Shown here piece by piece: positions 1-64,000 of a DNA stretch of 64,000 nucleotides. Position 1 is the stretch's first letter. Each line of letters opens with the position of its first letter. Location of the stretch: contig SXUI01000079.1 in the NCBI GenBank assembly GCA_005790605.1, positions 1-64,000 of the forward strand, in the 5' to 3' direction. The position numbers and the translations under genes are program-made. The notes beneath the pieces were generated by a model, which was not told the origin of the DNA, did not search any database, and saw nothing but the letters and a program-made list of their open reading frames with translations. This stretch comes from Planctomycetia bacterium (lineage in GTDB: Bacteria; Planctomycetota; Phycisphaerae; Phycisphaerales; SM1A02).

Positions 1-354
1 GGGAATCCGATCTTCATAACGCGCGTGCGTCCGATCGCGGAACTCAAGGATGCCGAGACGATGCGTATCCATCTCGTCGGCGGTGCCGAGGAGCGCGGCA
101 CAGTCGTGGAGTGGCTGATGCGTGAGTTTGTAGGGAATGGGATCCTCTCGATCGAGGCGAAGTCGCCGTGGATCGTCTCAGTGTGGGCGACGAGTCCATC
201 TCGAGCGCTCGCACACGAGTTCGCGCTGCACGCAGGTCTTGAAGAAGGGGCTTCCGCGATTCCTGTGCGGTCGTTGACCGAGCTTCGGCGAGCGGTTCGC
301 GTGCCCCTCGAAGCTCGCGCGCAAGAAGTGACAGCGCAGTTGGTGAGCAAGTAG
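1..354 (+). CDS. Hypothetical protein, C-terminal part
   Basis: The frame is open to the first base of the window, so this is the end of a protein that starts upstream; about 117 residues are visible. A GTG at 25 is in frame but has no ribosome binding site and is probably internal. The segment is a mixed alpha/beta stretch with no cysteines, no membrane segment and no motif I recognise. It ends about 10 bases before the -10-like element of the next gene. Function unknown. Confidence is in its being coding, based on codon pattern and on the stop lying just before the next promoter. Confidence 0.55.
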   Translation, partial: GNPIFITRVRPIAELKDAETMRIHLVGGAEERGTVVEWLMREFVGNGILSIEAKSPWIVSVWATSPSRALAHEFALHAGLEEGASAIPVRSLTELRRAVRVPLEARAQEVTAQLVSK

Positions 355-364
355 GGTGAGTTGT

Positions 365-370
365 TACACT
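365..370 (+). promoter_or_regulatory. -10-like element upstream of the aminotransferase
   Basis: The hexamer TACACT follows the stop of the upstream gene. It is the same hexamer that precedes several other first genes in the window. Here it leaves a leader of about 27 bases, which carries a good ribosome binding site, so this transcript is not leaderless. No clear -35 box. Confidence 0.4.
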
Positions 371-403
371 TCGACGCCGCAATGTCGCGGCCTCGGAGGT
401 TGC

Positions 404-1273
404 ATGAAGATTTGGCTTGATGGCGCGCTTGTCGACAAGGAACACGCGAAAGTTTCAGTCTTCGACCATGGACTGCTCTATGGCGATGGTGTATTTGAGG
501 GTATTCGCGCTTACGGCGGTCGGATCTTCAAACTGCAGACGCACCTTGATCGGCTCGTCGCGAGCGCGAAGTCGATTCGCCTCACGATGCACTTTACGGA
601 GCGCGAACTCGAGCAAGCAGTACGCGAGACTGTCGCCGCCGATGGCGCATCCGATGCATACATTCGTCTTGTCGTGACGCGCGGCGTAGGCCCACTCGGG
701 CTTTCGCCGTTCACCTGTCCGCGTCCCTGCACATTTGTCATCGTGGATCGCATCCAGCTCTACCCCAAAGAGATGTACGAGCAGGGAATGCCCGTCGTGG
801 TCGCGCGTCGGCCTCGCATTCCAGTGGATTGCCTCGATCCTTCGGTGAAGAGCCTGAACTACCTCAACAACATTCTCGCGAAGATCGAAGCCATTGATGC
901 GGGTGTCCATGAAGCCATCATGCTCAACACCGATGGCGAGGTCTGTGAGTGCACGGGTGACAATATTTTCTTAGTCATGGGGGGGCGACTGGTGACGCCC
1001 CCGACGAGTGCCGGCTTGCTCAATGGCGTCACCCGCGGGTTTGTGATGCACACCCTTGCGCCAGCGCTCGGGATCGCGGTCGAAGAGCGTCGATTCCGTA
1101 TTGAGGATCTTTTTACGGCAGACGAAGTGTTCCTCACGGGAACAGCGGCCGAGATCATCGGTGTCACGAAGATTGATGGTGAGCAGTTCGGCGATGGAGC
1201 CGTTGGACCCATCACGCAGAAGTTGATGTCGGAGTTTCGTCGTCGCGTGTCGAAGGACGCCCCTGAAGATTGA
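404..1273 (+). CDS. ilvE: Branched-chain amino acid aminotransferase (class IV)
   Basis: A 289-residue PLP-dependent class IV aminotransferase, expected to interconvert leucine, isoleucine and valine with their 2-oxo acids in the cytoplasm. Family signs: the N-terminal VFDHGLLYGDGVFEGIRAY segment, the catalytic lysine in VKSLNYLNNILAKIEA, and the cofactor-binding signature EAIMLNTDGEVCECTGDNIF. Length is usual for IlvE. The ATG at 404 is chosen because GGAGGT sits 4 bases upstream; a longer frame from 356 would overlap the promoter. D-amino acid transaminase and 4-amino-4-deoxychorismate lyase share this fold and cannot be fully excluded, but the signature fits IlvE best. Confidence 0.85.
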   Translation: MKIWLDGALVDKEHAKVSVFDHGLLYGDGVFEGIRAYGGRIFKLQTHLDRLVASAKSIRLTMHFTERELEQAVRETVAADGASDAYIRLVVTRGVGPLGLSPFTCPRPCTFVIVDRIQLYPKEMYEQGMPVVVARRPRIPVDCLDPSVKSLNYLNNILAKIEAIDAGVHEAIMLNTDGEVCECTGDNIFLVMGGRLVTPPTSAGLLNGVTRGFVMHTLAPALGIAVEERRFRIEDLFTADEVFLTGTAAEIIGVTKIDGEQFGDGAVGPITQKLMSEFRRRVSKDAPED

Positions 1274-1295
1274 ACGCCATTGAGGATGCGCTGCC

Positions 1296-2390
1296 ATGCG
1301 CTGCAAGAGTTGCGATCACACGCTTTGGAATCTGCCGGGAAACACCTGCCCAGAGTGTGGGACGCTCTTTTCACGGAGCCTCTATGAGTTTCAACCGTAC
1401 GCGGTGATCTTCAAGTGCCCGCATTGCGCACAGCCGTATTACGGCGCTGGTGCGAAGGGGCATCTTGTTCCTCCGGAGTTTGAGTGTCAGAGTTGTCACA
1501 ACTCCATCACGATGGAATCGTGTGTGCTGCTTCCGGTGCCGGGTCGTGAGCTTGACGCCGTCGCTGTTGGCGTGCCGGTGCCGTGGACGACCGAAGGCAG
1601 CATTTTCAAGCGCTTTTGGGCAACCTGCCTTTCAGCGCTCATCTCGCCGCGCGTTCTCGGGCTTGCAATCTCGACGCACGAGCCAAGGTTGAAGCGTGCG
1701 AGCACTTTCTTCGTCGCGGTCGTCGGGCTCCTCCTCGCTGTTTCACTCGTGTGCCTTTTTGGACAGAGTGCGCTGATGGTCTTTGCGCTCGGCGCCGCTG
1801 GTGGACCAAGCTCCGGATCGGGAGGTGTCGCCGTTCCAACAACCGCGCTGTTTGCCTCGCAGCTCGGCCCCGGATTCTTGATCGGCATGATCACGCCAAT
1901 CGCATACGCGATGTACATCCCGATAGCCGCGGCAGTTGGCGCGCTCACGTTTCGCATGCTTGGCGGGGATTTGATGCAGGAGACGGCGAGAGTCGCGCGA
2001 ACTCTCCCGTTCGCTCGCGCCATGGAAATCCTGCTTTGGTCGAGCGGCACGCTCTTGGTGAGCCTCGTACCTTGCGTTGGAAGTTTCGCCGCAGTGTGGT
2101 GGGTCGTGAGCGCAGCGATCATGACGAGCGCCTTCGTCACCGCGCGCGCATCGCAGGCCGCAAGTGCGCGAGGCGCGGTCGCGATGGTGGTCGGCATGGT
2201 CGCGCCGATTCTCGTTGGCTGTGGCGTGGCTGCCGTGGGTGTTTACTTCTTGGTGGCTTCCGCTATGTCGAGCATGGTCGGCTCTCCGAGTGGGGGCCCG
2301 AATCCATTCAGCATGTCGCCGAATGCAAGCGCGCCAATCGTCGCACCGCTAGCGCCTGAAGTGGAAGACGAAGTCGAGCCGCAGAACTAG
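1296..2390 (+). CDS. Zinc-ribbon multi-pass membrane protein
   Basis: A 364-residue protein of unknown function. The N-terminus has two or three zinc-ribbon knuckles: CKSCDHTL with CPECGTLF, then CPHCAQPY with CQSC. From about residue 125 there are about five hydrophobic segments separated by short loops, in a layout like Yip1/DUF-type membrane proteins, and a Pro/Ser/Asn-rich tail. The start is supported by GAGGA nine bases upstream. It lies 22 bases after ilvE and probably shares its transcript. Its 3' end overlaps the convergent MATE gene by 4 bases. A role in membrane organisation is only a guess. Confidence 0.7.
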   Translation: MRCKSCDHTLWNLPGNTCPECGTLFSRSLYEFQPYAVIFKCPHCAQPYYGAGAKGHLVPPEFECQSCHNSITMESCVLLPVPGRELDAVAVGVPVPWTTEGSIFKRFWATCLSALISPRVLGLAISTHEPRLKRASTFFVAVVGLLLAVSLVCLFGQSALMVFALGAAGGPSSGSGGVAVPTTALFASQLGPGFLIGMITPIAYAMYIPIAAAVGALTFRMLGGDLMQETARVARTLPFARAMEILLWSSGTLLVSLVPCVGSFAAVWWVVSAAIMTSAFVTARASQAASARGAVAMVVGMVAPILVGCGVAAVGVYFLVASAMSSMVGSPSGGPNPFSMSPNASAPIVAPLAPEVEDEVEPQN

Positions 2391-3943
2391 ACGCGCAACT
2401 TCTCCCAGGCGCCCCATCGAAAACGCGCGTGGAAGAGAAGTCCGCGCACTGCGATCTCAATCATGAGTGCCCACCAAATGCCAACGAGTCCGAGGCCAAG
2501 GTTGATGCCAAAGACCCAAGCGAGGGGCAGGCGAATCGCGTAGCAACCGAAGATCGTGATACCCAAGATCCACTTCGTGTCGCCGACGCCGCGGAGGCCA
2601 TTGCGAACGACCATCGCCAGCGCGAAGAAAACTTGCAAACAGCCACTTGCGAAAAGGCATTGCGGTACGAGCGTGAGGTGAATGGGGTCGTCGGAAATCA
2701 CGCTGCAAAGCTCTCGGCCGAAGAGCATGAAGATGACACCGGCACTCACCATGATCGCCATGCCGATGAAAGTGCAACGCCAGATTGCCGCGCGCGCGAG
2801 GGCGGCGTTTCCAGCACCGAGATACTGACCTGCGAGAGCGCCAGCTGCAGTCCCCATCGCGAAGCCGGGAAGAAACGAAAACGCCTCCCACTGCACGGTA
2901 ATGATGTGTGCGCCTACAAGACCGTCTTTCGTCGCTGTCCCGATGCCGCGCTGCGCGACTTCGCCAATGATGCCGAGAATGAAGAGATTCACCGACCACA
3001 TGGCGAGTCCTTCAAAGAAATTCGGGATGCCGACGATCGCGATGCGCTTCGTCATCGCTGCGTCGAACTGCATTGCACTCGATTGAAGCTTGAGATCTTG
3101 CACGCCCTTGCGAAGCGTTCGCCAAGTGAGCCACGCGCCGATGGCGTAACTGAGTGTGCTTCCGAGCGCGATGCCGAACACACCCCACGCGAGTGGGTCT
3201 GTCGGCGACGGATTGGGAATCTCTGCGCCAAACGCATGGATGGTGACGCCAGAGAAGAGCCATGCCGCGAGGCAATTCACCACATTGACCCACACCGCGA
3301 TTTGGAACGGTTTATGCGTTTCGCCGGCGCCATGCAGGCACATCGCGCCGACCATCATGACGCCGCTGAAGGGGATGCCCCACGCGAGTGTTTGCACATA
3401 GGTCACGCATGCGGCGGTGCCCTCGGCGCTGAGATTGGAAAACTGCGCGAGCGGTCGAGCGATCAACGCCATCGTGATGGCGACGATGATGCCCCACGCG
3501 AGTGAGAGCAGCATCGATTGACCGAGCGCGCGCTCGCCCTCTTCGCGATTTCCGCTTCCCATCGCACGCGAAATGATCACTTGACCTCCCACGCCGAGAC
3601 CCGCCATCGCGATGCCGATGAACCATCCGACGAAACTGCCTAGGCCGACGCCGTCCATGCCGCTGCGCGCAATCGATTCCGGAAGATTGCCCGCGATGAG
3701 CTTGTCCACGAAGCCGACGCCCGCGGCCATCGTCTGCTGCAACAAGATTGGAATCGCGAGGATCCAGATAGCTTGCTGCATCGATTTCCCGGCGAGTTTC
3801 CCGCTTTTGATGCGTCCCTTCTCTTCGATCTCGGCGTCCACGATCTCGGTGGCAAGCGTCGCGACTTGTGGATCGTCAGGCGAGAGACTCGCGGCGGCGA
3901 ATTTCTCGCCGCTCGGTTGTGCATCAGTCGAGGGTGAGGTCAT
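2387..3943 (-). CDS. MATE-family efflux transporter
   Basis: A 518-residue inner-membrane protein with about 12 hydrophobic segments and the two-half MATE arrangement; the first helix starts around residue 53 (MQQAIWILAIPILLQQTMAAG), after an acidic cytoplasmic extension. MATE proteins export drugs or metabolites in exchange for Na+ or H+; the substrate cannot be read here. The family is usually about 450 residues, so the N-terminal extension of about 50 residues is additional. It follows the HEAT lipoprotein gene by 4 bases and is probably cotranscribed with it. Confident in family, not in substrate. Confidence 0.88.
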   Translation of the reverse strand: MTSPSTDAQPSGEKFAAASLSPDDPQVATLATEIVDAEIEEKGRIKSGKLAGKSMQQAIWILAIPILLQQTMAAGVGFVDKLIAGNLPESIARSGMDGVGLGSFVGWFIGIAMAGLGVGGQVIISRAMGSGNREEGERALGQSMLLSLAWGIIVAITMALIARPLAQFSNLSAEGTAACVTYVQTLAWGIPFSGVMMVGAMCLHGAGETHKPFQIAVWVNVVNCLAAWLFSGVTIHAFGAEIPNPSPTDPLAWGVFGIALGSTLSYAIGAWLTWRTLRKGVQDLKLQSSAMQFDAAMTKRIAIVGIPNFFEGLAMWSVNLFILGIIGEVAQRGIGTATKDGLVGAHIITVQWEAFSFLPGFAMGTAAGALAGQYLGAGNAALARAAIWRCTFIGMAIMVSAGVIFMLFGRELCSVISDDPIHLTLVPQCLFASGCLQVFFALAMVVRNGLRGVGDTKWILGITIFGCYAIRLPLAWVFGINLGLGLVGIWWALMIEIAVRGLLFHARFRWGAWEKLRV

Positions 3944-3947
3944 GGAA

Positions 3948-4802
3948 TCACGGCGCGCTCGGCGAGGGCGGTGATTCTAGGGGCTTGGTTTGCAGGACGT
4001 TGCCGGGAGTCCACTCAAGACCGGCAGGAAGATCCGGAACTTCGAACACCACTGGATTCCAGAACATCAAGTCGTCCCACGCATCCTCGTCGCGCACGAA
4101 CACGGGATAGCAGTAGGCAAGGTCCTGCTTGAAGAGTTGCTCAGTCGACGTTGACCACTCGAGCCAATCGTTTCGGCTTCCGCCAAAATCCATGGCGGTC
4201 ATGGTCGTGAGGCTGTCGCTCGCGGCAACATTCACAGCAAGTTCCGGATGATCGAGCGCGGTGACAAGTGCTTGAAACACACTCGCCGTTGGATACTGTG
4301 CGAGAGCGATTGCAAGCTCCACTCGAATGTCAGAGTCTTCTGTTTCACGAATGAGCACCGGCCAGATTTCGTCCGCGATCGCAGGAGCGTGCAATCGTTG
4401 CAGGGCCTTCGCGCTCGCGAGTTTCACTTGACGAAATGGACTCGCAAGTTGTTTGGCGATGATGCCAGCATCCGCAGGATCGCCATGTCTCCCGAGCGCC
4501 TCGATCGCCGCAGCACGGACGAGTGGATCTTGAGCTTCCGCGACATAGAGGCGATAGAGATCGAGGTAGACGCTGCTCCCACCCCAAGGCGCGCTCGCGA
4601 GCAGCAGCGTTCCGCGACGCTGATTTTCTGGGTCGGTTGAATCGGCGGCCCAAGCCGCGGCTTCGGCTGGCGAGGGTGGCATGAACGATGCGCTGAACGC
4701 TGAGAAGTCTGAACTCATCGTGTCGCAACCACTCAAGAGCAGTGATGCGCTGAGTCCGCATCCGCAGAGTGAGAAAGCAAGCCAACCACGACGGAGTGAC
4801 AT
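3948..4802 (-). CDS. HEAT-repeat lipoprotein
   Basis: A 284-residue predicted lipoprotein. The N-terminus is a basic signal (MSLRRGW) with a hydrophobic core ending in the lipobox LLSGC, so the mature protein would be lipid-anchored. Residues about 65-190 hold short alpha-helical repeats of HEAT/PBS-lyase type (for example LVRAAAIEALGRHGDPADAG and FRQVKLASAKALQRLHAPAI), usually protein-protein scaffolds. The start is chosen because a -10-like TACGCT ends 7 bases upstream, with no Shine-Dalgarno. It is first in a two-gene unit with the MATE transporter. Function unknown. Confidence 0.75.
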   Translation of the reverse strand: MSLRRGWLAFSLCGCGLSASLLLSGCDTMSSDFSAFSASFMPPSPAEAAAWAADSTDPENQRRGTLLLASAPWGGSSVYLDLYRLYVAEAQDPLVRAAAIEALGRHGDPADAGIIAKQLASPFRQVKLASAKALQRLHAPAIADEIWPVLIRETEDSDIRVELAIALAQYPTASVFQALVTALDHPELAVNVAASDSLTTMTAMDFGGSRNDWLEWSTSTEQLFKQDLAYCYPVFVRDEDAWDDLMFWNPVVFEVPDLPAGLEWTPGNVLQTKPLESPPSPSAP

Positions 4803-4809
4803 GCGGGGG

Positions 4810-4815
4810 AGCGTA
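4810..4815 (-). promoter_or_regulatory. -10-like element for the HEAT/MATE unit (leaderless)
   Basis: On the minus strand TACGCT ends 7 bases before the ATG at 4802. A transcript would begin at or next to the start codon. No -35 hexamer is evident. It faces away from the element at 4847-4852. Confidence 0.5.
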
Positions 4816-4846
4816 CCTCAACTGTCGGTACCCGTCGCGTCGGGAG

Positions 4847-4852
4847 TACCAT
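4847..4852 (+). promoter_or_regulatory. -10-like element for the metallo-hydrolase gene (leaderless)
   Basis: TACCAT ends 7 bases before the ATG at 4860, and no Shine-Dalgarno lies between. The spacing equals that of the divergent element for the gene at 4802. Confidence 0.45.
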
Positions 4853-4859
4853 TCGCCCC

Positions 4860-5528
4860 ATGAACGCGCAGGCGAGCTTGGAACTGAAGTGCTTCGAACT
4901 TGGCGACTTCGCCACGAACGGATATGTCCTTTTCGATCCAAGCGACCGAGCGAAGTCTTGTTGGATCGTCGACTGTCCGTATGAGCCCGAAGCGATGATC
5001 GCGTACATCCTTGAGGAGGGGCTCAAGCCCGAACTTTGCATTCTCACGCACTGTCACTGCGATCACATCGCAGGTCTCGCGCAGATGCGTTTGAAACTCG
5101 GCCCAGTCCCGGTGCTCTGTCACGCGCTTGAGAAGGACTTCAACGCCGACCCCAACCTCAACCTCAGCGTCTTCATTCCGCCGCAGGTCGTTGCGCCAGA
5201 GCCCGAGGGGTTCCTTGCGTCGGGTCAACTCTTGATGCTGCCCGGCGCAGGCGGCTACACCTTCCAGATAGTGCATGTCCCTGGTCACAGTCCTGGCATG
5301 ATTTGCCTTTGGTGCGAGCAGGCAGTTCTCGCCTTGGTAGGGGACACGCTGTTTGCCGACAGCATCGGGCGCACGGATTTTCCCACGAGTGACCCTGCTG
5401 CCATGGATCGATCGCTTCAACTCCTTTTGACCCTGCCGGATACGACGAAAATCTACCCCGGCCATGGTGAAGCAACCACGATCGGGGCGGAGCGGCGGAC
5501 GAACCCGTACTTGCAGAATCTTCGGTGA
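4860..5528 (+). CDS. Metallo-beta-lactamase-fold hydrolase, glyoxalase II-like
   Basis: A 222-residue cytoplasmic metal-dependent hydrolase. Metal ligands are visible: THCHCDHIAG around residue 62, a histidine in HVPGHSPG, the bridging aspartate in GDTLF, and the last histidine in YPGHG. This set matches the glyoxalase II/YcbL group, which cleaves thioesters such as S-lactoylglutathione. The protein is shorter than true glyoxalase II and lacks its C-terminal substrate domain, so the substrate is open. It starts from a probable leaderless promoter and is divergent from the HEAT/MATE unit. nuoD follows after 73 bases with its own promoter. Confidence 0.82.
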   Translation: MNAQASLELKCFELGDFATNGYVLFDPSDRAKSCWIVDCPYEPEAMIAYILEEGLKPELCILTHCHCDHIAGLAQMRLKLGPVPVLCHALEKDFNADPNLNLSVFIPPQVVAPEPEGFLASGQLLMLPGAGGYTFQIVHVPGHSPGMICLWCEQAVLALVGDTLFADSIGRTDFPTSDPAAMDRSLQLLLTLPDTTKIYPGHGEATTIGAERRTNPYLQNLR

Positions 5529-5582
5529 TTCTTGGCACTGATTCGCACGCGCCACAACGCCGACTGCCGCGTGCGCGGTCGA

Positions 5583-5588
5583 TATACT
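5583..5588 (+). promoter_or_regulatory. -10 element of nuoD
   Basis: TATACT, close to the sigma-70 consensus, ends 13 bases before the nuoD ATG. The predicted 5' leader is only 5-7 bases and has no Shine-Dalgarno. Confidence 0.55.
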
Positions 5589-5601
5589 CTCCGCCCTAGC
5601 T

Positions 5602-6891
5602 ATGCCGTACACGCTGCAACCTGAACAGGGCTACGGGCTCGATATCGAGTCCACCGAGTACTTGAAGGACCATGTCCAGTCTCCCGATCGATGGGTACTC
5701 AACTTTGGTCCCCAGCACCCCGCCACGCATACCACGATTCGTTTGGTGCTCGAACTTGATGGCGAGCGCATCGCCCGCTGCACGCCTCACATCGGGTACC
5801 TCCACTCGGGGTTTGAGAAGTTAGGCGAGCATCACGACTACAACCAGTTTGTCGCCACGATCAGCCGGATGGATTACTCATCGCCGATCGTGAATGATGT
5901 TGCGTGGCACCATGCGGTTGAGAAGTTGCTTGATGTGCAACTCACGCCTCGTGCAACGGTGCTTCGCACGATCATGTGTGAACTCGGTCGGATCCAGAAT
6001 CACCTCTTGACGATCGGCGCGGCGGCACTCGATTTGGGCGCCTTCACTGGCTTTCTCTACGGCTTCAACGAGCGCGAGTTCATTTACGACATCATTGAGT
6101 ATGTTTCGGGGCAGCGGTTCCACCCTGATTGGACTCGCGTCGGCGGCGCGTGGCGTGATTTGCCGGACGACGAGGTGTTCATTCGCATGGTGCGCGAGTT
6201 CATTGATGTGCGCATGCCCAAAGCGATCAAGGATGTCGAAACGCTCTGTTCGCGGAATCGAATCTTTGTCGACCGCCTCGATGGCGTCGGCGTGCTTTCC
6301 AAAGAAGACGCGATCCGTTGGAGCGTTTCCGGTCCGATGGCTCGCGCGTCGGGTGTGGTGCGAGACTTGCGCAAGGATCAGCCCTACCTCTGTTACGCCG
6401 ACAACTGGGACGGCGCGGGCGCGGAGCGAGTGAAGTTCACCGTGCCGATCGCTTCAGGCGGTTGCTGTCTGTCGCGTTATCTCGTGCGTGTCGAGGAGGT
6501 GAAGCAGTCGCTCCGCATCATCGACCAACTGATCAATCGGATCCCGAACGGCCCGCTGAACGCCGCTGCTGATGCGAAGTTCATCATCCCAGAGAAGGGT
6601 GATGTCTACGGGAGCATTGAAGGGACGATTCAGCTCTTCCAACTCAACATGCATAATCGCGGATTCCATTCGCCGGTGGGCGAATGCTATGGCGCGATCG
6701 AAGGTCCCAACGGCGAACTTGGGTACTACATTGTCTCGAATGGGACGAAGTATCCGTGGCGCGTTCGCGTTCGACCGCCCATCTTCATCAATTTCCAAGC
6801 GTTTTCGAAGATGATGGAAGGTCACCAACTCGCCGACATCGTCGCAGTGTTGGGGAGTATCAATGTGATTGCTGCTGAGTTGGATCGCTGA
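5602..6891 (+). CDS. nuoD: NADH-quinone oxidoreductase subunit D
   Basis: A 429-residue 49-kDa-type subunit of complex I, in the peripheral arm where it forms much of the quinone site with NuoB. Family features: LNFGPQHPATH near residue 32, IGYLHSGFEKLGEHHDYNQ, CELGRIQNHL, the GR(I)-rich core, and the C-terminus around PPIFINFQAFSKMMEGHQLADIVAVLGSIN. Length matches stand-alone NuoD rather than the NuoCD fusion. It heads a short run nuoD-nuoE-small ORF-nuoF; nuoA-C and nuoG-N are not in the window. The start is fixed by a close upstream TATACT and by the lack of another in-frame start. Confidence 0.96.
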   Translation: MPYTLQPEQGYGLDIESTEYLKDHVQSPDRWVLNFGPQHPATHTTIRLVLELDGERIARCTPHIGYLHSGFEKLGEHHDYNQFVATISRMDYSSPIVNDVAWHHAVEKLLDVQLTPRATVLRTIMCELGRIQNHLLTIGAAALDLGAFTGFLYGFNEREFIYDIIEYVSGQRFHPDWTRVGGAWRDLPDDEVFIRMVREFIDVRMPKAIKDVETLCSRNRIFVDRLDGVGVLSKEDAIRWSVSGPMARASGVVRDLRKDQPYLCYADNWDGAGAERVKFTVPIASGGCCLSRYLVRVEEVKQSLRIIDQLINRIPNGPLNAAADAKFIIPEKGDVYGSIEGTIQLFQLNMHNRGFHSPVGECYGAIEGPNGELGYYIVSNGTKYPWRVRVRPPIFINFQAFSKMMEGHQLADIVAVLGSINVIAAELDR

Positions 6892-6921
6892 GTTTTTTCG
6901 AGGTTTCATTGAGGTTTCATC

Positions 6922-7467
6922 ATGAGCTGGCACACAAAGCCGTCTGCAACATCAAGCGTTCCTAAGGCCGCGACGCCGGTCGTGACGGGTGCGCATAAGG
7001 AACGCTGGACTCGCGAGATTTTGCCGAAGTACGCGCAACCACAGGGCGCGCTCATGCCGATCCTGCACGAGGTGCAGCACGAACACGAGTACATCTCGCT
7101 TCAAGCGATGGTGGAAGTGGCGGCGTTTCTCGGAATCCATCCATCGCAAGTCTTTGACACGGTGAGTTTCTACGAAGAGTTCCGCGCCGAGAAAGTTGGC
7201 AAGTGCGTCATTGGGATTTGTCAGTCGATTGCGTGTGAAGTCTGTGATCACAAGGCGATCCTTGATCGCGCTGTGCAACGGCTCGGGATTGAGCCACATG
7301 AAACTACGGCCGATGGCAAGTTCACGCTGCTCACGATGGAGTGCCTGGGAAGTTGTGACACTGCTCCTGTCGCGCTCTTTGGCGAGACACTGCATGAGAA
7401 CCTCACTGTTGCGAAACTTGATGCGTTGATTGACGGCGCATTCTCGAAAACGGGCGCATCCCACTGA
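6922..7467 (+). CDS. nuoE: NADH-quinone oxidoreductase subunit E
   Basis: A 181-residue 24-kDa-type subunit with a thioredoxin-like [2Fe-2S] domain in the NADH-dehydrogenase module. The cluster ligands fit the C-x4-C and C-x3-C pattern: CQSIAC near residue 100 and CLGSC near residue 136, each in the usual family context. The N-terminus has the helical segment around MPILHEVQHEHEYISLQAMVEVAAFLGI. GAGG lies 7 bases before the ATG, within a duplicated GAGGTTTCAT. It lies 30 bases after nuoD. Short family length and context make the call secure. Confidence 0.95.
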   Translation: MSWHTKPSATSSVPKAATPVVTGAHKERWTREILPKYAQPQGALMPILHEVQHEHEYISLQAMVEVAAFLGIHPSQVFDTVSFYEEFRAEKVGKCVIGICQSIACEVCDHKAILDRAVQRLGIEPHETTADGKFTLLTMECLGSCDTAPVALFGETLHENLTVAKLDALIDGAFSKTGASH

Positions 7468-7486
7468 GCAGCGGAGGCTTGAGGCA

Positions 7487-7537
7487 ATGCGTTCGTGGAT
7501 GGAGCCCGATGGCTGGAGTGCGCGCGATGAGCGATGA
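7487..7537 (+). CDS. Possible 16-codon leader ORF
   Basis: A tiny frame with the best ribosome binding site in this gap: GGAGG nine bases before its ATG. It encodes MRSWMEPDGWSARDER and stops at 7535-7537, overlapping the start of the following 88-residue gene (ATG at 7527) in another frame. This layout is typical of translational coupling, but the frame is so short that chance cannot be excluded. Confidence 0.25.
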   Translation: MRSWMEPDGWSARDER

Positions 7538-7793
7538 CCAATCACTCCTCCGAAACCTCGGGCAGTTCTTCGGTCATGTCGTGCATGCGATCAAGCACGA
7601 CCCGACCGCGCCGACGACCGCAAAGGCTGCTGAGCCTGCCGTCGAAGTCCGTGAAGTGAACCGCGAGGTTCAGATCGCAAGGCAAGGCGAGTTCATCCTC
7701 CGCCGAACCACGATTGATGAAGTCTTGCTCGACAAGCAAGCGACGCCTGCGCCTTCTGAGGCGACTAAGCACGAGACCGAACCATGCCCTTGA
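7527..7793 (+). CDS. Small protein between nuoE and nuoF
   Basis: An 88-residue protein I do not recognise. The N-terminal third (MSDDQSLLRNLGQFFGHVVHAIKHD) could form an amphipathic helix; a low-complexity Ala/Pro/Thr stretch follows, then a beta-prone segment (EVQIARQGEFILRRTTIDEVLL). Its single cysteine is the next-to-last residue, so it is not an iron-sulfur protein. The ATG at 7527 is preferred because GGAG is nine bases upstream; a TTG at 7479 and an ATG at 7509 are also in frame. Its stop overlaps the nuoF start by 10 bases, so it is embedded in the complex I transcript. It may be an accessory subunit or assembly factor, by position only. Confidence 0.65.
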   Translation: MSDDQSLLRNLGQFFGHVVHAIKHDPTAPTTAKAAEPAVEVREVNREVQIARQGEFILRRTTIDEVLLDKQATPAPSEATKHETEPCP

Positions 7794-9133
7794 ACGAACC
7801 TGTTCTTACGAAGCGAATTCCGACCTGGCCCTGGAGCGACCCGAAGGGACGACACATTGTCGGCTACGACGAGTTCGTTTCGACGGGTGGCTATCGAGCG
7901 CTCGACAAAGCACTCAGCATGCAGCCGCAGGAGATCGTGCAGCTCGTGAAGGACGCGAATCTCCGCGGTCGCGGGGGCGCTGGGTTCTCTGCCGGTCTGA
8001 AGTGGACTTTTCTTCCACCCGTCGATGGAGGGCGGCGTTACCTCTGCATCAATTGTGACGAAGCGGAACCGGGGACTTTCAAGGATCGACTCTTGGTCGA
8101 CTTCGATCCGCATCAGGTGCTCGAGGGGATCGCGATCGCATGTTTTGCGTGCCAACTTGATACCGCATACTTCTTCATTCGCGGCGAGTATCACCACCAA
8201 GCGAAGGTCATGCTCAAAGCGATCGAAGAGGCGTATGCCAAGGGCGTCTTCGGCAAGCAAGGCCTGCTCAACGGCAAGTCCAAGTTCGCCGTCGAGTGTC
8301 ATCTGCATCGCAGCGCTGGTGCATACATTTGCGGCGAGGAGACGGGGCTGCTCGAAGCGATTGAGGGGAAGCGTGGATGGCCACGCATCAAGCCGCCATT
8401 CCCTGCAGTCAAGGGACTGTTTGGTCGACCCACGATCATCAACAATGTCGAGACACTCGCCGCGGTTTCTCCCATCGTCGAGCATGGACTTGCATGGTGG
8501 AAGAGTCTCGGATGCGAGAGCAATCTTGGTGGCGCGCCGAGCTACGGACCCAAGCTCATGGGCGTCAGCGGGCATGTCACGCGACCCGGCGTCTACGAAT
8601 GTGACCTCGGCATTCCGCTCTCGAAACTGGTGAACGAGCACTGCTTGGGTATGCGAAAGGGGAAGAAGTTTAAGGGCGCGATCGCTGGTGGCGTTTCGAT
8701 GGGCATCCTTGGGCCCGATCAGTTTGACGCGCCCATGGACTTTGACATCGGTCGTCGTTGCGATGTGCTTGGCCTCGGCACTGCGTGTCCGACGGTCTTC
8801 GATGAAGACACCGACATGGTCGCCGTCGCGCGCAATATCGCGCGCTTTTTCAAGAACGAATCCTGTGGTCAGTGCACGCCCTGTCGCGAGGGCGCGGGCT
8901 GGATTTACAAACTCATCACGCGCATCGAGAACTACGACGCCACGACGAAGGACCTTGACCTGCTCGTGGAAATCGCGACCTCCATGGGGCTCACGCCAGG
9001 GACGACGATTTGTGGTCTCGCGGATGGCAACAACTTCGCGATTCGCACGATCGTCAGCAAGTACCGGAGCGAGTTTGAGGCGCGAGTCAAGCGCGTCAGT
9101 ATCCCCGTCGCTCTTGAGACGGCGCGCGTTTGA
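7784..9133 (+). CDS. nuoF: NADH-quinone oxidoreductase subunit F
   Basis: A 449-residue 51-kDa-type subunit that binds NADH and FMN and passes electrons to the iron-sulfur chain. Visible motifs: the NADH-site loop GRGGAGFSAGLKWTF near residue 66, the conserved CDEAEPGTFKDR, the glycine-rich YICGEETGLLEAIEGKRG, and the [4Fe-4S] ligands CGQCTPCREG with a further cysteine in TTICGLADG. The ATG overlaps the preceding small gene by 10 bases, indicating coupled translation. No nuoG follows; the next gene is ybeY after 75 bases. Confidence 0.96.
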   Translation: MPLNEPVLTKRIPTWPWSDPKGRHIVGYDEFVSTGGYRALDKALSMQPQEIVQLVKDANLRGRGGAGFSAGLKWTFLPPVDGGRRYLCINCDEAEPGTFKDRLLVDFDPHQVLEGIAIACFACQLDTAYFFIRGEYHHQAKVMLKAIEEAYAKGVFGKQGLLNGKSKFAVECHLHRSAGAYICGEETGLLEAIEGKRGWPRIKPPFPAVKGLFGRPTIINNVETLAAVSPIVEHGLAWWKSLGCESNLGGAPSYGPKLMGVSGHVTRPGVYECDLGIPLSKLVNEHCLGMRKGKKFKGAIAGGVSMGILGPDQFDAPMDFDIGRRCDVLGLGTACPTVFDEDTDMVAVARNIARFFKNESCGQCTPCREGAGWIYKLITRIENYDATTKDLDLLVEIATSMGLTPGTTICGLADGNNFAIRTIVSKYRSEFEARVKRVSIPVALETARV

Positions 9134-9208
9134 GTCGCTCCTGGCGCGCGGGTTGATCGAAGGAGAGGCATTTCGCCTATCTTTCCGCTTGATTTGCGTG
9201 TGCAACTC

Positions 9209-9730
9209 ATGAGCTTCCCAACAACGCATTCATCCGCCGATTCAATGGCGCTAAGCGTGCAGTGCGCGCGAGAGATCATCAGTTTGCTCGGCGTGGACGG
9301 GGCGCTCGCGCTTGAGCGCGGTCTAGAACTGAGCTTACGGCAGGCGTGTGCGATGCTGAGCCGGCCGATCGCCCGCGTCCACATTGAAGTCGTCGGCGAT
9401 GAACGGATGACTGCGCTGCATGCGCGGTTTTCGAACCTCGCAACCGTCACCGATGTGTTGACCTTCCCAGCGAGTCGGGGGAGCGAACCCATCGATGTGG
9501 ACATCGCAGTTTGTTACGGCGTCGCGCACGCCGCCGCGGCGGAGCGGGGGTGGGGCGTGGAGCGGGAACTCTTGCTCTACGCGCTGCACGGTGTGCTGCA
9601 TTGCGCGGGTTTCGACGATCACGACGAATCCGAGCATCGTCGGATGCATGAGGAGGAGGATCGAATTCTAGACGCACTGGGCGTTGGGCGAACCTTTCGC
9701 CATCGCGTTGACGGTGAGGCCCCTCAGTGA
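9209..9730 (+). CDS. ybeY: Endoribonuclease YbeY
   Basis: A 173-residue single-strand endoribonuclease of the UPF0054 family, needed for 16S rRNA 3'-end maturation and ribosome quality control. The zinc-binding signature is clear near the C-terminus: HGVLHCAGFDDHDESEH. The usual TDVLTFP motif precedes it. The ATG at 9209 was chosen over a TTG at 9194 and an ATG at 9245; none has a good Shine-Dalgarno. The stop overlaps the GTG start of the next gene. Pairing with a CorC/YbeX-type gene is known from other bacteria. Confidence 0.92.
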   Translation: MSFPTTHSSADSMALSVQCAREIISLLGVDGALALERGLELSLRQACAMLSRPIARVHIEVVGDERMTALHARFSNLATVTDVLTFPASRGSEPIDVDIAVCYGVAHAAAAERGWGVERELLLYALHGVLHCAGFDDHDESEHRRMHEEEDRILDALGVGRTFRHRVDGEAPQ

Positions 9731-11025
9731 GCAATCAAGAGATCATGTTGCTCATCATCTTGGGCCTCGTCCTTGTGACCACCGGAACCACCTACTGCTC
9801 CGCGCTCAATCTTGCCTTGACGCGCGTGTCGCGGAGCGGTCTCGAGCGAGAGTTTGCGCAGCGTGGTCGGAGTGAGAAGGGTGGTTGGTTACTTCGGAGG
9901 ACTGATGAAGCGGGGCACGCAGCGAGTTTGTGGCGCACGATTGGCCGCGCCTGCATTTTCAGCTTTCTGCTCATCGCCTTTACCGGCGTTCGGCCCAGCC
10001 TCGAAGGAGAGGTGGGCTCGAGCGCGCGATTGACGGTCGAAGCGCTGGTGTACGCAGCACTCTGTTCCATCGTGATCGTTTGGGTGATCACCAGTGTCCT
10101 TGCCGCTGCGATTGCGCGCCATGCCGCATACCCGCTCATCGCAGGCAGTCTCGGATTTATTCGGTTTTCGATGCTCATGAGTAGCCCGTTTCTCGCAGCG
10201 GTCAGCGTGCTCGACGAGGCAGTGCATCGTTTGACGGGCGCGAACTTACGCGAGGATGAGAGCGATGAGGAACTGCTCGATTCGATTCTCGATCGAAGGC
10301 AGGATGGAGAAATCGATCCCGTCGCCGCAACGCTTCTCGAGAACGCTGTGGTCTTTGGCGAGCTTGAGGTCGGGAGCATCATGACCCCGCGGACGGACAT
10401 CGAAGGTATGCCGATGACCGATGACCTCGCCGAGATCCGGTCGTTTCTCGGTGATGTTCGCCACTCCCGCATTCCAGTCTTTGATGAGAGCCTCGATGAA
10501 ATCGTCGGCATCCTGTATGTGCGAGACCTCGTTCGCTACTTCGGCGAGGCACCGACGAACTTCTCGCTCCGCCCACTTCTGCGTGAGCCGATCCGAGTTC
10601 CGGAGTCCAAGCTTGTGGGCGAGCTCCTCCGAGACTTCCAGCGGCATGAGGTGCATCTTGCGGTCGTGGTGGATGAGTACGGCGGTACTGCTGGCATCTG
10701 CACGATCGAGGATGTGCTTGAAGAGCTCGTCGGAGAGATTCATGACGAGCACGAGGATGAGGCGGAGTCCGTTCCGATGATTCTCGCGCGGCCAGATGGT
10801 CTCTATGAGATTGACGGTCGCGCCACCGTGTCTGAGGTGAACGACCGGCTTGGGCTCCATGTTCCAGATGAAGGCGATTACGCGACCATCGCCGGGTTTC
10901 TTCTTGACCGATTCGGCCGCGTTCCGGCGGTCGGAGATCGCGAAGAAACTGCCGGCGCGATCTTCGTCATTCTTGCGGCGACGCGGACGGCCATCGTAAA
11001 GGTGTCCATCGAGGTGCGCGGTTGA
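9727..11025 (+). CDS. CNNM/CorC-type membrane protein with CBS domains
   Basis: A 432-residue protein of the hemolysin C/CorC (YbeX, UPF0053) family. It has an N-terminal DUF21 region with about four membrane segments (residues 1-170), a CBS pair starting at GSIMTPRTDIEGMP, the second CBS block around HLAVVVDEYGGTAGICTIEDVLEELVG, and a C-terminal CorC_HlyC domain ending near the last residues. Family members are linked to Mg2+/Co2+ efflux and to ribosome maturation. The GTG start overlaps the ybeY stop (GTGA), so the two are translationally coupled. Family assignment is firm, transport substrate is not. Confidence 0.9.
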   Translation: MSNQEIMLLIILGLVLVTTGTTYCSALNLALTRVSRSGLEREFAQRGRSEKGGWLLRRTDEAGHAASLWRTIGRACIFSFLLIAFTGVRPSLEGEVGSSARLTVEALVYAALCSIVIVWVITSVLAAAIARHAAYPLIAGSLGFIRFSMLMSSPFLAAVSVLDEAVHRLTGANLREDESDEELLDSILDRRQDGEIDPVAATLLENAVVFGELEVGSIMTPRTDIEGMPMTDDLAEIRSFLGDVRHSRIPVFDESLDEIVGILYVRDLVRYFGEAPTNFSLRPLLREPIRVPESKLVGELLRDFQRHEVHLAVVVDEYGGTAGICTIEDVLEELVGEIHDEHEDEAESVPMILARPDGLYEIDGRATVSEVNDRLGLHVPDEGDYATIAGFLLDRFGRVPAVGDREETAGAIFVILAATRTAIVKVSIEVRG

Positions 11026-11058
11026 GCGGTCTTCCCGCGCTCCTTCCGTGCAGTCTTG

Positions 11059-11064
11059 TACACT
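11059..11064 (+). promoter_or_regulatory. -10-like element of lptB (leaderless)
   Basis: TACACT ends 7 bases before a GTG at 11072. No Shine-Dalgarno separates them. The element lies downstream of an in-frame GTG at 11048, which argues against that longer start. Confidence 0.55.
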
Positions 11065-11071
11065 CGACCTC

Positions 11072-11806
11072 GTGACGCTTCTTTCCGCACAAGGTCTTGT
11101 GAAGAGCTACAACGGCCGACGCGTTGTGGATGGTGTTGGGTTCCAAGTGGAAGCGGGCGAAGTTGTGGGAATTCTCGGCCGAAATGGCGCTGGGAAGACC
11201 ACGTCGTTCCGCATGACCATTGGGATGATCACACCAGAGGCTGGGCGCGTGGAGTTCGCCGGGAGAGAAGTGACCTTTGAACCGATGTTTCGCCATGCGC
11301 TTGCTGGCATGGGATATCTCTCGCAAGAACCGAGCGTGTTTCAGCGACTGACTTGTGAAGAAAATCTCCTCGCGATCCTCGAAACCATCGGCCTTGCGCG
11401 GGCGGAACGGCGTCGGCGCTGTGACGCGTTGTTGCTCCAGTTCGGGCTTCGGCACAAAGCGAAAGATGAAGCGCGCACCTGTTCGGGTGGCGAGCGACGG
11501 CGTTTGGAAATCGCTCGTGCGCTTGTGACCGAGCCCAAGCTCATGCTGCTCGACGAGCCGTTTGCGGCGGTGGATCCACACACCGTCGAGGAGCTCCAAG
11601 CGGAAGTTCGCCGCCTCGCGGACGATGGGATTGCGATGCTCGTCACCGACCACAATGTGCAGCAGACGCTTCGCATTTGTAATCGCGCGTACATCATTCA
11701 CGAGGGCAAGAATCTTCGCGAAGGAACGCCCAAGGCAATCATCAATGATCCTGCCGTTCGTGAGGCGTACCTCGCATCGTCCTTTCGAGGAGATGAATTC
11801 GGATGA
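11072..11806 (+). CDS. lptB: LPS export ABC ATPase LptB
   Basis: A 244-residue ABC ATPase that powers extraction of lipopolysaccharide by the LptB2FG complex at the inner membrane. Motifs: Walker A GRNGAGKT at about 36-43, Q-loop in YLSQEPSVF, signature CSGGERRR, Walker B LMLLDEP, and the switch histidine in VTDHN. The sequence context (GRNGAGKTTSFRMTIGMITP, AYIIHEGKNLREGTP) is that of LptB rather than other ABC ATPases. The start is set at GTG 11072 by the promoter element. lptF and lptG lie 45 kb away, unlike in enterics. It overlaps the next gene by 4 bases. Confidence 0.92.
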   Translation: MTLLSAQGLVKSYNGRRVVDGVGFQVEAGEVVGILGRNGAGKTTSFRMTIGMITPEAGRVEFAGREVTFEPMFRHALAGMGYLSQEPSVFQRLTCEENLLAILETIGLARAERRRRCDALLLQFGLRHKAKDEARTCSGGERRRLEIARALVTEPKLMLLDEPFAAVDPHTVEELQAEVRRLADDGIAMLVTDHNVQQTLRICNRAYIIHEGKNLREGTPKAIINDPAVREAYLASSFRGDEFG

Positions 11807-12306
11807 AACAACCGCATCGCGTTCTGGCTGCTTGGTTGGTGCCGACGGTACTTCCTGCTGCACTTTGTGTTGCACTTGGCGCGTGCGTCGAGCGAAAGGT
11901 GTCGTTCACGAGCACGCCGCCAGGTGCGCTTGTGTGGCTCAACGAGCGAGAAATCGGTCGTACGCCGTGTCAGGCGGAAATCGTGCACTTCGGCACATAC
12001 GATGTGCGCCTTGAACTCGATGGGTTCGAACCGATCGTCACGCACCGCGATGCAGACGGCAACGCATGGGACAATCCGCCGCTCGACTTCTTTGCGGAGA
12101 TCTGGCCAGGCAAAGTGCTCAGCGAGACCGCGTGGCATTTCACTCTCGTCACTCGGGATGATGCTGAACCGGCGCTTCTCGATCGCGCGACCGCGCTACG
12201 AGATCGCATTGATGCTGAGCATCAGTCGAAGGCAGAGACCGGTGAGGAGGTCTTGACCGAGCTGCAGCGCAATCTCGAGCAGGGCGCGCCAGTGACACCG
12301 AAGTGA
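11803..12306 (+). CDS. PEGA-domain lipoprotein
   Basis: A 167-residue predicted lipoprotein, with signal and lipobox ALGAC around residue 28. A PEGA-type domain follows (VSFTSTPPGALVWLNEREIGRTPCQAEIVHFGTYDVRL), a short beta-sheet module often found in surface or S-layer-linked proteins. The last third is helical and charged. Its ATG overlaps the lptB stop (ATGA), so it is cotranscribed and coupled with lptB. This suggests a link to the envelope, possibly to LPS export, but no direct evidence. Confidence 0.8.
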   Translation: MKQPHRVLAAWLVPTVLPAALCVALGACVERKVSFTSTPPGALVWLNEREIGRTPCQAEIVHFGTYDVRLELDGFEPIVTHRDADGNAWDNPPLDFFAEIWPGKVLSETAWHFTLVTRDDAEPALLDRATALRDRIDAEHQSKAETGEEVLTELQRNLEQGAPVTPK

Positions 12307-12329
12307 GCGATGGCTTCCTTCCGCCCCTC

Positions 12330-12785
12330 CTATGCGAGATTTGGCATCGTTGCGAACAGCAGTGCATTGACCTTCAGATTCGCGCCCGGCCACGGATACG
12401 CCGCGAAGTCTTGAATGTCGATCCATCGCACCTCTGCGCTGCTCTGTGCGATGGGCGAACATCCGTCGAGCGCGCGCGCAAGAAACACATGCAACCGAAC
12501 GGATCGCTCGCGAGTGAGTCCATGGTCGGTGTGATCGACAACTCCTACTTCGCGGAGCGAGTCCATTGCAATCGAGCGCAGTGAGAGTCCGGTCTCTTCC
12601 TGAAGTTCGCGAAGTGCAGCGTCAAGCGGGGCTTCATTGGGTTCCATCTTGCCGCCTGGTAGTTCCCACAGGCCGCCACGGATCGCGCTTTCGAGGCGGC
12701 GGGCGCAGAGGAACTCTGTACGGGCAGCGGGGGTAGTGCGCCATAACGCGAGAACGGCGACTTCGACGGGAGGCGCGAAACTCAT
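12330..12785 (-). CDS. Nudix hydrolase, MutT-like
   Basis: A 151-residue Nudix hydrolase. The Nudix box is complete: GGKMEPNEAPLDAALRELQEETGL spans the G-x5-E-x7-REUxEExGU pattern from about residue 44. The surrounding layout (substrate strand FLCARRLESAIRGGLWELPGG and C-terminal WIDIQDFAAYPWPGANLKV) is that of MutT-type enzymes, which hydrolyse 8-oxo-dGTP to clean the nucleotide pool. Other nucleotide substrates are possible. It is convergent with the lptB unit and transcribed from the AT-rich gap to its right. Confidence 0.88.
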   Translation of the reverse strand: MSFAPPVEVAVLALWRTTPAARTEFLCARRLESAIRGGLWELPGGKMEPNEAPLDAALRELQEETGLSLRSIAMDSLREVGVVDHTDHGLTRERSVRLHVFLARALDGCSPIAQSSAEVRWIDIQDFAAYPWPGANLKVNALLFATMPNLA

Positions 12786-12838
12786 AAAGACAGTTTCAAT
12801 AATGACTTACGAATTATGTGAAAAGTGAATGCCATCCA

Positions 12839-12868
12839 TTGACCGCTTGCCATCGAGCAGCGTACCGT
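12839..12868 (+). promoter_or_regulatory. Candidate promoter for the small RNA
   Basis: TTGACC at 12839-12844 and TACCGT at 12863-12868 are separated by 18 bases, a workable sigma-70 spacing. TTGACC is also the -35 of the well-formed minus-strand promoter at 20122-20150. The predicted start is near 12875. Confidence 0.4.
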
Positions 12869-12874
12869 GGCTAT

Positions 12875-13027
12875 CCCCCGTATGTGAACCGCGTGGAAAC
12901 CTTCGTGCCACGCGAGCATCAGATACGACTTTCAAGCTCATCTTCTTCGCACGCGTGTCTCTTCCCTGAGATGCAATTGTGAAACCCGTCGTCCAGCCGT
13001 GTCGGAGCGTGCTGGACGACGATTTTT
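12875..13027 (+). ncRNA. Candidate small RNA, about 150 nt
   Basis: A stand-alone unit on the plus strand: promoter-like boxes, a 6-bp hairpin (GCGTGG ... CCACGC with an 11-base loop), about 70 bases of less structured sequence, then an 11-bp terminator hairpin with a U tract. No plus-strand gene precedes or follows it closely. I could not match it to tmRNA, SRP RNA, RNase P RNA or 6S RNA by eye. The 5' end is an estimate from the promoter. Confidence 0.45.
12987..13027 (+). terminator. Strong intrinsic terminator
   Basis: A perfect 11-bp stem, CGTCGTCCAGC at 12987-12997 with GCTGGACGACG at 13011-13021, a 13-base loop, then ATTTTT. The T tract is on the plus strand; on the minus strand the stem is followed by only GGGTTTC, so it would be a weak terminator for the PagL-like gene. 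Confidence 0.85.
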
Positions 13028-13075
13028 ATGGCGGGATTTTTTTGGCGCACTCATGCTTCCGTCGCATCGGAAGCA

Positions 13076-13747
13076 TCAGAACCCGAAACTGAGGCCCAGG
13101 TAGAACGCGATCGCGTCGATCGCCGGATTCGTTTCTCCAAGTTGTGCGTTGGAAATGTGAAACCACCCAACTGCCGCGAGCAACCGGGTGTCCTCTGCGA
13201 TCTCGATGGAAGAACCGAAAAATGCGCGGGGCGTGAAGTTCAGCGCGGTTCCGCCATTGGGGATGTCATCGGTGGTCGCGAGCACACCGATGCCAAACTC
13301 CGCATAGAGCGACCACGATGCTTCGCGAAGAAAGTGCCAACGCAAACTCGTCGACATACCACCGCCGCCAACATCGCCGCCCGACTGTCCAACTTCAGGT
13401 GTCGGTTGGGATGCATAGAGACCTTCCGCTGCGAGCGAGATAGAGAAACCGTCGGCCACGAACCAGCATCCGGCGAGTGATCCCATGCCAATCGTGACAT
13501 CGCTCATGTCATTGGCAATCATCGCGGTTGTGTCGAGGCGAAACGAGCCCTTGCTTCCGAATGCCTCATGGGTCGTGGGCTTTGGTGCTTCGCTCCCCTC
13601 TTGGCTTGGATTGAGGTCAAGCCGGAACGGTTCGTTCGCATCGAACGCGAAGCAGCTCGGCGCGCCCAAGAAAACACCTCCAACGAGACTTGCACACGCG
13701 AGGGCTGCGACGCACTTGACTCGGGGCCGATAGTTGATGTGGCTCAT
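13076..13747 (-). CDS. PagL-like outer-membrane lipid A deacylase (acyloxyacyl hydrolase family)
   Basis: A 223-residue exported protein with a signal peptide ending near residue 34 (PSCFA) and a body of alternating beta strands ending in an aromatic residue (LGLSFGF), as expected for a small outer-membrane beta barrel. The motif FHISNAQLGETNPAID near residues 196-211 resembles the His-x-Ser-Asn...Asn-Pro signature of PagL-type lipid A 3-O-deacylases; H197 and S199 would be catalytic. The third catalytic residue is not identified with confidence. Its ATG overlaps the galE stop by 4 bases. It could instead be a structural porin-like protein. Confidence 0.6.
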   Translation of the reverse strand: MSHINYRPRVKCVAALACASLVGGVFLGAPSCFAFDANEPFRLDLNPSQEGSEAPKPTTHEAFGSKGSFRLDTTAMIANDMSDVTIGMGSLAGCWFVADGFSISLAAEGLYASQPTPEVGQSGGDVGGGGMSTSLRWHFLREASWSLYAEFGIGVLATTDDIPNGGTALNFTPRAFFGSSIEIAEDTRLLAAVGWFHISNAQLGETNPAIDAIAFYLGLSFGF

Positions 13748-14778
13748 GCAACGGGAACGCTACCACGCTTTGCGAAGTTCCACGCACTCTCGATGATGGC
13801 GTCGAGCGAGCAATAGTGCGGGGACCAGGCGAGATCGCGTCGTATCGCGCTCGCATCTGCAACGAGTTCCCTTGGTTCGCCAGGAATGCGAGGCATCAGA
13901 CGCACAGGGATCTTTGCGCCCGTGATGCGGCGGCAACTCTCCACCACCTCAAGGACGGAGTACCCATGGCCGATGCCGACATTCCATGCCTTGAACCGGC
14001 CATGTTCGAGCGCACTGAGTGCGAGCAGATGGGCATGGACGAGATCCGACACATGCACGAAGTCACGCACGCAGGATCCATCTTTGGTTGCGTGATCGTC
14101 TCCAAAGAGAACGAGTTCTGGCCTGACGCCGCGAGCCACCTCAAGCGCAATGGGAATCAGATGCGTCTCAGGCGCATGCGCTTCGCCGACGCGTAGTTGT
14201 GGGTCGGCTCCCGCTACATTGAAGTAGCGCAGGGCGACAACCGCCAGTGCGTTGGTCGATGCACACGACTTCTCGCACAGAGTCCGCAGCAACTGTTCGG
14301 TCGCAAGCTTCGTCTCTCCATACGGATTGACGGGTTGTTGCGGTGTCTCCTCGCGAAGTGGAAACCACGTTGCGTCTGGCTCGCCGTAGGTCGCGCAACT
14401 CGAACTGAAGATAATGCGATTGACGCCCGCATCCTCCATCGCGCGTAGCAGGGAGATGCCGCCCGTGACATTGTTTTCGTAATAGCGGAGCGGGCAGAGG
14501 ATGCTCTCTCGAACATAGGCGTAGGCGGCGAAGTGGAGGACGGCATCGAGTTTCTGCGCGCGCAGGAGCGCGGTGAGTGGTTTCGTCGCGCGGACATCAA
14601 GTTGCTCAAATCGAACTCGATCGCCGCCATAGGCGCGAAGCGTTTCAACCGTCGAGGCGTGCCCGCGCTCAAGCGTATCGACGATGGTCACCGCGTGGCC
14701 TGCATCGAGGAGCGCGAGCGCAGCGTGGGAGCCGATGTATCCGGCACCACCCGTGACGAGGAATCGGAGAGGAGGCAT
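13744..14778 (-). CDS. galE: UDP-glucose 4-epimerase
   Basis: A 344-residue extended SDR enzyme that interconverts UDP-glucose and UDP-galactose, feeding LPS or exopolysaccharide synthesis. Seen: the NAD-binding GGAGYIGSH at the N-terminus, FSSSCATYGEP with the catalytic serine region, the YxxxK pair in NPYGETK, and RYFNVAGADP. Length is typical. The ATG at 14778 is preferred to one at 14808 because AAGGAG lies about 10 bases upstream and the sequence starts directly at the Rossmann fold. It is coupled to the PagL-like gene and divergent from the CapD-like gene. Confidence 0.93.
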   Translation of the reverse strand: MPPLRFLVTGGAGYIGSHAALALLDAGHAVTIVDTLERGHASTVETLRAYGGDRVRFEQLDVRATKPLTALLRAQKLDAVLHFAAYAYVRESILCPLRYYENNVTGGISLLRAMEDAGVNRIIFSSSCATYGEPDATWFPLREETPQQPVNPYGETKLATEQLLRTLCEKSCASTNALAVVALRYFNVAGADPQLRVGEAHAPETHLIPIALEVARGVRPELVLFGDDHATKDGSCVRDFVHVSDLVHAHLLALSALEHGRFKAWNVGIGHGYSVLEVVESCRRITGAKIPVRLMPRIPGEPRELVADASAIRRDLAWSPHYCSLDAIIESAWNFAKRGSVPVA

Positions 14779-14949
14779 GGGGTGAATTCTCCTTGGATTG
14801 GAGCGCATCGCGAGGCGGTGCGTGCATTTCTTCTGAAGGAAAGTGGCGATTCAGGAGTTCTCCTCCGTCGACGCATACAGCCTGTCGCGTGGATAGCCGA
14901 TAGCCCATAGAGAAGTTTGAAGCCAAACCCTACCCCTTGGCGACGCATC

Positions 14950-16431
14950 ATGAAGACCGCGATTCTTGTCGGAACTCCCGCAGCCTGTGACCAGCTTGAG
15001 CGCCAACTTGCGCTCGCCGCGGAGGCGCCTGTCATCCTCGGTCGCGTGCACTGTGGACCTGATGCTGGTGGAAGCGGTTCGCCTGTTCTCGGTACGCTTG
15101 CAGATCTCGAACTTGTCTGCGCACGGCGGCACCCGCAGGGCGTGTTGATCACGCTTCCTGCGGCGATGAAAGACCTCATCACAAGCATCCGGACACGCGT
15201 GCGAAGGCTTGGGATTCCAGATCGGTTTCTCCCCACCCTCGACGATCAACTCGCCGGCGTTGGTCCGCGCACAGAGTTTGAAGTCGACTTGAACGAGCTA
15301 GTTGGTCGCCCTCAGCGGCATCTCGATGACGGACTCGTGCGAAGTGCGGTGGAAGGCAGATGCGTGTTAGTGACGGGCGCAGGTGGTTCGATCGGAAGTG
15401 AACTCTGCCGCATTCTCGCGAACTTTGCTCCTGCGAAACTCATTCTCGTCGAGCGCAGCGAGAACGCGCTCTTCGAAATCGATCGACAGATTGCACGGCG
15501 ATTTCCTTCGCTTGCACGCCGCGCGTGCCTGCATGATGTCGTCGACGCTGATGCGACCTACGCGCTCTGGCAAGAGGAGTCTCCTGACCTCGTCATCCAT
15601 GCAGCCGCGCACAAGCATGTCCCGATGATGGAAGATCATCCAGGTCTCGCAGTCGACAACAATCTGTTTGGAACAAAGTCGGCGCTTGACGCGAGTCTTG
15701 CATGCCGCGCCGAGCGATTCGTAATGGTTTCAACGGACAAAGCGGTGAACCCAACTTCGATCATGGGTATGACGAAGCGGCTTGCGGAGCTGTATGTGCA
15801 GCACTGCAATCGGACCGCGTCGACTGCGTGCTCTGTTGTGCGATTCGGAAATGTGCTTGGCAGCTCCGGCTCGGTCCTTGAAACATGGAAGAAACAGATC
15901 GCGGACGGCGGGCCGTTGACGGTGACGGATCCACGCATGACGCGCTACTTCATGTCGATTCCAGAAGCGGCGTCCCTCGTGATTCAAGCAGCAGCGTTGA
16001 CGGAACGCGACTCCAAGATGGGAGAGGTGTTCGTCCTCGACATGGGAGAGCCATTCCGAATCGTCGAACTCGCGGAGCGATTCGTTCGCATGCACGGCCT
16101 CGATCCGGTCTTGATGCATGCGGCGGGCGCGCCACTGAGTGCAAGCGTCGGTTCCCGCGCGGGAGAGATGTCGATCATCTGCACGGGCGCTCGGCCCGGC
16201 GAGAAGCTCTTCGAGGAGCTCGCGCTCGACGCGGAGACAATCCAAGAAACACGCCACCCAGATATTCGAAGCTGGGGACTCCCAACTCCCGACGCCGCAT
16301 ACATCGACCGCATGCTCTCCACGCTTGCGCCACAGCGGCGCTCGCGGGATGGGACGCAAGTGGCGCGCGTGGTGCGAGAACTTGTGCCTGAAGCGCCTGT
16401 GGGCGCCGCACAACTGCCCGCCGTCGCGTAA
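14950..16431 (+). CDS. CapD/PglF-type nucleoside-diphosphate-sugar dehydratase without the membrane domain
   Basis: A 493-residue enzyme of the CapD/PglF/FlaA1 family, probably a UDP-HexNAc 4,6-dehydratase acting in the synthesis of modified sugars for surface glycans. The first 130 residues form a separate Rossmann-like region with no membrane helices, unlike the four-helix N-terminus of PglF and WbpM. The catalytic SDR domain begins at VLVTGAGGSIGSEL, with AAHKHVPMMEDHP, STDKAVNPTSIMGMTKR and RFGNVLGSSGSV. The canonical YxxxK tyrosine is replaced by Met (MGMTK), a known feature of this family. A TTG at 14917 gives a longer frame but ATG 14950 is more likely. Confidence 0.85.
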   Translation: MKTAILVGTPAACDQLERQLALAAEAPVILGRVHCGPDAGGSGSPVLGTLADLELVCARRHPQGVLITLPAAMKDLITSIRTRVRRLGIPDRFLPTLDDQLAGVGPRTEFEVDLNELVGRPQRHLDDGLVRSAVEGRCVLVTGAGGSIGSELCRILANFAPAKLILVERSENALFEIDRQIARRFPSLARRACLHDVVDADATYALWQEESPDLVIHAAAHKHVPMMEDHPGLAVDNNLFGTKSALDASLACRAERFVMVSTDKAVNPTSIMGMTKRLAELYVQHCNRTASTACSVVRFGNVLGSSGSVLETWKKQIADGGPLTVTDPRMTRYFMSIPEAASLVIQAAALTERDSKMGEVFVLDMGEPFRIVELAERFVRMHGLDPVLMHAAGAPLSASVGSRAGEMSIICTGARPGEKLFEELALDAETIQETRHPDIRSWGLPTPDAAYIDRMLSTLAPQRRSRDGTQVARVVRELVPEAPVGAAQLPAVA

Positions 16432-16510
16432 ACCCGCACATTTTTGGACCTTCAATGAGCCGATGGCGCTCCGCTTGCCGCATTGCTCCGGAAGTGGGAT
16501 CATCGCAGGT

Positions 16511-16825
16511 ATGTCAAGGTTCGACCGCCACTCTTCGCGCGCTTCGTTGAGCGCGACAGAGCCCAAGTCGAGGGCGTTGCTCATTTCGGATTCAACAGAG
16601 GCAGCTGCTATCGATCCTCAAAAAGCCCAAGTGATGCTTGAAGAAGCGAAAGCTGTCTTGGCGGAACTCCAGGCTGGGCTGCAAGTCGTCGAGGCCAAAC
16701 TCGAGGAAGAGCGCCGCACGGACGCGATCAAAGGAGTGCGTGGCGTGTCAAGTCTTGAAGAGGCGATTCGGTCGACGCAAGATCTGATTAGCGTCCTTGA
16801 GCGCGGACTCGCTCCAAAGGTCTAG
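16511..16825 (+). CDS. Small coiled-coil-like hypothetical protein
   Basis: About 104 residues. The N-terminus is Ser/Arg-rich. From about residue 37 a helical stretch with heptad-like leucines follows (MLEEAKAVLAELQAGLQVVEAKLEEERRTDAIKG), then a second helix ending at ERGLAPKV. The start is uncertain: an ATG at 16463 is in frame and longer, and neither has a clear Shine-Dalgarno. It lies 80 bases after the CapD-like gene on the same strand. No function can be assigned. Confidence 0.5.
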   Translation: MSRFDRHSSRASLSATEPKSRALLISDSTEAAAIDPQKAQVMLEEAKAVLAELQAGLQVVEAKLEEERRTDAIKGVRGVSSLEEAIRSTQDLISVLERGLAPKV

Positions 16826-16858
16826 CGAAACCGTTCGCGAACATCCGCCAACTTTGAC

Positions 16859-17173
16859 TCATGCAATCGGCATCGGTCGCCCGCTCATCGGGTCTTGCAG
16901 TTTCCAACCTGTGCGTTTGGCGAGGCGATTCAATACGCCCTCGCGTCCCCAACAGATTTCGTCATCCACGATGGAGAGCAGCATTTGAGTGACTGGCTCA
17001 TCGCCTTCGGGCATTTCGATCGTGATGCCAGGTCCGTACAGAATGGTCCCGCCAACCGCTTCAGGTCCGGTGTTGAGCGGCGCGAGCAGGTGGAGGATCT
17101 CCGCACGAGTCGCGATGACCGCGAGTTTCCCTGCGTCAGAGGGCGTCGAGGAAAGTATGACAAGCGATCGCAT
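16859..17173 (-). CDS. Hypothetical 104-residue protein after a response regulator
   Basis: I do not recognise this protein. It has a hydrophobic, beta-prone start (MRSLVILSST), a middle segment GGTILYGPGITIEMPEGDEPV, and a helical end (EGVLNRLAKRTGWKLQDP). No cysteines beyond one, no membrane span. The ATG at 17173 lies 22 bases after the stop of the CheY-like gene, so the pair is likely cotranscribed. The longer frame to 17290 overlaps the regulator gene in another frame and is rejected. Confidence 0.55.
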   Translation of the reverse strand: MRSLVILSSTPSDAGKLAVIATRAEILHLLAPLNTGPEAVGGTILYGPGITIEMPEGDEPVTQMLLSIVDDEICWGREGVLNRLAKRTGWKLQDPMSGRPMPIA

Positions 17174-17195
17174 AGTCGAGGAGATCGGCCAACTG

Positions 17196-17579
17196 CTACG
17201 GAGTTGAAGGGGAGAGCATACCTGCGGCAAGGTCGAGTAGCCGAGGGAGTGAGACGGGCTTGAAGAGATACGCGCGGGCGCCCAAACCAAGCGCGAAGTC
17301 GCGGTGACGCTTGCCCTGATTCGCAGTCACCATGATGATGTTCAGGGTTGCGCCATCCTGATGGAGTTTCTCGAGGACAAAGAGCCCAGAGCTTCGAGGA
17401 AGCATCATGTCGAGCACCATGAGGTCAGGCGCACCCTCACGAATCGCCATGAGGGCGCTGACACCATCGGTCGCGGTTCGCACGGTCGCGCCCTCGTGCC
17501 GAAATGCGATCTCAAACGCCTCAAGAATGTCGGGGTCGTCATCGACGATGAGAATTTGCTTCGACGCGAATCTCGACAT
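17196..17579 (-). CDS. Single-domain CheY-like response regulator
   Basis: A 127-residue receiver domain with no output domain. The acidic pocket is VDDDPD near residue 14, the phospho-acceptor aspartate is in LMVLDMMLP, the switch threonine in MVTAN, and the conserved lysine in LFKP. All key residues are present. No sensor kinase lies nearby, so its partner is unknown. The ATG at 17579 starts directly at the domain; a longer start at 17603 adds eight residues. It heads a two-gene unit with the 104-residue protein. Confidence 0.88.
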   Translation of the reverse strand: MSRFASKQILIVDDDPDILEAFEIAFRHEGATVRTATDGVSALMAIREGAPDLMVLDMMLPRSSGLFVLEKLHQDGATLNIIMVTANQGKRHRDFALGLGARAYLFKPVSLPRLLDLAAGMLSPSTP

Positions 17580-17621
17580 GGAGAGGTCCGTGTTCGCGTG
17601 CAAAGCGCGCGGCTGCGCACT

Positions 17622-18668
17622 TTACAACGCGCTCTGCATCGGCGTTGCAGGCGCGTGCAGTGGCTTCGAAAGCTCTTCGAGCAGTGCGGGTGTCATCCAA
17701 GGGAGCGCCGCGACTTTCTCGCGAAGGCGAGTCGGCATCGACTTTCCTTCTCGCTCGAACTTGGGGCGACTCTTCCAGCGCCGGTGGACCCAAAGGTTCT
17801 GCTCGGGTGACTCCCGGATCATGCTCTCGATCGCGCGATTGAATCGCGCGCCGACATAAAAGACCGGATCTTCCTGCGACTCCCACGATTCTGGAAGGAT
17901 GACATCCGTCGTGCGCAGTTCGTACTTGAATGCGCCATCGAGGCGCTTGGCATAGCCGCAGATGACGGGAAGCGACTGGTGCACGGCGAGAAGGGGAATC
18001 GATTTGTAGGTCGAAGCAAGTCGACCGAAGGATGGCACGAAGAGTCCATCGTCGCCGGCATTCTGATCCGCAATGAATCCAACCTTTCCTCCTGCAGCGA
18101 GGACGCGCTGCAGCTCATCCGTCGCGCCCCACTTGGTAAGCACGCGCAGTCCGCTGCGCTCGCGAATCCCAAAGAGCCAATCCGATATGAGTGGATTGTC
18201 GAGAGGTCTCGCGACAGCCGTGATTGGGACACCAACAAGCGCGAGGACATACCCAAGGATCTCCCAATTGCCAACATGACCCGTGACAAAGAGGCATGGC
18301 TTCTCACTCGTGAGATAGGGGAGTGCGCGCTCAAAGCCAGGCGCGAGCGAAACGCGATCGGTCCAATTCGTTGCCGTGATGAGCCGAGGCATCACGAGAG
18401 CGTCCACCATAAAGATGCCGAGCATGTGCTCGATCGAGCGCATCGCGGTCTCGTGATGAAACGCGGCATCGCGCTCGGGGAAGGCCAGCGCGACATGGTT
18501 CACGGCGCGCGCGAGGCGTTGCGGAGACAAGATCGTCGAGAGCCGCGCGACGAGCTTTGCGGTTTCGAGATTTTGCTCAGGAGGAAACGCTGAAAGCAGA
18601 GCGGCGGCCGTCCGGGCCGCCGCGTACTGCGCATGAAACTTGAGGTTGGTGCGGAAGTCTCGCGCCAT
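17622..18668 (-). CDS. Lipid A biosynthesis acyltransferase, LpxL/HtrB family
   Basis: A 348-residue late lipid A acyltransferase that would transfer a fatty acyl chain from acyl-ACP onto Kdo-lipid A at the inner membrane. The family catalytic motif H-x4-E is present as HVGNWE (H131, E136), followed by AVARPLDNPL and the GFIADQNAGDDGLFVPSFG region. The C-terminus has WVHRRWKSRP, typical of the family. There is no obvious transmembrane anchor at the N-terminus. It starts 7 bases after the stop of the coiled-coil membrane protein and is probably cotranscribed with it. Confidence 0.88.
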   Translation of the reverse strand: MARDFRTNLKFHAQYAAARTAAALLSAFPPEQNLETAKLVARLSTILSPQRLARAVNHVALAFPERDAAFHHETAMRSIEHMLGIFMVDALVMPRLITATNWTDRVSLAPGFERALPYLTSEKPCLFVTGHVGNWEILGYVLALVGVPITAVARPLDNPLISDWLFGIRERSGLRVLTKWGATDELQRVLAAGGKVGFIADQNAGDDGLFVPSFGRLASTYKSIPLLAVHQSLPVICGYAKRLDGAFKYELRTTDVILPESWESQEDPVFYVGARFNRAIESMIRESPEQNLWVHRRWKSRPKFEREGKSMPTRLREKVAALPWMTPALLEELSKPLHAPATPMQSAL

Positions 18669-18674
18669 CGTGTG

Positions 18675-20036
18675 CTAGCTGACACCGCCGCCCGTGAGCG
18701 TCGAGAATCGATTCCAGTTCAGCACTGGGATCTGCGCATCGCGCGCTTCGCGGAAGAGCGTCTCGTACTTCTCACGCGCCTCGCGAGCCGCGACATAGGA
18801 AGTCGTTTGCGACTCAGTGGCGTCGGCTGGAAGCGGCGCTGGGAGGGCGGGCTCGCTTCCAAGGACAATGAAATCGAGATCACCGGTGAGTTCGTTGCCA
18901 TCGACCACTTCGCCACCCCAAGCGCGAATGCGCTCACGAAGGAAGTCTGATTCGGCTGGCGTTGCGCGGCCGTCCTTGTTGACATCAAACGCGCCGTGCA
19001 CGAGGAACTTGAACCGATAGTTCGGATCGAACACTGCGTTGGCAACCACATCGCCCTTGATGACTGGATGTCCCTTCGTCGTGCGGAGCACGCGGCATGT
19101 CGAGGTCTTGTCGCCAACCTTCAGGATCTGCAGGCTCGCCTTGCCGCGTGCGCCGTTCTCTGCGCTCGCCACGATGCTTGATGCATTGTCGAACACCTCA
19201 AAGGTCATGCCGGGAGTCACTCGGTTCTGGCTGCCAATGCTGATGAAGACATTGCCGCTGGTCGGATCGATCCCTGCGACAGTCGCATCGACGAGGTCGG
19301 AAGGATTCGTCGCGCGGCCGGAGGCGAGTTCAACCTTGGATTGAAGCGCGCTGACCTTCTCGCTGAGCACGGTCACTTCTTCGCGCGACGCGTTGAGTTC
19401 GCGATCCTTCTCGGCCATCGCGTTGCGCTGTGATTCCTCGATTTCCGAGCGGAACGCCTCGAACGCTGCGATCGATGCGTTCATGCGATTCTGCGCATCC
19501 TCGACTGCGGTGCGGAAGTTGTCGATCGTTCCTTCCACCTTCGCAAGCGCGGCTTGATGGAGCTTGTCCGCATTCGCGCTCTGTGCGCGCAACGTGTCAG
19601 CGGTCTTGGTTGCGTCTGCAAGGCGAGTCTTCAGTGAAGTTGCCTCGTCGGTTCGCGCACGGACCTGTTGACGGAGATCGTTGAGCGCTCCGCGCACCGT
19701 GTCGGTCTCGCCGAGCGAGAGCGCGGTGCGAGTTGCCGCGAGATCAGCGTCGTTGGATCCGAGGAACAGCTGCATTGCTTCGGCGCGATCAGCCATTTCG
19801 CCAAACACGCTGCGCTGATTTCCCGCCGCTGCGGTTTGCAGCGCCTTCGCCTGATCGCGTCCGCGCTCCTCCGCTCGGATGAAGTCAGCAAGTTGCTGTT
19901 CAGCCTGCACCGCCTTCTCATGCTCCGAGGTCTTGCCCACGAAGAAAATGATGCTGAGCGCGAGGAAGACCACGCTCATGAGGACGAAGATGACGAGACC
20001 GATGAGCGTGCCAGTGGAGGCGGAGCGGGAAGCCAT
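18675..20036 (-). CDS. Membrane-anchored coiled-coil protein
   Basis: A 453-residue protein: one N-terminal membrane segment (residues about 11-34), a long predicted coiled coil (about 40-230, rich in Ala, Glu, Gln, Arg), a beta-rich domain (about 235-340, VDATVAGIDPTSGNVFISIGSQNRVTPGMTFEVF), and a C-terminal domain with an EF-hand-like DVNKDGRATPAE loop and an end (NWNRFSTLTG) that resembles a BRCT-type region. Function unknown; a cell-envelope scaffold is plausible. The start has AGGAG ten bases upstream and follows a well-formed promoter. The lpxL-like gene follows directly. Confidence 0.75.
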   Translation of the reverse strand: MASRSASTGTLIGLVIFVLMSVVFLALSIIFFVGKTSEHEKAVQAEQQLADFIRAEERGRDQAKALQTAAAGNQRSVFGEMADRAEAMQLFLGSNDADLAATRTALSLGETDTVRGALNDLRQQVRARTDEATSLKTRLADATKTADTLRAQSANADKLHQAALAKVEGTIDNFRTAVEDAQNRMNASIAAFEAFRSEIEESQRNAMAEKDRELNASREEVTVLSEKVSALQSKVELASGRATNPSDLVDATVAGIDPTSGNVFISIGSQNRVTPGMTFEVFDNASSIVASAENGARGKASLQILKVGDKTSTCRVLRTTKGHPVIKGDVVANAVFDPNYRFKFLVHGAFDVNKDGRATPAESDFLRERIRAWGGEVVDGNELTGDLDFIVLGSEPALPAPLPADATESQTTSYVAAREAREKYETLFREARDAQIPVLNWNRFSTLTGGGVS

Positions 20037-20121
20037 AGCAGAGAAACTCCTGTGTGGCACTGGACGAAGTCCATGCCAATGGACGCAGACGAGAGGATCG
20101 AGTCCAAGAACTGAGCGGCGG

Positions 20122-20150
20122 AGTATCCCGCAAGTCGCTATGCGGGTCAA
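20122..20150 (-). promoter_or_regulatory. Sigma-70-type promoter of the coiled-coil/acyltransferase unit
   Basis: On the minus strand TTGACC (20150-20145) and GATACT (20127-20122) are separated by exactly 17 bases. The start site would be near 20115, leaving a leader of about 80 bases with a good Shine-Dalgarno. It is the best-formed -35/-10 pair in the window. Confidence 0.65.
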
Positions 20151-20153
20151 CCG

Positions 20154-21851
20154 CTATACGCGAACGGAAGCGAGTGCTTCGGCGGGGGTCGTAATCTGCG
20201 CCTGCACGAGCGTGAAGGCGGCATCTCTAAGGCTGAGGAGTGCACCTTCAGTGCGGGCGACGCGGGCGAGCGCATTTGAACTAGCCCGCCGCATGATCTC
20301 CTCGCGAAGCGAGTCGGTCATCATGAGCAGTTCGTATGCACCAATGCGGCCGCTATAGCCGGAGTTACGGCACTCTCGGCAGCCAACCGCGTCGGCGATC
20401 AATCCCAGTTCAGCTCCCCCAGAAGGGGACGCAAGCCAGTCCGGTGGACACTCGCCCGCGAGCGGTTCGCGGAGGGTCATACACGCACGGCACACGCGGC
20501 GCAGCAGCCGCTGGGCGATGACGCCTTCAAGCGTACTTGTGACGAGGAATGGCTCGATACCCATGTCGAGCAGTCGTGTAGCTGCGCTCGATGCGTCATT
20601 GGTGTGCAAAGTCGAGAACACCAAGTGTCCGGTCAGCGACGCTTGTACGGCCGCTTCGGCGGTTTCACGGTCGCGAATCTCGCCGATCATGATGATGTCA
20701 GGATCGTGGCGGAGAATCGCGCGCAGACCTGCGGCGAAATCAAGTCCGACACCGTGATTCACTTGGATCTGATTGACGCCGGGCACGTTGTACTCAACGG
20801 GGTCTTCGACGGTGATCGCCTTGGTGTCGCCTTTCACGATGCGTCGCAGCGATGCGTACAGCGTCGTCGACTTTCCGCTTCCGGTCGGGCCGGTCACGAG
20901 CAGAATGCCGTGCGGTCGCTGCACGAGATTGTCCCAGCGACTGAGAAGTTCGCTTGGCATTCCCAACTCATCAAGCCCGACGAGCACTGCTTTCTTCGAG
21001 AGCACGCGAAGCACCACGCCCTCACCATGCAGCATCGGAATGACGCTCATACGGAGGTCATACTCTTGCCCTTTGATGCGGAGTGAGATACGGCCATCCT
21101 GCGAACGACGGCGCTCCGCAATGTTGAGATTCGCCATGATCTTGAGGCGACTCGTGATGGCATTGCGGAACTGATGAATGGTCGCGGGAACTCCGGCATC
21201 GACGAGTCTGCCGTCGATGCGATAGCGAACATGGAGCTCCTTCTCATACGGCTCAATGTGAATGTCCGTCGCGCGTTCGCGAACAGCTTCGGCAAGGAGA
21301 TCATTGACGAGCCTCACGACGCTCGCTTCGCTCGCGTCATCGTTTGCGCGGTCACTCTCGCCATCGTTTCCGTGTGTGGTGCCGATCTCGGTGCTCGCCG
21401 CGTTCGCGCCAAGGGCAGCCAAGACATCGCCGGCCACACCATAGTGCGTGCGGATGAAGTCGGCGATGTCGCGCTCATCCGCGAGCACAAGGTCGAGATG
21501 CAAGCCAGTTGCGGCGCGAACTTCGTCGAAACTGTCGAGGCGCAACGGATCGCTTGTGGCAAGCGAAAGTCGGCCCTGACCGACCGCATAGGGAACCGCG
21601 CGCAACTTGAAGACCAATCTCGATGGGACCGACTGCAGCGTCTCGATGTCCGGCGTCCATTCGTTGAGTCGGACGAATGGCAGCGCGAGCTCCTCTGCGA
21701 GCGTCTCAAGCACGCGCGAGGACGCTGCGAATCCCAATCGCGTGATCGTGTGTTCGATGCGTTCGCCGGTCGCGCGCCGCTCCGTCTCCGCGAGCGCGAG
21801 TTGCTCGGGAGTCAGAATGCCGCGGGCGACGAGGATGCTTCCGAGAGCCAT
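20154..21851 (-). CDS. Type II secretion / type IV pilus assembly ATPase (GspE/PilB family)
   Basis: A 565-residue hexameric secretion ATPase, acting on the cytoplasmic face to drive pilus or pseudopilus assembly. It has an N-terminal MshEN-type domain (MALGSILVARGILTPEQLALA), Walker A GPTGSGKST at 321-329, the Asp box near DIHIEPYEKELHVRYRIDG, Walker B IIMIGEIRDRETAE, and a tetracysteine zinc motif (CRACM ... CRECRNSGYSGRIGAYEL) near the C-terminus. The zinc motif and length fit GspE/PilB rather than PilT. Other secretion genes are not adjacent; three pilin-like genes lie at 53.5-56.4 kb. TACGCT on the minus strand ends 9 bases before the ATG. Confidence 0.93.
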   Translation of the reverse strand: MALGSILVARGILTPEQLALAETERRATGERIEHTITRLGFAASSRVLETLAEELALPFVRLNEWTPDIETLQSVPSRLVFKLRAVPYAVGQGRLSLATSDPLRLDSFDEVRAATGLHLDLVLADERDIADFIRTHYGVAGDVLAALGANAASTEIGTTHGNDGESDRANDDASEASVVRLVNDLLAEAVRERATDIHIEPYEKELHVRYRIDGRLVDAGVPATIHQFRNAITSRLKIMANLNIAERRRSQDGRISLRIKGQEYDLRMSVIPMLHGEGVVLRVLSKKAVLVGLDELGMPSELLSRWDNLVQRPHGILLVTGPTGSGKSTTLYASLRRIVKGDTKAITVEDPVEYNVPGVNQIQVNHGVGLDFAAGLRAILRHDPDIIMIGEIRDRETAEAAVQASLTGHLVFSTLHTNDASSAATRLLDMGIEPFLVTSTLEGVIAQRLLRRVCRACMTLREPLAGECPPDWLASPSGGAELGLIADAVGCRECRNSGYSGRIGAYELLMMTDSLREEIMRRASSNALARVARTEGALLSLRDAAFTLVQAQITTPAEALASVRV

Positions 21852-21915
21852 GCAATGGTGAGCGTAGTTGAAGCCTGCTCTCGAAACGAGAGCATCGTCG
21901 GAAGTTCAGAAAAAC

Positions 21916-23169
21916 TCACGCAGATGCAGCACAGCGAAAGAGCGCGAGAGACGCGGTTTGTGCATGTTGGAAGGAGTGACCTCCAACGCTTCCAAACTCG
22001 CCAGAGGCGCGAAATCCCCCGAGAGGGAGCGCCTTTCGCTCGGCGGAATCATCGTCGGGTGCGGTCAATCGACGGGTGATGGTTTCCGCATCACATTCGG
22101 ACGCGTTCTCGACGGCGCTCTCGCGACCGAGGCATGTAAAGAGCAGCGCGCATGCGGCAGGCTGCCGAAGCATCTCTCGATCGAGCTGCATCGCGAGGTC
22201 ATCGCGAACCGTCTCCGCGTCACGCAGCAAGAACTGCACGGTCCGCCCGACGGCGATGCGCTCTTGCATCGTGATGGAGCCTTCTGCTGGGTCGATCGAA
22301 ACGATCTTTCGCGCGAGCATCCGATCGCGTCCGAATCGTCCGATGGTCGTCGGAGCGTGCTCGCTCGTGAGCACGCCGATGAGCAGGCCTCGCGCGAGCA
22401 CCGTTGCGGCATCGCCGCCGAGCGTGTCAGCAGCTTGTTGCGCCGCGGCAATGGCGGAGACCCCGCCGAGTTCAAGCAGCGCGTTGTTGCGCGACTTCGT
22501 GACGATGCAAGGCGTGCCGATCGCGCGACAGCCTTGGCTGACCATCGAATCAAGCGTCAACGCGCCGCCGAAACTCAGTCCGACCATGCCGGAATTCGTC
22601 ATGTGGTGATCCACGATCATCACATTGAGGCCAGGAAGTCGTGCGCCACTTGCGACGCCGCCGATGATGTTGGCACCTGCTGGTGGTGCGGCTCGGTCAA
22701 TGGCTTGGAGTGCAGCATTGCTGTGGATCGAGAAGGGATCAGCGAGCACGATGGCGCCGCGATGCAGCGCATCGAGGGCAAGTCGGTTGCGGAGGTCCTG
22801 ATTGTCCCAAGAGTTCGGAGGACCATCTTCAACATCGAGCCACCAGGGCGTGACACGAACCTTCGGAGCATGGATTGCAAGCGCGCTCAGTCCTGCGACG
22901 CGTTCGTACTGCCTGTCGCCTTCGATCACGCTCTCACTGACGCAACCGAGGAGGTGCTCAGGGTGGAGTTCGGCGCGGACGCGCTCGACCACCGAAGCGA
23001 ATGCGGCGCGATGGTGAAAACTCGCGAAAATGAACAGGGCGTCGGGTCGGAGCGGGCAGCGCGCGCGGAGGGTAGCGGCGACGGCGCGGGCCGCTTCCCT
23101 TGACGAAATCGCGCCGGAGAATGCACTCGCGGTGATCCAAGGCGGAGGATGGCACTCGCTCTCAGGCAT
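21916..23169 (-). CDS. FIST-domain sensory protein
   Basis: A 417-residue protein with FIST_N (from about residue 35) and FIST_C (from about 230) domains, proposed sensors of small ligands such as amino acids. The C-terminal signature LGGFRASGEFGSVGGHSFQHAQTASLALF is typical. No kinase or GGDEF domain is fused, so it would act through partners. The ATG at 23169 starts near the domain; a longer frame to 23322 runs over the rpsT promoter region and is rejected. It is divergent from rpsT and upstream of the GspE/PilB gene by 64 bases. Confidence 0.85.
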   Translation of the reverse strand: MPESECHPPPWITASAFSGAISSREAARAVAATLRARCPLRPDALFIFASFHHRAAFASVVERVRAELHPEHLLGCVSESVIEGDRQYERVAGLSALAIHAPKVRVTPWWLDVEDGPPNSWDNQDLRNRLALDALHRGAIVLADPFSIHSNAALQAIDRAAPPAGANIIGGVASGARLPGLNVMIVDHHMTNSGMVGLSFGGALTLDSMVSQGCRAIGTPCIVTKSRNNALLELGGVSAIAAAQQAADTLGGDAATVLARGLLIGVLTSEHAPTTIGRFGRDRMLARKIVSIDPAEGSITMQERIAVGRTVQFLLRDAETVRDDLAMQLDREMLRQPAACALLFTCLGRESAVENASECDAETITRRLTAPDDDSAERKALPLGGFRASGEFGSVGGHSFQHAQTASLALFRCAASA

Positions 23170-23300
23170 GGCGGATCGAACTTCGTGGACTGAGGTTATC
23201 CGGTCGGCGGGGAGGTCGGTCGTTCGACGGCTTGCATCAGTTGGGGGAAACGGGCATACTTCCCAATCCCCCATTAGGTCAGCTACGAAGGACGAGCACT

Positions 23301-23588
23301 GTGCCCAATACTGAATCAGCAAAGAAGCGTGTACGACAAGGCCAAGAGCGCAATGCCCGCAATCGCTGGCGTAAGTCTCGAGTGAAGGACGCGGTCGCGG
23401 ACTTCCTCAAAGCAATTCACGATCATGATGTTGCTGCAGCGGAGGTTGCGTTCAAGGCAGCAGTCCGTACGCTCGACAAGGTCGCTGACACCGGAACGGT
23501 GCACAAGAATCAAGCCGCTCGCCGGAAGAGCCGCCTCAACGCCAAGCTCAAGACACTGAAGACGGCCAAGTCCGCCAAGCGCGCGTAA
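23301..23588 (+). CDS. rpsT: 30S ribosomal protein S20
   Basis: A 95-residue basic helical protein that binds 16S rRNA. The N-terminus MPNTESAKKRVRQGQERNAR and the middle HKNQAARRKSRLNAKL are characteristic. It starts with GTG at 23301, preceded by AAGGA about nine bases upstream; the longer frame from 23232 lacks family support. The Ala/Lys-rich C-terminus is normal. A CATACT at 23254-23259 could be its -10 box. Confidence 0.95.
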   Translation: MPNTESAKKRVRQGQERNARNRWRKSRVKDAVADFLKAIHDHDVAAAEVAFKAAVRTLDKVADTGTVHKNQAARRKSRLNAKLKTLKTAKSAKRA

Positions 23589-23656
23589 GCGTCGCGAAGG
23601 CGACGGGTGTTCCGCGCTCACGAAGAGAGGCGTCTCGCGACGATCTCTCCATCGTC

Positions 23657-24466
23657 GTGAAGTCGCGCGCCGCAAACTCTGTTTCTCTGAGCATGCACGA
23701 GGGTTACCTCGAGCGCAGCAAGCGTCCGCTTGAGACGCTTGTTTTTCTCTTGCCGTTCATCGTGTTCTACGAGTACGAGTTGACGCGCGCACTCGCGATT
23801 GATGGCGGAGTCTTGACGAATGCGGCGCACCTCGGACTGCTTCGGTTCCTGTCGACCTTTGGTTGGGGAGAGATGGCGCTCTCGCTGCCGGCGGTCCTGC
23901 TCGTGCTCTGCTTCCTCGCGTGGCATGCCCTCCTGCGAACCAATTGGACGGTTGATCTTTCAGTGGTCGCGCGCATGTGGGGAGAGTCAGCCGCGCTCGC
24001 GGTTCCTGTGCTCTTGCTCTCAACGGCAGTGACGCATTGGATCGCTCCGAATCAAGCGGCCATCGTCGCGGCAAGCGTGGATGATTGGGATGCGTTGTCG
24101 TTCCCAGCGCGTATTGCCGTGTCGGTCGGTGCAGGTCTTTATGAGGAAATGGTCTTTCGCATGATGCTGATCTTGGCGTTGCATGCGCTCTTGAAGGACG
24201 CGCTCGCAGTGCCCGATCGCCTCGCGAAACTTGTCTGCGTTACTGCAAGTGCATGCGCGTTCGCGCTCTACCACCCGCTTGCCGAGGTTGGCGGACAAAA
24301 CCCACTCTTCGCGGCGCGATTTTTGTTCCTCCTGCTCGCTGGCGCGTATTGGGCGGGGCTCTTTCTTGGCCGCGGGTTTGGAATCGTGGCTGGTTCGCAC
24401 ATGCTCTACGACGTCGCGGCGTCGATACTCGCTTTCGATGGGAACGCACCGTTGAGCGGGCCCTAA
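23657..24466 (+). CDS. CPBP-family intramembrane metalloprotease
   Basis: A 269-residue membrane protein with about six to seven hydrophobic segments and the three CPBP (CAAX protease/bacteriocin-processing) motifs: YEEMVFR around residue 161, FALYHPL around 197, and HMLYDVA near 252. These place the glutamates and histidines of the intramembrane zinc site. The natural substrate is unknown in bacteria of this kind. The start is uncertain: GTG 23657 or ATG 23693 (12 residues shorter); neither has a clear Shine-Dalgarno. Confidence 0.85.
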   Translation: MKSRAANSVSLSMHEGYLERSKRPLETLVFLLPFIVFYEYELTRALAIDGGVLTNAAHLGLLRFLSTFGWGEMALSLPAVLLVLCFLAWHALLRTNWTVDLSVVARMWGESAALAVPVLLLSTAVTHWIAPNQAAIVAASVDDWDALSFPARIAVSVGAGLYEEMVFRMMLILALHALLKDALAVPDRLAKLVCVTASACAFALYHPLAEVGGQNPLFAARFLFLLLAGAYWAGLFLGRGFGIVAGSHMLYDVAASILAFDGNAPLSGP

Positions 24467-24685
24467 CTGCGCCTGCGTCCTCAAACTCGTGTGCTGGCCG
24501 TCATAAACCACACAGACCGAACCTGATGCTCATTGCATCTAAGCAATCTGGCATGACTCTGCCCGCGTTGTCGTATTCAAATGGAAGGTTGTCTCATTGG
24601 AACTTCTCGTCCGAAGTTCTGAGGAGGCTGATCGAAGTCGCGGAGCGCCTTCGGTCACTAGGACCGCAGTGTGGAGTCCTTGGTC
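24467..24685. other. 219-base gap before the kinase gene
   Basis: Locally less GC-rich than its surroundings. It contains a 7-bp inverted repeat GAACTTC...GAAGTTC at about 24600-24619, followed by GAGGAGG. No convincing frame, tRNA or terminator is seen. The region probably carries the kinase promoter, but no clear -35/-10 pair could be fixed. Confidence 0.35.
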
Positions 24686-25534
24686 ATGCAGGAAGCGGAT
24701 TGTGATTCGAATCTCAAACGAGGAGCGATGCTGGCAGGTTGCCGGCTGATGTCTCGTCTTGGCACGGGTGCAGCGAGTGAAGTCTGGCTTGGGCAGTTGC
24801 TCAAGACCGGCGAACTCTTCGCGCTCAAGCATGTGCGTCGCCCTGCGAATCAGGACGCGCGCATGATCACGCAAGTTGAAAATGAGCACGAGGTCGCGTC
24901 GAAGATCTCGCACCCCGCATTTCGTCGGAGTCTTCGACTCGATCGTGAGCGGGAGTTCTTCCGCACGGTGGCGATTACCGAGGTTATGGAGTTCGTCGAC
25001 GGCGTGCCGCTTGATCAAGCGCGCCTTTCTCGGCGCGACTGTTTGTTGGCGATGGCAACCGCTGCGCGCGCGCTCGATGCGATGCACGAGCTCGGATACG
25101 CGCATGCCGACATTAAGCCCGGCAACCTCCTGATTGAAGATCACGCGGACGGCCGTCGGCTCCGGATCATCGATCTCGGTCAAGCGTGTCCGCTCGGCAC
25201 GCAGAAGCAACGCATTCAAGGGACGCCGGCATTCATGGCGCCTGAACAAGTGCAGCGTGGTCCCATCCTGCGCCAGACCGACATCTACAACCTCGCCGCG
25301 ACCATCAAGGCGTTGTTGTTGGGGTCCCTCGAGCGGTCGGCGATGGTGCGAGACGATGTGAGTTCACTCGTTTGCGCCGGTTTACCGATGGATGTCGCCA
25401 CGATGCTCGCGCGTTCGCTGCAGAGTTCGCCCGGCGCGCGTCCGGCGCATATGCGGCAAGTTGCGCAGGAAATCGAACACGCGGCGCGGTCGGTCTCTCC
25501 GACGCAAGATGAGGGTCGTGTGCAGGCGGCGTAG
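24686..25534 (+). CDS. Serine/threonine protein kinase, non-RD type
   Basis: A 282-residue soluble Hanks-type kinase. Visible: glycine-rich loop LGTGAASEV, ATP lysine K48 in ALKHV, catalytic loop HADIKPGN with D142 and N147, metal-binding DLG (D163) in place of DFG, and GTPAFMAPEQ. The arginine before the catalytic aspartate is alanine, so it is a non-RD kinase that should not need activation-loop phosphorylation. No transmembrane or PASTA region follows, unlike many planctomycete kinases. ATG 24686 is preferred over GTG 24671 because GGAG lies nine bases upstream. Substrate unknown. Confidence 0.88.
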   Translation: MQEADCDSNLKRGAMLAGCRLMSRLGTGAASEVWLGQLLKTGELFALKHVRRPANQDARMITQVENEHEVASKISHPAFRRSLRLDREREFFRTVAITEVMEFVDGVPLDQARLSRRDCLLAMATAARALDAMHELGYAHADIKPGNLLIEDHADGRRLRIIDLGQACPLGTQKQRIQGTPAFMAPEQVQRGPILRQTDIYNLAATIKALLLGSLERSAMVRDDVSSLVCAGLPMDVATMLARSLQSSPGARPAHMRQVAQEIEHAARSVSPTQDEGRVQAA

Positions 25535-25569
25535 TGGTCGAGGGAGTGACGCACTCACCTGCGATTCCC

Positions 25570-25575
25570 TACACT
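25570..25575 (+). promoter_or_regulatory. -10-like element of kdsC (leaderless)
   Basis: TACACT ends 7 bases before the GTG at 25583, with no Shine-Dalgarno between. Sequence and spacing match the lptB element at 11059. Confidence 0.55.
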
Positions 25576-25582
25576 CTCGCCC

Positions 25583-26155
25583 GTGCCCACCGCTGTACCC
25601 GCGCAACGGATTCGCCTCCTCGTCCTCGATGTCGATGGCGTGATGACGGATGGAGGAATATCACTCGACGACCTCGGTCGCGAGACGAAGCGTTTTCATG
25701 TCCGAGACGGTGCTGGCATTCGTATGTGGATGAAGCTCGGTCTCGAAGTCGCGCTGATCACGGGCCGAAGTGGAATGGTTGTGCATCATCGCGCGCGGGA
25801 GCTCGGGATCACGCATGTTGTCACGGGATCGAAGGACAAGGCTGAGGCGTTCGCCTCGCTTTGCGCACAGCTCGCGATCGAGCCGTCGGCTGCCGCGATG
25901 CTTGGTGATGACATCCCCGACCTTTCGGTCCTGCGAGTGTGTGGATTTCCAATGGCCGTCGCCGATGCGAGCCGTGAAGTGCTTGCGATTGCACGGTTCG
26001 TGACCAAGCAACCAGGCGGTCACGGCGCGGTTCGCGAAGCGATCGAACACATCCTTCGCGCCCAGGGACAGTGGCAGGCCGCCATTCGCGTGTTCGATCC
26101 AGCATTCTCGGCTTCTGGAAGTTGTGAGACTCCGCGCGAGGGCATGGAATCGTGA
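25583..26155 (+). CDS. kdsC: 3-deoxy-D-manno-octulosonate 8-phosphate phosphatase
   Basis: A 190-residue HAD-superfamily phosphatase that makes free Kdo for the LPS inner core. Motif I is DVDGVMTDG (D16 nucleophile, D18 acid/base), motif II the threonine in LITGRSG, and motif III GDDIPD; the family-specific ending KQPGGHGAVREAIEHIL is also present. It is a capless, tetramer-type KdsC of usual length plus a tail of about 20 residues. It starts with GTG from a probable leaderless promoter, and its stop overlaps the GTG start of the giant LptC/LptA-like gene, tying Kdo synthesis to LPS transport. Confidence 0.93.
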   Translation: MPTAVPAQRIRLLVLDVDGVMTDGGISLDDLGRETKRFHVRDGAGIRMWMKLGLEVALITGRSGMVVHHRARELGITHVVTGSKDKAEAFASLCAQLAIEPSAAAMLGDDIPDLSVLRVCGFPMAVADASREVLAIARFVTKQPGGHGAVREAIEHILRAQGQWQAAIRVFDPAFSASGSCETPREGMES

Positions 26156-29100
26156 GATCTCGTCGCGAGCACATGCAATTGCTCGAGGAATCCTCTACGG
26201 CGCAGCAGCATTGGCGCGCTTTCGCGAGGCGATACCCCGCGCTTGCGTTCGGCGTTCCTGCTGGCGCACTCGCGCTGCTCGTCATCATCGTGGCGTGGAA
26301 TGCAAGTGGGATGGAAGGCGCGCGAGAACAAGGGAACCGACTCGACGATGCGGTGTCGATTCTTCGACCTCAGGCGCCGAGTGACGCGGAACTCCAGCGT
26401 GCGAGCGGGAACATTGGAGACCAGGCTTCTGTCCAACTCGCTGATGGCGCCTGGATTCAGGTTGCAGATGAGGATGGACGCCTCGCGCAGCAGTACAGCG
26501 CACAGCGACTCGATCCACTTCCCGCCTCACAGATTGCGCTCGCCGAGCCGCGCATCATGGTGTTTCTTCGTGATGGACGCGTCATCACGATGGAGTCCCG
26601 ATCTGGAATCGCGGCGGTTCCGCAGCGCGCGCTGAACAGCGGAACTTTTGAAGGTGATGTTGTCGTGCGACTCTTCCGCCCAAGAGAAGGCCTGAGTGTC
26701 GATCCAGGACGCGACATCCCTGCGATCACGATCGAAGCGGAAGAGGCGCAGTTCGACAATGTCCTCGGGGAAGTGCGCTGTGATCGAGCTGTGCGAGTCA
26801 CGACTGACATGGGGACCTTTGCGGGGGAGGGCCTCTCGCTCGTGATGGATGGAGGAGAAGACGGCGGCTCGCTTGAGCGCTTAGTGATCGAGCGGGCAAC
26901 CGAGCCGATTCGTATCGATCGAGCTGCGCGAATGCTCTCTGCGAAGCGTGAATCCGCGCGTGCTGCAACTGAGGAACCGCCCCAGCCGCTCGCGTCGACG
27001 CCACAAGCGCCGGAGGCTGTATCCGCACCGCGCGCGCTCGCACCGTCGCCGTTTGCACAACCACCTTCGCAGCCGAAAGAACCAGCACAAGTTGCGGCGG
27101 TCCCCGCAGAGGGGCGTATATATCAACTCGTCCTTGAGAGTGGTGTGGAGATCGTGCGCATGCATGGTGGCGCCCGCAGCACGATTCGCGGTGACGAACT
27201 CATTGCGCACTTCACGCTCGACTCAAGCGCGCTCGATGCGAACGAGCCCGCAAGTTCTCGAAGCGCGAGCGCAGTGTTGCTGCGGCCAGCGGTTGCGATC
27301 AGCGCGATGGCGCTTGCGCAGGCGAGCACATCGAGTAGCGGGAGTGCGGAGGATGTCGTCACGGTGATGTTCGGCGGTCGATTGGTGATGACGCCCGCGA
27401 AGGGGGTCACACTTGCGAGTAACGACGACATTCAGTTCGAAGTCGTTGGTCATCGAGTGGAGTGCTACGACGCCGGCACGCAATCCGAGCTTGTGTGCAA
27501 GAAACTTCGTTACAGCTTGGCATCGGAACAGATCGAGGCGATCGGCGATGCATCGCAGCCGTTGAGAGTGCGCAGTCCGCGGATGGCGCTCGACGGTGAG
27601 CGGTTCTGGATGAACCAGCGTTCAAAGACTGGGGGAATTGTTGGTCCCGGTCGCTTGCGTTTCGCGCGTGTCCAAGCGCAACGCGCACAGGTCAATTCTT
27701 GGACGAATGACGCATCTATGCATGCAGCGTTTCATTGGTTCGCGCAAGCTCCGCAGCTTCTGTGCATGATCGCGTCGACCGATCCAGCGGCGGTCGCCTT
27801 GGTGCAGACAACTTCGGTCGCGCCGCCGCCGCTCGCGGCGCCTGCGTTTGATCACGCATCACAGCAGCTTGAGATTCAGTGGAAGGGCGGTGTGGATTTG
27901 GCATTCGCCGGCTCCACCGATGAACCGCGGTTGTCTGGCGCGAAGTTCGTCGGTGGCGTGGCGGTCACCGGCCGCGAGTTCACGCTTGACGCAGGGACGC
28001 TCGATGTTCGATTTGATGCGGATCGCGAAGAGCAGATCGAGTCGATTGTTGCTGATGACGGCACCGTCGTGAAGCGACTTGGTGGCGGTGGGCTTCAAAG
28101 TCGGCGTGTCGAGCTCTATCTCACGCAATCGAAAGATGGGAGCACGATTCCGCTCCGTCTCCTCGCGATGGGCACACTCGAAGCGACGGACGCGCGACAA
28201 ACGATTTGGGCAGAGTCACTCGATGTTTCCTTTATCGAGAAGGCTGCGAGTGGAAGTGTGCAGCCCGCATCGGAGCGGCAGCCAAATGCGCTCGATGAGG
28301 GCATGGGCGCAGACATGGGCGAGGTTGAAGTTGCGTCATTTGCAGCAAATCAGGGTGTTGAAGTTCTCCTGAAGGAGGGAGCCCGTGTGTACGCAGATCT
28401 GCTTGAAGGCAGTGCTGCACAGCGCACGCTTCGACTCGCAGGAAGTGATGTTGCGTTTGTTCGAGGCACAGTGATTGCGGACGGTTTGAAGGAAGTTCGC
28501 TTTGACGACGCAACGCGCACGGCGCGCAGTGAGGGTCCTGGGCGATTCCGCGCGTTCAAAGAGCCAATCGCGGCGAGTACAGGTCGAGCGCCCCGGCCCC
28601 TTCCTGACACGAAGCCGGCGATGGAAGCGCGCTGGGTTGAGTCCCTGCAGTACACCGAACGCGACGAGACGAAGGCAGATCTTGAACTGCGCGGCGGAGT
28701 CAATGTTCGCTCGAAGCCGAGTCCCGAGCGATCTGACGCGATGGATGCTGAGGCGCTCTTGCTCGAACTTCGGTCGCAGCAGGAATCGGGAACCGCAGCG
28801 AAGGATGCGCTGCAGTCTGGCGACCGCGCTGTCGAGCATGTTGTTGCGAAGGGAGCGGCTCGCATGGAGAGCCGCACTTGGCTCAATGCGGCGCACGCGG
28901 GTGATCCTCGTGTGTTCCGCGTGACGGGCGAGCACATCGAGTACGACATTCGCAGCCGAGAGGGGCTTGTCGTTGGCGACGGCACGCTCCTTGTCAACAT
29001 TCCTGTACGCGCAGAGAGCGCACCTGCGCCCGCGGCCCAAACGACGCCCAACGGCATCGCGCTTGGGGCGGATGGAACGACGCGCTTCCGATGGGCGAAG

Positions 29101-29547
29101 CGGATGGACCTTCGACATCAATTCGACAATCGGTTTCTCGTGTCGATGGATGATGGCGTCGAGGTGCTCCACGCCGGCATCGCGCCGCAAGACACGCTCT
29201 CGCTTCGGGCAAGTGTGCTCGAAGCTGTGTTAGACCGCCCTCCGACGAAGGAGTCGGAGCAGCAAGCGACTGGGGAGCAGGGCGTCGATCTTGGCGGACC
29301 CGCACAACTCATTTCGATCAAGGCTAGCGGCCAAGTCTTCGTGCGCACGCCGCAGTACGACATCGAGTGCGAAGAGTTTGACTATTCCGTTGAGACCGGG
29401 GTCGCGCGCCTGCGCGCGCGCGAAGGTCGCATGGTGACGATTTTGACGACAGAGTCTCCAACTCCGGTTCGCGCGACGAGCGTCGTCTGGGATCTGCGAA
29501 ATGGGCGACTGACAGTGCAGCAGGCCTCAGGTGGCGCGGCACGCTAA
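26152..29547 (+). CDS. Giant LptC/LptA-like LPS transport protein
   Basis: A 1131-residue protein with a short cytoplasmic N-terminus, one membrane helix (about residues 35-50), and a very long periplasmic part. Several stretches look like OstA/LptA beta-jellyroll repeats, for example IYQLVLESGVEIVRMHGG with IRGDELIAHF, VTVMFGGRLVMTP with CKKLRYSLASEQIEAIGD, and near the end ISIKASGQVFVRTPQYDIECEEFDYSVETGVARL. A Pro/Ala linker lies near 275-320. LptC and LptA are normally each under 200 residues. By analogy it may form the periplasmic LPS bridge in one chain. The GTG start overlaps the kdsC stop (GTGA). Confidence 0.7.
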   Translation: MRSRREHMQLLEESSTAQQHWRAFARRYPALAFGVPAGALALLVIIVAWNASGMEGAREQGNRLDDAVSILRPQAPSDAELQRASGNIGDQASVQLADGAWIQVADEDGRLAQQYSAQRLDPLPASQIALAEPRIMVFLRDGRVITMESRSGIAAVPQRALNSGTFEGDVVVRLFRPREGLSVDPGRDIPAITIEAEEAQFDNVLGEVRCDRAVRVTTDMGTFAGEGLSLVMDGGEDGGSLERLVIERATEPIRIDRAARMLSAKRESARAATEEPPQPLASTPQAPEAVSAPRALAPSPFAQPPSQPKEPAQVAAVPAEGRIYQLVLESGVEIVRMHGGARSTIRGDELIAHFTLDSSALDANEPASSRSASAVLLRPAVAISAMALAQASTSSSGSAEDVVTVMFGGRLVMTPAKGVTLASNDDIQFEVVGHRVECYDAGTQSELVCKKLRYSLASEQIEAIGDASQPLRVRSPRMALDGERFWMNQRSKTGGIVGPGRLRFARVQAQRAQVNSWTNDASMHAAFHWFAQAPQLLCMIASTDPAAVALVQTTSVAPPPLAAPAFDHASQQLEIQWKGGVDLAFAGSTDEPRLSGAKFVGGVAVTGREFTLDAGTLDVRFDADREEQIESIVADDGTVVKRLGGGGLQSRRVELYLTQSKDGSTIPLRLLAMGTLEATDARQTIWAESLDVSFIEKAASGSVQPASERQPNALDEGMGADMGEVEVASFAANQGVEVLLKEGARVYADLLEGSAAQRTLRLAGSDVAFVRGTVIADGLKEVRFDDATRTARSEGPGRFRAFKEPIAASTGRAPRPLPDTKPAMEARWVESLQYTERDETKADLELRGGVNVRSKPSPERSDAMDAEALLLELRSQQESGTAAKDALQSGDRAVEHVVAKGAARMESRTWLNAAHAGDPRVFRVTGEHIEYDIRSREGLVVGDGTLLVNIPVRAESAPAPAAQTTPNGIALGADGTTRFRWAKRMDLRHQFDNRFLVSMDDGVEVLHAGIAPQDTLSLRASVLEAVLDRPPTKESEQQATGEQGVDLGGPAQLISIKASGQVFVRTPQYDIECEEFDYSVETGVARLRAREGRMVTILTTESPTPVRATSVVWDLRNGRLTVQQASGGAAR

Positions 29548-29566
29548 CGAGAAAGCGACACGGCTG

Positions 29567-30361
29567 ATGGAAGTGACTTACGGCTCGTATCTCAAAGTTC
29601 CTGAACTGCTCTCGCTGCAGGTCCCTGCATCGAAGGACCCGCATGGGATTCCCGAGCATGATGAGACGCTGTTCATCATCATTCATCAGGTCTATGAACT
29701 CTGGTTCAAACAACAGTTGCACGAAGGTCGATTCGCCGCGCGATCGCTCGAAGCGGGCGACGCTGTGCAGGCAGCATCGACGCTCAAACGGATGCTGACG
29801 ATTCTCAAGACGATGGTGCAGCAGATTGATGTGCTTGAGACCATGACCCCGGTTTCGTTCTTGAGTTTCCGGAGTTTTCTCGCGAGTTCGAGCGGGTTTC
29901 AAAGCGCGCAGTTTCGCGAGTTCGAGTTTCTGCTTGGCAACAAGAATCCCCGCGTGCTCGCGCACAACCCTGAAGGTTCGCCCGAGCGCGCAGTCATCCT
30001 CCAACGATTTGGGGAACGCACGCTCTACGACGCATTCGCGCGCTTTCTCGCGGCGCGAGGTCATGCTGTACCTCCGGCATTGCTTGAGCGCGATGTGACC
30101 CAATTGCCCCAAGAGTGGCCGGAGATGCAAGAGTTGCTTCTGACGCTGTATCGATCGCATCCTTCGGAGCGATCGATTTGCGAGTTGCTCGTCGATCTAG
30201 ATGAGGGCGTGCAGGAGTGGAGATACCGTCATGTGAAGATGGTGGAGCGAACCATCGGATTCAAGCAGGGCACGGGTGGGAGTCCGGGTGCTGCGTATCT
30301 CCGCTCGACGCTCTTCAATCCACTTTTCCCAGATCTGTGGGCGATTCGTACGCGACTGTGA
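29567..30361 (+). CDS. kynA: Tryptophan 2,3-dioxygenase
   Basis: A heme enzyme of about 264 residues that opens the tryptophan ring to N-formylkynurenine. Family signatures are strong: the N-terminal TYGSYLKVPELLSLQ, HQVYELWFKQ with the distal-site region, SGFQSAQFREFEFLLGN, and RHVKMVERTIGFKQGTGGSPGAAYLRSTL, whose histidine is the expected heme ligand. Other kynurenine-pathway genes are not in the window. A GTG at 29531 gives 12 more residues and overlaps the previous gene by 17 bases; ATG 29567 fits the family start better. Confidence 0.92.
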   Translation: MEVTYGSYLKVPELLSLQVPASKDPHGIPEHDETLFIIIHQVYELWFKQQLHEGRFAARSLEAGDAVQAASTLKRMLTILKTMVQQIDVLETMTPVSFLSFRSFLASSSGFQSAQFREFEFLLGNKNPRVLAHNPEGSPERAVILQRFGERTLYDAFARFLAARGHAVPPALLERDVTQLPQEWPEMQELLLTLYRSHPSERSICELLVDLDEGVQEWRYRHVKMVERTIGFKQGTGGSPGAAYLRSTLFNPLFPDLWAIRTRL

Positions 30362-30400
30362 TCGCGAGGGAAACGCTTCACGCAACGAGAGGCGGCTTCG

Positions 30401-32983
30401 ATGCAGAACGAACCTTCGCAACTGCCTTCCACAAACACCCCTCACTCCACAGAGGAAGTGGCGCGATTGCGCATGCGGATCAGCGAACTTGAAGCGCTTC
30501 TGTTCGTCCATGGAATTGCGCTCCCGAAAGAGCGGACGCCGGTCACGGTCGTGCCGCCGCCTCCGCCTCCGATCGTTCCACCACCGACGGCAGGTGGTGG
30601 CGCCATCGGTGATGCAACGGGTGCGGCGCCGTCTCCAACACCGAGCGAAGTCGAGCGTTTTGTCGGCGTGAAGCTCGCCGCGCTCGCAGGCGCGCTCGCG
30701 GTGCTCGGAGCGATTGGCTACTTCGTGAAGTATGCGATTGATACTGGCCTCTTTGGTCGACTCGGACCAGAGGCAAAGTTTGGCGCGACACTGGCGTTGG
30801 CCGCCGCCTTTCTCATCGCCGCAGAACGCGTGCGCGTGCGCTATAGCGTTGAAGCGTCGAGAGGCCTGTACGGCGCCGGCGTGGTGGCGCTCTTTGCCGC
30901 CGTGTTTGCGGGAGCATTTGTGCTTCAGCTCTTTGGCGTTGGTGCGGCGACCATACTTGTCGCTGGCGCAGGCCTTGTTGGAGTCGCGTGCGCAGTACGA
31001 AGTGCATCAGCGACCGTCGGCATTCTTGCCTTGCTCGGCGCACTCGCGCTTCCGATCTTGAACGGCTTTGATGAAGGCGCGGTCCTCAGCGGCATCGAAC
31101 TCACTGTCGTCCTGCTGATCGCGGCAGGCCTGACCGCTTTAGGCCCGCCGAGCTTCGCGCGCGTGCGAGATTTCGCGTTGGTCGGCGGGGTTCCGATGTC
31201 GATCGTGTGGGCGGTCGAATCGGGTGTCTCGCCGCCGAATCGTGCACTCTTCATCTGCGTCTGGTGGGGCATCTTTGCGGGAAGCTGTGTGTTCGAAGCG
31301 ATGCGGGGGAGGACTGGAAGAGACAACGCGATCACACTTGCGGCCGTGAGTGCATCGGCGTTACTCGGCTGCATCGCGGCGACTGGAGGTGGATCGAGCC
31401 TGTCGGATCCGCTCGCGTACCTGCCACTGCTCATCGGTGGAGGACTCGCCATTGTTGGCGTCCAACTCCGCGCCATGGGTGAGCCAGCTGATCCAGACGA
31501 AGCGCGTGATGAGCCAGTCGACGGATTGCGAGCCGATGTGGCATCGGCGTGTTCCGCGCTGAGCGTGGTCGCCATCGGTTGTGCTCCACTCGCGCTCGTC
31601 ACTGCGTTAGGCGTCTTCCTCAATGGGGACGGACTCATCATCGGCGCGGCAGGCGCCGCTGTCGTGCTGGCGTTCGCGACAGCGCGGTTGAAGACGATCC
31701 CACTCATCCCAGGTTGCTTGATTGCGATGATGATTGGCTGGGGCGCGAGCTTCTGGCAGTTACTGACGAGCGCGACCACTCGTCCATCGGTCTGGCCAGG
31801 GTCGGAGTTTCCAATCGCGCCGCACATGGCGGAAATGGTCGCGTTCCGATTCTCCGCAGAGTTCCTTGCTCCAACGGCAGTGATGGTTCTGTTCTTTCTT
31901 CCGCTGTTCTTGGACAAATGGCCCCGCGCACTTGCGCGAACCATGGGCGTCTTTGGAGCCCTGCTCAGCGTCGTGGTCGTCCTCTGCTTCTTAGGACCAT
32001 TTCCAGCGTCGTTCGCGTTTTCAGCACTCGCGGTGGCGATCGCGATGCTGCGTCAGAAAACCGCGCGACTCGCGGACGGGGCGTGGTGCTTACTCGCGCT
32101 CGGCTATTGCATCGTCGCGCTGCTCTGCCTGTGGGTTGCAACCGTGGTTGTGGCGCAATCGACAAGCGCTCGAGATCAATATTTGTGGTTGCAGGCGGCG
32201 TTCGTTGTCATCGCGCACATCGCACCGCTCTGGGTGCGATCGTCACTTTGGGAGAAAGCGCGTGGCTTCTTTGACGCCGCGTTGGTTCTTGAACTCAGCG
32301 CACTTTGCACTTGCCTGTTCTTGATTCGGATGCATGAGAGCGGTGACTCTCCCGATGCACTGTTCGCTCGGGTGGCTCTGATCTTGTCCATCTCTAGCGT
32401 TGTCATCTCGCTGCTTGCGTATGGGCGGCGCTCGATCGCGCTCGGAAGGGCGGCGGTCTTCGCCGTCCTGTTTCCAGTGGCGATCGTCGCGACAGTTGCG
32501 ATGATCGTTCTCTTCGGACGAGAGACGACACACATTGGAAGTGACAGTCAGTGGCTCTATGCCGCGATAGCGCCATCGATTGCGCTTCTTGTCGCGAGGA
32601 AATCCCTGCGAAAACTAGGAGCGACGCCGCTGACCTCAGCAGGGACGAAGAACGCGCTGCAAGCAGTCGTCCTCGCGACAGTCGTGTCAGGATGCGTGCT
32701 GCTTGCCGGTGAGTGGTTTGAAGGCTATGGGCGTGCCACGGCACTCATCAGTTTGCTGAGTGCGTGTGCCGTTACGTGCCTCGTTTGGGGATTCAAGGGG
32801 GGCGTGGCGGGAGCGCGCTGGGTTGGACTTGGACTTCTCGCGCTCCTCTCGCTCCGTCTCACGCTCATTGATTTGGCGCAGACCTCAGCCCTCGTTCGAG
32901 TCGTTCTCCTGTTCGCTGCAGGTCTGATTCTGGTTGGCACGAGCATCGCGTATGCGTTGCTTCGCCCTCGACGCGAATCTTGA
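30401..32983 (+). CDS. DUF2339 multi-pass membrane protein
   Basis: An 860-residue membrane protein with a soluble N-terminus (a short helix, then the proline run VVPPPPPPIVPPP) and about 20 hydrophobic segments from residue 85 on. The pattern, including FVGVKLAALAGALAVLGAIGYFVKYA, fits DUF2339, a family of unknown function in envelope-rich bacteria. GAGAGG lies eight bases before the ATG. The last codons (GAA TCT TGA) lie inside the first copy of a 56-base tandem repeat. It follows kynA by 39 bases and may share its transcript. Confidence 0.85.
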   Translation: MQNEPSQLPSTNTPHSTEEVARLRMRISELEALLFVHGIALPKERTPVTVVPPPPPPIVPPPTAGGGAIGDATGAAPSPTPSEVERFVGVKLAALAGALAVLGAIGYFVKYAIDTGLFGRLGPEAKFGATLALAAAFLIAAERVRVRYSVEASRGLYGAGVVALFAAVFAGAFVLQLFGVGAATILVAGAGLVGVACAVRSASATVGILALLGALALPILNGFDEGAVLSGIELTVVLLIAAGLTALGPPSFARVRDFALVGGVPMSIVWAVESGVSPPNRALFICVWWGIFAGSCVFEAMRGRTGRDNAITLAAVSASALLGCIAATGGGSSLSDPLAYLPLLIGGGLAIVGVQLRAMGEPADPDEARDEPVDGLRADVASACSALSVVAIGCAPLALVTALGVFLNGDGLIIGAAGAAVVLAFATARLKTIPLIPGCLIAMMIGWGASFWQLLTSATTRPSVWPGSEFPIAPHMAEMVAFRFSAEFLAPTAVMVLFFLPLFLDKWPRALARTMGVFGALLSVVVVLCFLGPFPASFAFSALAVAIAMLRQKTARLADGAWCLLALGYCIVALLCLWVATVVVAQSTSARDQYLWLQAAFVVIAHIAPLWVRSSLWEKARGFFDAALVLELSALCTCLFLIRMHESGDSPDALFARVALILSISSVVISLLAYGRRSIALGRAAVFAVLFPVAIVATVAMIVLFGRETTHIGSDSQWLYAAIAPSIALLVARKSLRKLGATPLTSAGTKNALQAVVLATVVSGCVLLAGEWFEGYGRATALISLLSACAVTCLVWGFKGGVAGARWVGLGLLALLSLRLTLIDLAQTSALVRVVLLFAAGLILVGTSIAYALLRPRRES

Positions 32984-33086
32984 GCGCTCGCGACTTGGAA
33001 TCTGCGCCAAGCCGCAGATTCCTCGCTCGTGAATCTTGAGCGCTCGCGACTTGGAATCTGCGCCAAGCCGCAGATTCCTCGCTCGC
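32975..33086 (+). repeat. Tandem 56-base repeat, two copies
   Basis: Copies at 32975-33030 and 33031-33086 differ only in the last base. Each contains GAGCGCTC followed by a perfect 10-bp hairpin (GGAATCTGCG, 6-base loop, CGCAGATTCC). The first copy includes the end of the DUF2339 gene and its stop codon, so the duplication either began in or ran into the gene end. Confidence 0.95.
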
Positions 33087-33093
33087 TTTGGTG

Positions 33094-33625
33094 TGCGCCT
33101 GGCCGAGTGAATCGGCACAGGCGCAAGTCCAGCGTTGTTTGACGCACTGAGCTCGATCTCCGACCGTCGCGATTCATTCGCGCGGTCGGAGTCCAGAGCG
33201 AGCGCAGCGTTTTTGCCGCTGGCCTTGCAGCGGCAAAAACGCTGCACGAGCGCTCAACTTCACGCGACTGCGCCGGGGCGAGTGAATTGCCCTCTGCGCA
33301 AACTCTGCGTCTTTGTTCGCTCGGGATCGACGCGCTGAGCGCGATCTCCGGCGGTGCCGATTCACTCGGCCCGCCGGAGTCCAAAGCGAGTGCAACGATT
33401 TCGCCCGCTGCGGGCGAGAATCTTGCACGAGCGCTCAAGGGACGCCTGCACGAGCGCTCAACTTCACGCGACTGCGCCGAGGGCGAGTGAATCGCCCTCG
33501 GCGCAATTCCAATGTCTTCGGCGGTACTGAGCCCGCCCTCCGACCGTCGCGATTCATTCGCGCGGTCGGAGTCCAAAGCGAGTGCAGCGTTTTTGCCGCT
33601 GGCCTTGCAGCGGCAAGAAACCTGC
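33094..33625. repeat. Array of three compound hairpin repeats
   Basis: Three rounds of the same order: forward hairpin F, reverse hairpin R, central hairpin C. F: 33094-33125, 33269-33300, 33473-33505. R: 33158-33191, 33346-33379, 33538-33571. C: 33204-33245, 33391-33427, 33584-33625. F has the loop motif GTGAA and R its reverse complement TTCAY, so F and R are the same structure on opposite strands. R copies 1 and 3 are identical; copy 2 differs in both stem arms with pairing kept. Each C is followed by TGCACGAGCGCTCAA. The array fills the gap between two convergent genes. No coding role is seen. Confidence 0.9.
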
Positions 33626-33638
33626 ACGAGCGCTCAAC

Positions 33639-34037
33639 CTAATGCGGGACTTCTTTGACCGCGTTCCGGTTCCAAGAAGGAACGCGAACAACGATGGGCT
33701 GTGTGCCCTTGATTTCGCATTGGCACGCAAGCCGCGAGTTGCGCTGAATAGCGGGGGCTTCTTCGACCCGATCCTCTTCCTCTTCCGTGGCTTCCTTGAT
33801 CTGGTCCATCCCTCGCTCGATGTAGACATGGCAGGTGGAGCATGCGCACACGCCGCCGCATGCGTGTTCGATGTTGATGCCGTGCTCGAGCGCGAGTTCA
33901 AGCAATGACTCGCCTTCGCCACCCATGCAGGTCCACTGTTTCTGGTCGGTGCCGGTCAACGCGGCCGCGTCTTCGAGTTCAAAGGTCACGCTCACGATGG
34001 GCGGACCGTGCGGATGATCAGATTGCTTCATGTGCAT
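33639..34037 (-). CDS. [2Fe-2S] ferredoxin, ISC type
   Basis: A 132-residue plant/adrenodoxin-type ferredoxin. Cluster ligands follow C-x5-C-x2-C with a fourth downstream: CGGVCACSTC near residue 70 and ACQC near residue 107. The layout and the acidic stretch EEEEDRVEEA match Fdx proteins that serve iron-sulfur cluster assembly. An N-terminal His/Pro-rich stretch of about 15 residues is unusual. The ATG at 34037 is preferred; an ATG at 34031 is also possible. Its promoter is back to back with that of the RlmN-like gene, and its stop abuts the hairpin array. No isc genes are nearby. Confidence 0.85.
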   Translation of the reverse strand: MHMKQSDHPHGPPIVSVTFELEDAAALTGTDQKQWTCMGGEGESLLELALEHGINIEHACGGVCACSTCHVYIERGMDQIKEATEEEEDRVEEAPAIQRNSRLACQCEIKGTQPIVVRVPSWNRNAVKEVPH

Positions 34038-34040
34038 GGC

Positions 34041-34056
34041 GGTAGGAATTCCTGCC
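34041..34056. promoter_or_regulatory. Near-perfect 16-base palindrome in the ferredoxin leader
   Basis: GGTAGGAATTCCTGCC has only one mismatched pair and lies between the ferredoxin -10 element and its start codon. It could be an operator or an RNA hairpin covering the ribosome binding site. No regulator can be named. Confidence 0.4.
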
Positions 34057-34059
34057 GAA

Positions 34060-34076
34060 AGTGTAGGGGTTACACT
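34060..34076. promoter_or_regulatory. Back-to-back -10 elements for ferredoxin and the RlmN-like gene
   Basis: AGTGTA at 34060-34065 is TACACT on the minus strand; TACACT at 34071-34076 is the plus-strand copy. Only 5 bases separate them, so the two polymerase footprints must overlap. The plus element ends 6 bases before a GTG at 34083. Confidence 0.6.
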
Positions 34077-34082
34077 CGGATG

Positions 34083-35213
34083 GTGGAGCCCATTCTTTCG
34101 AGCGATTCTTTTGCGTTTCCGCATCCGCTCGGATGCACACGCGAGCGGTTCGTTGCCGCATGTGCGTCGTTACCCAAAGGCGTTCGACCCACACCGTACA
34201 ACGCTTTGCTCGCGTATCGCGCGCTCTTTCGACGAGGCGTCATGCCCGCGTACGCGCCGTTCGATGTGCCTCCGCTCGTGCGGGAGTCGCGTGAGACGCT
34301 CGAGGATCGTGAGGGTCACGGACTGATCGAAACGATCAAGTTTGTCCTAGGACACGAGGATGGTCTCGAGACGGAGTCCGTCATCATCCCGATGATTCGT
34401 GGCGACCGCGTGACGACGACGCTGTGCGTGTCGAGTCAAGTTGGCTGCGCCATGGGCTGCACATTCTGCGAAACGGCGCAGATGGGTCTGATGAAGAGCC
34501 TCACGGCGGAGCAGATCGTGATGCAGTGGTGGGTGTCGACGCATCGAGTTGGCATTCGCCCCAAGAACATTGTGTTCATGGGCATGGGTGAACCAACCGA
34601 CAACCTCGATGCTGTCCTCACCGCGGTCGAGATTTTTGCAGGCCATGACGCCGCGCATGTGCCAGCGACCAACATCACGATTTCAACTGTGGGAAATCCC
34701 GCAGGGATCGCGCGCATCGGAGCGCTTGTCGATCGACATGGATTTCACAAGTTGAACCTCGCTGTGAGTCTCAACGCGCCCAACGACGCGATTCGCAGCT
34801 CCATCATGCCGGTGAATCGAGCATGGAACATGGCTGCGCTGCGCGATGCGATCGTCGCCTTCCCCAAGTATGGGAGGGGCGCGATGTGCATCGAGTATGT
34901 GCTGATTCCGGGTGTGAACGATGCTCCCGAACATTGCGACGAGGTGTGTGCATACTTGCGTGGCATTCGTTGTTCTCTCAATGTCATCCCCTACAACCCG
35001 CGCCGCAATTCACCTTGGGGGGCACCGAGTGAGGAGTCCGTTCTTGCGTTCATGGCACGAGCCATCGCACAGGGGCAGTTCACCAAGCGCCGAGGCACCA
35101 AGGGACGCTCGCAGATGGCTGCGTGTGGGCAGCTTGGAAACGAGGAGATTCGCAGGCGAAAGTTCGTCGGCGTTGGCTTGCCCGCGAAGGATGATCGGAG
35201 CATCGGTTCGTGA
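34083..35213 (+). CDS. RlmN-type radical SAM 23S rRNA methyltransferase
   Basis: A 376-residue radical SAM enzyme of the RlmN/Cfr family, which methylates adenine 2503 of 23S rRNA (and some tRNAs). The cluster motif C-x3-C-x2-C is CAMGCTFC; GMGEPTDNLDAV, STVGNPAGI, VSLNAPND and the C-terminal ACGQLGNEEIR, with the conserved cysteine, are family features. The start is set at GTG 34083 because a TACACT element ends 6 bases before it; ATG 34080 would leave only 3 bases. Cfr shares the fold, so exact position of methylation is inferred. The stop overlaps the next gene. Confidence 0.85.
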   Translation: MEPILSSDSFAFPHPLGCTRERFVAACASLPKGVRPTPYNALLAYRALFRRGVMPAYAPFDVPPLVRESRETLEDREGHGLIETIKFVLGHEDGLETESVIIPMIRGDRVTTTLCVSSQVGCAMGCTFCETAQMGLMKSLTAEQIVMQWWVSTHRVGIRPKNIVFMGMGEPTDNLDAVLTAVEIFAGHDAAHVPATNITISTVGNPAGIARIGALVDRHGFHKLNLAVSLNAPNDAIRSSIMPVNRAWNMAALRDAIVAFPKYGRGAMCIEYVLIPGVNDAPEHCDEVCAYLRGIRCSLNVIPYNPRRNSPWGAPSEESVLAFMARAIAQGQFTKRRGTKGRSQMAACGQLGNEEIRRRKFVGVGLPAKDDRSIGS

Positions 35214-37150
35214 ATGAGCCCTCACAGACGAGTCGAAAGCGATTCGCGAGTTACCGAGTGGAACTTGCGAGTCGTCCCATCGGAGGACGCGCGAAGGACA
35301 CCGTCGGTGTGAAGTCGGCGTCGGCCCGATCCCGCACCTTTCCCCAACTGCTCCGCGCATACTTTCACCTGCTGCGCGTCGAGCGATCAACGCTCGCGCT
35401 TGCATTCTCGACGCTCGCGCTTTCAACGCTCATGGGGCTTGCGCCGCCCGCCTCAGTCAAGATTGCGATCGACAGTGTGTTTGGGAGTGCGCCGGCTCCA
35501 GATTGGCTCAGGCGTGCGGGTACATGGTGTTTCGACGGACCGCTCTCGCCATCACTTCTGCTCGCCGTGCTTGCGGGCATCACGCTGACGATTGTCATGT
35601 TGAAGGTTTCGGTCGGGCTCGTTGGTCGACACCGAGCGACGCAACTCGCGAAGCGACTGCAGATTCGTGTGCGCCGCGCCGCGTTTGAGCGCGCGATTCG
35701 ACTTCCATTGCCGCGCGTACAGCAACTTCGCGCGGGTGGTGTTGCGAGTCTGTTGCGAGAGGACGCGGGCGCGGCGGGAGAGCTAGTCTTCGGATTGCTC
35801 TACAACCCATTCCGCGCAGGCATTCAACTGCTCGGATGCGTCACGATTCTCGCGCTGACCGACTGGCGACTGCTTGTGGGAGCGGTGCTCTTGCTTCCGA
35901 TGGTGTGGTACAGCCACCGAACTTGGATCGGCCGCATCCGGCCGATCTATCGCGATCTCAAGAAGATTCGCGATGAGACGGATGGGCATGCGGCGGAGAG
36001 TTTCAGCGGCATTCGCATCGTTCGCGGATTTGCTCGCGAACGCGCAGAAGAAGGTCGCTTCGTGCGGAACACGGCGCTGCAGGCGCGCACCGAGATGTTT
36101 GTGTGGTGGTGGTCGCGCGGCATCGAGATCTCGTGGGAACTCTTCATTCCTATCGCGACCGTCGCGCTGCTTTGGTACGGAGGGACACAAGTTGTCGCGG
36201 GCGTCTTGACGGCGGGTGACCTCGTGATGTTCCTCACGTACGTCACGATGCTGCTTGGGCCGCTTGAAGTGCTCGCGAACACTGCGACGAACTTGCAGAC
36301 ACAACTTGCGAGCCTTGATCGGACGCTTGATCTTCTTGAGGAGCCAGAAGAACTGCACGGAGCCCGCGGAAGCGCACCGGTGGAGAAAGATCTCGTGCGC
36401 GGCGAGATCTGCTTCGATCGCGTGCGCTTTGCATACCCGAACAGCGAGCGGCGAGTTCTTGACGACATCTCGTTTAGCGCGCAACGAGGATCCGTCGTCG
36501 CGCTCGTTGGTCACAGCGGCGCAGGAAAGACCACGCTGACAAACCTCGTGGCACGATTTTACGATCCACTTGAGGGTCGAATCTTGCTCGATGGCGTCGC
36601 GATTCGCGACCTTCGATTGGAGGAGTATCGAAGTTTGCTTGGCATTGTCGAACAGGATGTCTTCCTCTTTGACGGTACGCTCGCGGAGAACATCGCCTAT
36701 GCCCGGCCAAGCGCGACGATGGCCGAGATTCGTGAGGCTGCACGGGTTGCGCGAGCAGACATTTTCATAGAGCGGTGTGAACTTGGGTACGCCACGCGCA
36801 TTGGTGAGCGGGGCGTGCGACTCAGTGGTGGCGAGCGACAGCGTCTTGCACTCGCTCGCGCCGTGCTCGCCGATCCTCGCATCCTCATCCTCGATGAAGC
36901 CACAAGCAGTCTCGACACCGAAAGCGAGCGATTCATCCAAGCCGCGCTGAAAGACATCTTTCCCGGGAGAACGAGTTTCGTCATTGCGCATCGGTTGTCG
37001 ACCATTCAAGAGGCGGACCTCATTCTCGTTCTCGAGGAGGGTCGCATCGTCGAGCGTGGCACGCACGCTGAACTGATGGCGTCGAGCGGACAGTATGCAA
37101 AGATGGTGCTCCTCCAAACCGAACCGATTCGGACGAAGACGCCGGTCTGA
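35210..37150 (+). CDS. MsbA-like ABC exporter
   Basis: A 646-residue half-transporter: membrane domain with about six helices (residues about 65-350) followed by an ATPase domain. Motifs: Walker A GHSGAGKT, Q-loop in GIVEQDVFLF, signature LSGGERQRLALARAV, Walker B ILILDEATSSLD, H-loop AHRLST. Such homodimers include MsbA, which flips lipid A-core; given the LPS genes here that role is plausible but not shown. An N-terminal basic extension of about 50 residues is additional. The GTG start overlaps the stop of the RlmN-like gene (GTGA). Confidence 0.88.
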   Translation: MNEPSQTSRKRFASYRVELASRPIGGRAKDTVGVKSASARSRTFPQLLRAYFHLLRVERSTLALAFSTLALSTLMGLAPPASVKIAIDSVFGSAPAPDWLRRAGTWCFDGPLSPSLLLAVLAGITLTIVMLKVSVGLVGRHRATQLAKRLQIRVRRAAFERAIRLPLPRVQQLRAGGVASLLREDAGAAGELVFGLLYNPFRAGIQLLGCVTILALTDWRLLVGAVLLLPMVWYSHRTWIGRIRPIYRDLKKIRDETDGHAAESFSGIRIVRGFARERAEEGRFVRNTALQARTEMFVWWWSRGIEISWELFIPIATVALLWYGGTQVVAGVLTAGDLVMFLTYVTMLLGPLEVLANTATNLQTQLASLDRTLDLLEEPEELHGARGSAPVEKDLVRGEICFDRVRFAYPNSERRVLDDISFSAQRGSVVALVGHSGAGKTTLTNLVARFYDPLEGRILLDGVAIRDLRLEEYRSLLGIVEQDVFLFDGTLAENIAYARPSATMAEIREAARVARADIFIERCELGYATRIGERGVRLSGGERQRLALARAVLADPRILILDEATSSLDTESERFIQAALKDIFPGRTSFVIAHRLSTIQEADLILVLEEGRIVERGTHAELMASSGQYAKMVLLQTEPIRTKTPV

Positions 37151-37177
37151 CGGAGTTCGACCCGTTCATTCCTCCGT

Positions 37178-37183
37178 TACGCT
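37178..37183 (+). promoter_or_regulatory. -10-like element of the nitrilase/CRTAC1 unit (leaderless)
   Basis: TACGCT ends 6 bases before the ATG at 37190, with no Shine-Dalgarno. It would drive the whole four-gene unit to 46361. Confidence 0.5.
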
Positions 37184-37189
37184 CTCCGC

Positions 37190-38188
37190 ATGGCTCTAGA
37201 GCGTTACGCCGCCGCGGCGATTCAAACCGCATTTGTGAACCCCAAGACGCGCGACGAGATTGCGCATCGCACCGAGCGGATGATCGCGATGGCGGATCAG
37301 ACCGTCGCCGGATACGCGCCATTCTTTGATGTTCGATTGATCGCGTTTCCAGAGTTTGCGCACGGCGCGCCTTGCTATTTCACTGTGGAAGAATTGGCGG
37401 ATCATCTCGCCGTCGAGAGTCCCAACGATCACACGGACGCCTATGTGCGATTTTCCAAGCGCACCGGTTGTTTCGTGCAAACGGGCACCTTTCTCGAAGT
37501 TGACAAGAAGTATCCCGGAGTCGTCTTCAACACGACATGCCTCATCGGACCGGATGGAATTCTCTGCAAGTACCGCAAGGTCAATCCTTGGATCCCATGG
37601 GAAGTCCACGCAAGTCCCCACGATGTGCCCGGGTATACCGAAGCGCTCTTTCCTGTTGCAGAGACGGAGATTGGCAAGATCGGTTGCGCGATTTGCTACG
37701 ACTGGCTCTTCCCCGAAGCGATTCGGCAACTCGCATTTCAGGGTGCGGAGGTCTTGATTCGCGTGAGTGCATACATGGATCCGTGGGGCGCAACCGCGCC
37801 GATGGATTGGTGGACCACGATCAATCGCGCGCGGGCCATCGAGAACACGGCGTTCGTGCTTGCGTGCAATCAAGGTGCTTCGTTTGAGGGATATCCACCA
37901 TTCTCATGGCCAGGCGGCTCGATGGCGATTGACTTTGATGGACGCGTGCTTGCGCAAGCGGACCCTGGGCCGGGTGAAAAGGTCGTGGTCGCGCCGATCG
38001 ATCTCGCAGCGCTGCGAGATGCGCGCGCGCGCCGGCGCGGTCACGACATGATTTCGCACTATCGAGCGGAGGCGTATCCGTACACCGCGCAGCCGATGTT
38101 CGCGGGTGCATCCGGCGCGCGAATCGCCATCGAGATGAACGACGCACGCATCGCAGCCGCGAAGCGTCGCGCGGAGGACAGACGATGA
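37190..38188 (+). CDS. Carbon-nitrogen hydrolase, nitrilase superfamily
   Basis: A 332-residue enzyme of the nitrilase/amidase superfamily. The catalytic triad is visible: E55 in FPEFAHG, K130 in CKYRKVNPW, C169 in GCAICYDWLFPE. Such enzymes hydrolyse nitriles, amides or carbamoyl groups; N-carbamoylputrescine and aliphatic amides are possible substrates, but none can be fixed by eye. Its stop overlaps the start of the following FG-GAP/TPR lipoprotein gene by 4 bases, so it is coupled to the cytochrome cassette, an odd partner. It has its own probable leaderless promoter. Confidence 0.88.
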   Translation: MALERYAAAAIQTAFVNPKTRDEIAHRTERMIAMADQTVAGYAPFFDVRLIAFPEFAHGAPCYFTVEELADHLAVESPNDHTDAYVRFSKRTGCFVQTGTFLEVDKKYPGVVFNTTCLIGPDGILCKYRKVNPWIPWEVHASPHDVPGYTEALFPVAETEIGKIGCAICYDWLFPEAIRQLAFQGAEVLIRVSAYMDPWGATAPMDWWTTINRARAIENTAFVLACNQGASFEGYPPFSWPGGSMAIDFDGRVLAQADPGPGEKVVVAPIDLAALRDARARRRGHDMISHYRAEAYPYTAQPMFAGASGARIAIEMNDARIAAAKRRAEDRR

Positions 38189-41100
38189 AGGTTGGCGCTT
38201 GCGAAGCGCGAAATCTGACGGCGATTGTGTACTTGTGCGTATTGCTCCTCGCATGCGGAAGTCCATCAAGCCCTCAGCCCTCGGCGACGACCGAGGAGTT
38301 GAATGATGCCGCGGCGTCGATGGGTCAGTTTGAGTTCTCGGTGGCGGAGTCTGCATTTGCGACGCTACTGCAAGCAGACCCAACGAACGAACTCTTGCAG
38401 TTCAATGTCGCGCTCGCACGGATGAACAGTACGGAGGATGGATCGCAGAGCAGCGCGCTCGAGCAGTTTCGTCCACTCTTTGCTCGCAAGGAAATGGAAG
38501 TGCGAGCTCGATACTGTGCGGGACTTTGCTTGCTCTACATGGGAAGACCGGAAGAGAGCGCGCCACACTTTGAGTTTTGTGCGGGTCTGCGACCGAACGA
38601 CGCCTATGTCGCGTACTTCTTGGGCGCCGCGCTCGACGCGATGGAGGGGCATGCCGAAGCGCTCGTCTGGTTTACGAAGGCAACGGTGCTTGAGCCGCGG
38701 CTGAAGAGCGCATGGCTTGGTGTGCAGCGATGTGCAAGACGAACGGGTGATGAAGTGCTCGCTGCTCGCGCACTCGAGATCTTTGAGGGGCTGCTCGAAC
38801 ATCCGCGCGCGCTCACCGCGGAGTTCAAGTACACGCGCATGGGCGAGCTTGCGCTTGTGGCGCTGCCTGGCGAGCGTGTCCCTGAGGTCGCGAGTGAGAT
38901 GAACTTCGCGGAGTGCTTTACGGATGCGCAGTCGCTGCACATCGAGAACGCCGATCCGAGTGCTCCCGAGTTGCGTTGGAGTTCCGATGCGCGTGTATCA
39001 GCCGTAACGGTTGATCTCAATCTCGACAACTTGCAGGACATCATCGTGTTGCGTGCGTTTGCAACGGATGGCACTGGGCTGCCTCCCAACGCGGTGCTTC
39101 TTGCGACAGGGCGCGGCGGATACGCACTCGATCGCACGCACCCAGCCGCACTCGTCACGGATGCGAACGCGTTGCTCATCGGAGACATCAACAACGACAC
39201 GCAGGATGACCTGTATTTCTGCCGCTCGGAGCACAATGTGCTCTTGATGCGGAGTTCGAATGGCGGGTATGAAGACGCGACAGAAGTCTTTGGCGTCTCC
39301 GGTAGTGGACAAGCCACGGTGGACGGCGCGCTCGCGGACTTGGATCAGGATGGCGATCTTGATCTCTTTCTCGTGCATGAAAAAGGGAAAAATGAACTGC
39401 TCGCCAACAACATGGATGGGACCTTTCGCGCACTCGGCGCGAGCGAGGGTCTCGCATTCGATGAGCGGCCTTCGCGGCAAGTCCTCGTCACCGACCTTGA
39501 CAGCGACAGAGATGTCGACATCGTCGTGATGAAGGTAGAGGCGCCACATGAAGTTTGGACCAACGATCGAGTGTGGAAGTGGCGCAGGTCAAGCGAGCCC
39601 GAGTGGTTCCTGAAGCATCCCGCCGAAGGTGTCGTGTGTTTGCACGACTTCGAGCATGCGACTGCCGCACTGGTGACCGTCAGCGATTTTTGGGTGACTC
39701 GGTATCCACTGGGCACGCGTGATTGGGTGATGGACCCTGTCGAGCCTGCGCAGGTTGGAGGGCGCGCCGCGCTCAGCATTGCGGATGTTGACGGTGACGG
39801 TCGGAGTGAGGTGCTTGAACTCCGAAATGCAGCGACGAGAGTGCGACGGGGGGCTCCGGACCCACCGGTGACGACGCGCGCTCTCGATGGAACTCTCACG
39901 ACCCAAGACGGATCGGTCACGATTCCTTCGCCCGAAGGCACGCTCGCAACCTGTGTTCTTGATCTCGACGCGACGAAGGGCGCGTCGATGCTCTACCTGC
40001 GCAATGGCGAGAGTCCGATGATTGCTCGCCCTGGGAGCGATCGGATGGCGTTCGCGGCATTCCGGTTGCGTGGTCGAGATGATCCAAGTCAATCCATGCG
40101 CTCGAACGCGAGCGGTATCGGCGCGCTCGTCGCTGCGCGAGTCGCTTCGCATTGGACCGGAGCGACGACTTCGAGAACTTCGAGTTGCGCCGGGCAGTCG
40201 CTCGCCCCCGTGCCACTTGGACTTGGCACGGCGGAGCGCGCTGACTTCTTGGAGATTGAGTGGTCCGATGGAGTCTTGCAAACGGAGCGTGCGCTTTGCT
40301 CAGGAGAGGTCGCGAACATCGTTGAAACGCAGCGACAACTCTCAAGCTGCCCTGTGCTCTTCGCCTTCAACGGATCACAGATGCAGTTTGTCTCTGACCT
40401 CCTTGGTGTTGGCGGGTTGGGATACCTCCTTGAGCCTGGCGTCTACAGCGAACCCCGACCATGGGAAGTGTTTGTGCTCCCCCAGTCAGCTCTCGAGCTC
40501 GATGCGCGAGGGAAGTACCGCATTGCGCTTGCAGAGCCGATGGAAGAGTCGTGCATGCTTGATGCGATCTCCTTGAGTGCAGTGGATCTTCCACGCGGCT
40601 GGGACATCGCACCAGACGAGCGATTGCACATTTCCGGAACCCCACCAACAGGTGCGCTCGTCGCCTGGCGACAGTCTTGGTCGCCGACGACCGAGCCTGC
40701 ACTCGTGGCATGCGATGGCGTCGCGAAAGAACTCCCCGTGCGCGATGGCAGGTTTATTGGAAGACTTGATTCGGAAGCCTCAGTGGACCTTTCGTTCGGT
40801 GTCGATCTTCCGAAAATCAAAGATCCTTGGCTCGTCATCGATGGTTGGGTTGAGTATCCGTATTGCCAGACGATGTTCGCCGCGTGGCAGGCAGGCGCGA
40901 AGTACCGCGCGCCAAGTCTTGAAGCGCGCGCACGAGACGGCACTTGGGTTGAACTCGTCGCAGAGTGGGGCTATCCCGCGGGAATGCCTCGTCGGCTTGC
41001 GCTTCCGATTCCGAGCGCGTCCTTGCCGGAAGGTTGCACGCAGTTGCGGATGCGAAGCAACATGGAGGTGTACTTTGACTCGATTCGACTTGTCGAGCGC

Positions 41101-41544
41101 GAACCACTCCCGAGTGCGCCGATTCCGTTGCATTGTTCAGGCGCGTCACTCGCGAGCGTCGGCTTCGCCAAGCGAACGACCATGGCGCAATCGCGACCTT
41201 TCTACGATCACGCTCAGCCGCTGCCACTGTGGGATTGTCGATTTCAGCGTGGGCTCTACAGCGAACTCGGTCCCGTCGGAGAACTCCTGAACGCCGAAGA
41301 TGACGCGCTTGTCGTGTTCGGCCCAGGCGAAGAGGTTGCGATCGCGTTCGATCCTCCCGAGCACGACTGTGCGCCGGGATCGACACGCCGTCTTATGTTG
41401 CGAGTGCGCGGGTGGTGCAAGGATATGGATTTGTTCACGCATGAAGGGGAGACGATCGAGCCGATTCCAACGAACCCCACGCAAGGATCCGAGGCAGCGC
41501 AGATGATGCAAGAGTCGCGGACGCGGCGCATGGGTGGTAGGTAG
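38185..41544 (+). CDS. Large TPR / FG-GAP / UnbV lipoprotein
   Basis: A 1119-residue predicted lipoprotein with lipobox LLLAC near residue 25. Residues about 35-215 hold TPR-like helical repeats. From about 270 come FG-GAP/VCBS calcium-loop repeats (DLNLDNLQD, DINNDTQDDLYF, DLDQDGDLDLF, DLDSDRDVDIV, DVDGDGRSEV), likely a beta propeller. An ASPIC/UnbV-like segment follows, then a domain beginning PVLFAFNGSQMQFVSDLLG that recurs in CRTAC1-type proteins. It should sit on the cell surface or in the periplasm. It is translationally coupled to the nitrilase-family gene, and the cytochrome gene follows after 33 bases. Confidence 0.82.
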   Translation: MKVGACEARNLTAIVYLCVLLLACGSPSSPQPSATTEELNDAAASMGQFEFSVAESAFATLLQADPTNELLQFNVALARMNSTEDGSQSSALEQFRPLFARKEMEVRARYCAGLCLLYMGRPEESAPHFEFCAGLRPNDAYVAYFLGAALDAMEGHAEALVWFTKATVLEPRLKSAWLGVQRCARRTGDEVLAARALEIFEGLLEHPRALTAEFKYTRMGELALVALPGERVPEVASEMNFAECFTDAQSLHIENADPSAPELRWSSDARVSAVTVDLNLDNLQDIIVLRAFATDGTGLPPNAVLLATGRGGYALDRTHPAALVTDANALLIGDINNDTQDDLYFCRSEHNVLLMRSSNGGYEDATEVFGVSGSGQATVDGALADLDQDGDLDLFLVHEKGKNELLANNMDGTFRALGASEGLAFDERPSRQVLVTDLDSDRDVDIVVMKVEAPHEVWTNDRVWKWRRSSEPEWFLKHPAEGVVCLHDFEHATAALVTVSDFWVTRYPLGTRDWVMDPVEPAQVGGRAALSIADVDGDGRSEVLELRNAATRVRRGAPDPPVTTRALDGTLTTQDGSVTIPSPEGTLATCVLDLDATKGASMLYLRNGESPMIARPGSDRMAFAAFRLRGRDDPSQSMRSNASGIGALVAARVASHWTGATTSRTSSCAGQSLAPVPLGLGTAERADFLEIEWSDGVLQTERALCSGEVANIVETQRQLSSCPVLFAFNGSQMQFVSDLLGVGGLGYLLEPGVYSEPRPWEVFVLPQSALELDARGKYRIALAEPMEESCMLDAISLSAVDLPRGWDIAPDERLHISGTPPTGALVAWRQSWSPTTEPALVACDGVAKELPVRDGRFIGRLDSEASVDLSFGVDLPKIKDPWLVIDGWVEYPYCQTMFAAWQAGAKYRAPSLEARARDGTWVELVAEWGYPAGMPRRLALPIPSASLPEGCTQLRMRSNMEVYFDSIRLVEREPLPSAPIPLHCSGASLASVGFAKRTTMAQSRPFYDHAQPLPLWDCRFQRGLYSELGPVGELLNAEDDALVVFGPGEEVAIAFDPPEHDCAPGSTRRLMLRVRGWCKDMDLFTHEGETIEPIPTNPTQGSEAAQMMQESRTRRMGGR

Positions 41545-41577
41545 GATCTTGCACCGTTTCGTTTTCGTCGCTTCGTT

Positions 41578-44466
41578 ATGTCCAAAGCGTTTCCGCAACC
41601 CGTAGGACCTCGGCTCAAACCGCTGCTGACATGCGTGTTCGTGCTGTTCGCGCTGCTTGTGGTCAATAGCGCGTATCTCGCCACGATCACCTTCGTCGAG
41701 TGGATCAGTGGGGCAACGCATCAGGATCAGTTCTATCTGTGGAGTTTCCTCGCGCATCTGGTGCTCGGGATGTTGCTGCTGTTGCCGACGATCGTGTTTG
41801 GAATCCTGCACTGGCGCAATGTCATCGCGCGTCCGAATCCACGCGCGAAGGCTGCGGGTATCGCGACGCTCGCGCTTGCTCTCGCGCTCCTCCTCACCGG
41901 GATCGCACTCACAAGAGTTGAACTCCTCGGAGGTGTTGTTGGAATCGTTGACCCCGACGCTCGCACGAGCGTCTACTGGTTGCATGTCGCGTTGCCGTTT
42001 GCCGTGGCGTGGATCTTCGTCATCCATCGCCTCTCTGGGCGACGTATCAAGTGGAAGATCGGTGCGCGCTGGAGTCTCGCTGCCGTCGGTGCTGCTGGAC
42101 TCGCTTGGAGTGTGCATGTGTTCCTTCCCGCGCCGCCTGCGATGCAGCCGCAAGCGGGAGAGAAGTACTTTGAACCATCGCTCGCACGGACGGCGGACGG
42201 TGGATTCATCGATCCGAAGCATCTCATGCTCAATGCGTATTGCGTGGAGTGCCATGCGGACGTCCATGCTTCTTGGTTGACCTCCGCGCATGCCGCGAGC
42301 TCATTCAACAATCCGTTCTACACCGCGAGCGTGCGGGAAACCCGCCGCGAAGCGTTCGCGCGAGAAGGAACGGTGCAAGACGCGCGTTTTTGTGCTGGAT
42401 GCCATGACCCGGTTCCCTTCTTCTCAGGGAGTTTCGAGGCGACGAAGTGGGACGATCCCGAATATGACTTGAGCGCTGATCCGATGGGGAAGGCAAGCCT
42501 GACATGCACGAGTTGCCACAGCATCGTGAGCATCAATTCGAATCGAGGCAATGCGGATTACACCATTGAAGCGAGTCCACAGTATCCGTTTGCGTTTAGT
42601 ACATCACCACTCCTGCAATGGGTGAACCGGCAACTCGTGAAAGCAAAACCCTCGTTTCATAAGCAGACCTATCTCAAGCCGGAAGTTCACCGAAGCAGCG
42701 AGTTTTGTGGCGCGTGTCACAAGGTGTTTCTGCCAGAGGCGCTCAACGACTATCGATTTATTCGGGGACAGGACCATCTCGATTCCTTCCTCCTCTCAGG
42801 CGCCTCTGGGTACGGCGCGCAGAGTTGGCACGCGCCGAAGCAAGCATTCAATGAGTGCAATGATTGCCACATGACGGCGGTTGCGTCGAACGATTTTGCC
42901 GCGCGAGATCGAGATGGAAGCGGCACGCGCACGATCCTCTCGCATCTCTTCCCAAGCGCCAACACGGCGCTCGCAACGGTTCGCGCGCAGAGCGGCGACT
43001 TTGAAGCACTCGATGAAGTACTCGGGGCGCACGCGAAGTTCAACGACAAGACGCTTCGACTCGATCTCTTTGGGCTTCGCGACGGTGTAGAGCCCGACGC
43101 CGCGCACCACGCGCCGCTCGCGCAGAATGACTCGCTTCCCTTGCTTGATGCTGGGAAGACCTATGTGCTCGAAGTCGTCGCGCGCACGCTGCGCATCGCA
43201 CACGAATTCACGCAGGGAACGGCCGACTCCAATGAAGTGTGGCTCGAGGTTGTCGCAACCGAGGGATCTCGCGAGATCGGTCGAACGGGAGGCATGAGCG
43301 CCGACGGCGCCGTGGATCCATGGAGCCGTTTCTACAACGCATTCGTGATCGATCGGAACGGGCATCGGATCGACCGCCGCAATCCGCAAGACATTTTCAC
43401 CTCGGTGTACAACAATCAGATTCCACCAGGTGCAGGTGATCTCACGAGGATTCAGTTCACCGTGCCGTCGGACGTTGACGCGCCTGTCACGGTGCATGCG
43501 CGTGTGCTGTATCGCAAGTTTGACTTGACCTACTCCGCGTTTGTGTTCGGAGATGGTCTTGCGCCGAAACTTCCAGTCCTCATACTCGCTGAGGCGGAAC
43601 TCGTGTTTGGCGTTCGGAACTCTGCAGGAGTGGCACGACCTGCTCCTGCACAGTTGCTTGACGAGTCGAAGTACAACGAGCGCTGGTATGACTATGGCAT
43701 CGCGCTCGCTCGCGAAGGCGACAAGGGAAGCGGGCGAGGCAATCTGCGCGAGGCGCAACGAGCGTTCGATGAGGTCGCGGCGCGAGGCGACGCGCGCGGG
43801 ATTCTTGGCGCGGCGCGCGTGCAGTTCAAGGAAGGCCGGCTTGCGGATGCTTCGGCAACCCTCGCGCGAGCCTCGCAGGCCGCGGCGGATTCCAAGAGCG
43901 AACTCTCGCCATGGACGATCGCATGGTTCAGTGCACTCGTGCAGCGGCAACAGGGGAATCTCGCCGAGGCCGTTGCGCTCTTCGATCGCATCTACCGCAC
44001 GGACTTCGCGGGTGTACGCGAGCGCGGTTTCGATTTCTCGAAAGATGTGCGCGTCATGAACGAGCTTGCGCAGACCCTCTTGGACCGCGCGAGCATGGCA
44101 AGTGACCACGCAGATGAAGATGTGCAACGCGCAATCACCTTGCTGACGGCGTCGTGCAAGATTGATCCTGATCAACCGACCGCGCACTGGTTGCTCGCGC
44201 GAGCGTTTGAGCAGTCGGGGGACGCTGCCGCCGCTGCGCGCGAACGATCGCTGCACGAGCGTTGCAAAGTAGACGACAACGCGAAGGACGAAGCGGTGCG
44301 CCTTGCGCGGGAGCGGTACCCATGGGCCAACCATGCGGCGGAGGCGAGCGTGATCTACCCGTTGCGCACGGAGGCGCAGTATGGCGCACCGCACGCATCG
44401 CAGTTCCTTTCCTGTCAACCTTTGCCGCCTCCATCGACAACCTCGAGTGAGAGGAAGTCGCCATGA
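41578..44466 (+). CDS. Membrane-anchored pentaheme cytochrome c with TPR tail
   Basis: A 962-residue protein. The N-terminus has about four membrane helices with several histidines (residues about 15-190), like a small cytochrome b-type anchor. The central part has five heme-binding CxxCH sites: CVECH, CAGCH, CTSCH, CGACH and CNDCH, between about residues 222 and 430. A beta-rich domain follows, then TPR-like helices (about 700-920). It would pass electrons between the membrane and periplasm. Its stop overlaps the next CRTAC1 gene (ATGA). The related-gene partner on each side is an FG-GAP/UnbV protein. The electron donor and acceptor are unknown. Confidence 0.85.
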   Translation: MSKAFPQPVGPRLKPLLTCVFVLFALLVVNSAYLATITFVEWISGATHQDQFYLWSFLAHLVLGMLLLLPTIVFGILHWRNVIARPNPRAKAAGIATLALALALLLTGIALTRVELLGGVVGIVDPDARTSVYWLHVALPFAVAWIFVIHRLSGRRIKWKIGARWSLAAVGAAGLAWSVHVFLPAPPAMQPQAGEKYFEPSLARTADGGFIDPKHLMLNAYCVECHADVHASWLTSAHAASSFNNPFYTASVRETRREAFAREGTVQDARFCAGCHDPVPFFSGSFEATKWDDPEYDLSADPMGKASLTCTSCHSIVSINSNRGNADYTIEASPQYPFAFSTSPLLQWVNRQLVKAKPSFHKQTYLKPEVHRSSEFCGACHKVFLPEALNDYRFIRGQDHLDSFLLSGASGYGAQSWHAPKQAFNECNDCHMTAVASNDFAARDRDGSGTRTILSHLFPSANTALATVRAQSGDFEALDEVLGAHAKFNDKTLRLDLFGLRDGVEPDAAHHAPLAQNDSLPLLDAGKTYVLEVVARTLRIAHEFTQGTADSNEVWLEVVATEGSREIGRTGGMSADGAVDPWSRFYNAFVIDRNGHRIDRRNPQDIFTSVYNNQIPPGAGDLTRIQFTVPSDVDAPVTVHARVLYRKFDLTYSAFVFGDGLAPKLPVLILAEAELVFGVRNSAGVARPAPAQLLDESKYNERWYDYGIALAREGDKGSGRGNLREAQRAFDEVAARGDARGILGAARVQFKEGRLADASATLARASQAAADSKSELSPWTIAWFSALVQRQQGNLAEAVALFDRIYRTDFAGVRERGFDFSKDVRVMNELAQTLLDRASMASDHADEDVQRAITLLTASCKIDPDQPTAHWLLARAFEQSGDAAAAARERSLHERCKVDDNAKDEAVRLARERYPWANHAAEASVIYPLRTEAQYGAPHASQFLSCQPLPPPSTTSSERKSP

Positions 44467-46361
44467 GTGCACAATCGCACCGCGAGGAGGAGCGCGAGGG
44501 CGTCGATAGCGATATCGGTGTTGGTTTCCGAAAGTCACTCGCCGCGATCGTGATCATCGCGGTTGTCGCGTTTGGTGTTTGGTTTGCATTGTCGACGCCC
44601 GATCGGTTGCTCTCTGGTTCGAGTGACGCCGTGACACCACCGACTCCGCCAGCGGCGCCAGCGATCGCGCCCCCTGCAATCGCATTTGCGGATCGCGCCC
44701 TGGAAAGCGGCATTGACTTTGTACACGAGAGTGGCGCGCGCGGCGAGAAACTGCTTCCGGAGTGTCTCAGCGGTGGGGTCGCTGTTGCTGATCTGAACGG
44801 CGATGCGCTGCCTGATCTCGTCTTCGCGCAGGGACAGCCCTTGCGTGGCGATGCGACAGATCCCGCGAGTGGAAGTGGCGGTATCGCGGTGTATCGAAAC
44901 ACTTCGACGCCCGGGCACTTCGGATTCGTGCGTGAAGCTGCGCCGAGTTTCTCGCCCGGTGGCATCTACGCGAACGGATTTGCGCTCGGAGATGTGAATG
45001 GCGACTCGAAACCTGATCTCTATGTGACGGCGGTTGGGCAATCACACTTACTCGTCAACGCGAGTGACCCGAATGGCGCGATTCGCTTCACCAATCAAAC
45101 CGCGGAGTCGGGCCTCCTTGGACAAGATGCATGGAGCACTGCGGCGGGATTCTTCGATCCCGATGAGGATGGCGATCTCGACTTACTCGAACTGCACTAT
45201 GTGGATTGGAGCCCATCGATAGACCTTGCCGTCGCCTTTACCCTCGACGGGACCCATCGCGCGTATGGACCTCCAACTGGTTTCCGAGGGACGCACGCAC
45301 GCTTCTTGCTCAACACCGGCACGGATGAGCAGGGCGTTGCGCACTTTGTCGATCAAAGTGATGCGAGCGGCGTCGCGATCACAAACCCTTCGACGGGGGT
45401 TCCTGTCGCGAAATCTCTGGGATTGATCTTTGCGGACGTCAACCACGATGGGAAGACAGATGCGCTCATTGCCAACGACCGCGTGCGAAAGTTTGCGTTG
45501 CTCAACCAGAGCAGAGCGGCATCCGGCGTCCGGTTTCGAGACGGCGCTACGGAGAGCGGCTTCGCCTTCGATCGAGATGGAAACGCGACGGGCGCGATGG
45601 GGATTGATGCGGCTTTTGCGATGGCGGACGCTGCGACGCTCGCGATTGCGATTGGAAACTTCGCGCAGGAACCGAGCGCGCTCTATGTCCAGCCTCGCGC
45701 GAGTGACAGCATGACTGATGCGTCGCTCACCGAGGGCATTGGTGCGGCGTCGCGACCGTTCTTGACCTTTGGGACCGTCTTCGCTGATCTCGACCTCGAT
45801 GGTCGCCTCGATCTCGTTCAAGCCAACGGGCACTTAGAGCCTGACATCGCGAAAGTGCAAGCGGGGCAGACCTACGAGCAGCGCGCACAGTTCTTCTGGA
45901 ACACCGGCGGTGTCGGGACGGCCCCGCAGTTTGTTGAAGTTTCGAGCGCGCAAGTTGGAGCGCTCGGTCAACCTGCAGTTGGAAGGGCGCTTGCGAGTGC
46001 GGATCTTGACGGCGATGGTGATCTTGATCTCGTCCTCACATCCCTTGGCGGCGCTCCTCGCATCTTGGAGCAGATCTCGAGTCCCGATTCGCGCGGGCAA
46101 GCATCACTCGTCGTGCAACTCGATTCGGGCGCGAGACCTGGTCTCTCCGCGGGGGCGACGGTAGAGATCGATGTGGACGGGCGCACGCAGCGGCGCATCG
46201 TGAGCGCGACTCGGAGTTACCTGACTGCACAGGAACCAGTTGCGTTTTTCGGATTGGGGCACGCGACTGCGGTCGATGCGATTCGAGTTCGGTGGAGCGA
46301 CGGTTCGACAACGAGCGTTGGAAAGACCGCCAAGGGGCGGGTGGTCGTACGGCCGAACTGA
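44463..46361 (+). CDS. CRTAC1-family protein (FG-GAP repeats plus ASPIC/UnbV)
   Basis: A 632-residue protein with one membrane anchor (about residues 25-45), a Pro/Ala linker, and a periplasmic part. FG-GAP loops are clear: DLNGDALPDLVF, DVNGDSKPDLYV, DPDEDGDLDLLEL, DVNHDGKTDALI, DLDLDGRLDLVQ, DLDGDGDLDLVL. It ends with a canonical ASPIC/UnbV domain (GATVEIDVDGRTQRR ... FFGLGHATAVDAIRVRWSDG). These domains bind calcium and mediate protein or glycan contacts. It is coupled to the cytochrome gene and closes the four-gene unit. Convergent with the zinc-ribbon gene, 28 bases apart. Confidence 0.88.
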   Translation: MSAQSHREEEREGVDSDIGVGFRKSLAAIVIIAVVAFGVWFALSTPDRLLSGSSDAVTPPTPPAAPAIAPPAIAFADRALESGIDFVHESGARGEKLLPECLSGGVAVADLNGDALPDLVFAQGQPLRGDATDPASGSGGIAVYRNTSTPGHFGFVREAAPSFSPGGIYANGFALGDVNGDSKPDLYVTAVGQSHLLVNASDPNGAIRFTNQTAESGLLGQDAWSTAAGFFDPDEDGDLDLLELHYVDWSPSIDLAVAFTLDGTHRAYGPPTGFRGTHARFLLNTGTDEQGVAHFVDQSDASGVAITNPSTGVPVAKSLGLIFADVNHDGKTDALIANDRVRKFALLNQSRAASGVRFRDGATESGFAFDRDGNATGAMGIDAAFAMADAATLAIAIGNFAQEPSALYVQPRASDSMTDASLTEGIGAASRPFLTFGTVFADLDLDGRLDLVQANGHLEPDIAKVQAGQTYEQRAQFFWNTGGVGTAPQFVEVSSAQVGALGQPAVGRALASADLDGDGDLDLVLTSLGGAPRILEQISSPDSRGQASLVVQLDSGARPGLSAGATVEIDVDGRTQRRIVSATRSYLTAQEPVAFFGLGHATAVDAIRVRWSDGSTTSVGKTAKGRVVVRPN

Positions 46362-46389
46362 AGGCAGGCGTTCGCGATCTCTCCGCGCG

Positions 46390-47154
46390 TTACTTTTTCG
46401 CGGGTGCCGGACCGATCGTCTCACGCAGCGCATCTTCGAGATACAGAATGCGTCCGCACGCACGACATTGGAAAATCGTGTCCTGATTCGAGGTGAGCCG
46501 CAGCACGGCTTCGAAGGGCATTTCGATGTTGCACGCGCTGCAGCAGTACTCGCGGTGGCGGCGGCTGATCTCGTTGACAGCAGCCATCGCCTCGCCCTCG
46601 GTTGAATCAGCAGTCGCGTTGAAGAGTTTGCGCTCGCGGTCCGGGATGGACGACGCAGCGCGATCGCGTTCGGCGCGCAACTCTTCGAGCCGTGCGCCAA
46701 CTTCGGTCTGCCGCTCCTCAAGTTCAGCCTTCGCGATATCGCAGAAGCGTTGGCGCTCAGCGGCTTTCGCGAGCTGTTCTACGACTCGTTTCTGCAACTC
46801 TTCGAGTCGCTGCATCTCGGCGAGCGTCTGATCGTCGACCTTCTTCTTGTTCTCCTCGAGATGCTTGAGTTCGAGGATGATCGACTTGTATGCCTTCTCG
46901 TTGGCGGATGCGTTCAGCTCGCTGCGGAGTTTCTCCACGCGCGCAACAGTCGCCGCAACTTCGACCTCGAGCGCATGAATCGTCGTCTTCAGCTGACGCT
47001 CTTGCGAGCGCATATCTTCGGTTTGCTTGCTGAGGACACCGAGTTGGCGTTCCTGTGAGGCAAGCGTTGCGCGGGCTGCGTCAAGTCTTCCTTCAAGTGC
47101 GCGAAACTGGCTGTCGACTCGGTGCAAAGTGACGAGTTGCTGAATGAGAGACAT
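46390..47154 (-). CDS. CT398-like coiled-coil zinc-ribbon protein
   Basis: A 254-residue protein made of a long antiparallel coiled coil (residues about 5-185) and a C-terminal C4 zinc ribbon (CSACNIEMPFEAVL ... CRACGRILYL). This is the architecture of the zf-RING_7/DUF164 family (CT398, Cj0706), whose members have been linked to sigma-54 and flagellar regulation in some bacteria. That link is of interest because a sigma-54 promoter lies before flgI in this window, but it is inference only. The ATG at 47154 starts at the coiled coil and TACGAT ends 9 bases upstream on the minus strand. Confidence 0.85.
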   Translation of the reverse strand: MSLIQQLVTLHRVDSQFRALEGRLDAARATLASQERQLGVLSKQTEDMRSQERQLKTTIHALEVEVAATVARVEKLRSELNASANEKAYKSIILELKHLEENKKKVDDQTLAEMQRLEELQKRVVEQLAKAAERQRFCDIAKAELEERQTEVGARLEELRAERDRAASSIPDRERKLFNATADSTEGEAMAAVNEISRRHREYCCSACNIEMPFEAVLRLTSNQDTIFQCRACGRILYLEDALRETIGPAPAKK

Positions 47155-47220
47155 GGATCGGCAATCGTAGCGCAAATCCGATCGTTCTTGCATGCACCAA
47201 TGCGCACGATTCCTGCGGTT

Positions 47221-48108
47221 TTACGACATCGCAGGGGTAAACCGCAGTAGCCACCAGAGCGCCGGTCCGGCCAAGAGCGGACTATCGAGGACATCGAGAG
47301 CGCCGCCCATGCCAGGAAGAATGTTCCCAGAGTCTTTCGCGCCTGCGTCTCGCTTCAGGGCACTCTCGCAGAGATCGCCGAGTTGACCGACAAGCCCGAG
47401 GAGCGCGCCTACAAGCGTCGCAAACCACACGGGAAGCTGGTCCGCGCTTCCGACTGATGCGCTTCCGAAGTGCGCGAACGACGCCGCGACGATCGCGCTC
47501 GTCGCAATGCCGCCTACGAGTCCTTCCCAACTCTTCGCAGGAGAGAGCCATGGAATCAACTTGTGTCGACCGATCGTGCATCCCACCGCGTACGCGCCAA
47601 TGTCCGAAGACTTGGTCGTCAGGAGCGCTGCGACGAGGAACCAAGCGCTGTGCTGATCTCGGAGGAGCAACCAGAATCCTAGCAACACGCCGCCGTAGAT
47701 CGCAGCAACGAGTGTGCTTCCGACGAGCGCGAGAGATCCTCGCGTTTCTCGCGAGAGACCTACGGCAAGCATCGGAAGCGCAAAGCAAGCCGCCAATGCT
47801 GTCATGATTGCAGTCAACCCGTCCGTCGTTGAGGAACTCCATCCTCCGAGCGCCACGCCGGTGAGGGCGAGCCACGCGCACACAGCGGCGATCGTGGCGT
47901 TTGTTCGCATGCCGACAGCGGTGGCAAACGCGCTCACTTCGCGCGCGATGCACACGCTCAAGACAGAACAGAAAACATAGAGCACGAATCCTCGGGGAAG
48001 CCTGCTCGCGAGTTCGCAGCACCCCGCTTCAAGGTGGTCGTCGAGGAAGACGACGCCAAGCACGAGGAGAATGAGAAGGGGTCCGGTGATGAGTCGTTGT
48101 CGAAGCAT
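47221..48108 (-). CDS. cdsA: Phosphatidate cytidylyltransferase
   Basis: A 295-residue inner-membrane enzyme that makes CDP-diacylglycerol from phosphatidate and CTP, the branch point of phospholipid synthesis. It has about seven hydrophobic segments and the family region KSWEGLVGG followed by GDLCESALKRDAGAKDSGNILPGMGGALDVLDS. The usual His-Gly-Gly and Asp-Arg of the signature are Met-Gly-Gly and Asp-Val here; the metal-binding aspartates and KRD/KD core are kept. GAAGGA lies about eight bases before the ATG. No uppS or dxr gene is adjacent, unlike many genomes. Confidence 0.9.
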   Translation of the reverse strand: MLRQRLITGPLLILLVLGVVFLDDHLEAGCCELASRLPRGFVLYVFCSVLSVCIAREVSAFATAVGMRTNATIAAVCAWLALTGVALGGWSSSTTDGLTAIMTALAACFALPMLAVGLSRETRGSLALVGSTLVAAIYGGVLLGFWLLLRDQHSAWFLVAALLTTKSSDIGAYAVGCTIGRHKLIPWLSPAKSWEGLVGGIATSAIVAASFAHFGSASVGSADQLPVWFATLVGALLGLVGQLGDLCESALKRDAGAKDSGNILPGMGGALDVLDSPLLAGPALWWLLRFTPAMS

Positions 48109-48164
48109 CGAAATCCTTCGCAGAGACTACACGCAATGCCAAGTTCCGGTCACAATGCGCACGC

Positions 48165-49010
48165 ATGAACATCGGAAGTCGCCGGTACTGGAGCGCTGCA
48201 TTCGGGTTCGTGGGCGTCATCGCTTTGGGCGCTGGCGCGTTTCTCCTTTCCGCGCCTTTTCTAGCGCGCAAGTTTACGCCACCGCACCCGGCACATGAAA
48301 GCGCACCATGGGGAAAGCCTCCGCTCTCGCGAACACCTCCGAGCGTGATCCTCCTTCAGCTCGAGGCGATGCATCCCGTCACGGCAGGAGACATCGCGGA
48401 AGCTAGTAAGTTTGTCGGTTCGGCAATGGCGAGTTTCTGGCCCGCGCCTGGTGTTCAGGATCTCGATCTCGAATGCGGATTCGTGGAAGACCCTCACGAG
48501 TGGGTTCACCTTCATCTCTTCGGCGGTGCGGCCGAACCCATCGTGGGGTATGACCAACACATCACGCTCGAGCGTTCTGATTGGAGAATGGGGCTTCTGC
48601 AGGGCGTCGGATTCTGTAGTCAACAGTCGCTCGTGCTCTCGGGATTTTTGAGGGAGCGGGGCGTCGAATCAACGGTGATGGTGCTCGATGGGCATGTGGT
48701 GGTTGCTGCCAAGACACCCGAGGGTGAGTGGGTGCTCGACCCTGACTACGGTGTCGCGCTTCCATTTCCTCTCGCTGAAGCAGAAGTCAACAAGGACCGA
48801 GTCCGATCCATCTATCGAGCGGCAGGCTACGGCGAGGCGCAGACTGAGATGGTGGTCGACATCTATGGTGCGGCGGGGAATGCGCGGTATGCCGCGCCGT
48901 TGCTGCATGAACCGCGCACGCAGTGGTACCCCTATGTCATGCTCGTCACCGGACTAGGCGCGATGGCGTGGAGTCTGCGATTGACGCAGAGCACGCGCTC
49001 AAGAACTTAG
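48165..49010 (+). CDS. Membrane-anchored transglutaminase-like protein
   Basis: A 281-residue protein with an N-terminal membrane segment (about residues 10-32) and possibly a C-terminal one (about 250-268). The middle has a plausible papain/transglutaminase-like triad: Cys in GVGFCSQQSLVLSGFLRERG, His in LDGHVVVAAKT, Asp in WVLDPDYGV. That arrangement matches transglutaminase-core cysteine proteases, but the call is by motif only. CACAAT ends 8 bases before the ATG and could be a leaderless promoter. It overlaps the rhodanese gene by 4 bases at the 3' end, convergently. Confidence 0.65.
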   Translation: MNIGSRRYWSAAFGFVGVIALGAGAFLLSAPFLARKFTPPHPAHESAPWGKPPLSRTPPSVILLQLEAMHPVTAGDIAEASKFVGSAMASFWPAPGVQDLDLECGFVEDPHEWVHLHLFGGAAEPIVGYDQHITLERSDWRMGLLQGVGFCSQQSLVLSGFLRERGVESTVMVLDGHVVVAAKTPEGEWVLDPDYGVALPFPLAEAEVNKDRVRSIYRAAGYGEAQTEMVVDIYGAAGNARYAAPLLHEPRTQWYPYVMLVTGLGAMAWSLRLTQSTRSRT

Positions 49011-49393
49011 TACGACTTCAGCGTCGGGTCGATGTCCTGCGACCAGAGGTGGATGCCGCCCGCGAGGCTCGTCACTTGCGTGAAGCCAGCGGCGCGAAGC
49101 AGATAGGTCGCCGTAAGACTCCTTCGCCCGTGATGGCAGTGCACGATGATGCGCGTGTGCAGCTGGTCATCGAGCGACGCCTTCAGTTCATCCATGCGTT
49201 GCTCGAGTTCCTGAAGCGGCATGAGGACCGATCCATGGAGTCGGCAAATCTCCGCCTCGCCGTGCGTGCGGCAGTCGATGATCGTCACTGCGTCATCGCG
49301 TTCAAGCATCGCGCGCAACTCGCGCGGAGTCGTTTCGTCCTCGCGGCGAAACGAATATCCAACGGGGATGCCGTTTGCGTCGAGTGCGCTCAA
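49007..49393 (-). CDS. Rhodanese-domain protein
   Basis: A 128-residue single-domain rhodanese (GlpE/PspE size). The active-site loop is VHCHHGRRS, with the cysteine that would carry persulfide sulfur; TIIDCRTHGEAEICRLHGSVLMPL and LAGGIHLWSQDIDP are typical flanks. Such proteins transfer sulfur to cyanide or to protein partners. It ends a leftward run of three genes with short gaps (TPR protein, Lys/Ala-tailed protein, rhodanese). Confidence 0.9.
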   Translation of the reverse strand: MSALDANGIPVGYSFRREDETTPRELRAMLERDDAVTIIDCRTHGEAEICRLHGSVLMPLQELEQRMDELKASLDDQLHTRIIVHCHHGRRSLTATYLLRAAGFTQVTSLAGGIHLWSQDIDPTLKSY

Positions 49394-49426
49394 CGAGCGA
49401 ACTCCGCTTCACGCGCATTCCCGACC

Positions 49427-49951
49427 TCACCGTGCACGCTTGGTCGCCTTCTTCGCGCTCGCTCGTACAGGCTTCTTTGTCGCCTTCTTCGTCGCCTTCT
49501 TTTTGGCGGGCTTCGCCGGGCTCTTGGCCGCCTTGCGCGCGACCTTGCCAATCCAACCGTCTTTGAGCAATTGGTCAACGACAGTCTTCGCAGCAGCCGG
49601 TTCCATCTGCGCCGCCTTGAGTTCTGCAAGCAACGCCGTAGCGGTGGCTGGGGGCGCCTTCGAAACGAGAAGGCGCATCGCCTCGGTCCGCGCAATGTGC
49701 TCAAGCGACAACCGTGCGAGTAACGCGATCGTGGACTCGGTCACTCGACCGCTGCGCGCGAGCCCTGCAGCAATCGCGACGGCTGTGTCGCATTCAAGTT
49801 CGCCTCCCCCGGCAAGTTTCACTTTCCAAGTCGCGCCATTCTTTGAGGGTTCAATCGCATCGATGACATCGTCGATGCCCTCAAGCCAACTTGGGACAGA
49901 GGCCAGCTTGGTGCGGGTTGAGGACTTCTTGCGCGTTGTTTTTTTCGGCAT
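49427..49951 (-). CDS. Protein with a histone H1-like Lys/Ala C-terminal tail
   Basis: A 174-residue protein of unknown function. It begins MPKKTTRKKSSTRTK, has a central beta segment (WKVKLAGGGELECDTAVAI) and helical repeats (LLARLSLEHIARTEAMRLLVSKAP), then a segment MEPAAAKTVVDQLLKDGWIGK that recalls RecX-like helices, and ends with about 40 residues rich in Lys, Ala and Pro (KKATKKATKKPVRASAKK). Both ends are strongly basic and could bind nucleic acid. The upstream frame to 49999 is rejected because ATG 49951 is the natural N-terminus. Confidence 0.65.
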   Translation of the reverse strand: MPKKTTRKKSSTRTKLASVPSWLEGIDDVIDAIEPSKNGATWKVKLAGGGELECDTAVAIAAGLARSGRVTESTIALLARLSLEHIARTEAMRLLVSKAPPATATALLAELKAAQMEPAAAKTVVDQLLKDGWIGKVARKAAKSPAKPAKKKATKKATKKPVRASAKKATKRAR

Positions 49952-49979
49952 AGGGAGATTCAGGTGATTGCGGAAACGG

Positions 49980-50309
49980 TTAACTGGGAGAGATTTCAAA
50001 CTCGTCGCGGAGCGAACTGAGTTCGTTGTGTGCCTTCATGTCGCCAACTTCTCGCGCTCGCAAGATGCCGAGTTCGATGGTTGCCGCGGCTTCGGAGTGG
50101 CGCTCAAGATCGAGGAGTGCTTTGGCCTTGTGGTAGTAGGAGTAACAATTCTTCGGGTCAGAAGCCGTCGCGCGGTCGTACCAGTCCAACGCTTCGCCCG
50201 TTCTTCCAAGGCCCGCGCATTCCATACCGAGTGAGTACATCACGAAGGCGTCATCCGGTTCGAGGGTATGGAGAGCGAGCAATTTTTGGCGGCGTTCTTC
50301 TGAGGCCAT
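49980..50309 (-). CDS. Small TPR protein
   Basis: A 109-residue soluble protein made of about two to three TPR units (ALDWYDRATASDPKNCYSYYHKAKALLDLERHSEAAATIELG). TPRs mediate protein contacts; partner unknown. The ATG at 50309 is 28 bases from the divergent lipoprotein gene; on the minus strand TATCCC ends 6 bases upstream, another possible leaderless start. The frame extending to 50441 overlaps the divergent gene and is rejected. Confidence 0.75.
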   Translation of the reverse strand: MASEERRQKLLALHTLEPDDAFVMYSLGMECAGLGRTGEALDWYDRATASDPKNCYSYYHKAKALLDLERHSEAAATIELGILRAREVGDMKAHNELSSLRDEFEISPS

Positions 50310-50317
50310 GCGACGGG

Positions 50318-50323
50318 GATACT
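50318..50323 (+). promoter_or_regulatory. -10-like element of the lipoprotein/NtrC unit
   Basis: GATACT ends 14 bases before the ATG at 50338, so the leader would be about 6-8 bases. The same hexamer is the -10 of the good promoter at 20122-20150. It overlaps the divergent minus-strand TATCCC. Confidence 0.4.
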
Positions 50324-50337
50324 CTACTCGCTTGCCG

Positions 50338-52080
50338 ATGTGCGAACTGACCACCTCTCCGTCCCCGCGTTTCCTCGGTTCGTGGACTGCCATCGCGGTC
50401 GCGGCGTGGCTTGCAGTGATGCCCCAACTCAGCGGTTGCAAGATTTCGCAACCGGGTGAGCGAATTGAAGACGAGGAGTCGGCTCAACTCCCCCGAACCA
50501 CCGAACTGCGCGTCGTCGCGCATCAAGGCGGACTCCATCGAGGGATGCTCCTCGTCGACGACATCTGGTATCAGGGATTCGGTTCCACGCTTTTGATGCT
50601 TGAACCCAAGTCCGGCGCTGAACTTGCCTCCGCGGAACTTGCGCCTGCCGGGACGACCGGTGGGATTGTGTGCATCGCGATTCCGCCAGCGAGCAATGAG
50701 CAGCCCGCGCCGATCATCGCCGTCCTCGATGGAGACGCAGTCGTCGTGCTTGATCGGACGAATCCATCGCGCCCTGAGGAATCGGCGAGATACACGACTC
50801 GAGAGATTGGATTTCGACCGCGAGAAGTTTCGTGTGCAGGAGGGCGCGTTTGGATCGCAGGCGATGGAGGCGCAGTCGAACTTTCTCGCGTGCTCACCAT
50901 CGAAGCGTTTCAAGCGCAACTCGATGCATCGATTCTTGTGAAGGATCCAGAAAAGGTTCCACCGCCGTCCCCTCCAGTCGCGTCACTCCAAGGAGAATCG
51001 GTTCGCTCGTTAGTCGATGCCGAGGGCGGCGCTGTGGCTTGCTGCGGTCGTCGCATCAAGCGAGTGGCGACGGGAGAGTTTCTCGGCGCAGCAACGATGC
51101 TCGTGCCGCTGCAGGGCGCAGGCGACGCTGCGTATGCATTCATCCTGCAAGCCTCGAGCATGGCGGAAATCGGCATCAAAGATGCTCGCTTTTCGACGCT
51201 CGATAGCAAGGCACTCCACGCGACCGTCTTTGGTACACGGGTAATTGATGATCGACTCTACGCATGGAATGACTTCGAGGTCGCGACATGGCCAGTGGAG
51301 CCGCAAGCGGTAGAGGGCGGGCGTGGATCGACGAAGTTGGGCGCGCTGTTCTCCATCCCAGTACGAGGTGCGAGAGATGTGGCACGCGTGCGCCGGAATC
51401 ACTTTGCCGTTGCAGGGAGTTTCGGTCGATCGCTCTATCGATTTCGCGCGGAAGGAACTCTTCCCGGGGATGTGTTCTATTTCGCGCATCGAGAGCCATC
51501 TCGCCTTGAAACGAGTACGACGGATCGCCGCCGCATTCTCGCCGGGTGTGCGGAGGAGGGATGGTGGCTTTGGACGATCGGTGAAGGCGCGGAACTCGTC
51601 AACAAGGGCGTGCTGACTGCGACGCCGCTCGCGAAGCGTGTCGATGGCGCGTGGGGAAGCGCGAAGATCGCTGACGATGGAGCCGCTATCGAAGTGAGTT
51701 CGCGACGGAACACGCATTCCTATCGACTTGACAACGGCGCGCTTCCGATGACGCTCGCGCTCGTCGGTCCGCAGATTTGGATCGGCCATAGTGAAGGGAT
51801 TGACATCATCGTCCCCGAGTTTGCCATCGATGATCCTGACACATCGAAGGAGCAATCCATGCAAGCGAAGCCGACCATTGGATCCACGATCGCGACGGTG
51901 TCTCGCGTGGCGCAGTTCCGATTTGATGGGCCGGTGAACGCGATTTACCCGAATCGCGTCGGAGGCGGCGCGAGTTACTGCGCGCTGTGGAGCGGGTTCG
52001 GGTCGATCCGGCCATTCGAGTTCATTGATGTGAACGGCGACGGCAAAGAAGATCCAAAGGTGGAGGACTCGAAAGAGTGA
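50338..52080 (+). CDS. Large lipoprotein, possibly beta-propeller
   Basis: A 580-residue predicted lipoprotein with signal and lipobox QLSGC near residue 34. The rest is almost all beta strands in repeating blocks (for example LRVVAHQGGLHRGMLLVDDIWYQG, VSCAGGRVWIAGDGGAVELS, RHFAVAGSF-like blocks) as in a WD/PQQ-type propeller, but no repeat signature is clean. It ends with an EF-hand-like loop DVNGDGKEDPKVED. ATG 50338 is chosen from the promoter and signal peptide. The sigma-54-type regulator follows after 6 bases, so the two are cotranscribed. Function unknown. Confidence 0.7.
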   Translation: MCELTTSPSPRFLGSWTAIAVAAWLAVMPQLSGCKISQPGERIEDEESAQLPRTTELRVVAHQGGLHRGMLLVDDIWYQGFGSTLLMLEPKSGAELASAELAPAGTTGGIVCIAIPPASNEQPAPIIAVLDGDAVVVLDRTNPSRPEESARYTTREIGFRPREVSCAGGRVWIAGDGGAVELSRVLTIEAFQAQLDASILVKDPEKVPPPSPPVASLQGESVRSLVDAEGGAVACCGRRIKRVATGEFLGAATMLVPLQGAGDAAYAFILQASSMAEIGIKDARFSTLDSKALHATVFGTRVIDDRLYAWNDFEVATWPVEPQAVEGGRGSTKLGALFSIPVRGARDVARVRRNHFAVAGSFGRSLYRFRAEGTLPGDVFYFAHREPSRLETSTTDRRRILAGCAEEGWWLWTIGEGAELVNKGVLTATPLAKRVDGAWGSAKIADDGAAIEVSSRRNTHSYRLDNGALPMTLALVGPQIWIGHSEGIDIIVPEFAIDDPDTSKEQSMQAKPTIGSTIATVSRVAQFRFDGPVNAIYPNRVGGGASYCALWSGFGSIRPFEFIDVNGDGKEDPKVEDSKE

Positions 52081-52086
52081 CGATGG

Positions 52087-53502
52087 ATGAGTGAACAACG
52101 CATGGAAATGAAGTCTGATGCCATTTCGACCGCTCGCGCTGCGCCTTGCGCGCAGGTGCTGATCGTCGACGACGAGATCGAGCACGCACACGCAATGGCC
52201 GAATCGCTTCGGCGTCCGGGCCATGTGTGCACGATTGTCCACTCCTTGAAGGAAGCGCAGAACGAACTCCTGCACGGTCACTTCGATGTGATTGTGACCG
52301 ACCTTGTGATGGAGTCGGAGGATTCGGGTTTGCGCGTGCTTGCTCTGGCGAAGGAGCACCAACCTGACGCCGAGACGATCATGGTGACGGCGCACGGTGA
52401 TGTGCCGACGGCGAAGAAGGCGTTGCAGGGCGGGGCGTATGACTTCATCGAGAAGCCGCTCGATCTCGTCGTGCTTCGCAATCTCGTGCATCGAGCTGCG
52501 GAGACTGTTTCGCTTCGCACGCAGAACGCTTCGCTGAAGGGACAAGTGAGCGCGAGCTTTGGTTTCGAAGGGATCATTGGCGAAAGCGCAGCGATTCGTG
52601 CTGTGATTCAGACAGTGCGCCAGATTGCGCCGTCGAATATTCCGGTCCTCGTGACGGGTGAGAGTGGAACGGGCAAGGAACTCGTTGCCGGCGCGATCCA
52701 CCGGCTCTCGCGGCGCGCGCAGCGTAGGCTTGTCACCTTCAATGCAGCGGGGCAGGCGGAGAGTTTGCTCGAGGACCAGTTGTTTGGTCATGTGCGCGGC
52801 GCGTTTACCGGCGCGGATCGCGATCGTGAGGGCGTGTTCGAGTACGCCGACAAGGGCAGCGTGTTTCTCGATGAAATCGGCGACATGACGCTCACCATGC
52901 AGCCGAAGTTACTGCGCGTGTTGGAGACGGGCGATGTCGTAAGGCTTGGCGCCAACGATGCAAAAAAGGTCGATGTTCGACTCGTCTCCGCGACGAATCG
53001 AGACCTGAAGGCGCTCGTGCAAGAAGGTCGATTTCGCGAGGACCTCTATTTCCGATTGAAGGGCGCGGAAGTGCATGTGCCGCCCTTGCGTGATCGTCGC
53101 GACGACATTCCACTTCTTGTGCAACATGCCGTCATGAAGTATTGCGCAGAGATTGGACGCGCGCGGCTCGATGTCACGCAGCCCGCGATGCTCCGACTTG
53201 TCGCGTACGACTGGCCGGGAAACGTGCGAGAACTTTTCAATCTCATGCATCGCCTCTGTGTGATGTGTCAGGGCGAAGCAATTGATGTGCGTGACTTTCC
53301 ACCGGAGATTCGATCGAGCGAGAGTGATTCCGAGTTGCCATCCACCCGTACGCTCGCTGGCGTTGGCCTCGACAAGTTAGAGAAAGAGGCGATTCGGCAG
53401 ACGCTTGCGATGACGAGTGGGAATCGCGAGCTCACTGCACAGATGCTGGGCATCGGCGAGCGCACGCTCTACCGCAAGCTGAAGGAGTACGGGCTTCGGT
53501 GA
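52087..53502 (+). CDS. NtrC-family sigma-54-dependent response regulator
   Basis: A 471-residue regulator: receiver domain (about 20-140; acidic pocket VDDE, phospho-acceptor in VIVTDLVM, lysine in IEKPLD), AAA+ domain (about 160-395; Walker A GESGTGKE, the sigma-54 contact loop GAFTGA, Walker B VFLDEIGDM, arginine fingers in FREDLYFRLKGAEV), and a Fis-type helix-turn-helix (NRELTAQMLGIGERTLYRKLKEYG). All key residues are present, so it should activate sigma-54 promoters when phosphorylated. No sensor kinase is adjacent. A sigma-54 site lies before flgI 10 kb away, but a direct link is not shown. Confidence 0.93.
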   Translation: MSEQRMEMKSDAISTARAAPCAQVLIVDDEIEHAHAMAESLRRPGHVCTIVHSLKEAQNELLHGHFDVIVTDLVMESEDSGLRVLALAKEHQPDAETIMVTAHGDVPTAKKALQGGAYDFIEKPLDLVVLRNLVHRAAETVSLRTQNASLKGQVSASFGFEGIIGESAAIRAVIQTVRQIAPSNIPVLVTGESGTGKELVAGAIHRLSRRAQRRLVTFNAAGQAESLLEDQLFGHVRGAFTGADRDREGVFEYADKGSVFLDEIGDMTLTMQPKLLRVLETGDVVRLGANDAKKVDVRLVSATNRDLKALVQEGRFREDLYFRLKGAEVHVPPLRDRRDDIPLLVQHAVMKYCAEIGRARLDVTQPAMLRLVAYDWPGNVRELFNLMHRLCVMCQGEAIDVRDFPPEIRSSESDSELPSTRTLAGVGLDKLEKEAIRQTLAMTSGNRELTAQMLGIGERTLYRKLKEYGLR

Positions 53503-53528
53503 ACGGAGGTCGATGCGCGGGCGCGTGA

Positions 53529-55334
53529 TTAGTCGCCCGAGCCAGCTCGCCCATGGACCGTGAGCAAGCGTGCCGGTGTCGCTTGTCGTGCTGTCACGCT
53601 GCGGAGGAAGTTTGCAGCTGTGGGGCCGTCTTCGTCGTCGTTTTCGTCCTCGACTCCGTGACCGGCGTCGCCAAGAGCATTGCCGCGAGCATTGCCGCCT
53701 GCATGATTTCGAGCCTCATCGCCCGCGCGCTCGGCGAGTGCTCGCGAGAACGCGATGGCGATACTCGACTCGACCGCCTGTTGTTCATTCATGCGCTGCG
53801 TATCTGAGGCGAGCTCGAGGAAGGGCTGATTCCGCGCGATGCTCTGCACTCGCTGTCCAAGACCACGCGAGAGTTGCACGAGATCGCTACATGCGAGGGA
53901 GGGCAGTGCGCGAATGGCGGCGTGAACGCGGCCGCGACCGTTGTAGACGCCGCTGCGTGCCGACGTGAATCCCTGACGGTCATCGAGCGCAGGGTCGTAG
54001 AAGAGCGCACTTCCGCTTGCGAGCTCGACTTTGTGTCCTGCCGCGCGACCGTACAGCGCTGAAGTTCCCTCAAGGCGAACGAGCGCCGCTGGTGCATAGA
54101 GCGTCGCCTTGGCGACGCTATTCCCGCGAAGCGTCCAGCGCGCGTCGAGAGATGAACTCTCGCTTACGGCATGCGGAAGTGAGTAAAGCATGACGCGCTC
54201 CGCGCCACCGTCCCACGCTGCGTGCCCACTCGCGTCACGACCCTCCGATGCATCCTCTCGGAGCGGGCCTAGGAAGGCGCTGTCCATCTCGACATCGCCG
54301 CCGACATAGACCACGAGGCTGCCCCCCGGCGCGACTTCAATCTCCGAGCCATCGAGCACAAAGTCGTCGCCGATGACCAGAGCAAGTGTTCCTTCGACGA
54401 TGAGGCGCGATCCGCGCTCCATCCGAAAATCAGCGTCCGCTCCGATGGCGATGACTCCGCGCACAGTGACTGAGGCACGCGCAGGGACACGAATGTTCGC
54501 AGGCGCATGCGTCGAACCCTGCACGAGTCCATCGAGCGTGAGTGGAGTCTCAAGTGGAAGGACCTGCACCTCTGGAAGCGTTGGTGGAGCAGGGGCATCG
54601 GGAAGCTTCATCGCATCTGGAATCGCAACGCGTCCATCCGCAAGCGTGAGCAGCGCTGCATCGGGCGTGGATGGCAGTGGTGCGGCGTGCGCAATCACGA
54701 TGTCAACGGCATCTGCGTTTCGACCAATGCGCACTTCGACTGGGTTGAGCGCGCTCGTCGCGACCGCGACTGGCTCATGCAGAACAGCGAGGGGCGACTC
54801 ACTCCAGCGTGCGAGCGCCGCGTCGGGCGCGATGTCGATCGTCGTCGTCGCAAACACTGCGAATTCAGAGAAATCCACATCGGCGAGCGTTGCCGTGTCG
54901 GCAGCCGGTATGCGGCCGACAGCAGTGGCCACCTGTTGCATCGAACCACTCATGCCCGCCACGACGAGCATGAAGGCTCGGGTGAACTGCGAGGCCGGAA
55001 GTTTGGTTTCGAGATCGTAGAGGGTCGCATCCACGCGAGCGCCTTCGATCGCCACGCCGGAGAAAAGCACACCTTGATCTTCTGGTGCCGGCATGACGCC
55101 GGCGTCGAGCATCGCGGTCGCGAGCGCGACGCCACTCTTGGCGGCGTTGCGTGCTTCAGCGGCAACGCGCAACGCGTCCGCGGCCTGCAATGAAGAGTCG
55201 CGCGTCTTGGCGTAGGAGAGTGCGATGACGGATGCAAGGCCGATCGCGATAAGCGCAAAGAGCAGAGCGACGCCTCGCCGAGCACGTGGTTGCTTGCATC
55301 GCGCCACAGGTATGACGGTTTGTGAATAGTTCAT
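53529..55334 (-). CDS. GspK/PilX-like minor pilin-type protein
   Basis: A 601-residue protein with an Arg-rich N-terminus and a pilin-like helix (RRGVALLFALIAIGLASVIALSYAKT), then a large extracytoplasmic part. The first helix and the AALRVAAEARNAAKSGVALATAML stretch recall PilX/GspK-type minor components. Residues about 265-345 have a beta-helix-like pattern (ASVTVRGVIAIGADADFRMERGSRLIVEGTL) similar to the repeated turns in some pilus-tip proteins. It overlaps the upstream pilin-like gene by 4 bases. No classical prepilin glutamate is seen at the +5 position. Confidence 0.65.
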   Translation of the reverse strand: MNYSQTVIPVARCKQPRARRGVALLFALIAIGLASVIALSYAKTRDSSLQAADALRVAAEARNAAKSGVALATAMLDAGVMPAPEDQGVLFSGVAIEGARVDATLYDLETKLPASQFTRAFMLVVAGMSGSMQQVATAVGRIPAADTATLADVDFSEFAVFATTTIDIAPDAALARWSESPLAVLHEPVAVATSALNPVEVRIGRNADAVDIVIAHAAPLPSTPDAALLTLADGRVAIPDAMKLPDAPAPPTLPEVQVLPLETPLTLDGLVQGSTHAPANIRVPARASVTVRGVIAIGADADFRMERGSRLIVEGTLALVIGDDFVLDGSEIEVAPGGSLVVYVGGDVEMDSAFLGPLREDASEGRDASGHAAWDGGAERVMLYSLPHAVSESSSLDARWTLRGNSVAKATLYAPAALVRLEGTSALYGRAAGHKVELASGSALFYDPALDDRQGFTSARSGVYNGRGRVHAAIRALPSLACSDLVQLSRGLGQRVQSIARNQPFLELASDTQRMNEQQAVESSIAIAFSRALAERAGDEARNHAGGNARGNALGDAGHGVEDENDDEDGPTAANFLRSVTARQATPARLLTVHGRAGSGD

Positions 55335-55963
55335 CGCACGGGTACCTCGTGTGCCTCGAACGCGAACGGAAGCGTCAAGATGCGCGAGTGGTGCGCAGCG
55401 TCGGGTGCAAGTTCGAGTAGCACTGTGAAATGCTCGGCGCGCTGTGCCTCACGCGGCAGTTCGAAGCGGCAATCCGCGAGTCCTTCGAAGAGCAACTCTG
55501 ATTGAAGCATCCCTGCGGTCGACTCCTCGTCACGGAACCCGCGCCATCCGTTTTCCGACTCGACCTCGCCATCGCGCCGAGCCATCGCGGATGGTGTTGC
55601 GCGCCGAGACGGATCGGGAAGGTCAAGCCAGAGCGCGCCATGGGTGCGATCGAATCGAAGATAGCCAAGCTCACTCGCGTGTGGCGTCGCGCTCGGGCGG
55701 GAGTCATCGAGCCAAAGCACGAGCGTGCGCTGCGTGGGGGATTCCTCCGTCCCAAGCACGCAGCGCGCGCCCGCTGTGAGTGCATCAACGCGCGTTCGCG
55801 CGAGCGCCGCGAGTACAGATGGGTCGCCGAACTTCGCACGATCATCGAGCGCGCTTGCCGTTGCAGCGAGCACGCCGGCGATGCCGAGTCCGACAAAGAC
55901 CAAGATGGCCAGTGAGAGCAGCAACTCTGCGACCGTGAACGCTGGGCGATGGCGAGCAATCAT
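55331..55963 (-). CDS. GspJ-like pseudopilin
   Basis: A 210-residue prepilin-type protein. The short basic leader MIARHRPA is followed by FTVAELLLSLAILVFVGLGIAGVLAA, with the conserved Phe at +1 and Glu at +5 expected for prepilin peptidase cleavage and methylation. The rest is a soluble beta domain. Context and size fit the J-type minor pseudopilin of type II secretion or a minor type IV pilin. Overlaps the next and previous genes by 4 bases each, so the three are coupled. Confidence 0.75.
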   Translation of the reverse strand: MIARHRPAFTVAELLLSLAILVFVGLGIAGVLAATASALDDRAKFGDPSVLAALARTRVDALTAGARCVLGTEESPTQRTLVLWLDDSRPSATPHASELGYLRFDRTHGALWLDLPDPSRRATPSAMARRDGEVESENGWRGFRDEESTAGMLQSELLFEGLADCRFELPREAQRAEHFTVLLELAPDAAHHSRILTLPFAFEAHEVPVR

Positions 55964-56403
55964 GGATTGCTCCCGTCCGCAACCGGTTCGAGTCGCTCGA
56001 GTGCCGCGAGTGTGTTCCCTTGTGCGTCGGAGACTGTGGCTCGAACGCGTAGGACACGAACGCGCACTTGCTCGCGTCCAAGCGCGAGCGTCTCCGATTG
56101 CGCGGCGAAGGTTGTTGTGCTACCGGAGGGGAGATTGGCGTCGCCCTTCGGGAGCGCTTCGCCGTCGCGAAGGTAGTCATCCCGATCTTGCTCGCTCGCG
56201 CCAAGAAACCGCGAAAGCGCCTCTTCTCCGCGCATCGTCGCTGCCAGCCGGATGCTGGCTTCGTTCCGGCTCTCGTGGGAAGTTGCGAAGAGGTTCAACA
56301 CCGCCACACCAGCGAGCGCGAGCACAAACATCGCCACGAGCGTCTCCATGAGTGAGATCGCGCGGCGCGTCGAGCGACGAATGTGCAGGTCCTTCCGGGG
56401 CAT
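55960..56403 (-). CDS. GspI-like pseudopilin
   Basis: A 147-residue prepilin-type protein: basic leader MPRKDLHIRRSTRRA, then ISLMETLVAMFVLALAGVAVLNLF with Glu at +5 after the likely cleavage site. Its size fits the I-type minor pseudopilin. The ATG at 56403 has GAGGAAG about eight bases upstream; the longer frame to 56475 is rejected. First gene of the three-gene leftward unit. Confidence 0.75.
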   Translation of the reverse strand: MPRKDLHIRRSTRRAISLMETLVAMFVLALAGVAVLNLFATSHESRNEASIRLAATMRGEEALSRFLGASEQDRDDYLRDGEALPKGDANLPSGSTTTFAAQSETLALGREQVRVRVLRVRATVSDAQGNTLAALERLEPVADGSNP

Positions 56404-56594
56404 TCCAACTTCCTCAGCGATGCCCGTGACGATGGGCACCGTGATAGAGAAATCGGATACGGCACTTGCGACCATCGCTCAACCTCGGGTATTCGCCCTG
56501 ATTGCCGCGGTTTCAAGTTCCATCTGTAGCGTTTGCGTGGAGTGTTCAGACGGGTTGCGCGAAGCAGGCAAATGCGTGAGGATTGCGCTTTCTT

Positions 56595-58235
56595 ATGTCG
56601 CGGATTCTGTTTCGCTCGATCCTTCTCGACATTCTCCGGAACTTCCTGCTGACGACGAGCGTGCTCGTCGCCGTGATCGCCTTTGGCGCCGCAATTCGCC
56701 CGATCATCCAGAGTCTCCTCGGTCCCAATGAGCTTCTGCAGTATGTCGCGATGGCGAGTATCCCGATGCTGCAGTTCGCGATTCCGTTCGCGGCGGCGTT
56801 CGCGGGGACGATCGTCTATCAACGACTCGCCGTCGACAATGAAGTGCTCGCGATGAGCGCGTGCGGGTTGAGCTACCGTAAGATCTTGCTCCCCGCGCTG
56901 TTGTTGGGACTTGTGCTCTTCGCCGTCATGATCGTGCTTCTTGATGTCGGTGTCCCGCGCTTCTGGACGGGCATGCGGCAGCTGCTCGCCAACGATGTGA
57001 CGAAGCTCTTCGTGGCGAGCGTGGCGAAGGGCGAATCGCTCAAGATTGGCGATACCCAGCTCTACGCCGATGAAGTTCGCGTGGTCGAGGGACCGCACGC
57101 CAATGGCGCTGAGACGGAGTTACTCCTCGCTGGTGTCGCGGCTGTTGAGATGGGTCCCGATGGGAAGCCAGTGACCGAGTTCACCGCGAAGTTTGCGACG
57201 GTTGATGTGCATCGCCGCGCAGGTTCAAGCTATCTCAAACTCGCGCTCGTTGACGCAATGGGATTTCGCGGCGGCGACAAAGCGCTTATTTACATGCCGT
57301 CTGTCGTTCCAGAGGCAGTTGACCTCGGTCGCGGATTTCGGCCGAGTCCTCGCGGCATGAGCGCACGCGAGTTGTGGCGTTTGTGGAATGACCCCGAGCA
57401 GTACTTGCCCGTGGTCGAGTCGCGGCTTGCATTTGAGAAGGCATACGCAGCTTGTGTCGCTTGGGATTCCATCGCGAGAGATTCGACGGAAGGTGTCGTC
57501 CGGCTCGAGGATGTCACAACGCGCCGCGCCTACGAAATCAAGAATGCCCGCGTACTTCCCGGCGGACTCGCGCCGCGGGATGTTTCGCTTCCACTTGAAC
57601 TGACTGAGTTCGACCGCGGCATCGCCACGCGACGCACGAAGTCCACGAGCGCGGGACTCGAACTCGTTTCCGCCCAACCTGGTGAGCGAGCACTGTTTGA
57701 GTTGCGAGTGAAGGCGAGCGACGTCGAGGATCTTCGTGGCATTGGGGCTGGCGGGCGATGGCCAGGACGCGTCCTGAATCTCGCGCAGGTTGGAAGCACT
57801 CCGCATCCTGCGTTGACCGGAGCGTCCTCGATGCGCATCGACGAGGCAGACACCTTTCGATCGCGACCACTCGCGGACGCTGCGCAAGCGCTCGCCCCGA
57901 ACTTGCAGTCCAAGAGCGAGGCATTGCAGCATGAACTTCAAAAGACGCGCGCGGATGTCTTCGCGCGATGTGTGCAACGACTGAACCAGGCGTGCTCCGC
58001 GCCCTTCGCGCTCTTGCTTGGCGCGGTGCTCGCCGTCCGCATGCGTGGCGCGTTGCCATTGCAGATTTACATGCTTGCCTTCATTCCGGCGATCGCGTGC
58101 ATGCTTTTTATCTCAGGCGGTGAGCAACTCGTGCGCTCTGGCTCGCTCGCATTTGGCGCGCTGGTCGCATCGACAGGAAATCTCATCCTCTTCTCCTTGA
58201 TTACCTACAACTGGAGGCTTCTCGCACAACACTAG
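56595..58235 (+). CDS. lptF: LPS export permease LptF, enlarged
   Basis: A 546-residue YjgP/YjgQ-family permease. Three membrane helices open the protein (SILLDILRNFLLTTSVLVAVIAFG onward), a periplasmic domain follows, and three helices close it (FALLLGAVLAVRM, LQIYMLAFIPAIACMLF, LVASTGNLILFSLITY). E. coli LptF is about 366 residues; the excess is in the periplasmic part, roughly residues 90-460. It would form the LptB2FG extractor with LptG and LptB. GAGGA lies about 12 bases before the ATG; a TTG at 56583 is a weaker alternative. lptG follows by 16 bases. Confidence 0.82.
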   Translation: MSRILFRSILLDILRNFLLTTSVLVAVIAFGAAIRPIIQSLLGPNELLQYVAMASIPMLQFAIPFAAAFAGTIVYQRLAVDNEVLAMSACGLSYRKILLPALLLGLVLFAVMIVLLDVGVPRFWTGMRQLLANDVTKLFVASVAKGESLKIGDTQLYADEVRVVEGPHANGAETELLLAGVAAVEMGPDGKPVTEFTAKFATVDVHRRAGSSYLKLALVDAMGFRGGDKALIYMPSVVPEAVDLGRGFRPSPRGMSARELWRLWNDPEQYLPVVESRLAFEKAYAACVAWDSIARDSTEGVVRLEDVTTRRAYEIKNARVLPGGLAPRDVSLPLELTEFDRGIATRRTKSTSAGLELVSAQPGERALFELRVKASDVEDLRGIGAGGRWPGRVLNLAQVGSTPHPALTGASSMRIDEADTFRSRPLADAAQALAPNLQSKSEALQHELQKTRADVFARCVQRLNQACSAPFALLLGAVLAVRMRGALPLQIYMLAFIPAIACMLFISGGEQLVRSGSLAFGALVASTGNLILFSLITYNWRLLAQH

Positions 58236-58251
58236 TGCGACGAGAATCCTC

Positions 58252-59379
58252 ATGACACTCCTTGACCGATGGATCGCCACGCGATTTCTCGCAAACTTCG
58301 CGGTCCTGTTTCTGATCATGTACCTCTTCGCGGCATCGATTGATGTCATTCTCGAATTGGAGCGATATGTTGGTGCAGCGGAGGCTGCGGTTGAGCAGGG
58401 ACGATTTGGCTCGATGCTGCTCGCGCTGCCGTTGGCCGTGATTGACCTGAACGCGCCGCGTATCTTTCAGTTTTACGCATACATGGTTGGCCTCGTGAGC
58501 GTGGCGGCCGCTGGATTCACGCTCGCGCAGTTCGTGCGAAATCGCGAATTGGTCGCGATCATGTCCGCGGGCGTGTCGCTGCATCGCGTCGCTCTTGCGA
58601 TTCTCGCCGCGGCACTTGGATTGAATCTCTTGCAGCTCGCGAATCAAGAAGTGATGCTTCCTCGCCTCGCGCCAAGACTCGTTCGCGAGCACGACGCGAT
58701 TTTTTCGGATGGTGTCGCGCGCTTCAGCGTGCCGTTGATTGAGGATGCGTCGGGCGCACTGTTTCTTGCGGGCAAGTTTGAACCGCAGACTGAAGAAGCG
58801 ACGGATTTGCTTGTCATCGAGCGAGATGCGGAAGGTCGCGCGACGCGGCGCATCGTCGCCGAGACGGCGAGCTGGGATGCGGAGCGCAAGGGTTGGGTCC
58901 TCGTGGGGGGAACTGCGAGCGGCCGCGCGATTCCCGATGTCCATGCGACGCGCGAGACGCGCATCGACCAGAGTGAGCCGTGCGATTTCTTCGCAACCGA
59001 TGTTTCTCCACGAGAAATCATGTCGCGGCATTTCCGAAGTTACGCCCAACTACTTTCGATCGGGCAACTGAATCAACTCGCGGCTGACGGAGGCATGGAT
59101 GCAAGTACCGCGGCGAGGTTGACCGGCATGCGCTTCGCTGGCGCGTCGGTCAATTTGCTCATGCTCGCGATCTGTTTGCCATTCTTTCTCTTGCGAGTTC
59201 CTCAGACACTGTTGCAAGCCAGCGTCATCTGCGCGGGGGTGGCTGTCCCTGCGATGCTTACGAGTTTCTTCTTGATGTCGGTGCCACTCGCAGGGGTGCC
59301 AGTCATGCTCGGTGTCTTTCTTCCCGTCGCGCTGCTCTTGCCGTTCGCGGCAGCGCGGCTGGGTGCGCTTCGCACCTAG
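58252..59379 (+). CDS. lptG: LPS export permease LptG
   Basis: A 375-residue YjgP/YjgQ-family permease of normal size. It starts TLLDRWIATRFLANFAVLFLIMYLFAASIDV, has a first helix bundle with QFVRNRELVAIMSAGVSLHRV (the cytoplasmic coupling helix that contacts LptB), a periplasmic jellyroll region, and three helices at the end. It pairs with lptF upstream. Which of the two is F or G is by size and order; the family is secure. Confidence 0.87.
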   Translation: MTLLDRWIATRFLANFAVLFLIMYLFAASIDVILELERYVGAAEAAVEQGRFGSMLLALPLAVIDLNAPRIFQFYAYMVGLVSVAAAGFTLAQFVRNRELVAIMSAGVSLHRVALAILAAALGLNLLQLANQEVMLPRLAPRLVREHDAIFSDGVARFSVPLIEDASGALFLAGKFEPQTEEATDLLVIERDAEGRATRRIVAETASWDAERKGWVLVGGTASGRAIPDVHATRETRIDQSEPCDFFATDVSPREIMSRHFRSYAQLLSIGQLNQLAADGGMDASTAARLTGMRFAGASVNLLMLAICLPFFLLRVPQTLLQASVICAGVAVPAMLTSFFLMSVPLAGVPVMLGVFLPVALLLPFAAARLGALRT

Positions 59380-59387
59380 GCGATGTT

Positions 59388-60359
59388 CTACGGCGCCGTT
59401 TGATCGAAGCGTCGATCAAAGATGGTGACGCCGTCGAGTCGAGAAAGCGATCGCGCGAGGCCGTCCATCACCAGGCGCTCTCGGCTCCGGCGCAGCACGC
59501 GCTCGACATCGACTTGGGCTGATTCGAAGGTCACGCCGTCTGGCGGCGTGATGGACACAAGTTCCACGACGAGATACTGCGCGTGATCGAGAATCGGAGG
59601 CGTGCGGCTTCCTGGCGCTTCTAACGCGAAGAGTGCGCGGCGCATGCTCTCGGGCCAACTCGGATCGAGTTGGGCGATGGGCGGGAGCAGTCCGCCCCGA
59701 GGACCGCTCGTATCCGTCGAGAGTTCAGCGGCGAGCTCATTGAATGTGCGGCCCTCGGCAAGCAACGCGAGAAACCGTTCTGCCGTCGCAAGATCGGAGA
59801 GCGCGGCAACGCGCGCGATGCGCTTCGCGCCGTGCATCGTGTCAAAAGTCGCGCGCATCCCAGCGTCATCGATGGCGACATCCCGCGCCGCGAGAAGCCG
59901 AAGCGCAGCGTTGCGCGCGAGCAACGCTGTGAACCGCGCGTCGCCGAGTCCGCGGTTGGCGCGGAGTTTTCGTAGAAGGTCATCCGCCTCGCGTGGATTT
60001 TTCGAGAGAGTTTCGAGAAGAAGTGCGCGTTCGTTCTCACAAAGCGCGTCGGTGACCTCGAGCTGCTGCAGCGCGCATTCTTTCGCGAGGCGAACATCGA
60101 GCACCGCGTCGCGCAATGCTTGGTTTCCGGCTGTTTCGATGAGCGCTGGTTCGAGCGCGTGCAGCGTGATCGTTGCTCCGTCGACGAGCGCGACGAGCGG
60201 GTCTTCGCCGCGTGGTGTAACCGCAGGAGAAATCGTTCCCGAGATCGTTGAGGGCGCGTGTCCAACGCCGTCCGCCCCTCGTTGCGCACATGCTCCGAGC
60301 GCGACCGCGAGCGAGGCGTAGAGCGCGGAGCGAAGCGTGATTCGAGCGCATGACTTCAT
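59388..60359 (-). CDS. PpiC/SurA-like parvulin lipoprotein
   Basis: A 323-residue predicted lipoprotein with lipobox ALGAC near residue 23. The N-terminal half is helical and SurA-like; residues about 180-280 look like a parvulin peptidyl-prolyl isomerase domain (AERFLALLAEGRTFNELAAELSTDTSGPRGGLLPPIAQLDPSWPESMRRALF). Such proteins fold outer-membrane and periplasmic proteins. The catalytic histidine at the start of the parvulin domain is not clear, so activity is uncertain. TACACT on the minus strand ends 8 bases before the ATG. It is convergent with lptG and divergent from the zinc-ribbon gene. Confidence 0.75.
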   Translation of the reverse strand: MKSCARITLRSALYASLAVALGACAQRGADGVGHAPSTISGTISPAVTPRGEDPLVALVDGATITLHALEPALIETAGNQALRDAVLDVRLAKECALQQLEVTDALCENERALLLETLSKNPREADDLLRKLRANRGLGDARFTALLARNAALRLLAARDVAIDDAGMRATFDTMHGAKRIARVAALSDLATAERFLALLAEGRTFNELAAELSTDTSGPRGGLLPPIAQLDPSWPESMRRALFALEAPGSRTPPILDHAQYLVVELVSITPPDGVTFESAQVDVERVLRRSRERLVMDGLARSLSRLDGVTIFDRRFDQTAP

Positions 60360-60367
60360 CGGGTTGG

Positions 60368-60373
60368 AGTGTA
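60368..60373 (-). promoter_or_regulatory. -10-like element of the PpiC-like gene (leaderless)
   Basis: TACACT on the minus strand ends 8 bases before the ATG at 60359. It is one side of a divergent pair; the other is at 60396-60401. Confidence 0.5.
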
Positions 60374-60395
60374 GTTTTTTTGGCAGGTCGTCGTG

Positions 60396-60401
60396 TAACC
60401 T
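60396..60401 (+). promoter_or_regulatory. -10-like element of the zinc-ribbon gene (leaderless)
   Basis: TAACCT ends 7 bases before the GTG at 60409. This supports the GTG over an ATG at 60337, which lies in the divergent gene. Confidence 0.4.
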
Positions 60402-60408
60402 GTCGAAG

Positions 60409-61272
60409 GTGTCTGAACCTCATGCATGCATCTGTCCGTACTGCGGTGATCTGCAACCCATCGCGAAGAAGTGCCGCACCTGTCATGGGCTTTTCGATCC
60501 ACTTTCGATTCAAGCATCGCTGAACGAAATGGGGCCGTGGAGCGTGCGACGGACGGATCTCCCGCATGTGGTGGGATGCTCCTATGAAACGCTCTTGCGC
60601 ATGGTCGCTGCAGGCGATGTCACGCGCGACAGCATTCTGCGAGGACCATCCACTCGACAACTCTGGCAGGTCGCGCGTCGAGTTCCCGGCATTGCTCACC
60701 TCGTCGGAAGCTGTCATCAGTGTCGCTCCAAGGTGGAACGCCGCGAGGGCGCTCAGCCACCGATCCGTTGTGCGTCTTGCGGCGTGAGTTTCGGCGCGTA
60801 TCTCGATCGCAATTGGTACGGGCTTCCAGACATCAACCCGCTTCCTGATGATCCCGCCTTTGATCTCGGCGATCGCCCAGTCGCGCGAGGTATGACGCCG
60901 CTGCGAACGACCTCGCTCTCAACCTTTGTCCCGGACGATGAACTTCTCGTTCCTGAAGTTTGTTCCGACGGGCCGCGCAGCGCATCCGAGGCTGCAGAGC
61001 GAGCCGCGCCCGCGTCAGGGATCAACGCAGCTGCGATCGGAAGTGCCTTTCGCCGCGAGGCGCAGGGCTCGGAGAGCGGTGCTGACCCGGAACTCCTCAC
61101 GGTGATGGAGCGGACATTGCTCGATCGTGCCGCGCGCCTTGAACGGACGAATCGGATCTTGCTTTACACGACGGTTGTCTGTTTCGTGATCGCGATCGTG
61201 ATGACGATTCAGTTCACAGTGTCGTTGCGCAATTGGCTCAACCCGGCGTCGACTGCGTCGGCAACGGAGTGA
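60409..61272 (+). CDS. Zinc-ribbon protein with C-terminal membrane anchor
   Basis: A 287-residue protein of unknown function. The N-terminus has a zinc ribbon (CICPYCGDLQPIAKKCRTC), then a GYF/DUF4339-like segment (GPWSVRRTDLPHVVGCSYETLLRMVAAGDVTRDSILRGPSTRQLWQVARR), a second ribbon (CHQCRSKV ... CASCGVSF), a low-complexity linker, and one membrane helix near residue 255. The middle segment resembles domains that bind proline-rich peptides. Its 3' end overlaps the convergent glycosyltransferase gene by 35 bases, unusually long. Confidence 0.75.
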   Translation: MSEPHACICPYCGDLQPIAKKCRTCHGLFDPLSIQASLNEMGPWSVRRTDLPHVVGCSYETLLRMVAAGDVTRDSILRGPSTRQLWQVARRVPGIAHLVGSCHQCRSKVERREGAQPPIRCASCGVSFGAYLDRNWYGLPDINPLPDDPAFDLGDRPVARGMTPLRTTSLSTFVPDDELLVPEVCSDGPRSASEAAERAAPASGINAAAIGSAFRREAQGSESGADPELLTVMERTLLDRAARLERTNRILLYTTVVCFVIAIVMTIQFTVSLRNWLNPASTASATE

Positions 61273-63517
61273 GGAGCGGTGGTGGAGGAGCGGTCGGTGC
61301 GGCAGGCACTGGCGCGGCAGCTTGCGGCGGCGCCTCAAGCATGTAGACGATGACGCCGTCGGAGCAGCGCATGACGGGGCGAATGGTCTGCACAAACTGG
61401 CCGAGCGAAGGAAGGTCGAGCACAGGATTCAGCCATCCACTCTGACGCCACACTTCGAGCATGGTTGGCTGGACGAGCAAGTGCGTGTAGCCGCGCGTGG
61501 TGAGTGCATCTCGCCATCGCTCGGGGTGCCCAAGGTGCTCTTGTGCAACTTCCTCAAGCGCGCCGCGATCCCAGACGGTGGAGGAATCGATGGGACGATG
61601 GAAGTGAAACGGGGTTGCGAGACCGAGCGCAAGCACATTCGCGTTGGGTGGAATCAGTTCGTCAGCGATGATTGTGGAAGGCAAGAGTGCGAGTGTCTCT
61701 GCGCGTTCTTGCTCTGTCGTCGCATTTCGATACATCGCAAAGGCGAGATCTCCGTGCGCTTGCGCAAGTCCATCGACGAATGCCGCCGGTGCGTGCACCC
61801 CTCCGCGCGCGGGCTCTCTCAGAAAGACTGCGACCGGCAACAGCGCGAGGACGAGGCAGCCTAGCGAGACGTGAGATTTCCACCCACGCCTCAACAGCAT
61901 TGGCGAGAGCGCGAGTGTCACTGCAATCGCGAGGGGCATCGCTGCGGGGAGCATGAATCGACTCTTCAGATGTGTGGCGAAGAGCCATGCGATGACTTGC
62001 AAAGCGAGCATCACAAGCGCGCCGAGGCCGAGTGCTCGAGCGGTGGGTGTCGACGAGCGAATTCCTTCGCGCCATGCCAGCAGGAAGGCGCACGCAAGGC
62101 CGAGGACGGGCAGCAATCCCCACTGCGGATACCAAGGTTCGTTCGGTCGCGGGCGTTCGCCGATTCCGTGCGCGAAGAATTCTTGCCAGAGCGCGCGCAG
62201 TCGCTCGGTCCACGCGAGGTCGGCGGAATGCGCAGCGTTGAAGATGTTCGCTTGCTCTTGTGTCCAATGACCGAGCCCGAAGATGGATGTCGCGAATGGA
62301 AAGACAGGATTTTCCGTTTCGGCGTAGTTCTTCAAGAACCACGGGAATAGCACGGCGGCGCCGATGCAAATTGTGAGAGGAAGATCTACGAGTGATCGCC
62401 AGCCGAGTCGCAGCAGCACGAGTGAAGCGAGCGGGATCGCCGTGAAGAGAAGCGCCGTCGGCTTTGCGCCGCACGCAATGGCGGCGAGAAACGCGACTGC
62501 GCAGAGCGTTGGGCGACTGACACTGCGAGCGGCAGGATCTTCGGGCGGGATTCGTGCGATGAGTAACCAACCCGCACCAAGCAGCAGCACTGGAATCGTG
62601 TCGTTGTACGCGAGTGTGCCAACCACGAGCATCCATGGAAGCGTGAGCATCAGCATCGGCGCGATGAACGCAAATCCGCGTTCAGTTGTTGGCAAGAGCG
62701 TGCGCGCGAGGCGCCAACTGACGAACGCGGTCGTCAGCGCGAAGAGACTCGCAAGCCATTGACATGTCACTGCGCCTTGCCATGGGTTTCCGCGCACGAT
62801 CATCAAATGCAAGAACGCATGCTCAACGAATCCCGGAAAGTGAGAGTAGACATTTCCATCGATGTTGCCGGACGAACCCGCGAGCATCCATCGCTTGGGT
62901 AACTCCAGGTGGTAACTCAGCGCGTCGTAACCTCCAAACTCGCTTGACCAGAGCCAGAGGGGAGTGCTTGAGGCAGCGATTGACCCGAGGCCGCAGATTG
63001 CTCCCAGCACCAGCGCGATCGAAATGATCTGTACGCCCGTTTGCGATTCGACGAGTGCGAAAATACCGAGGCCGTTGCCGTCCCTTATCTCGTTGCTGAT
63101 CGCGCGAATCCAGAGGATTGACGGCACGAGGAGGACGGCCCAACCCAAGGCGGATCCACCGGCACCAAAGGCGCCGAGCATGCCGAGCCAAGTGTCAAGG
63201 ACGAGGAGTCCGCCAATGCCAAGCGGAAGCTCGATGGCGATTTGATTCAGAAGGTTGCAGGGGACGAACGGATTTCTGCTCTCTGTCGATGCTTCAACGC
63301 GGTCGGTCGCCCAAGCTGCGCACGCGCGACGAAGCAGGAGTCCGATCCCGCCAGCGCTCGTCATCCAAAGCGCTGCGAGGGGGGCATCGGTGGCGAGGGT
63401 CGCTAGGACTGCGGCCGTTTTCGACACGCCTCCGGCGAACTCGCTTCCGCTGAACCAGGCGAGGCAGCCGAGGTAGGAAACGAGGAATGTCAGGAAGACG
63501 AGGAGCGGCTTTCGCAT
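61238..63517 (-). CDS. Membrane glycosyltransferase, GT39/ArnT-like
   Basis: A 759-residue protein with 12 or more hydrophobic segments, and soluble loops with acidic residues after the first helices (SEFGGYDALSYHLELPKRWMLAGS), as in polyprenyl-phosphate-dependent GT-C transferases (ArnT, PMT, GT39). The end has a Pro/Ala-rich tail (PPPPLLTPLPTQ). It could transfer a sugar to lipid A or protein; acceptor unknown. No clear Shine-Dalgarno. Convergent with and overlapping the zinc-ribbon gene. Confidence 0.72.
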   Translation of the reverse strand: MRKPLLVFLTFLVSYLGCLAWFSGSEFAGGVSKTAAVLATLATDAPLAALWMTSAGGIGLLLRRACAAWATDRVEASTESRNPFVPCNLLNQIAIELPLGIGGLLVLDTWLGMLGAFGAGGSALGWAVLLVPSILWIRAISNEIRDGNGLGIFALVESQTGVQIISIALVLGAICGLGSIAASSTPLWLWSSEFGGYDALSYHLELPKRWMLAGSSGNIDGNVYSHFPGFVEHAFLHLMIVRGNPWQGAVTCQWLASLFALTTAFVSWRLARTLLPTTERGFAFIAPMLMLTLPWMLVVGTLAYNDTIPVLLLGAGWLLIARIPPEDPAARSVSRPTLCAVAFLAAIACGAKPTALLFTAIPLASLVLLRLGWRSLVDLPLTICIGAAVLFPWFLKNYAETENPVFPFATSIFGLGHWTQEQANIFNAAHSADLAWTERLRALWQEFFAHGIGERPRPNEPWYPQWGLLPVLGLACAFLLAWREGIRSSTPTARALGLGALVMLALQVIAWLFATHLKSRFMLPAAMPLAIAVTLALSPMLLRRGWKSHVSLGCLVLALLPVAVFLREPARGGVHAPAAFVDGLAQAHGDLAFAMYRNATTEQERAETLALLPSTIIADELIPPNANVLALGLATPFHFHRPIDSSTVWDRGALEEVAQEHLGHPERWRDALTTRGYTHLLVQPTMLEVWRQSGWLNPVLDLPSLGQFVQTIRPVMRCSDGVIVYMLEAPPQAAAPVPAAPTAPPPPLLTPLPTQSTPG

Positions 63518-63563
63518 CGGATGCGTATCGGTTCAACGGCCGGTCAAGCGAAAGGGCGACTCG

Positions 63564-63579
63564 TGGCACTTCGATTGCA
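63564..63579 (+). promoter_or_regulatory. Sigma-54 (-24/-12) promoter of flgI
   Basis: TGGCAC at 63564-63569, five bases, then TTGCA at 63575-63579: a match to the RpoN consensus, with exactly 10 bases between the GG and GC. The predicted start is near 63590, about 24 bases before the flgI ATG, and the leader carries AGGAGG. It is the only such site I found in the window. Confidence 0.85.
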
Positions 63580-63613
63580 GGGAATTGGTTCCTATGGACA
63601 GGAGGTCCTCCCT

Positions 63614-64000
63614 ATGAGCGGATTGCTCGCCCGTTGTACTGCTAATCTTGCCTTCCTCGCTCTTTCCGCGCTTCTCGTAGGCGCAGTTTCTGCGCGCGTT
63701 GCCCATGCTGGCGACCTGCAGGAGTACTGCAGACTGCGCGGGCTCGAGTCGAACCAGTTTGAGGGCATCGGTCTGGTGACCGGACTCGACGACTCGGGCG
63801 ACTCGATGAAGGACGCATCGCCGGCGGCTCAGAGCCTCGCTGGACTCCTCGGTAAGGAACTGAACATCCGATCGGATCTCAAGAGCCTCTCGAAGATCAA
63901 GTCCGCGGCATTGGTGAGCGTGACGGTCGACATCCCGCCAACTGGCGCGCGAACGGGAGATCGATTCGATGTGCGTGTGTCCGCCATCGGTTCAGCGTCA
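63614..64000 (+). CDS. flgI: Flagellar P-ring protein FlgI, N-terminal part
   Basis: The first 129 residues of FlgI, cut by the window end. A signal peptide ends near VAHA (residue 32), followed by the conserved start DLQEYCRLRGLESNQFEGIGLVTGLDDSGDS of the mature P-ring protein, which forms the periplasmic bushing around the flagellar rod. The ATG has AGGAGG eight bases upstream; that site lies in an AGGAGGTCCTCC near-palindrome that could pair with itself. It is preceded by a sigma-54 promoter. A P ring implies a Gram-negative envelope with peptidoglycan. Confidence 0.93.
   Translation, partial: MSGLLARCTANLAFLALSALLVGAVSARVAHAGDLQEYCRLRGLESNQFEGIGLVTGLDDSGDSMKDASPAAQSLAGLLGKELNIRSDLKSLSKIKSAALVSVTVDIPPTGARTGDRFDVRVSAIGSAS

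Follow-up and report, generated by a model that had tools for sequence, protein, structure and literature searches.

An array of compound hairpins that occupies the entire gap between two convergent genes in a 64-kb stretch of a Phycisphaerae genome (the window, 64,000 nt) is probably a cluster of a REP/BIME/REPIN-like family, that is, of short, palindromic and non-autonomous mobile elements that are inserted where genes have their 3′ ends. The family is dispersed through the genome, its stems covary strictly, its loop and boxes are fixed, its elements are present or absent at orthologous sites in congeners, and it sits at gene 3′ ends. A mobile palindromic family was one of several options named in an earlier note on this DNA, and dispersal, covariation and presence/absence all support it.

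The array spans 32979-33637 (Table 1) and therefore starts upstream of 33094, where it had been placed before; a tandem pair of 56-nt F-side hairpin copies belongs to it as well. All six F and R hairpins previously described were recovered by a covariance model of hairpin H2 built from 40 copies, with E values of 5e-14 to 1e-12 for four of them (33082-33126 on the + strand; 33158-33202, 33346-33390 and 33538-33582 on the - strand) and of 8e-5 and 2e-6 for the second and third F copies (33261-33301 and 33465-33506, + strand); elsewhere in the 64-kb window no match fell below E 0.02 (best, 0.02). The motif CGARTGAATYG and the end box CGAGCGCTCAA each occur six times in the window, always in the array (0.42 and 0.17 expected, respectively), and folding was strong both for 33036-33257 as RNA (z -11.8) and for the whole array as DNA (z -19.6). 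The repeat order is not F-R-C, as the earlier note had it: the unit is a half-element consisting of end box, hairpin H1, K box and hairpin H2 (E-H1-K-H2), and half-units are paired head to head. The reader's F is H2 of the F half, R is H2 of the R half, and C, which had been taken for a separate third element, is H1 of the R half; among the F copies of the array, only the first has its own H1 and K box.

Table 1 Features of the hairpin array in window coordinates.
Feature	Position	Strand	Remark
Left outer end box TTGAGCGCTCG	32980..32990	+	provides the stop codon (TGA, 32981-32983) for the upstream membrane-protein gene (ORF 30401-32983)
Tandem pair of 56-nt copies (98% identity), each an end box and F-type variable H1	32972..33083	+	stems 32997-33022, 33053-33078
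K box CTCGCTTTGGT, fixed 5′ neighbour of H2	33082..33092	+	
H2-F1: outer stem, 5-bp inner stem, GTGAA loop, 3′-side bulged A	33093..33126	+	E 2.9e-13
H2-R1 and K box, ATGAA loop (strand of feature)	33158..33202	-	E 9.3e-13
R-type variable H1 (= C1), 18-bp stem	33203..33246	-	
End box (TTGAGCGCTCG on - strand)	33247..33257	-	
H2-F2, degenerate, without K box	33261..33301	+	E 8.1e-5
H2-R2 and K box, CCGGCGG subfamily	33346..33390	-	E 4.8e-14
H1 of GATTCTCGCCCGC subfamily (= C2)	33391..33427	-	
Two end boxes, 23 nt apart	33428-33438, 33451-33461	-	
H2-F3, perfect 14-bp stem, no bulge	33465..33506	+	E 1.9e-6
H2-R3 and K box	33538..33582	-	E 2.7e-13
R-type H1 (= C3)	33583..33626	-	
Right outer end box	33627..33637	-	1 nt short of the stop of the convergent ferredoxin gene (ORF 34124-33639, - strand)

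Alignment of about 100 loop matches from the whole genome gave one half-unit order: end box TTGAGCGCTCG, variable hairpin H1, box CTCGCTTTGG, hairpin H2 and a spacer. F- and R-type half-units often stand head to head, the element then being bounded by TTGAGCGCTCG and CGAGCGCTCAA, and solitary half-units are also present. H2 has an outer stem of ~9 bp, a 5-bp inner stem ending in CGA/TCG and a loop of GTGAA or ATGAA; the bulged base reported earlier exists, but in most copies (73 of 86) it is a conserved A and lies on the 3′ side of the GTGAA strand, not on either side. The fixed parts of the unit are the loop CGA-RTGAA-TCG, the bulged A and the 5′ box CTCGCTTTGG. H1 falls into several classes with variable stems, and in the R-type class the base is kept (GGTTTCTTGC...GCAAAAAC) while the top varies in paired fashion.

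The paired differences between R1/R3 and R2, on both arms, are as first described, and compensatory change in the stems is borne out by 10 of 14 H2 pairs that changed on both sides. Standard pairs filled 93.8% of cells in the H2 structure, compared with 73.6% after shuffling and 27-42% when the structure was slid, and the covariation score of 0.436 fell to 0.117 with shuffling and to 0.104 or less with sliding. In H2, the loop and the three pairs nearest to it are nearly invariant, a constancy that within the genome is partly by construction because the motif by which copies were selected includes them; the CTCGCTTTGG box and the end box lie outside that motif, and their conservation is therefore independent. 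Copies seen via the loop motif in the congener G005 have quite different stems (TCAGGCGT, TCAACCGT) with the same architecture and the bulged A kept, and in a second genus, again via the loop motif, stems differ once more and the bulge is displaced or absent, with loop and boxes retained. Judged from these sequences, the H2 stem appears to be selected only for pairing.

At E ≤ 0.01, the covariance model found 118 GTGAA-loop H2 hairpins in the 3.03-Mb genome and 13, 28 and 55 in three congeners. The motif GCGARTGAATYG had 84 matches in the genome versus 1 for its reversed control, and the end box TTGAGCGCTCGYG had 97 copies versus 7 reversed. One further contig of the host genome (G000 C25, 3879-4209) carries three end boxes at intervals of exactly 159 nt and two H2 matches with equal spacing, a regular tandem that is likely to be a recent amplification. 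Many contigs end in or near repeats (G004:C66, G004:C156, G005:C63, G005:C18 and G000:C11, C46 and C74); true copy numbers are therefore probably higher, and neighbouring gene order is uncertain. This is a caution for genome work, as assembly contigs of these genomes often break at the repeats.

The possibility that the array is a local tandem duplication of one hairpin unit could draw on its regular spacing (188/192 nt), on the 93% identity of R1 and R3, and on the left 56-nt pair (98% identity), which probably arose by recent duplication, but we consider it almost certainly wrong because the subunits are no closer to one another than to copies elsewhere, and in part less close. R2 is 96% identical to a copy on contig C18 compared with 73-75% to its sister units R1 and R3, F1 is 95% identical to a copy on C74, and R3 is 95.5% identical to copies on C38 and C23; the family is, moreover, genome-wide. 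Only the leftmost 56-nt pair looks like a recent tandem duplication within the array. The earlier note would have settled for local duplication if the unit were absent elsewhere and stem changes unpaired in related strains; units were instead found genome-wide and stem changes in relatives are paired, in keeping with the structured family that it had proposed.

Among 181 genomes of the taxonomic family, covariance-model matches that passed stricter filters came from four genomes of the host genus and six of one other genus, and from none besides. Scanning for box plus loop across 84,980 named species returned records of freshwater planctomycetes (Lake Baikal, Lake Zurich, Erken, ponds). The same scan also matched records labelled Limnohabitans sp. 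MAG13 (for example, JASGCF010000059.1), which carry planctomycete repeats, match a genome of the second genus and are probably a misnamed bin, and it gave one box plus loop match in an Enterorhabdus bin (CANPHS010000030.1, 1745-1777), probably by chance. Rfam had no match at the gathering score, with only weak, unrelated models far below the cut-off at E ≤ 10, and the passages on repeats and intergenic regions in a study of freshwater planctomycete genomes that included a congener (PMC6461901) do not mention the repeats. On sequence grounds, the hairpin repeats appear to be a new sequence family, detected in two genera of freshwater Phycisphaerae.

Elements are tied to gene 3′ ends. With genes called by codon usage, so that small errors are possible, 44 element clusters had genes on both sides, 25 of them convergent, 19 co-directional and none divergent, compared with 20 convergent, 66 co-directional and 23 divergent among element-free neighbours in the background of the 64-kb window plus about 45 other stretches (Fisher P = 8e-6 for convergent and 3e-4 for divergent). 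Some copies come after a tRNA or after a distinct terminator-like hairpin. By eye, single half-units seemed biased towards the sense strand, but over all co-directional copies the H2 strand was not significantly biased (18 vs 12, P = 0.36). In 12 of the 31 gene ends that abut an end box, the stop codon lies inside the element, as TGA within TTGAGCG. Where orthologues were found for such genes, the native C-terminus appears to have been replaced: relatives end in RHEWR* and the gene here in RHDWRDP*, and relatives in ATYK* where the gene here ends in ATYKPQV* and that of G004 in ATYKRES*. New tails that recur (GVP*, GIP*, RIP* and RES*) are encoded by the element edge. An RsfS-like gene, read as such from its protein, on G000 contig C1 (stretch 1706-2084) ends in a repeat (...RRVP*), and its counterparts in two congeners have a longer C-terminal extension that is missing from the G000 copy. 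The TTGA of the end box is reminiscent of TTGAT, the target of ISDra2. Insertion after a TTGA target was considered and is kept as a lead, as the replaced C-termini are equally well explained by insertion near a stop codon plus selection.

Presence and absence were read between species, not strains, from orthologues of ~21 gene ends at ~15 element sites that were found in at least one of three congeners (G003, G004 and G005), and each of the ~15 sites compared has an element-free orthologous junction in at least one congener. At the site of the array, G003 has a 33-nt gap, G005 has no element, and the contig of G004 ends inside an element; site C23:19059 corresponds to an empty junction of about 45 nt in G005 and G003, and site C52:47900 is empty in all three. 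At this level of comparison the pattern appears to show repeated gain (or loss) of elements at gene ends, and gain is the favoured direction because congeners keep ordinary C-termini. No target duplication or transposition event was observed in the between-species comparison, in which the intergenic DNA at the empty congener sites is too diverged to fix the junctions. After one orthologous gene end, G003:C18 carries a different short direct repeat (about CGTGCGGCCATCGCAACTAGT), running into masked bases.

Set against known systems, the family behaves as a REP in the broad sense: its members are dispersed extragenic stem-loops with a shared motif, they form inverted pairs and mosaic clusters, and they sit at 3′ ends and donate stop codons. 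The contrast with REPs drawn in the earlier note was weak, as inverted pairs, mosaic clusters, stem subfamilies, siting and stop donation are all published REP behaviour (PMC3733652, PMC8266576). Most GTAG and CGTC REPs are no more than 20 bp away from the 3′ ends of both convergent neighbours, and they have been described as donating stop codons, forming head-to-head dimers and falling into stem subfamilies whose alternative residues remain complementary (PMC3733652); REPINs show compensatory changes (PMC3116915), and TnpAREP of E. coli REPs reads the GTAG, bulge and loop of folded single-stranded DNA (PMC8266576). GTAG REPs, BIMEs and REPINs with their RAYT/TnpAREP thus resemble the array family in short covarying palindromes, inverted pairs, mosaic clusters, many copies, 3′-end and convergent siting, stop donation and patchiness, but the array family has neither GTAG tag nor RAYT and has a constant loop, a 5′ box and a second variable hairpin. 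Neither GTAG nor GYAG/GTRG was seen at the hairpin foot, the 5′ neighbour being CTCGCTTTGGA in most copies; CGTC was not seen directly at the stem, and lies 10-17 nt beyond H2 in many copies. CGTC REPs of Rickettsia, Bradyrhizobium and others share an 8-9 bp stem, a 4-5 nt loop, head-to-head dimers and the lack of a dedicated transposase (PMC3733652), but the array family has no CGTC at the stem and differs in its loop, boxes, host phylum and two-hairpin half-unit. The hairpin family works like a REP, yet is neither a GTAG REP nor a CGTC REP, and it is genuinely unlike described REPs in its second variable hairpin per half-unit, in a fixed loop that replaces the GTAG/CGTC tag, and in its occurrence in a genome without RAYT. 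The ends of IS200/IS605 elements (ISDra2, IS608) are likewise single-strand hairpins with a loop and an unpaired stem base, read by Y1 in IS200/IS605 (PMC8266576), but the array family has no transposase gene, a guide sequence was not shown, and its units form head-to-head pairs. MITEs are similar in their inverted outer ends (TTGAGCGCTCG...CGAGCGCTCAA), non-autonomy and position near genes, whereas the array half-units also occur singly and conserve structure and not end sequence only, and no target duplication was seen at junctions too diverged to be fixed.

The search for a mobiliser covered several classes. RAYT/Y1 transposase (PF01797) is absent from G000, G004 and G005; in the second genus, Y1 genes occur in members both with and without the repeats, and no such repeats lie beside its Y1/RAYT genes. 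Y2/IS91-type transposase is absent from G000, and pieces of an IS91-type Y2 transposase were noticed in the congener G005 only (C82, C60). No integron integrase scored above cut-off in eight genomes, and sub-threshold scores occurred in all control genomes as well. By sequence reading, no transposase was recognised among the genes between close copies, where an autonomous copy was sought; we take these to be housekeeping genes (for thymidylate kinase, guanylate kinase, an ABC transporter, a peptidase, an oxidase and the like). The mobiliser is either lost, unassembled or of another class.

Of the readings in which the hairpins are not mobile DNA, a host-selected 3′-UTR RNA element, capping the mRNAs of convergent or tandem genes against 3′ exonucleases or tuning termination, and propagated through selection and gene conversion, deserves the most attention. 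It fits the zero copies between divergent genes, the units adjoining stop codons, the strict covariation, and the full head-to-head elements, which present both convergent genes with the same E-H1-K-H2 order. We nevertheless consider it unlikely because the H2 strand in co-directional contexts is not significantly sense, orthologous genes in relatives lack the element, it was detected in only two genera, and several native C-termini are replaced, with the RsfS-like gene lacking the C-terminal extension of its congeners. That the array is instead a bidirectional intrinsic terminator, as the earlier note also allowed, would suit strong GC-rich hairpins between convergent genes and is nonetheless highly improbable, because the T-runs are on the 5′ side of the stems, and the single terminator-like match is no more than in shuffles (1 vs 1.4). 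A GC stem followed by a U-tract was not found in the array on either strand, and the copies that come after a terminator-like hairpin or a tRNA argue against this role as well.

That the repeats are bound by a protein which structures the chromosome or bends DNA (gyrase- or IHF-like), and are kept for that role, would account for dispersed, clustered copies and for the short perfect palindrome GAGCGCTC that every end box contains, and E. coli REPs bind both gyrase and IHF. We regard it as improbable because duplex binding needs neither free, strictly paired stem letters nor a fixed loop, and because the distribution tracks gene 3′ ends and is patchy among relatives. An integron-like attC array, or another site-specific recombination array, is alike in general style, as attC sites are folded single-strand sites with an extrahelical base, but its chance of being correct is negligible: no IntI exceeded the cut-off in the eight genomes, no gene cassettes lie between the hairpins, and the copies are dispersed.

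Within the preferred reading of a REP-like mobile family, extreme covariation around a fixed loop leads us to predict a specific hairpin-binding protein. We propose that such a protein recognises the half-unit in its folded single-stranded form; it would read the loop (RTGAA), the CGA/TCG pairs of the inner stem and, within this genus, also the bulged A, leaving stem letters free as long as they pair. Copies would be pasted in, probably from single-stranded DNA, and would persist where they are least harmful, at stop codons and between convergent genes; selection could account for 3′-end siting without any insertion preference. Once transcribed, the hairpins would give the flanking mRNAs structured 3′ ends, with possible effects on RNA decay or on ribosomes that reach the stop codon; such effects are reported for E. 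coli REPs, which stall ribosomes when within 15 nt of a stop codon (as reported in PMC12306157). The fuller picture of a RAYT-free palindromic family that is spread by a factor reading the constant RTGAA loop and bulged A, bears a second, free-stem hairpin, and is pasted at stop codons, thereby rewriting C-termini, is put forward tentatively and may well need revision.

Four congeneric genomes with differing copy numbers and empty sites, together with an exact covariance model, make a gene travelling with the repeats now testable. This bears on how REP families that lack a transposase spread, a point raised for CGTC REPs (PMC3733652), and the family adds clear cases of stop-codon capture, in which repeats appear to replace the last codons of housekeeping genes.
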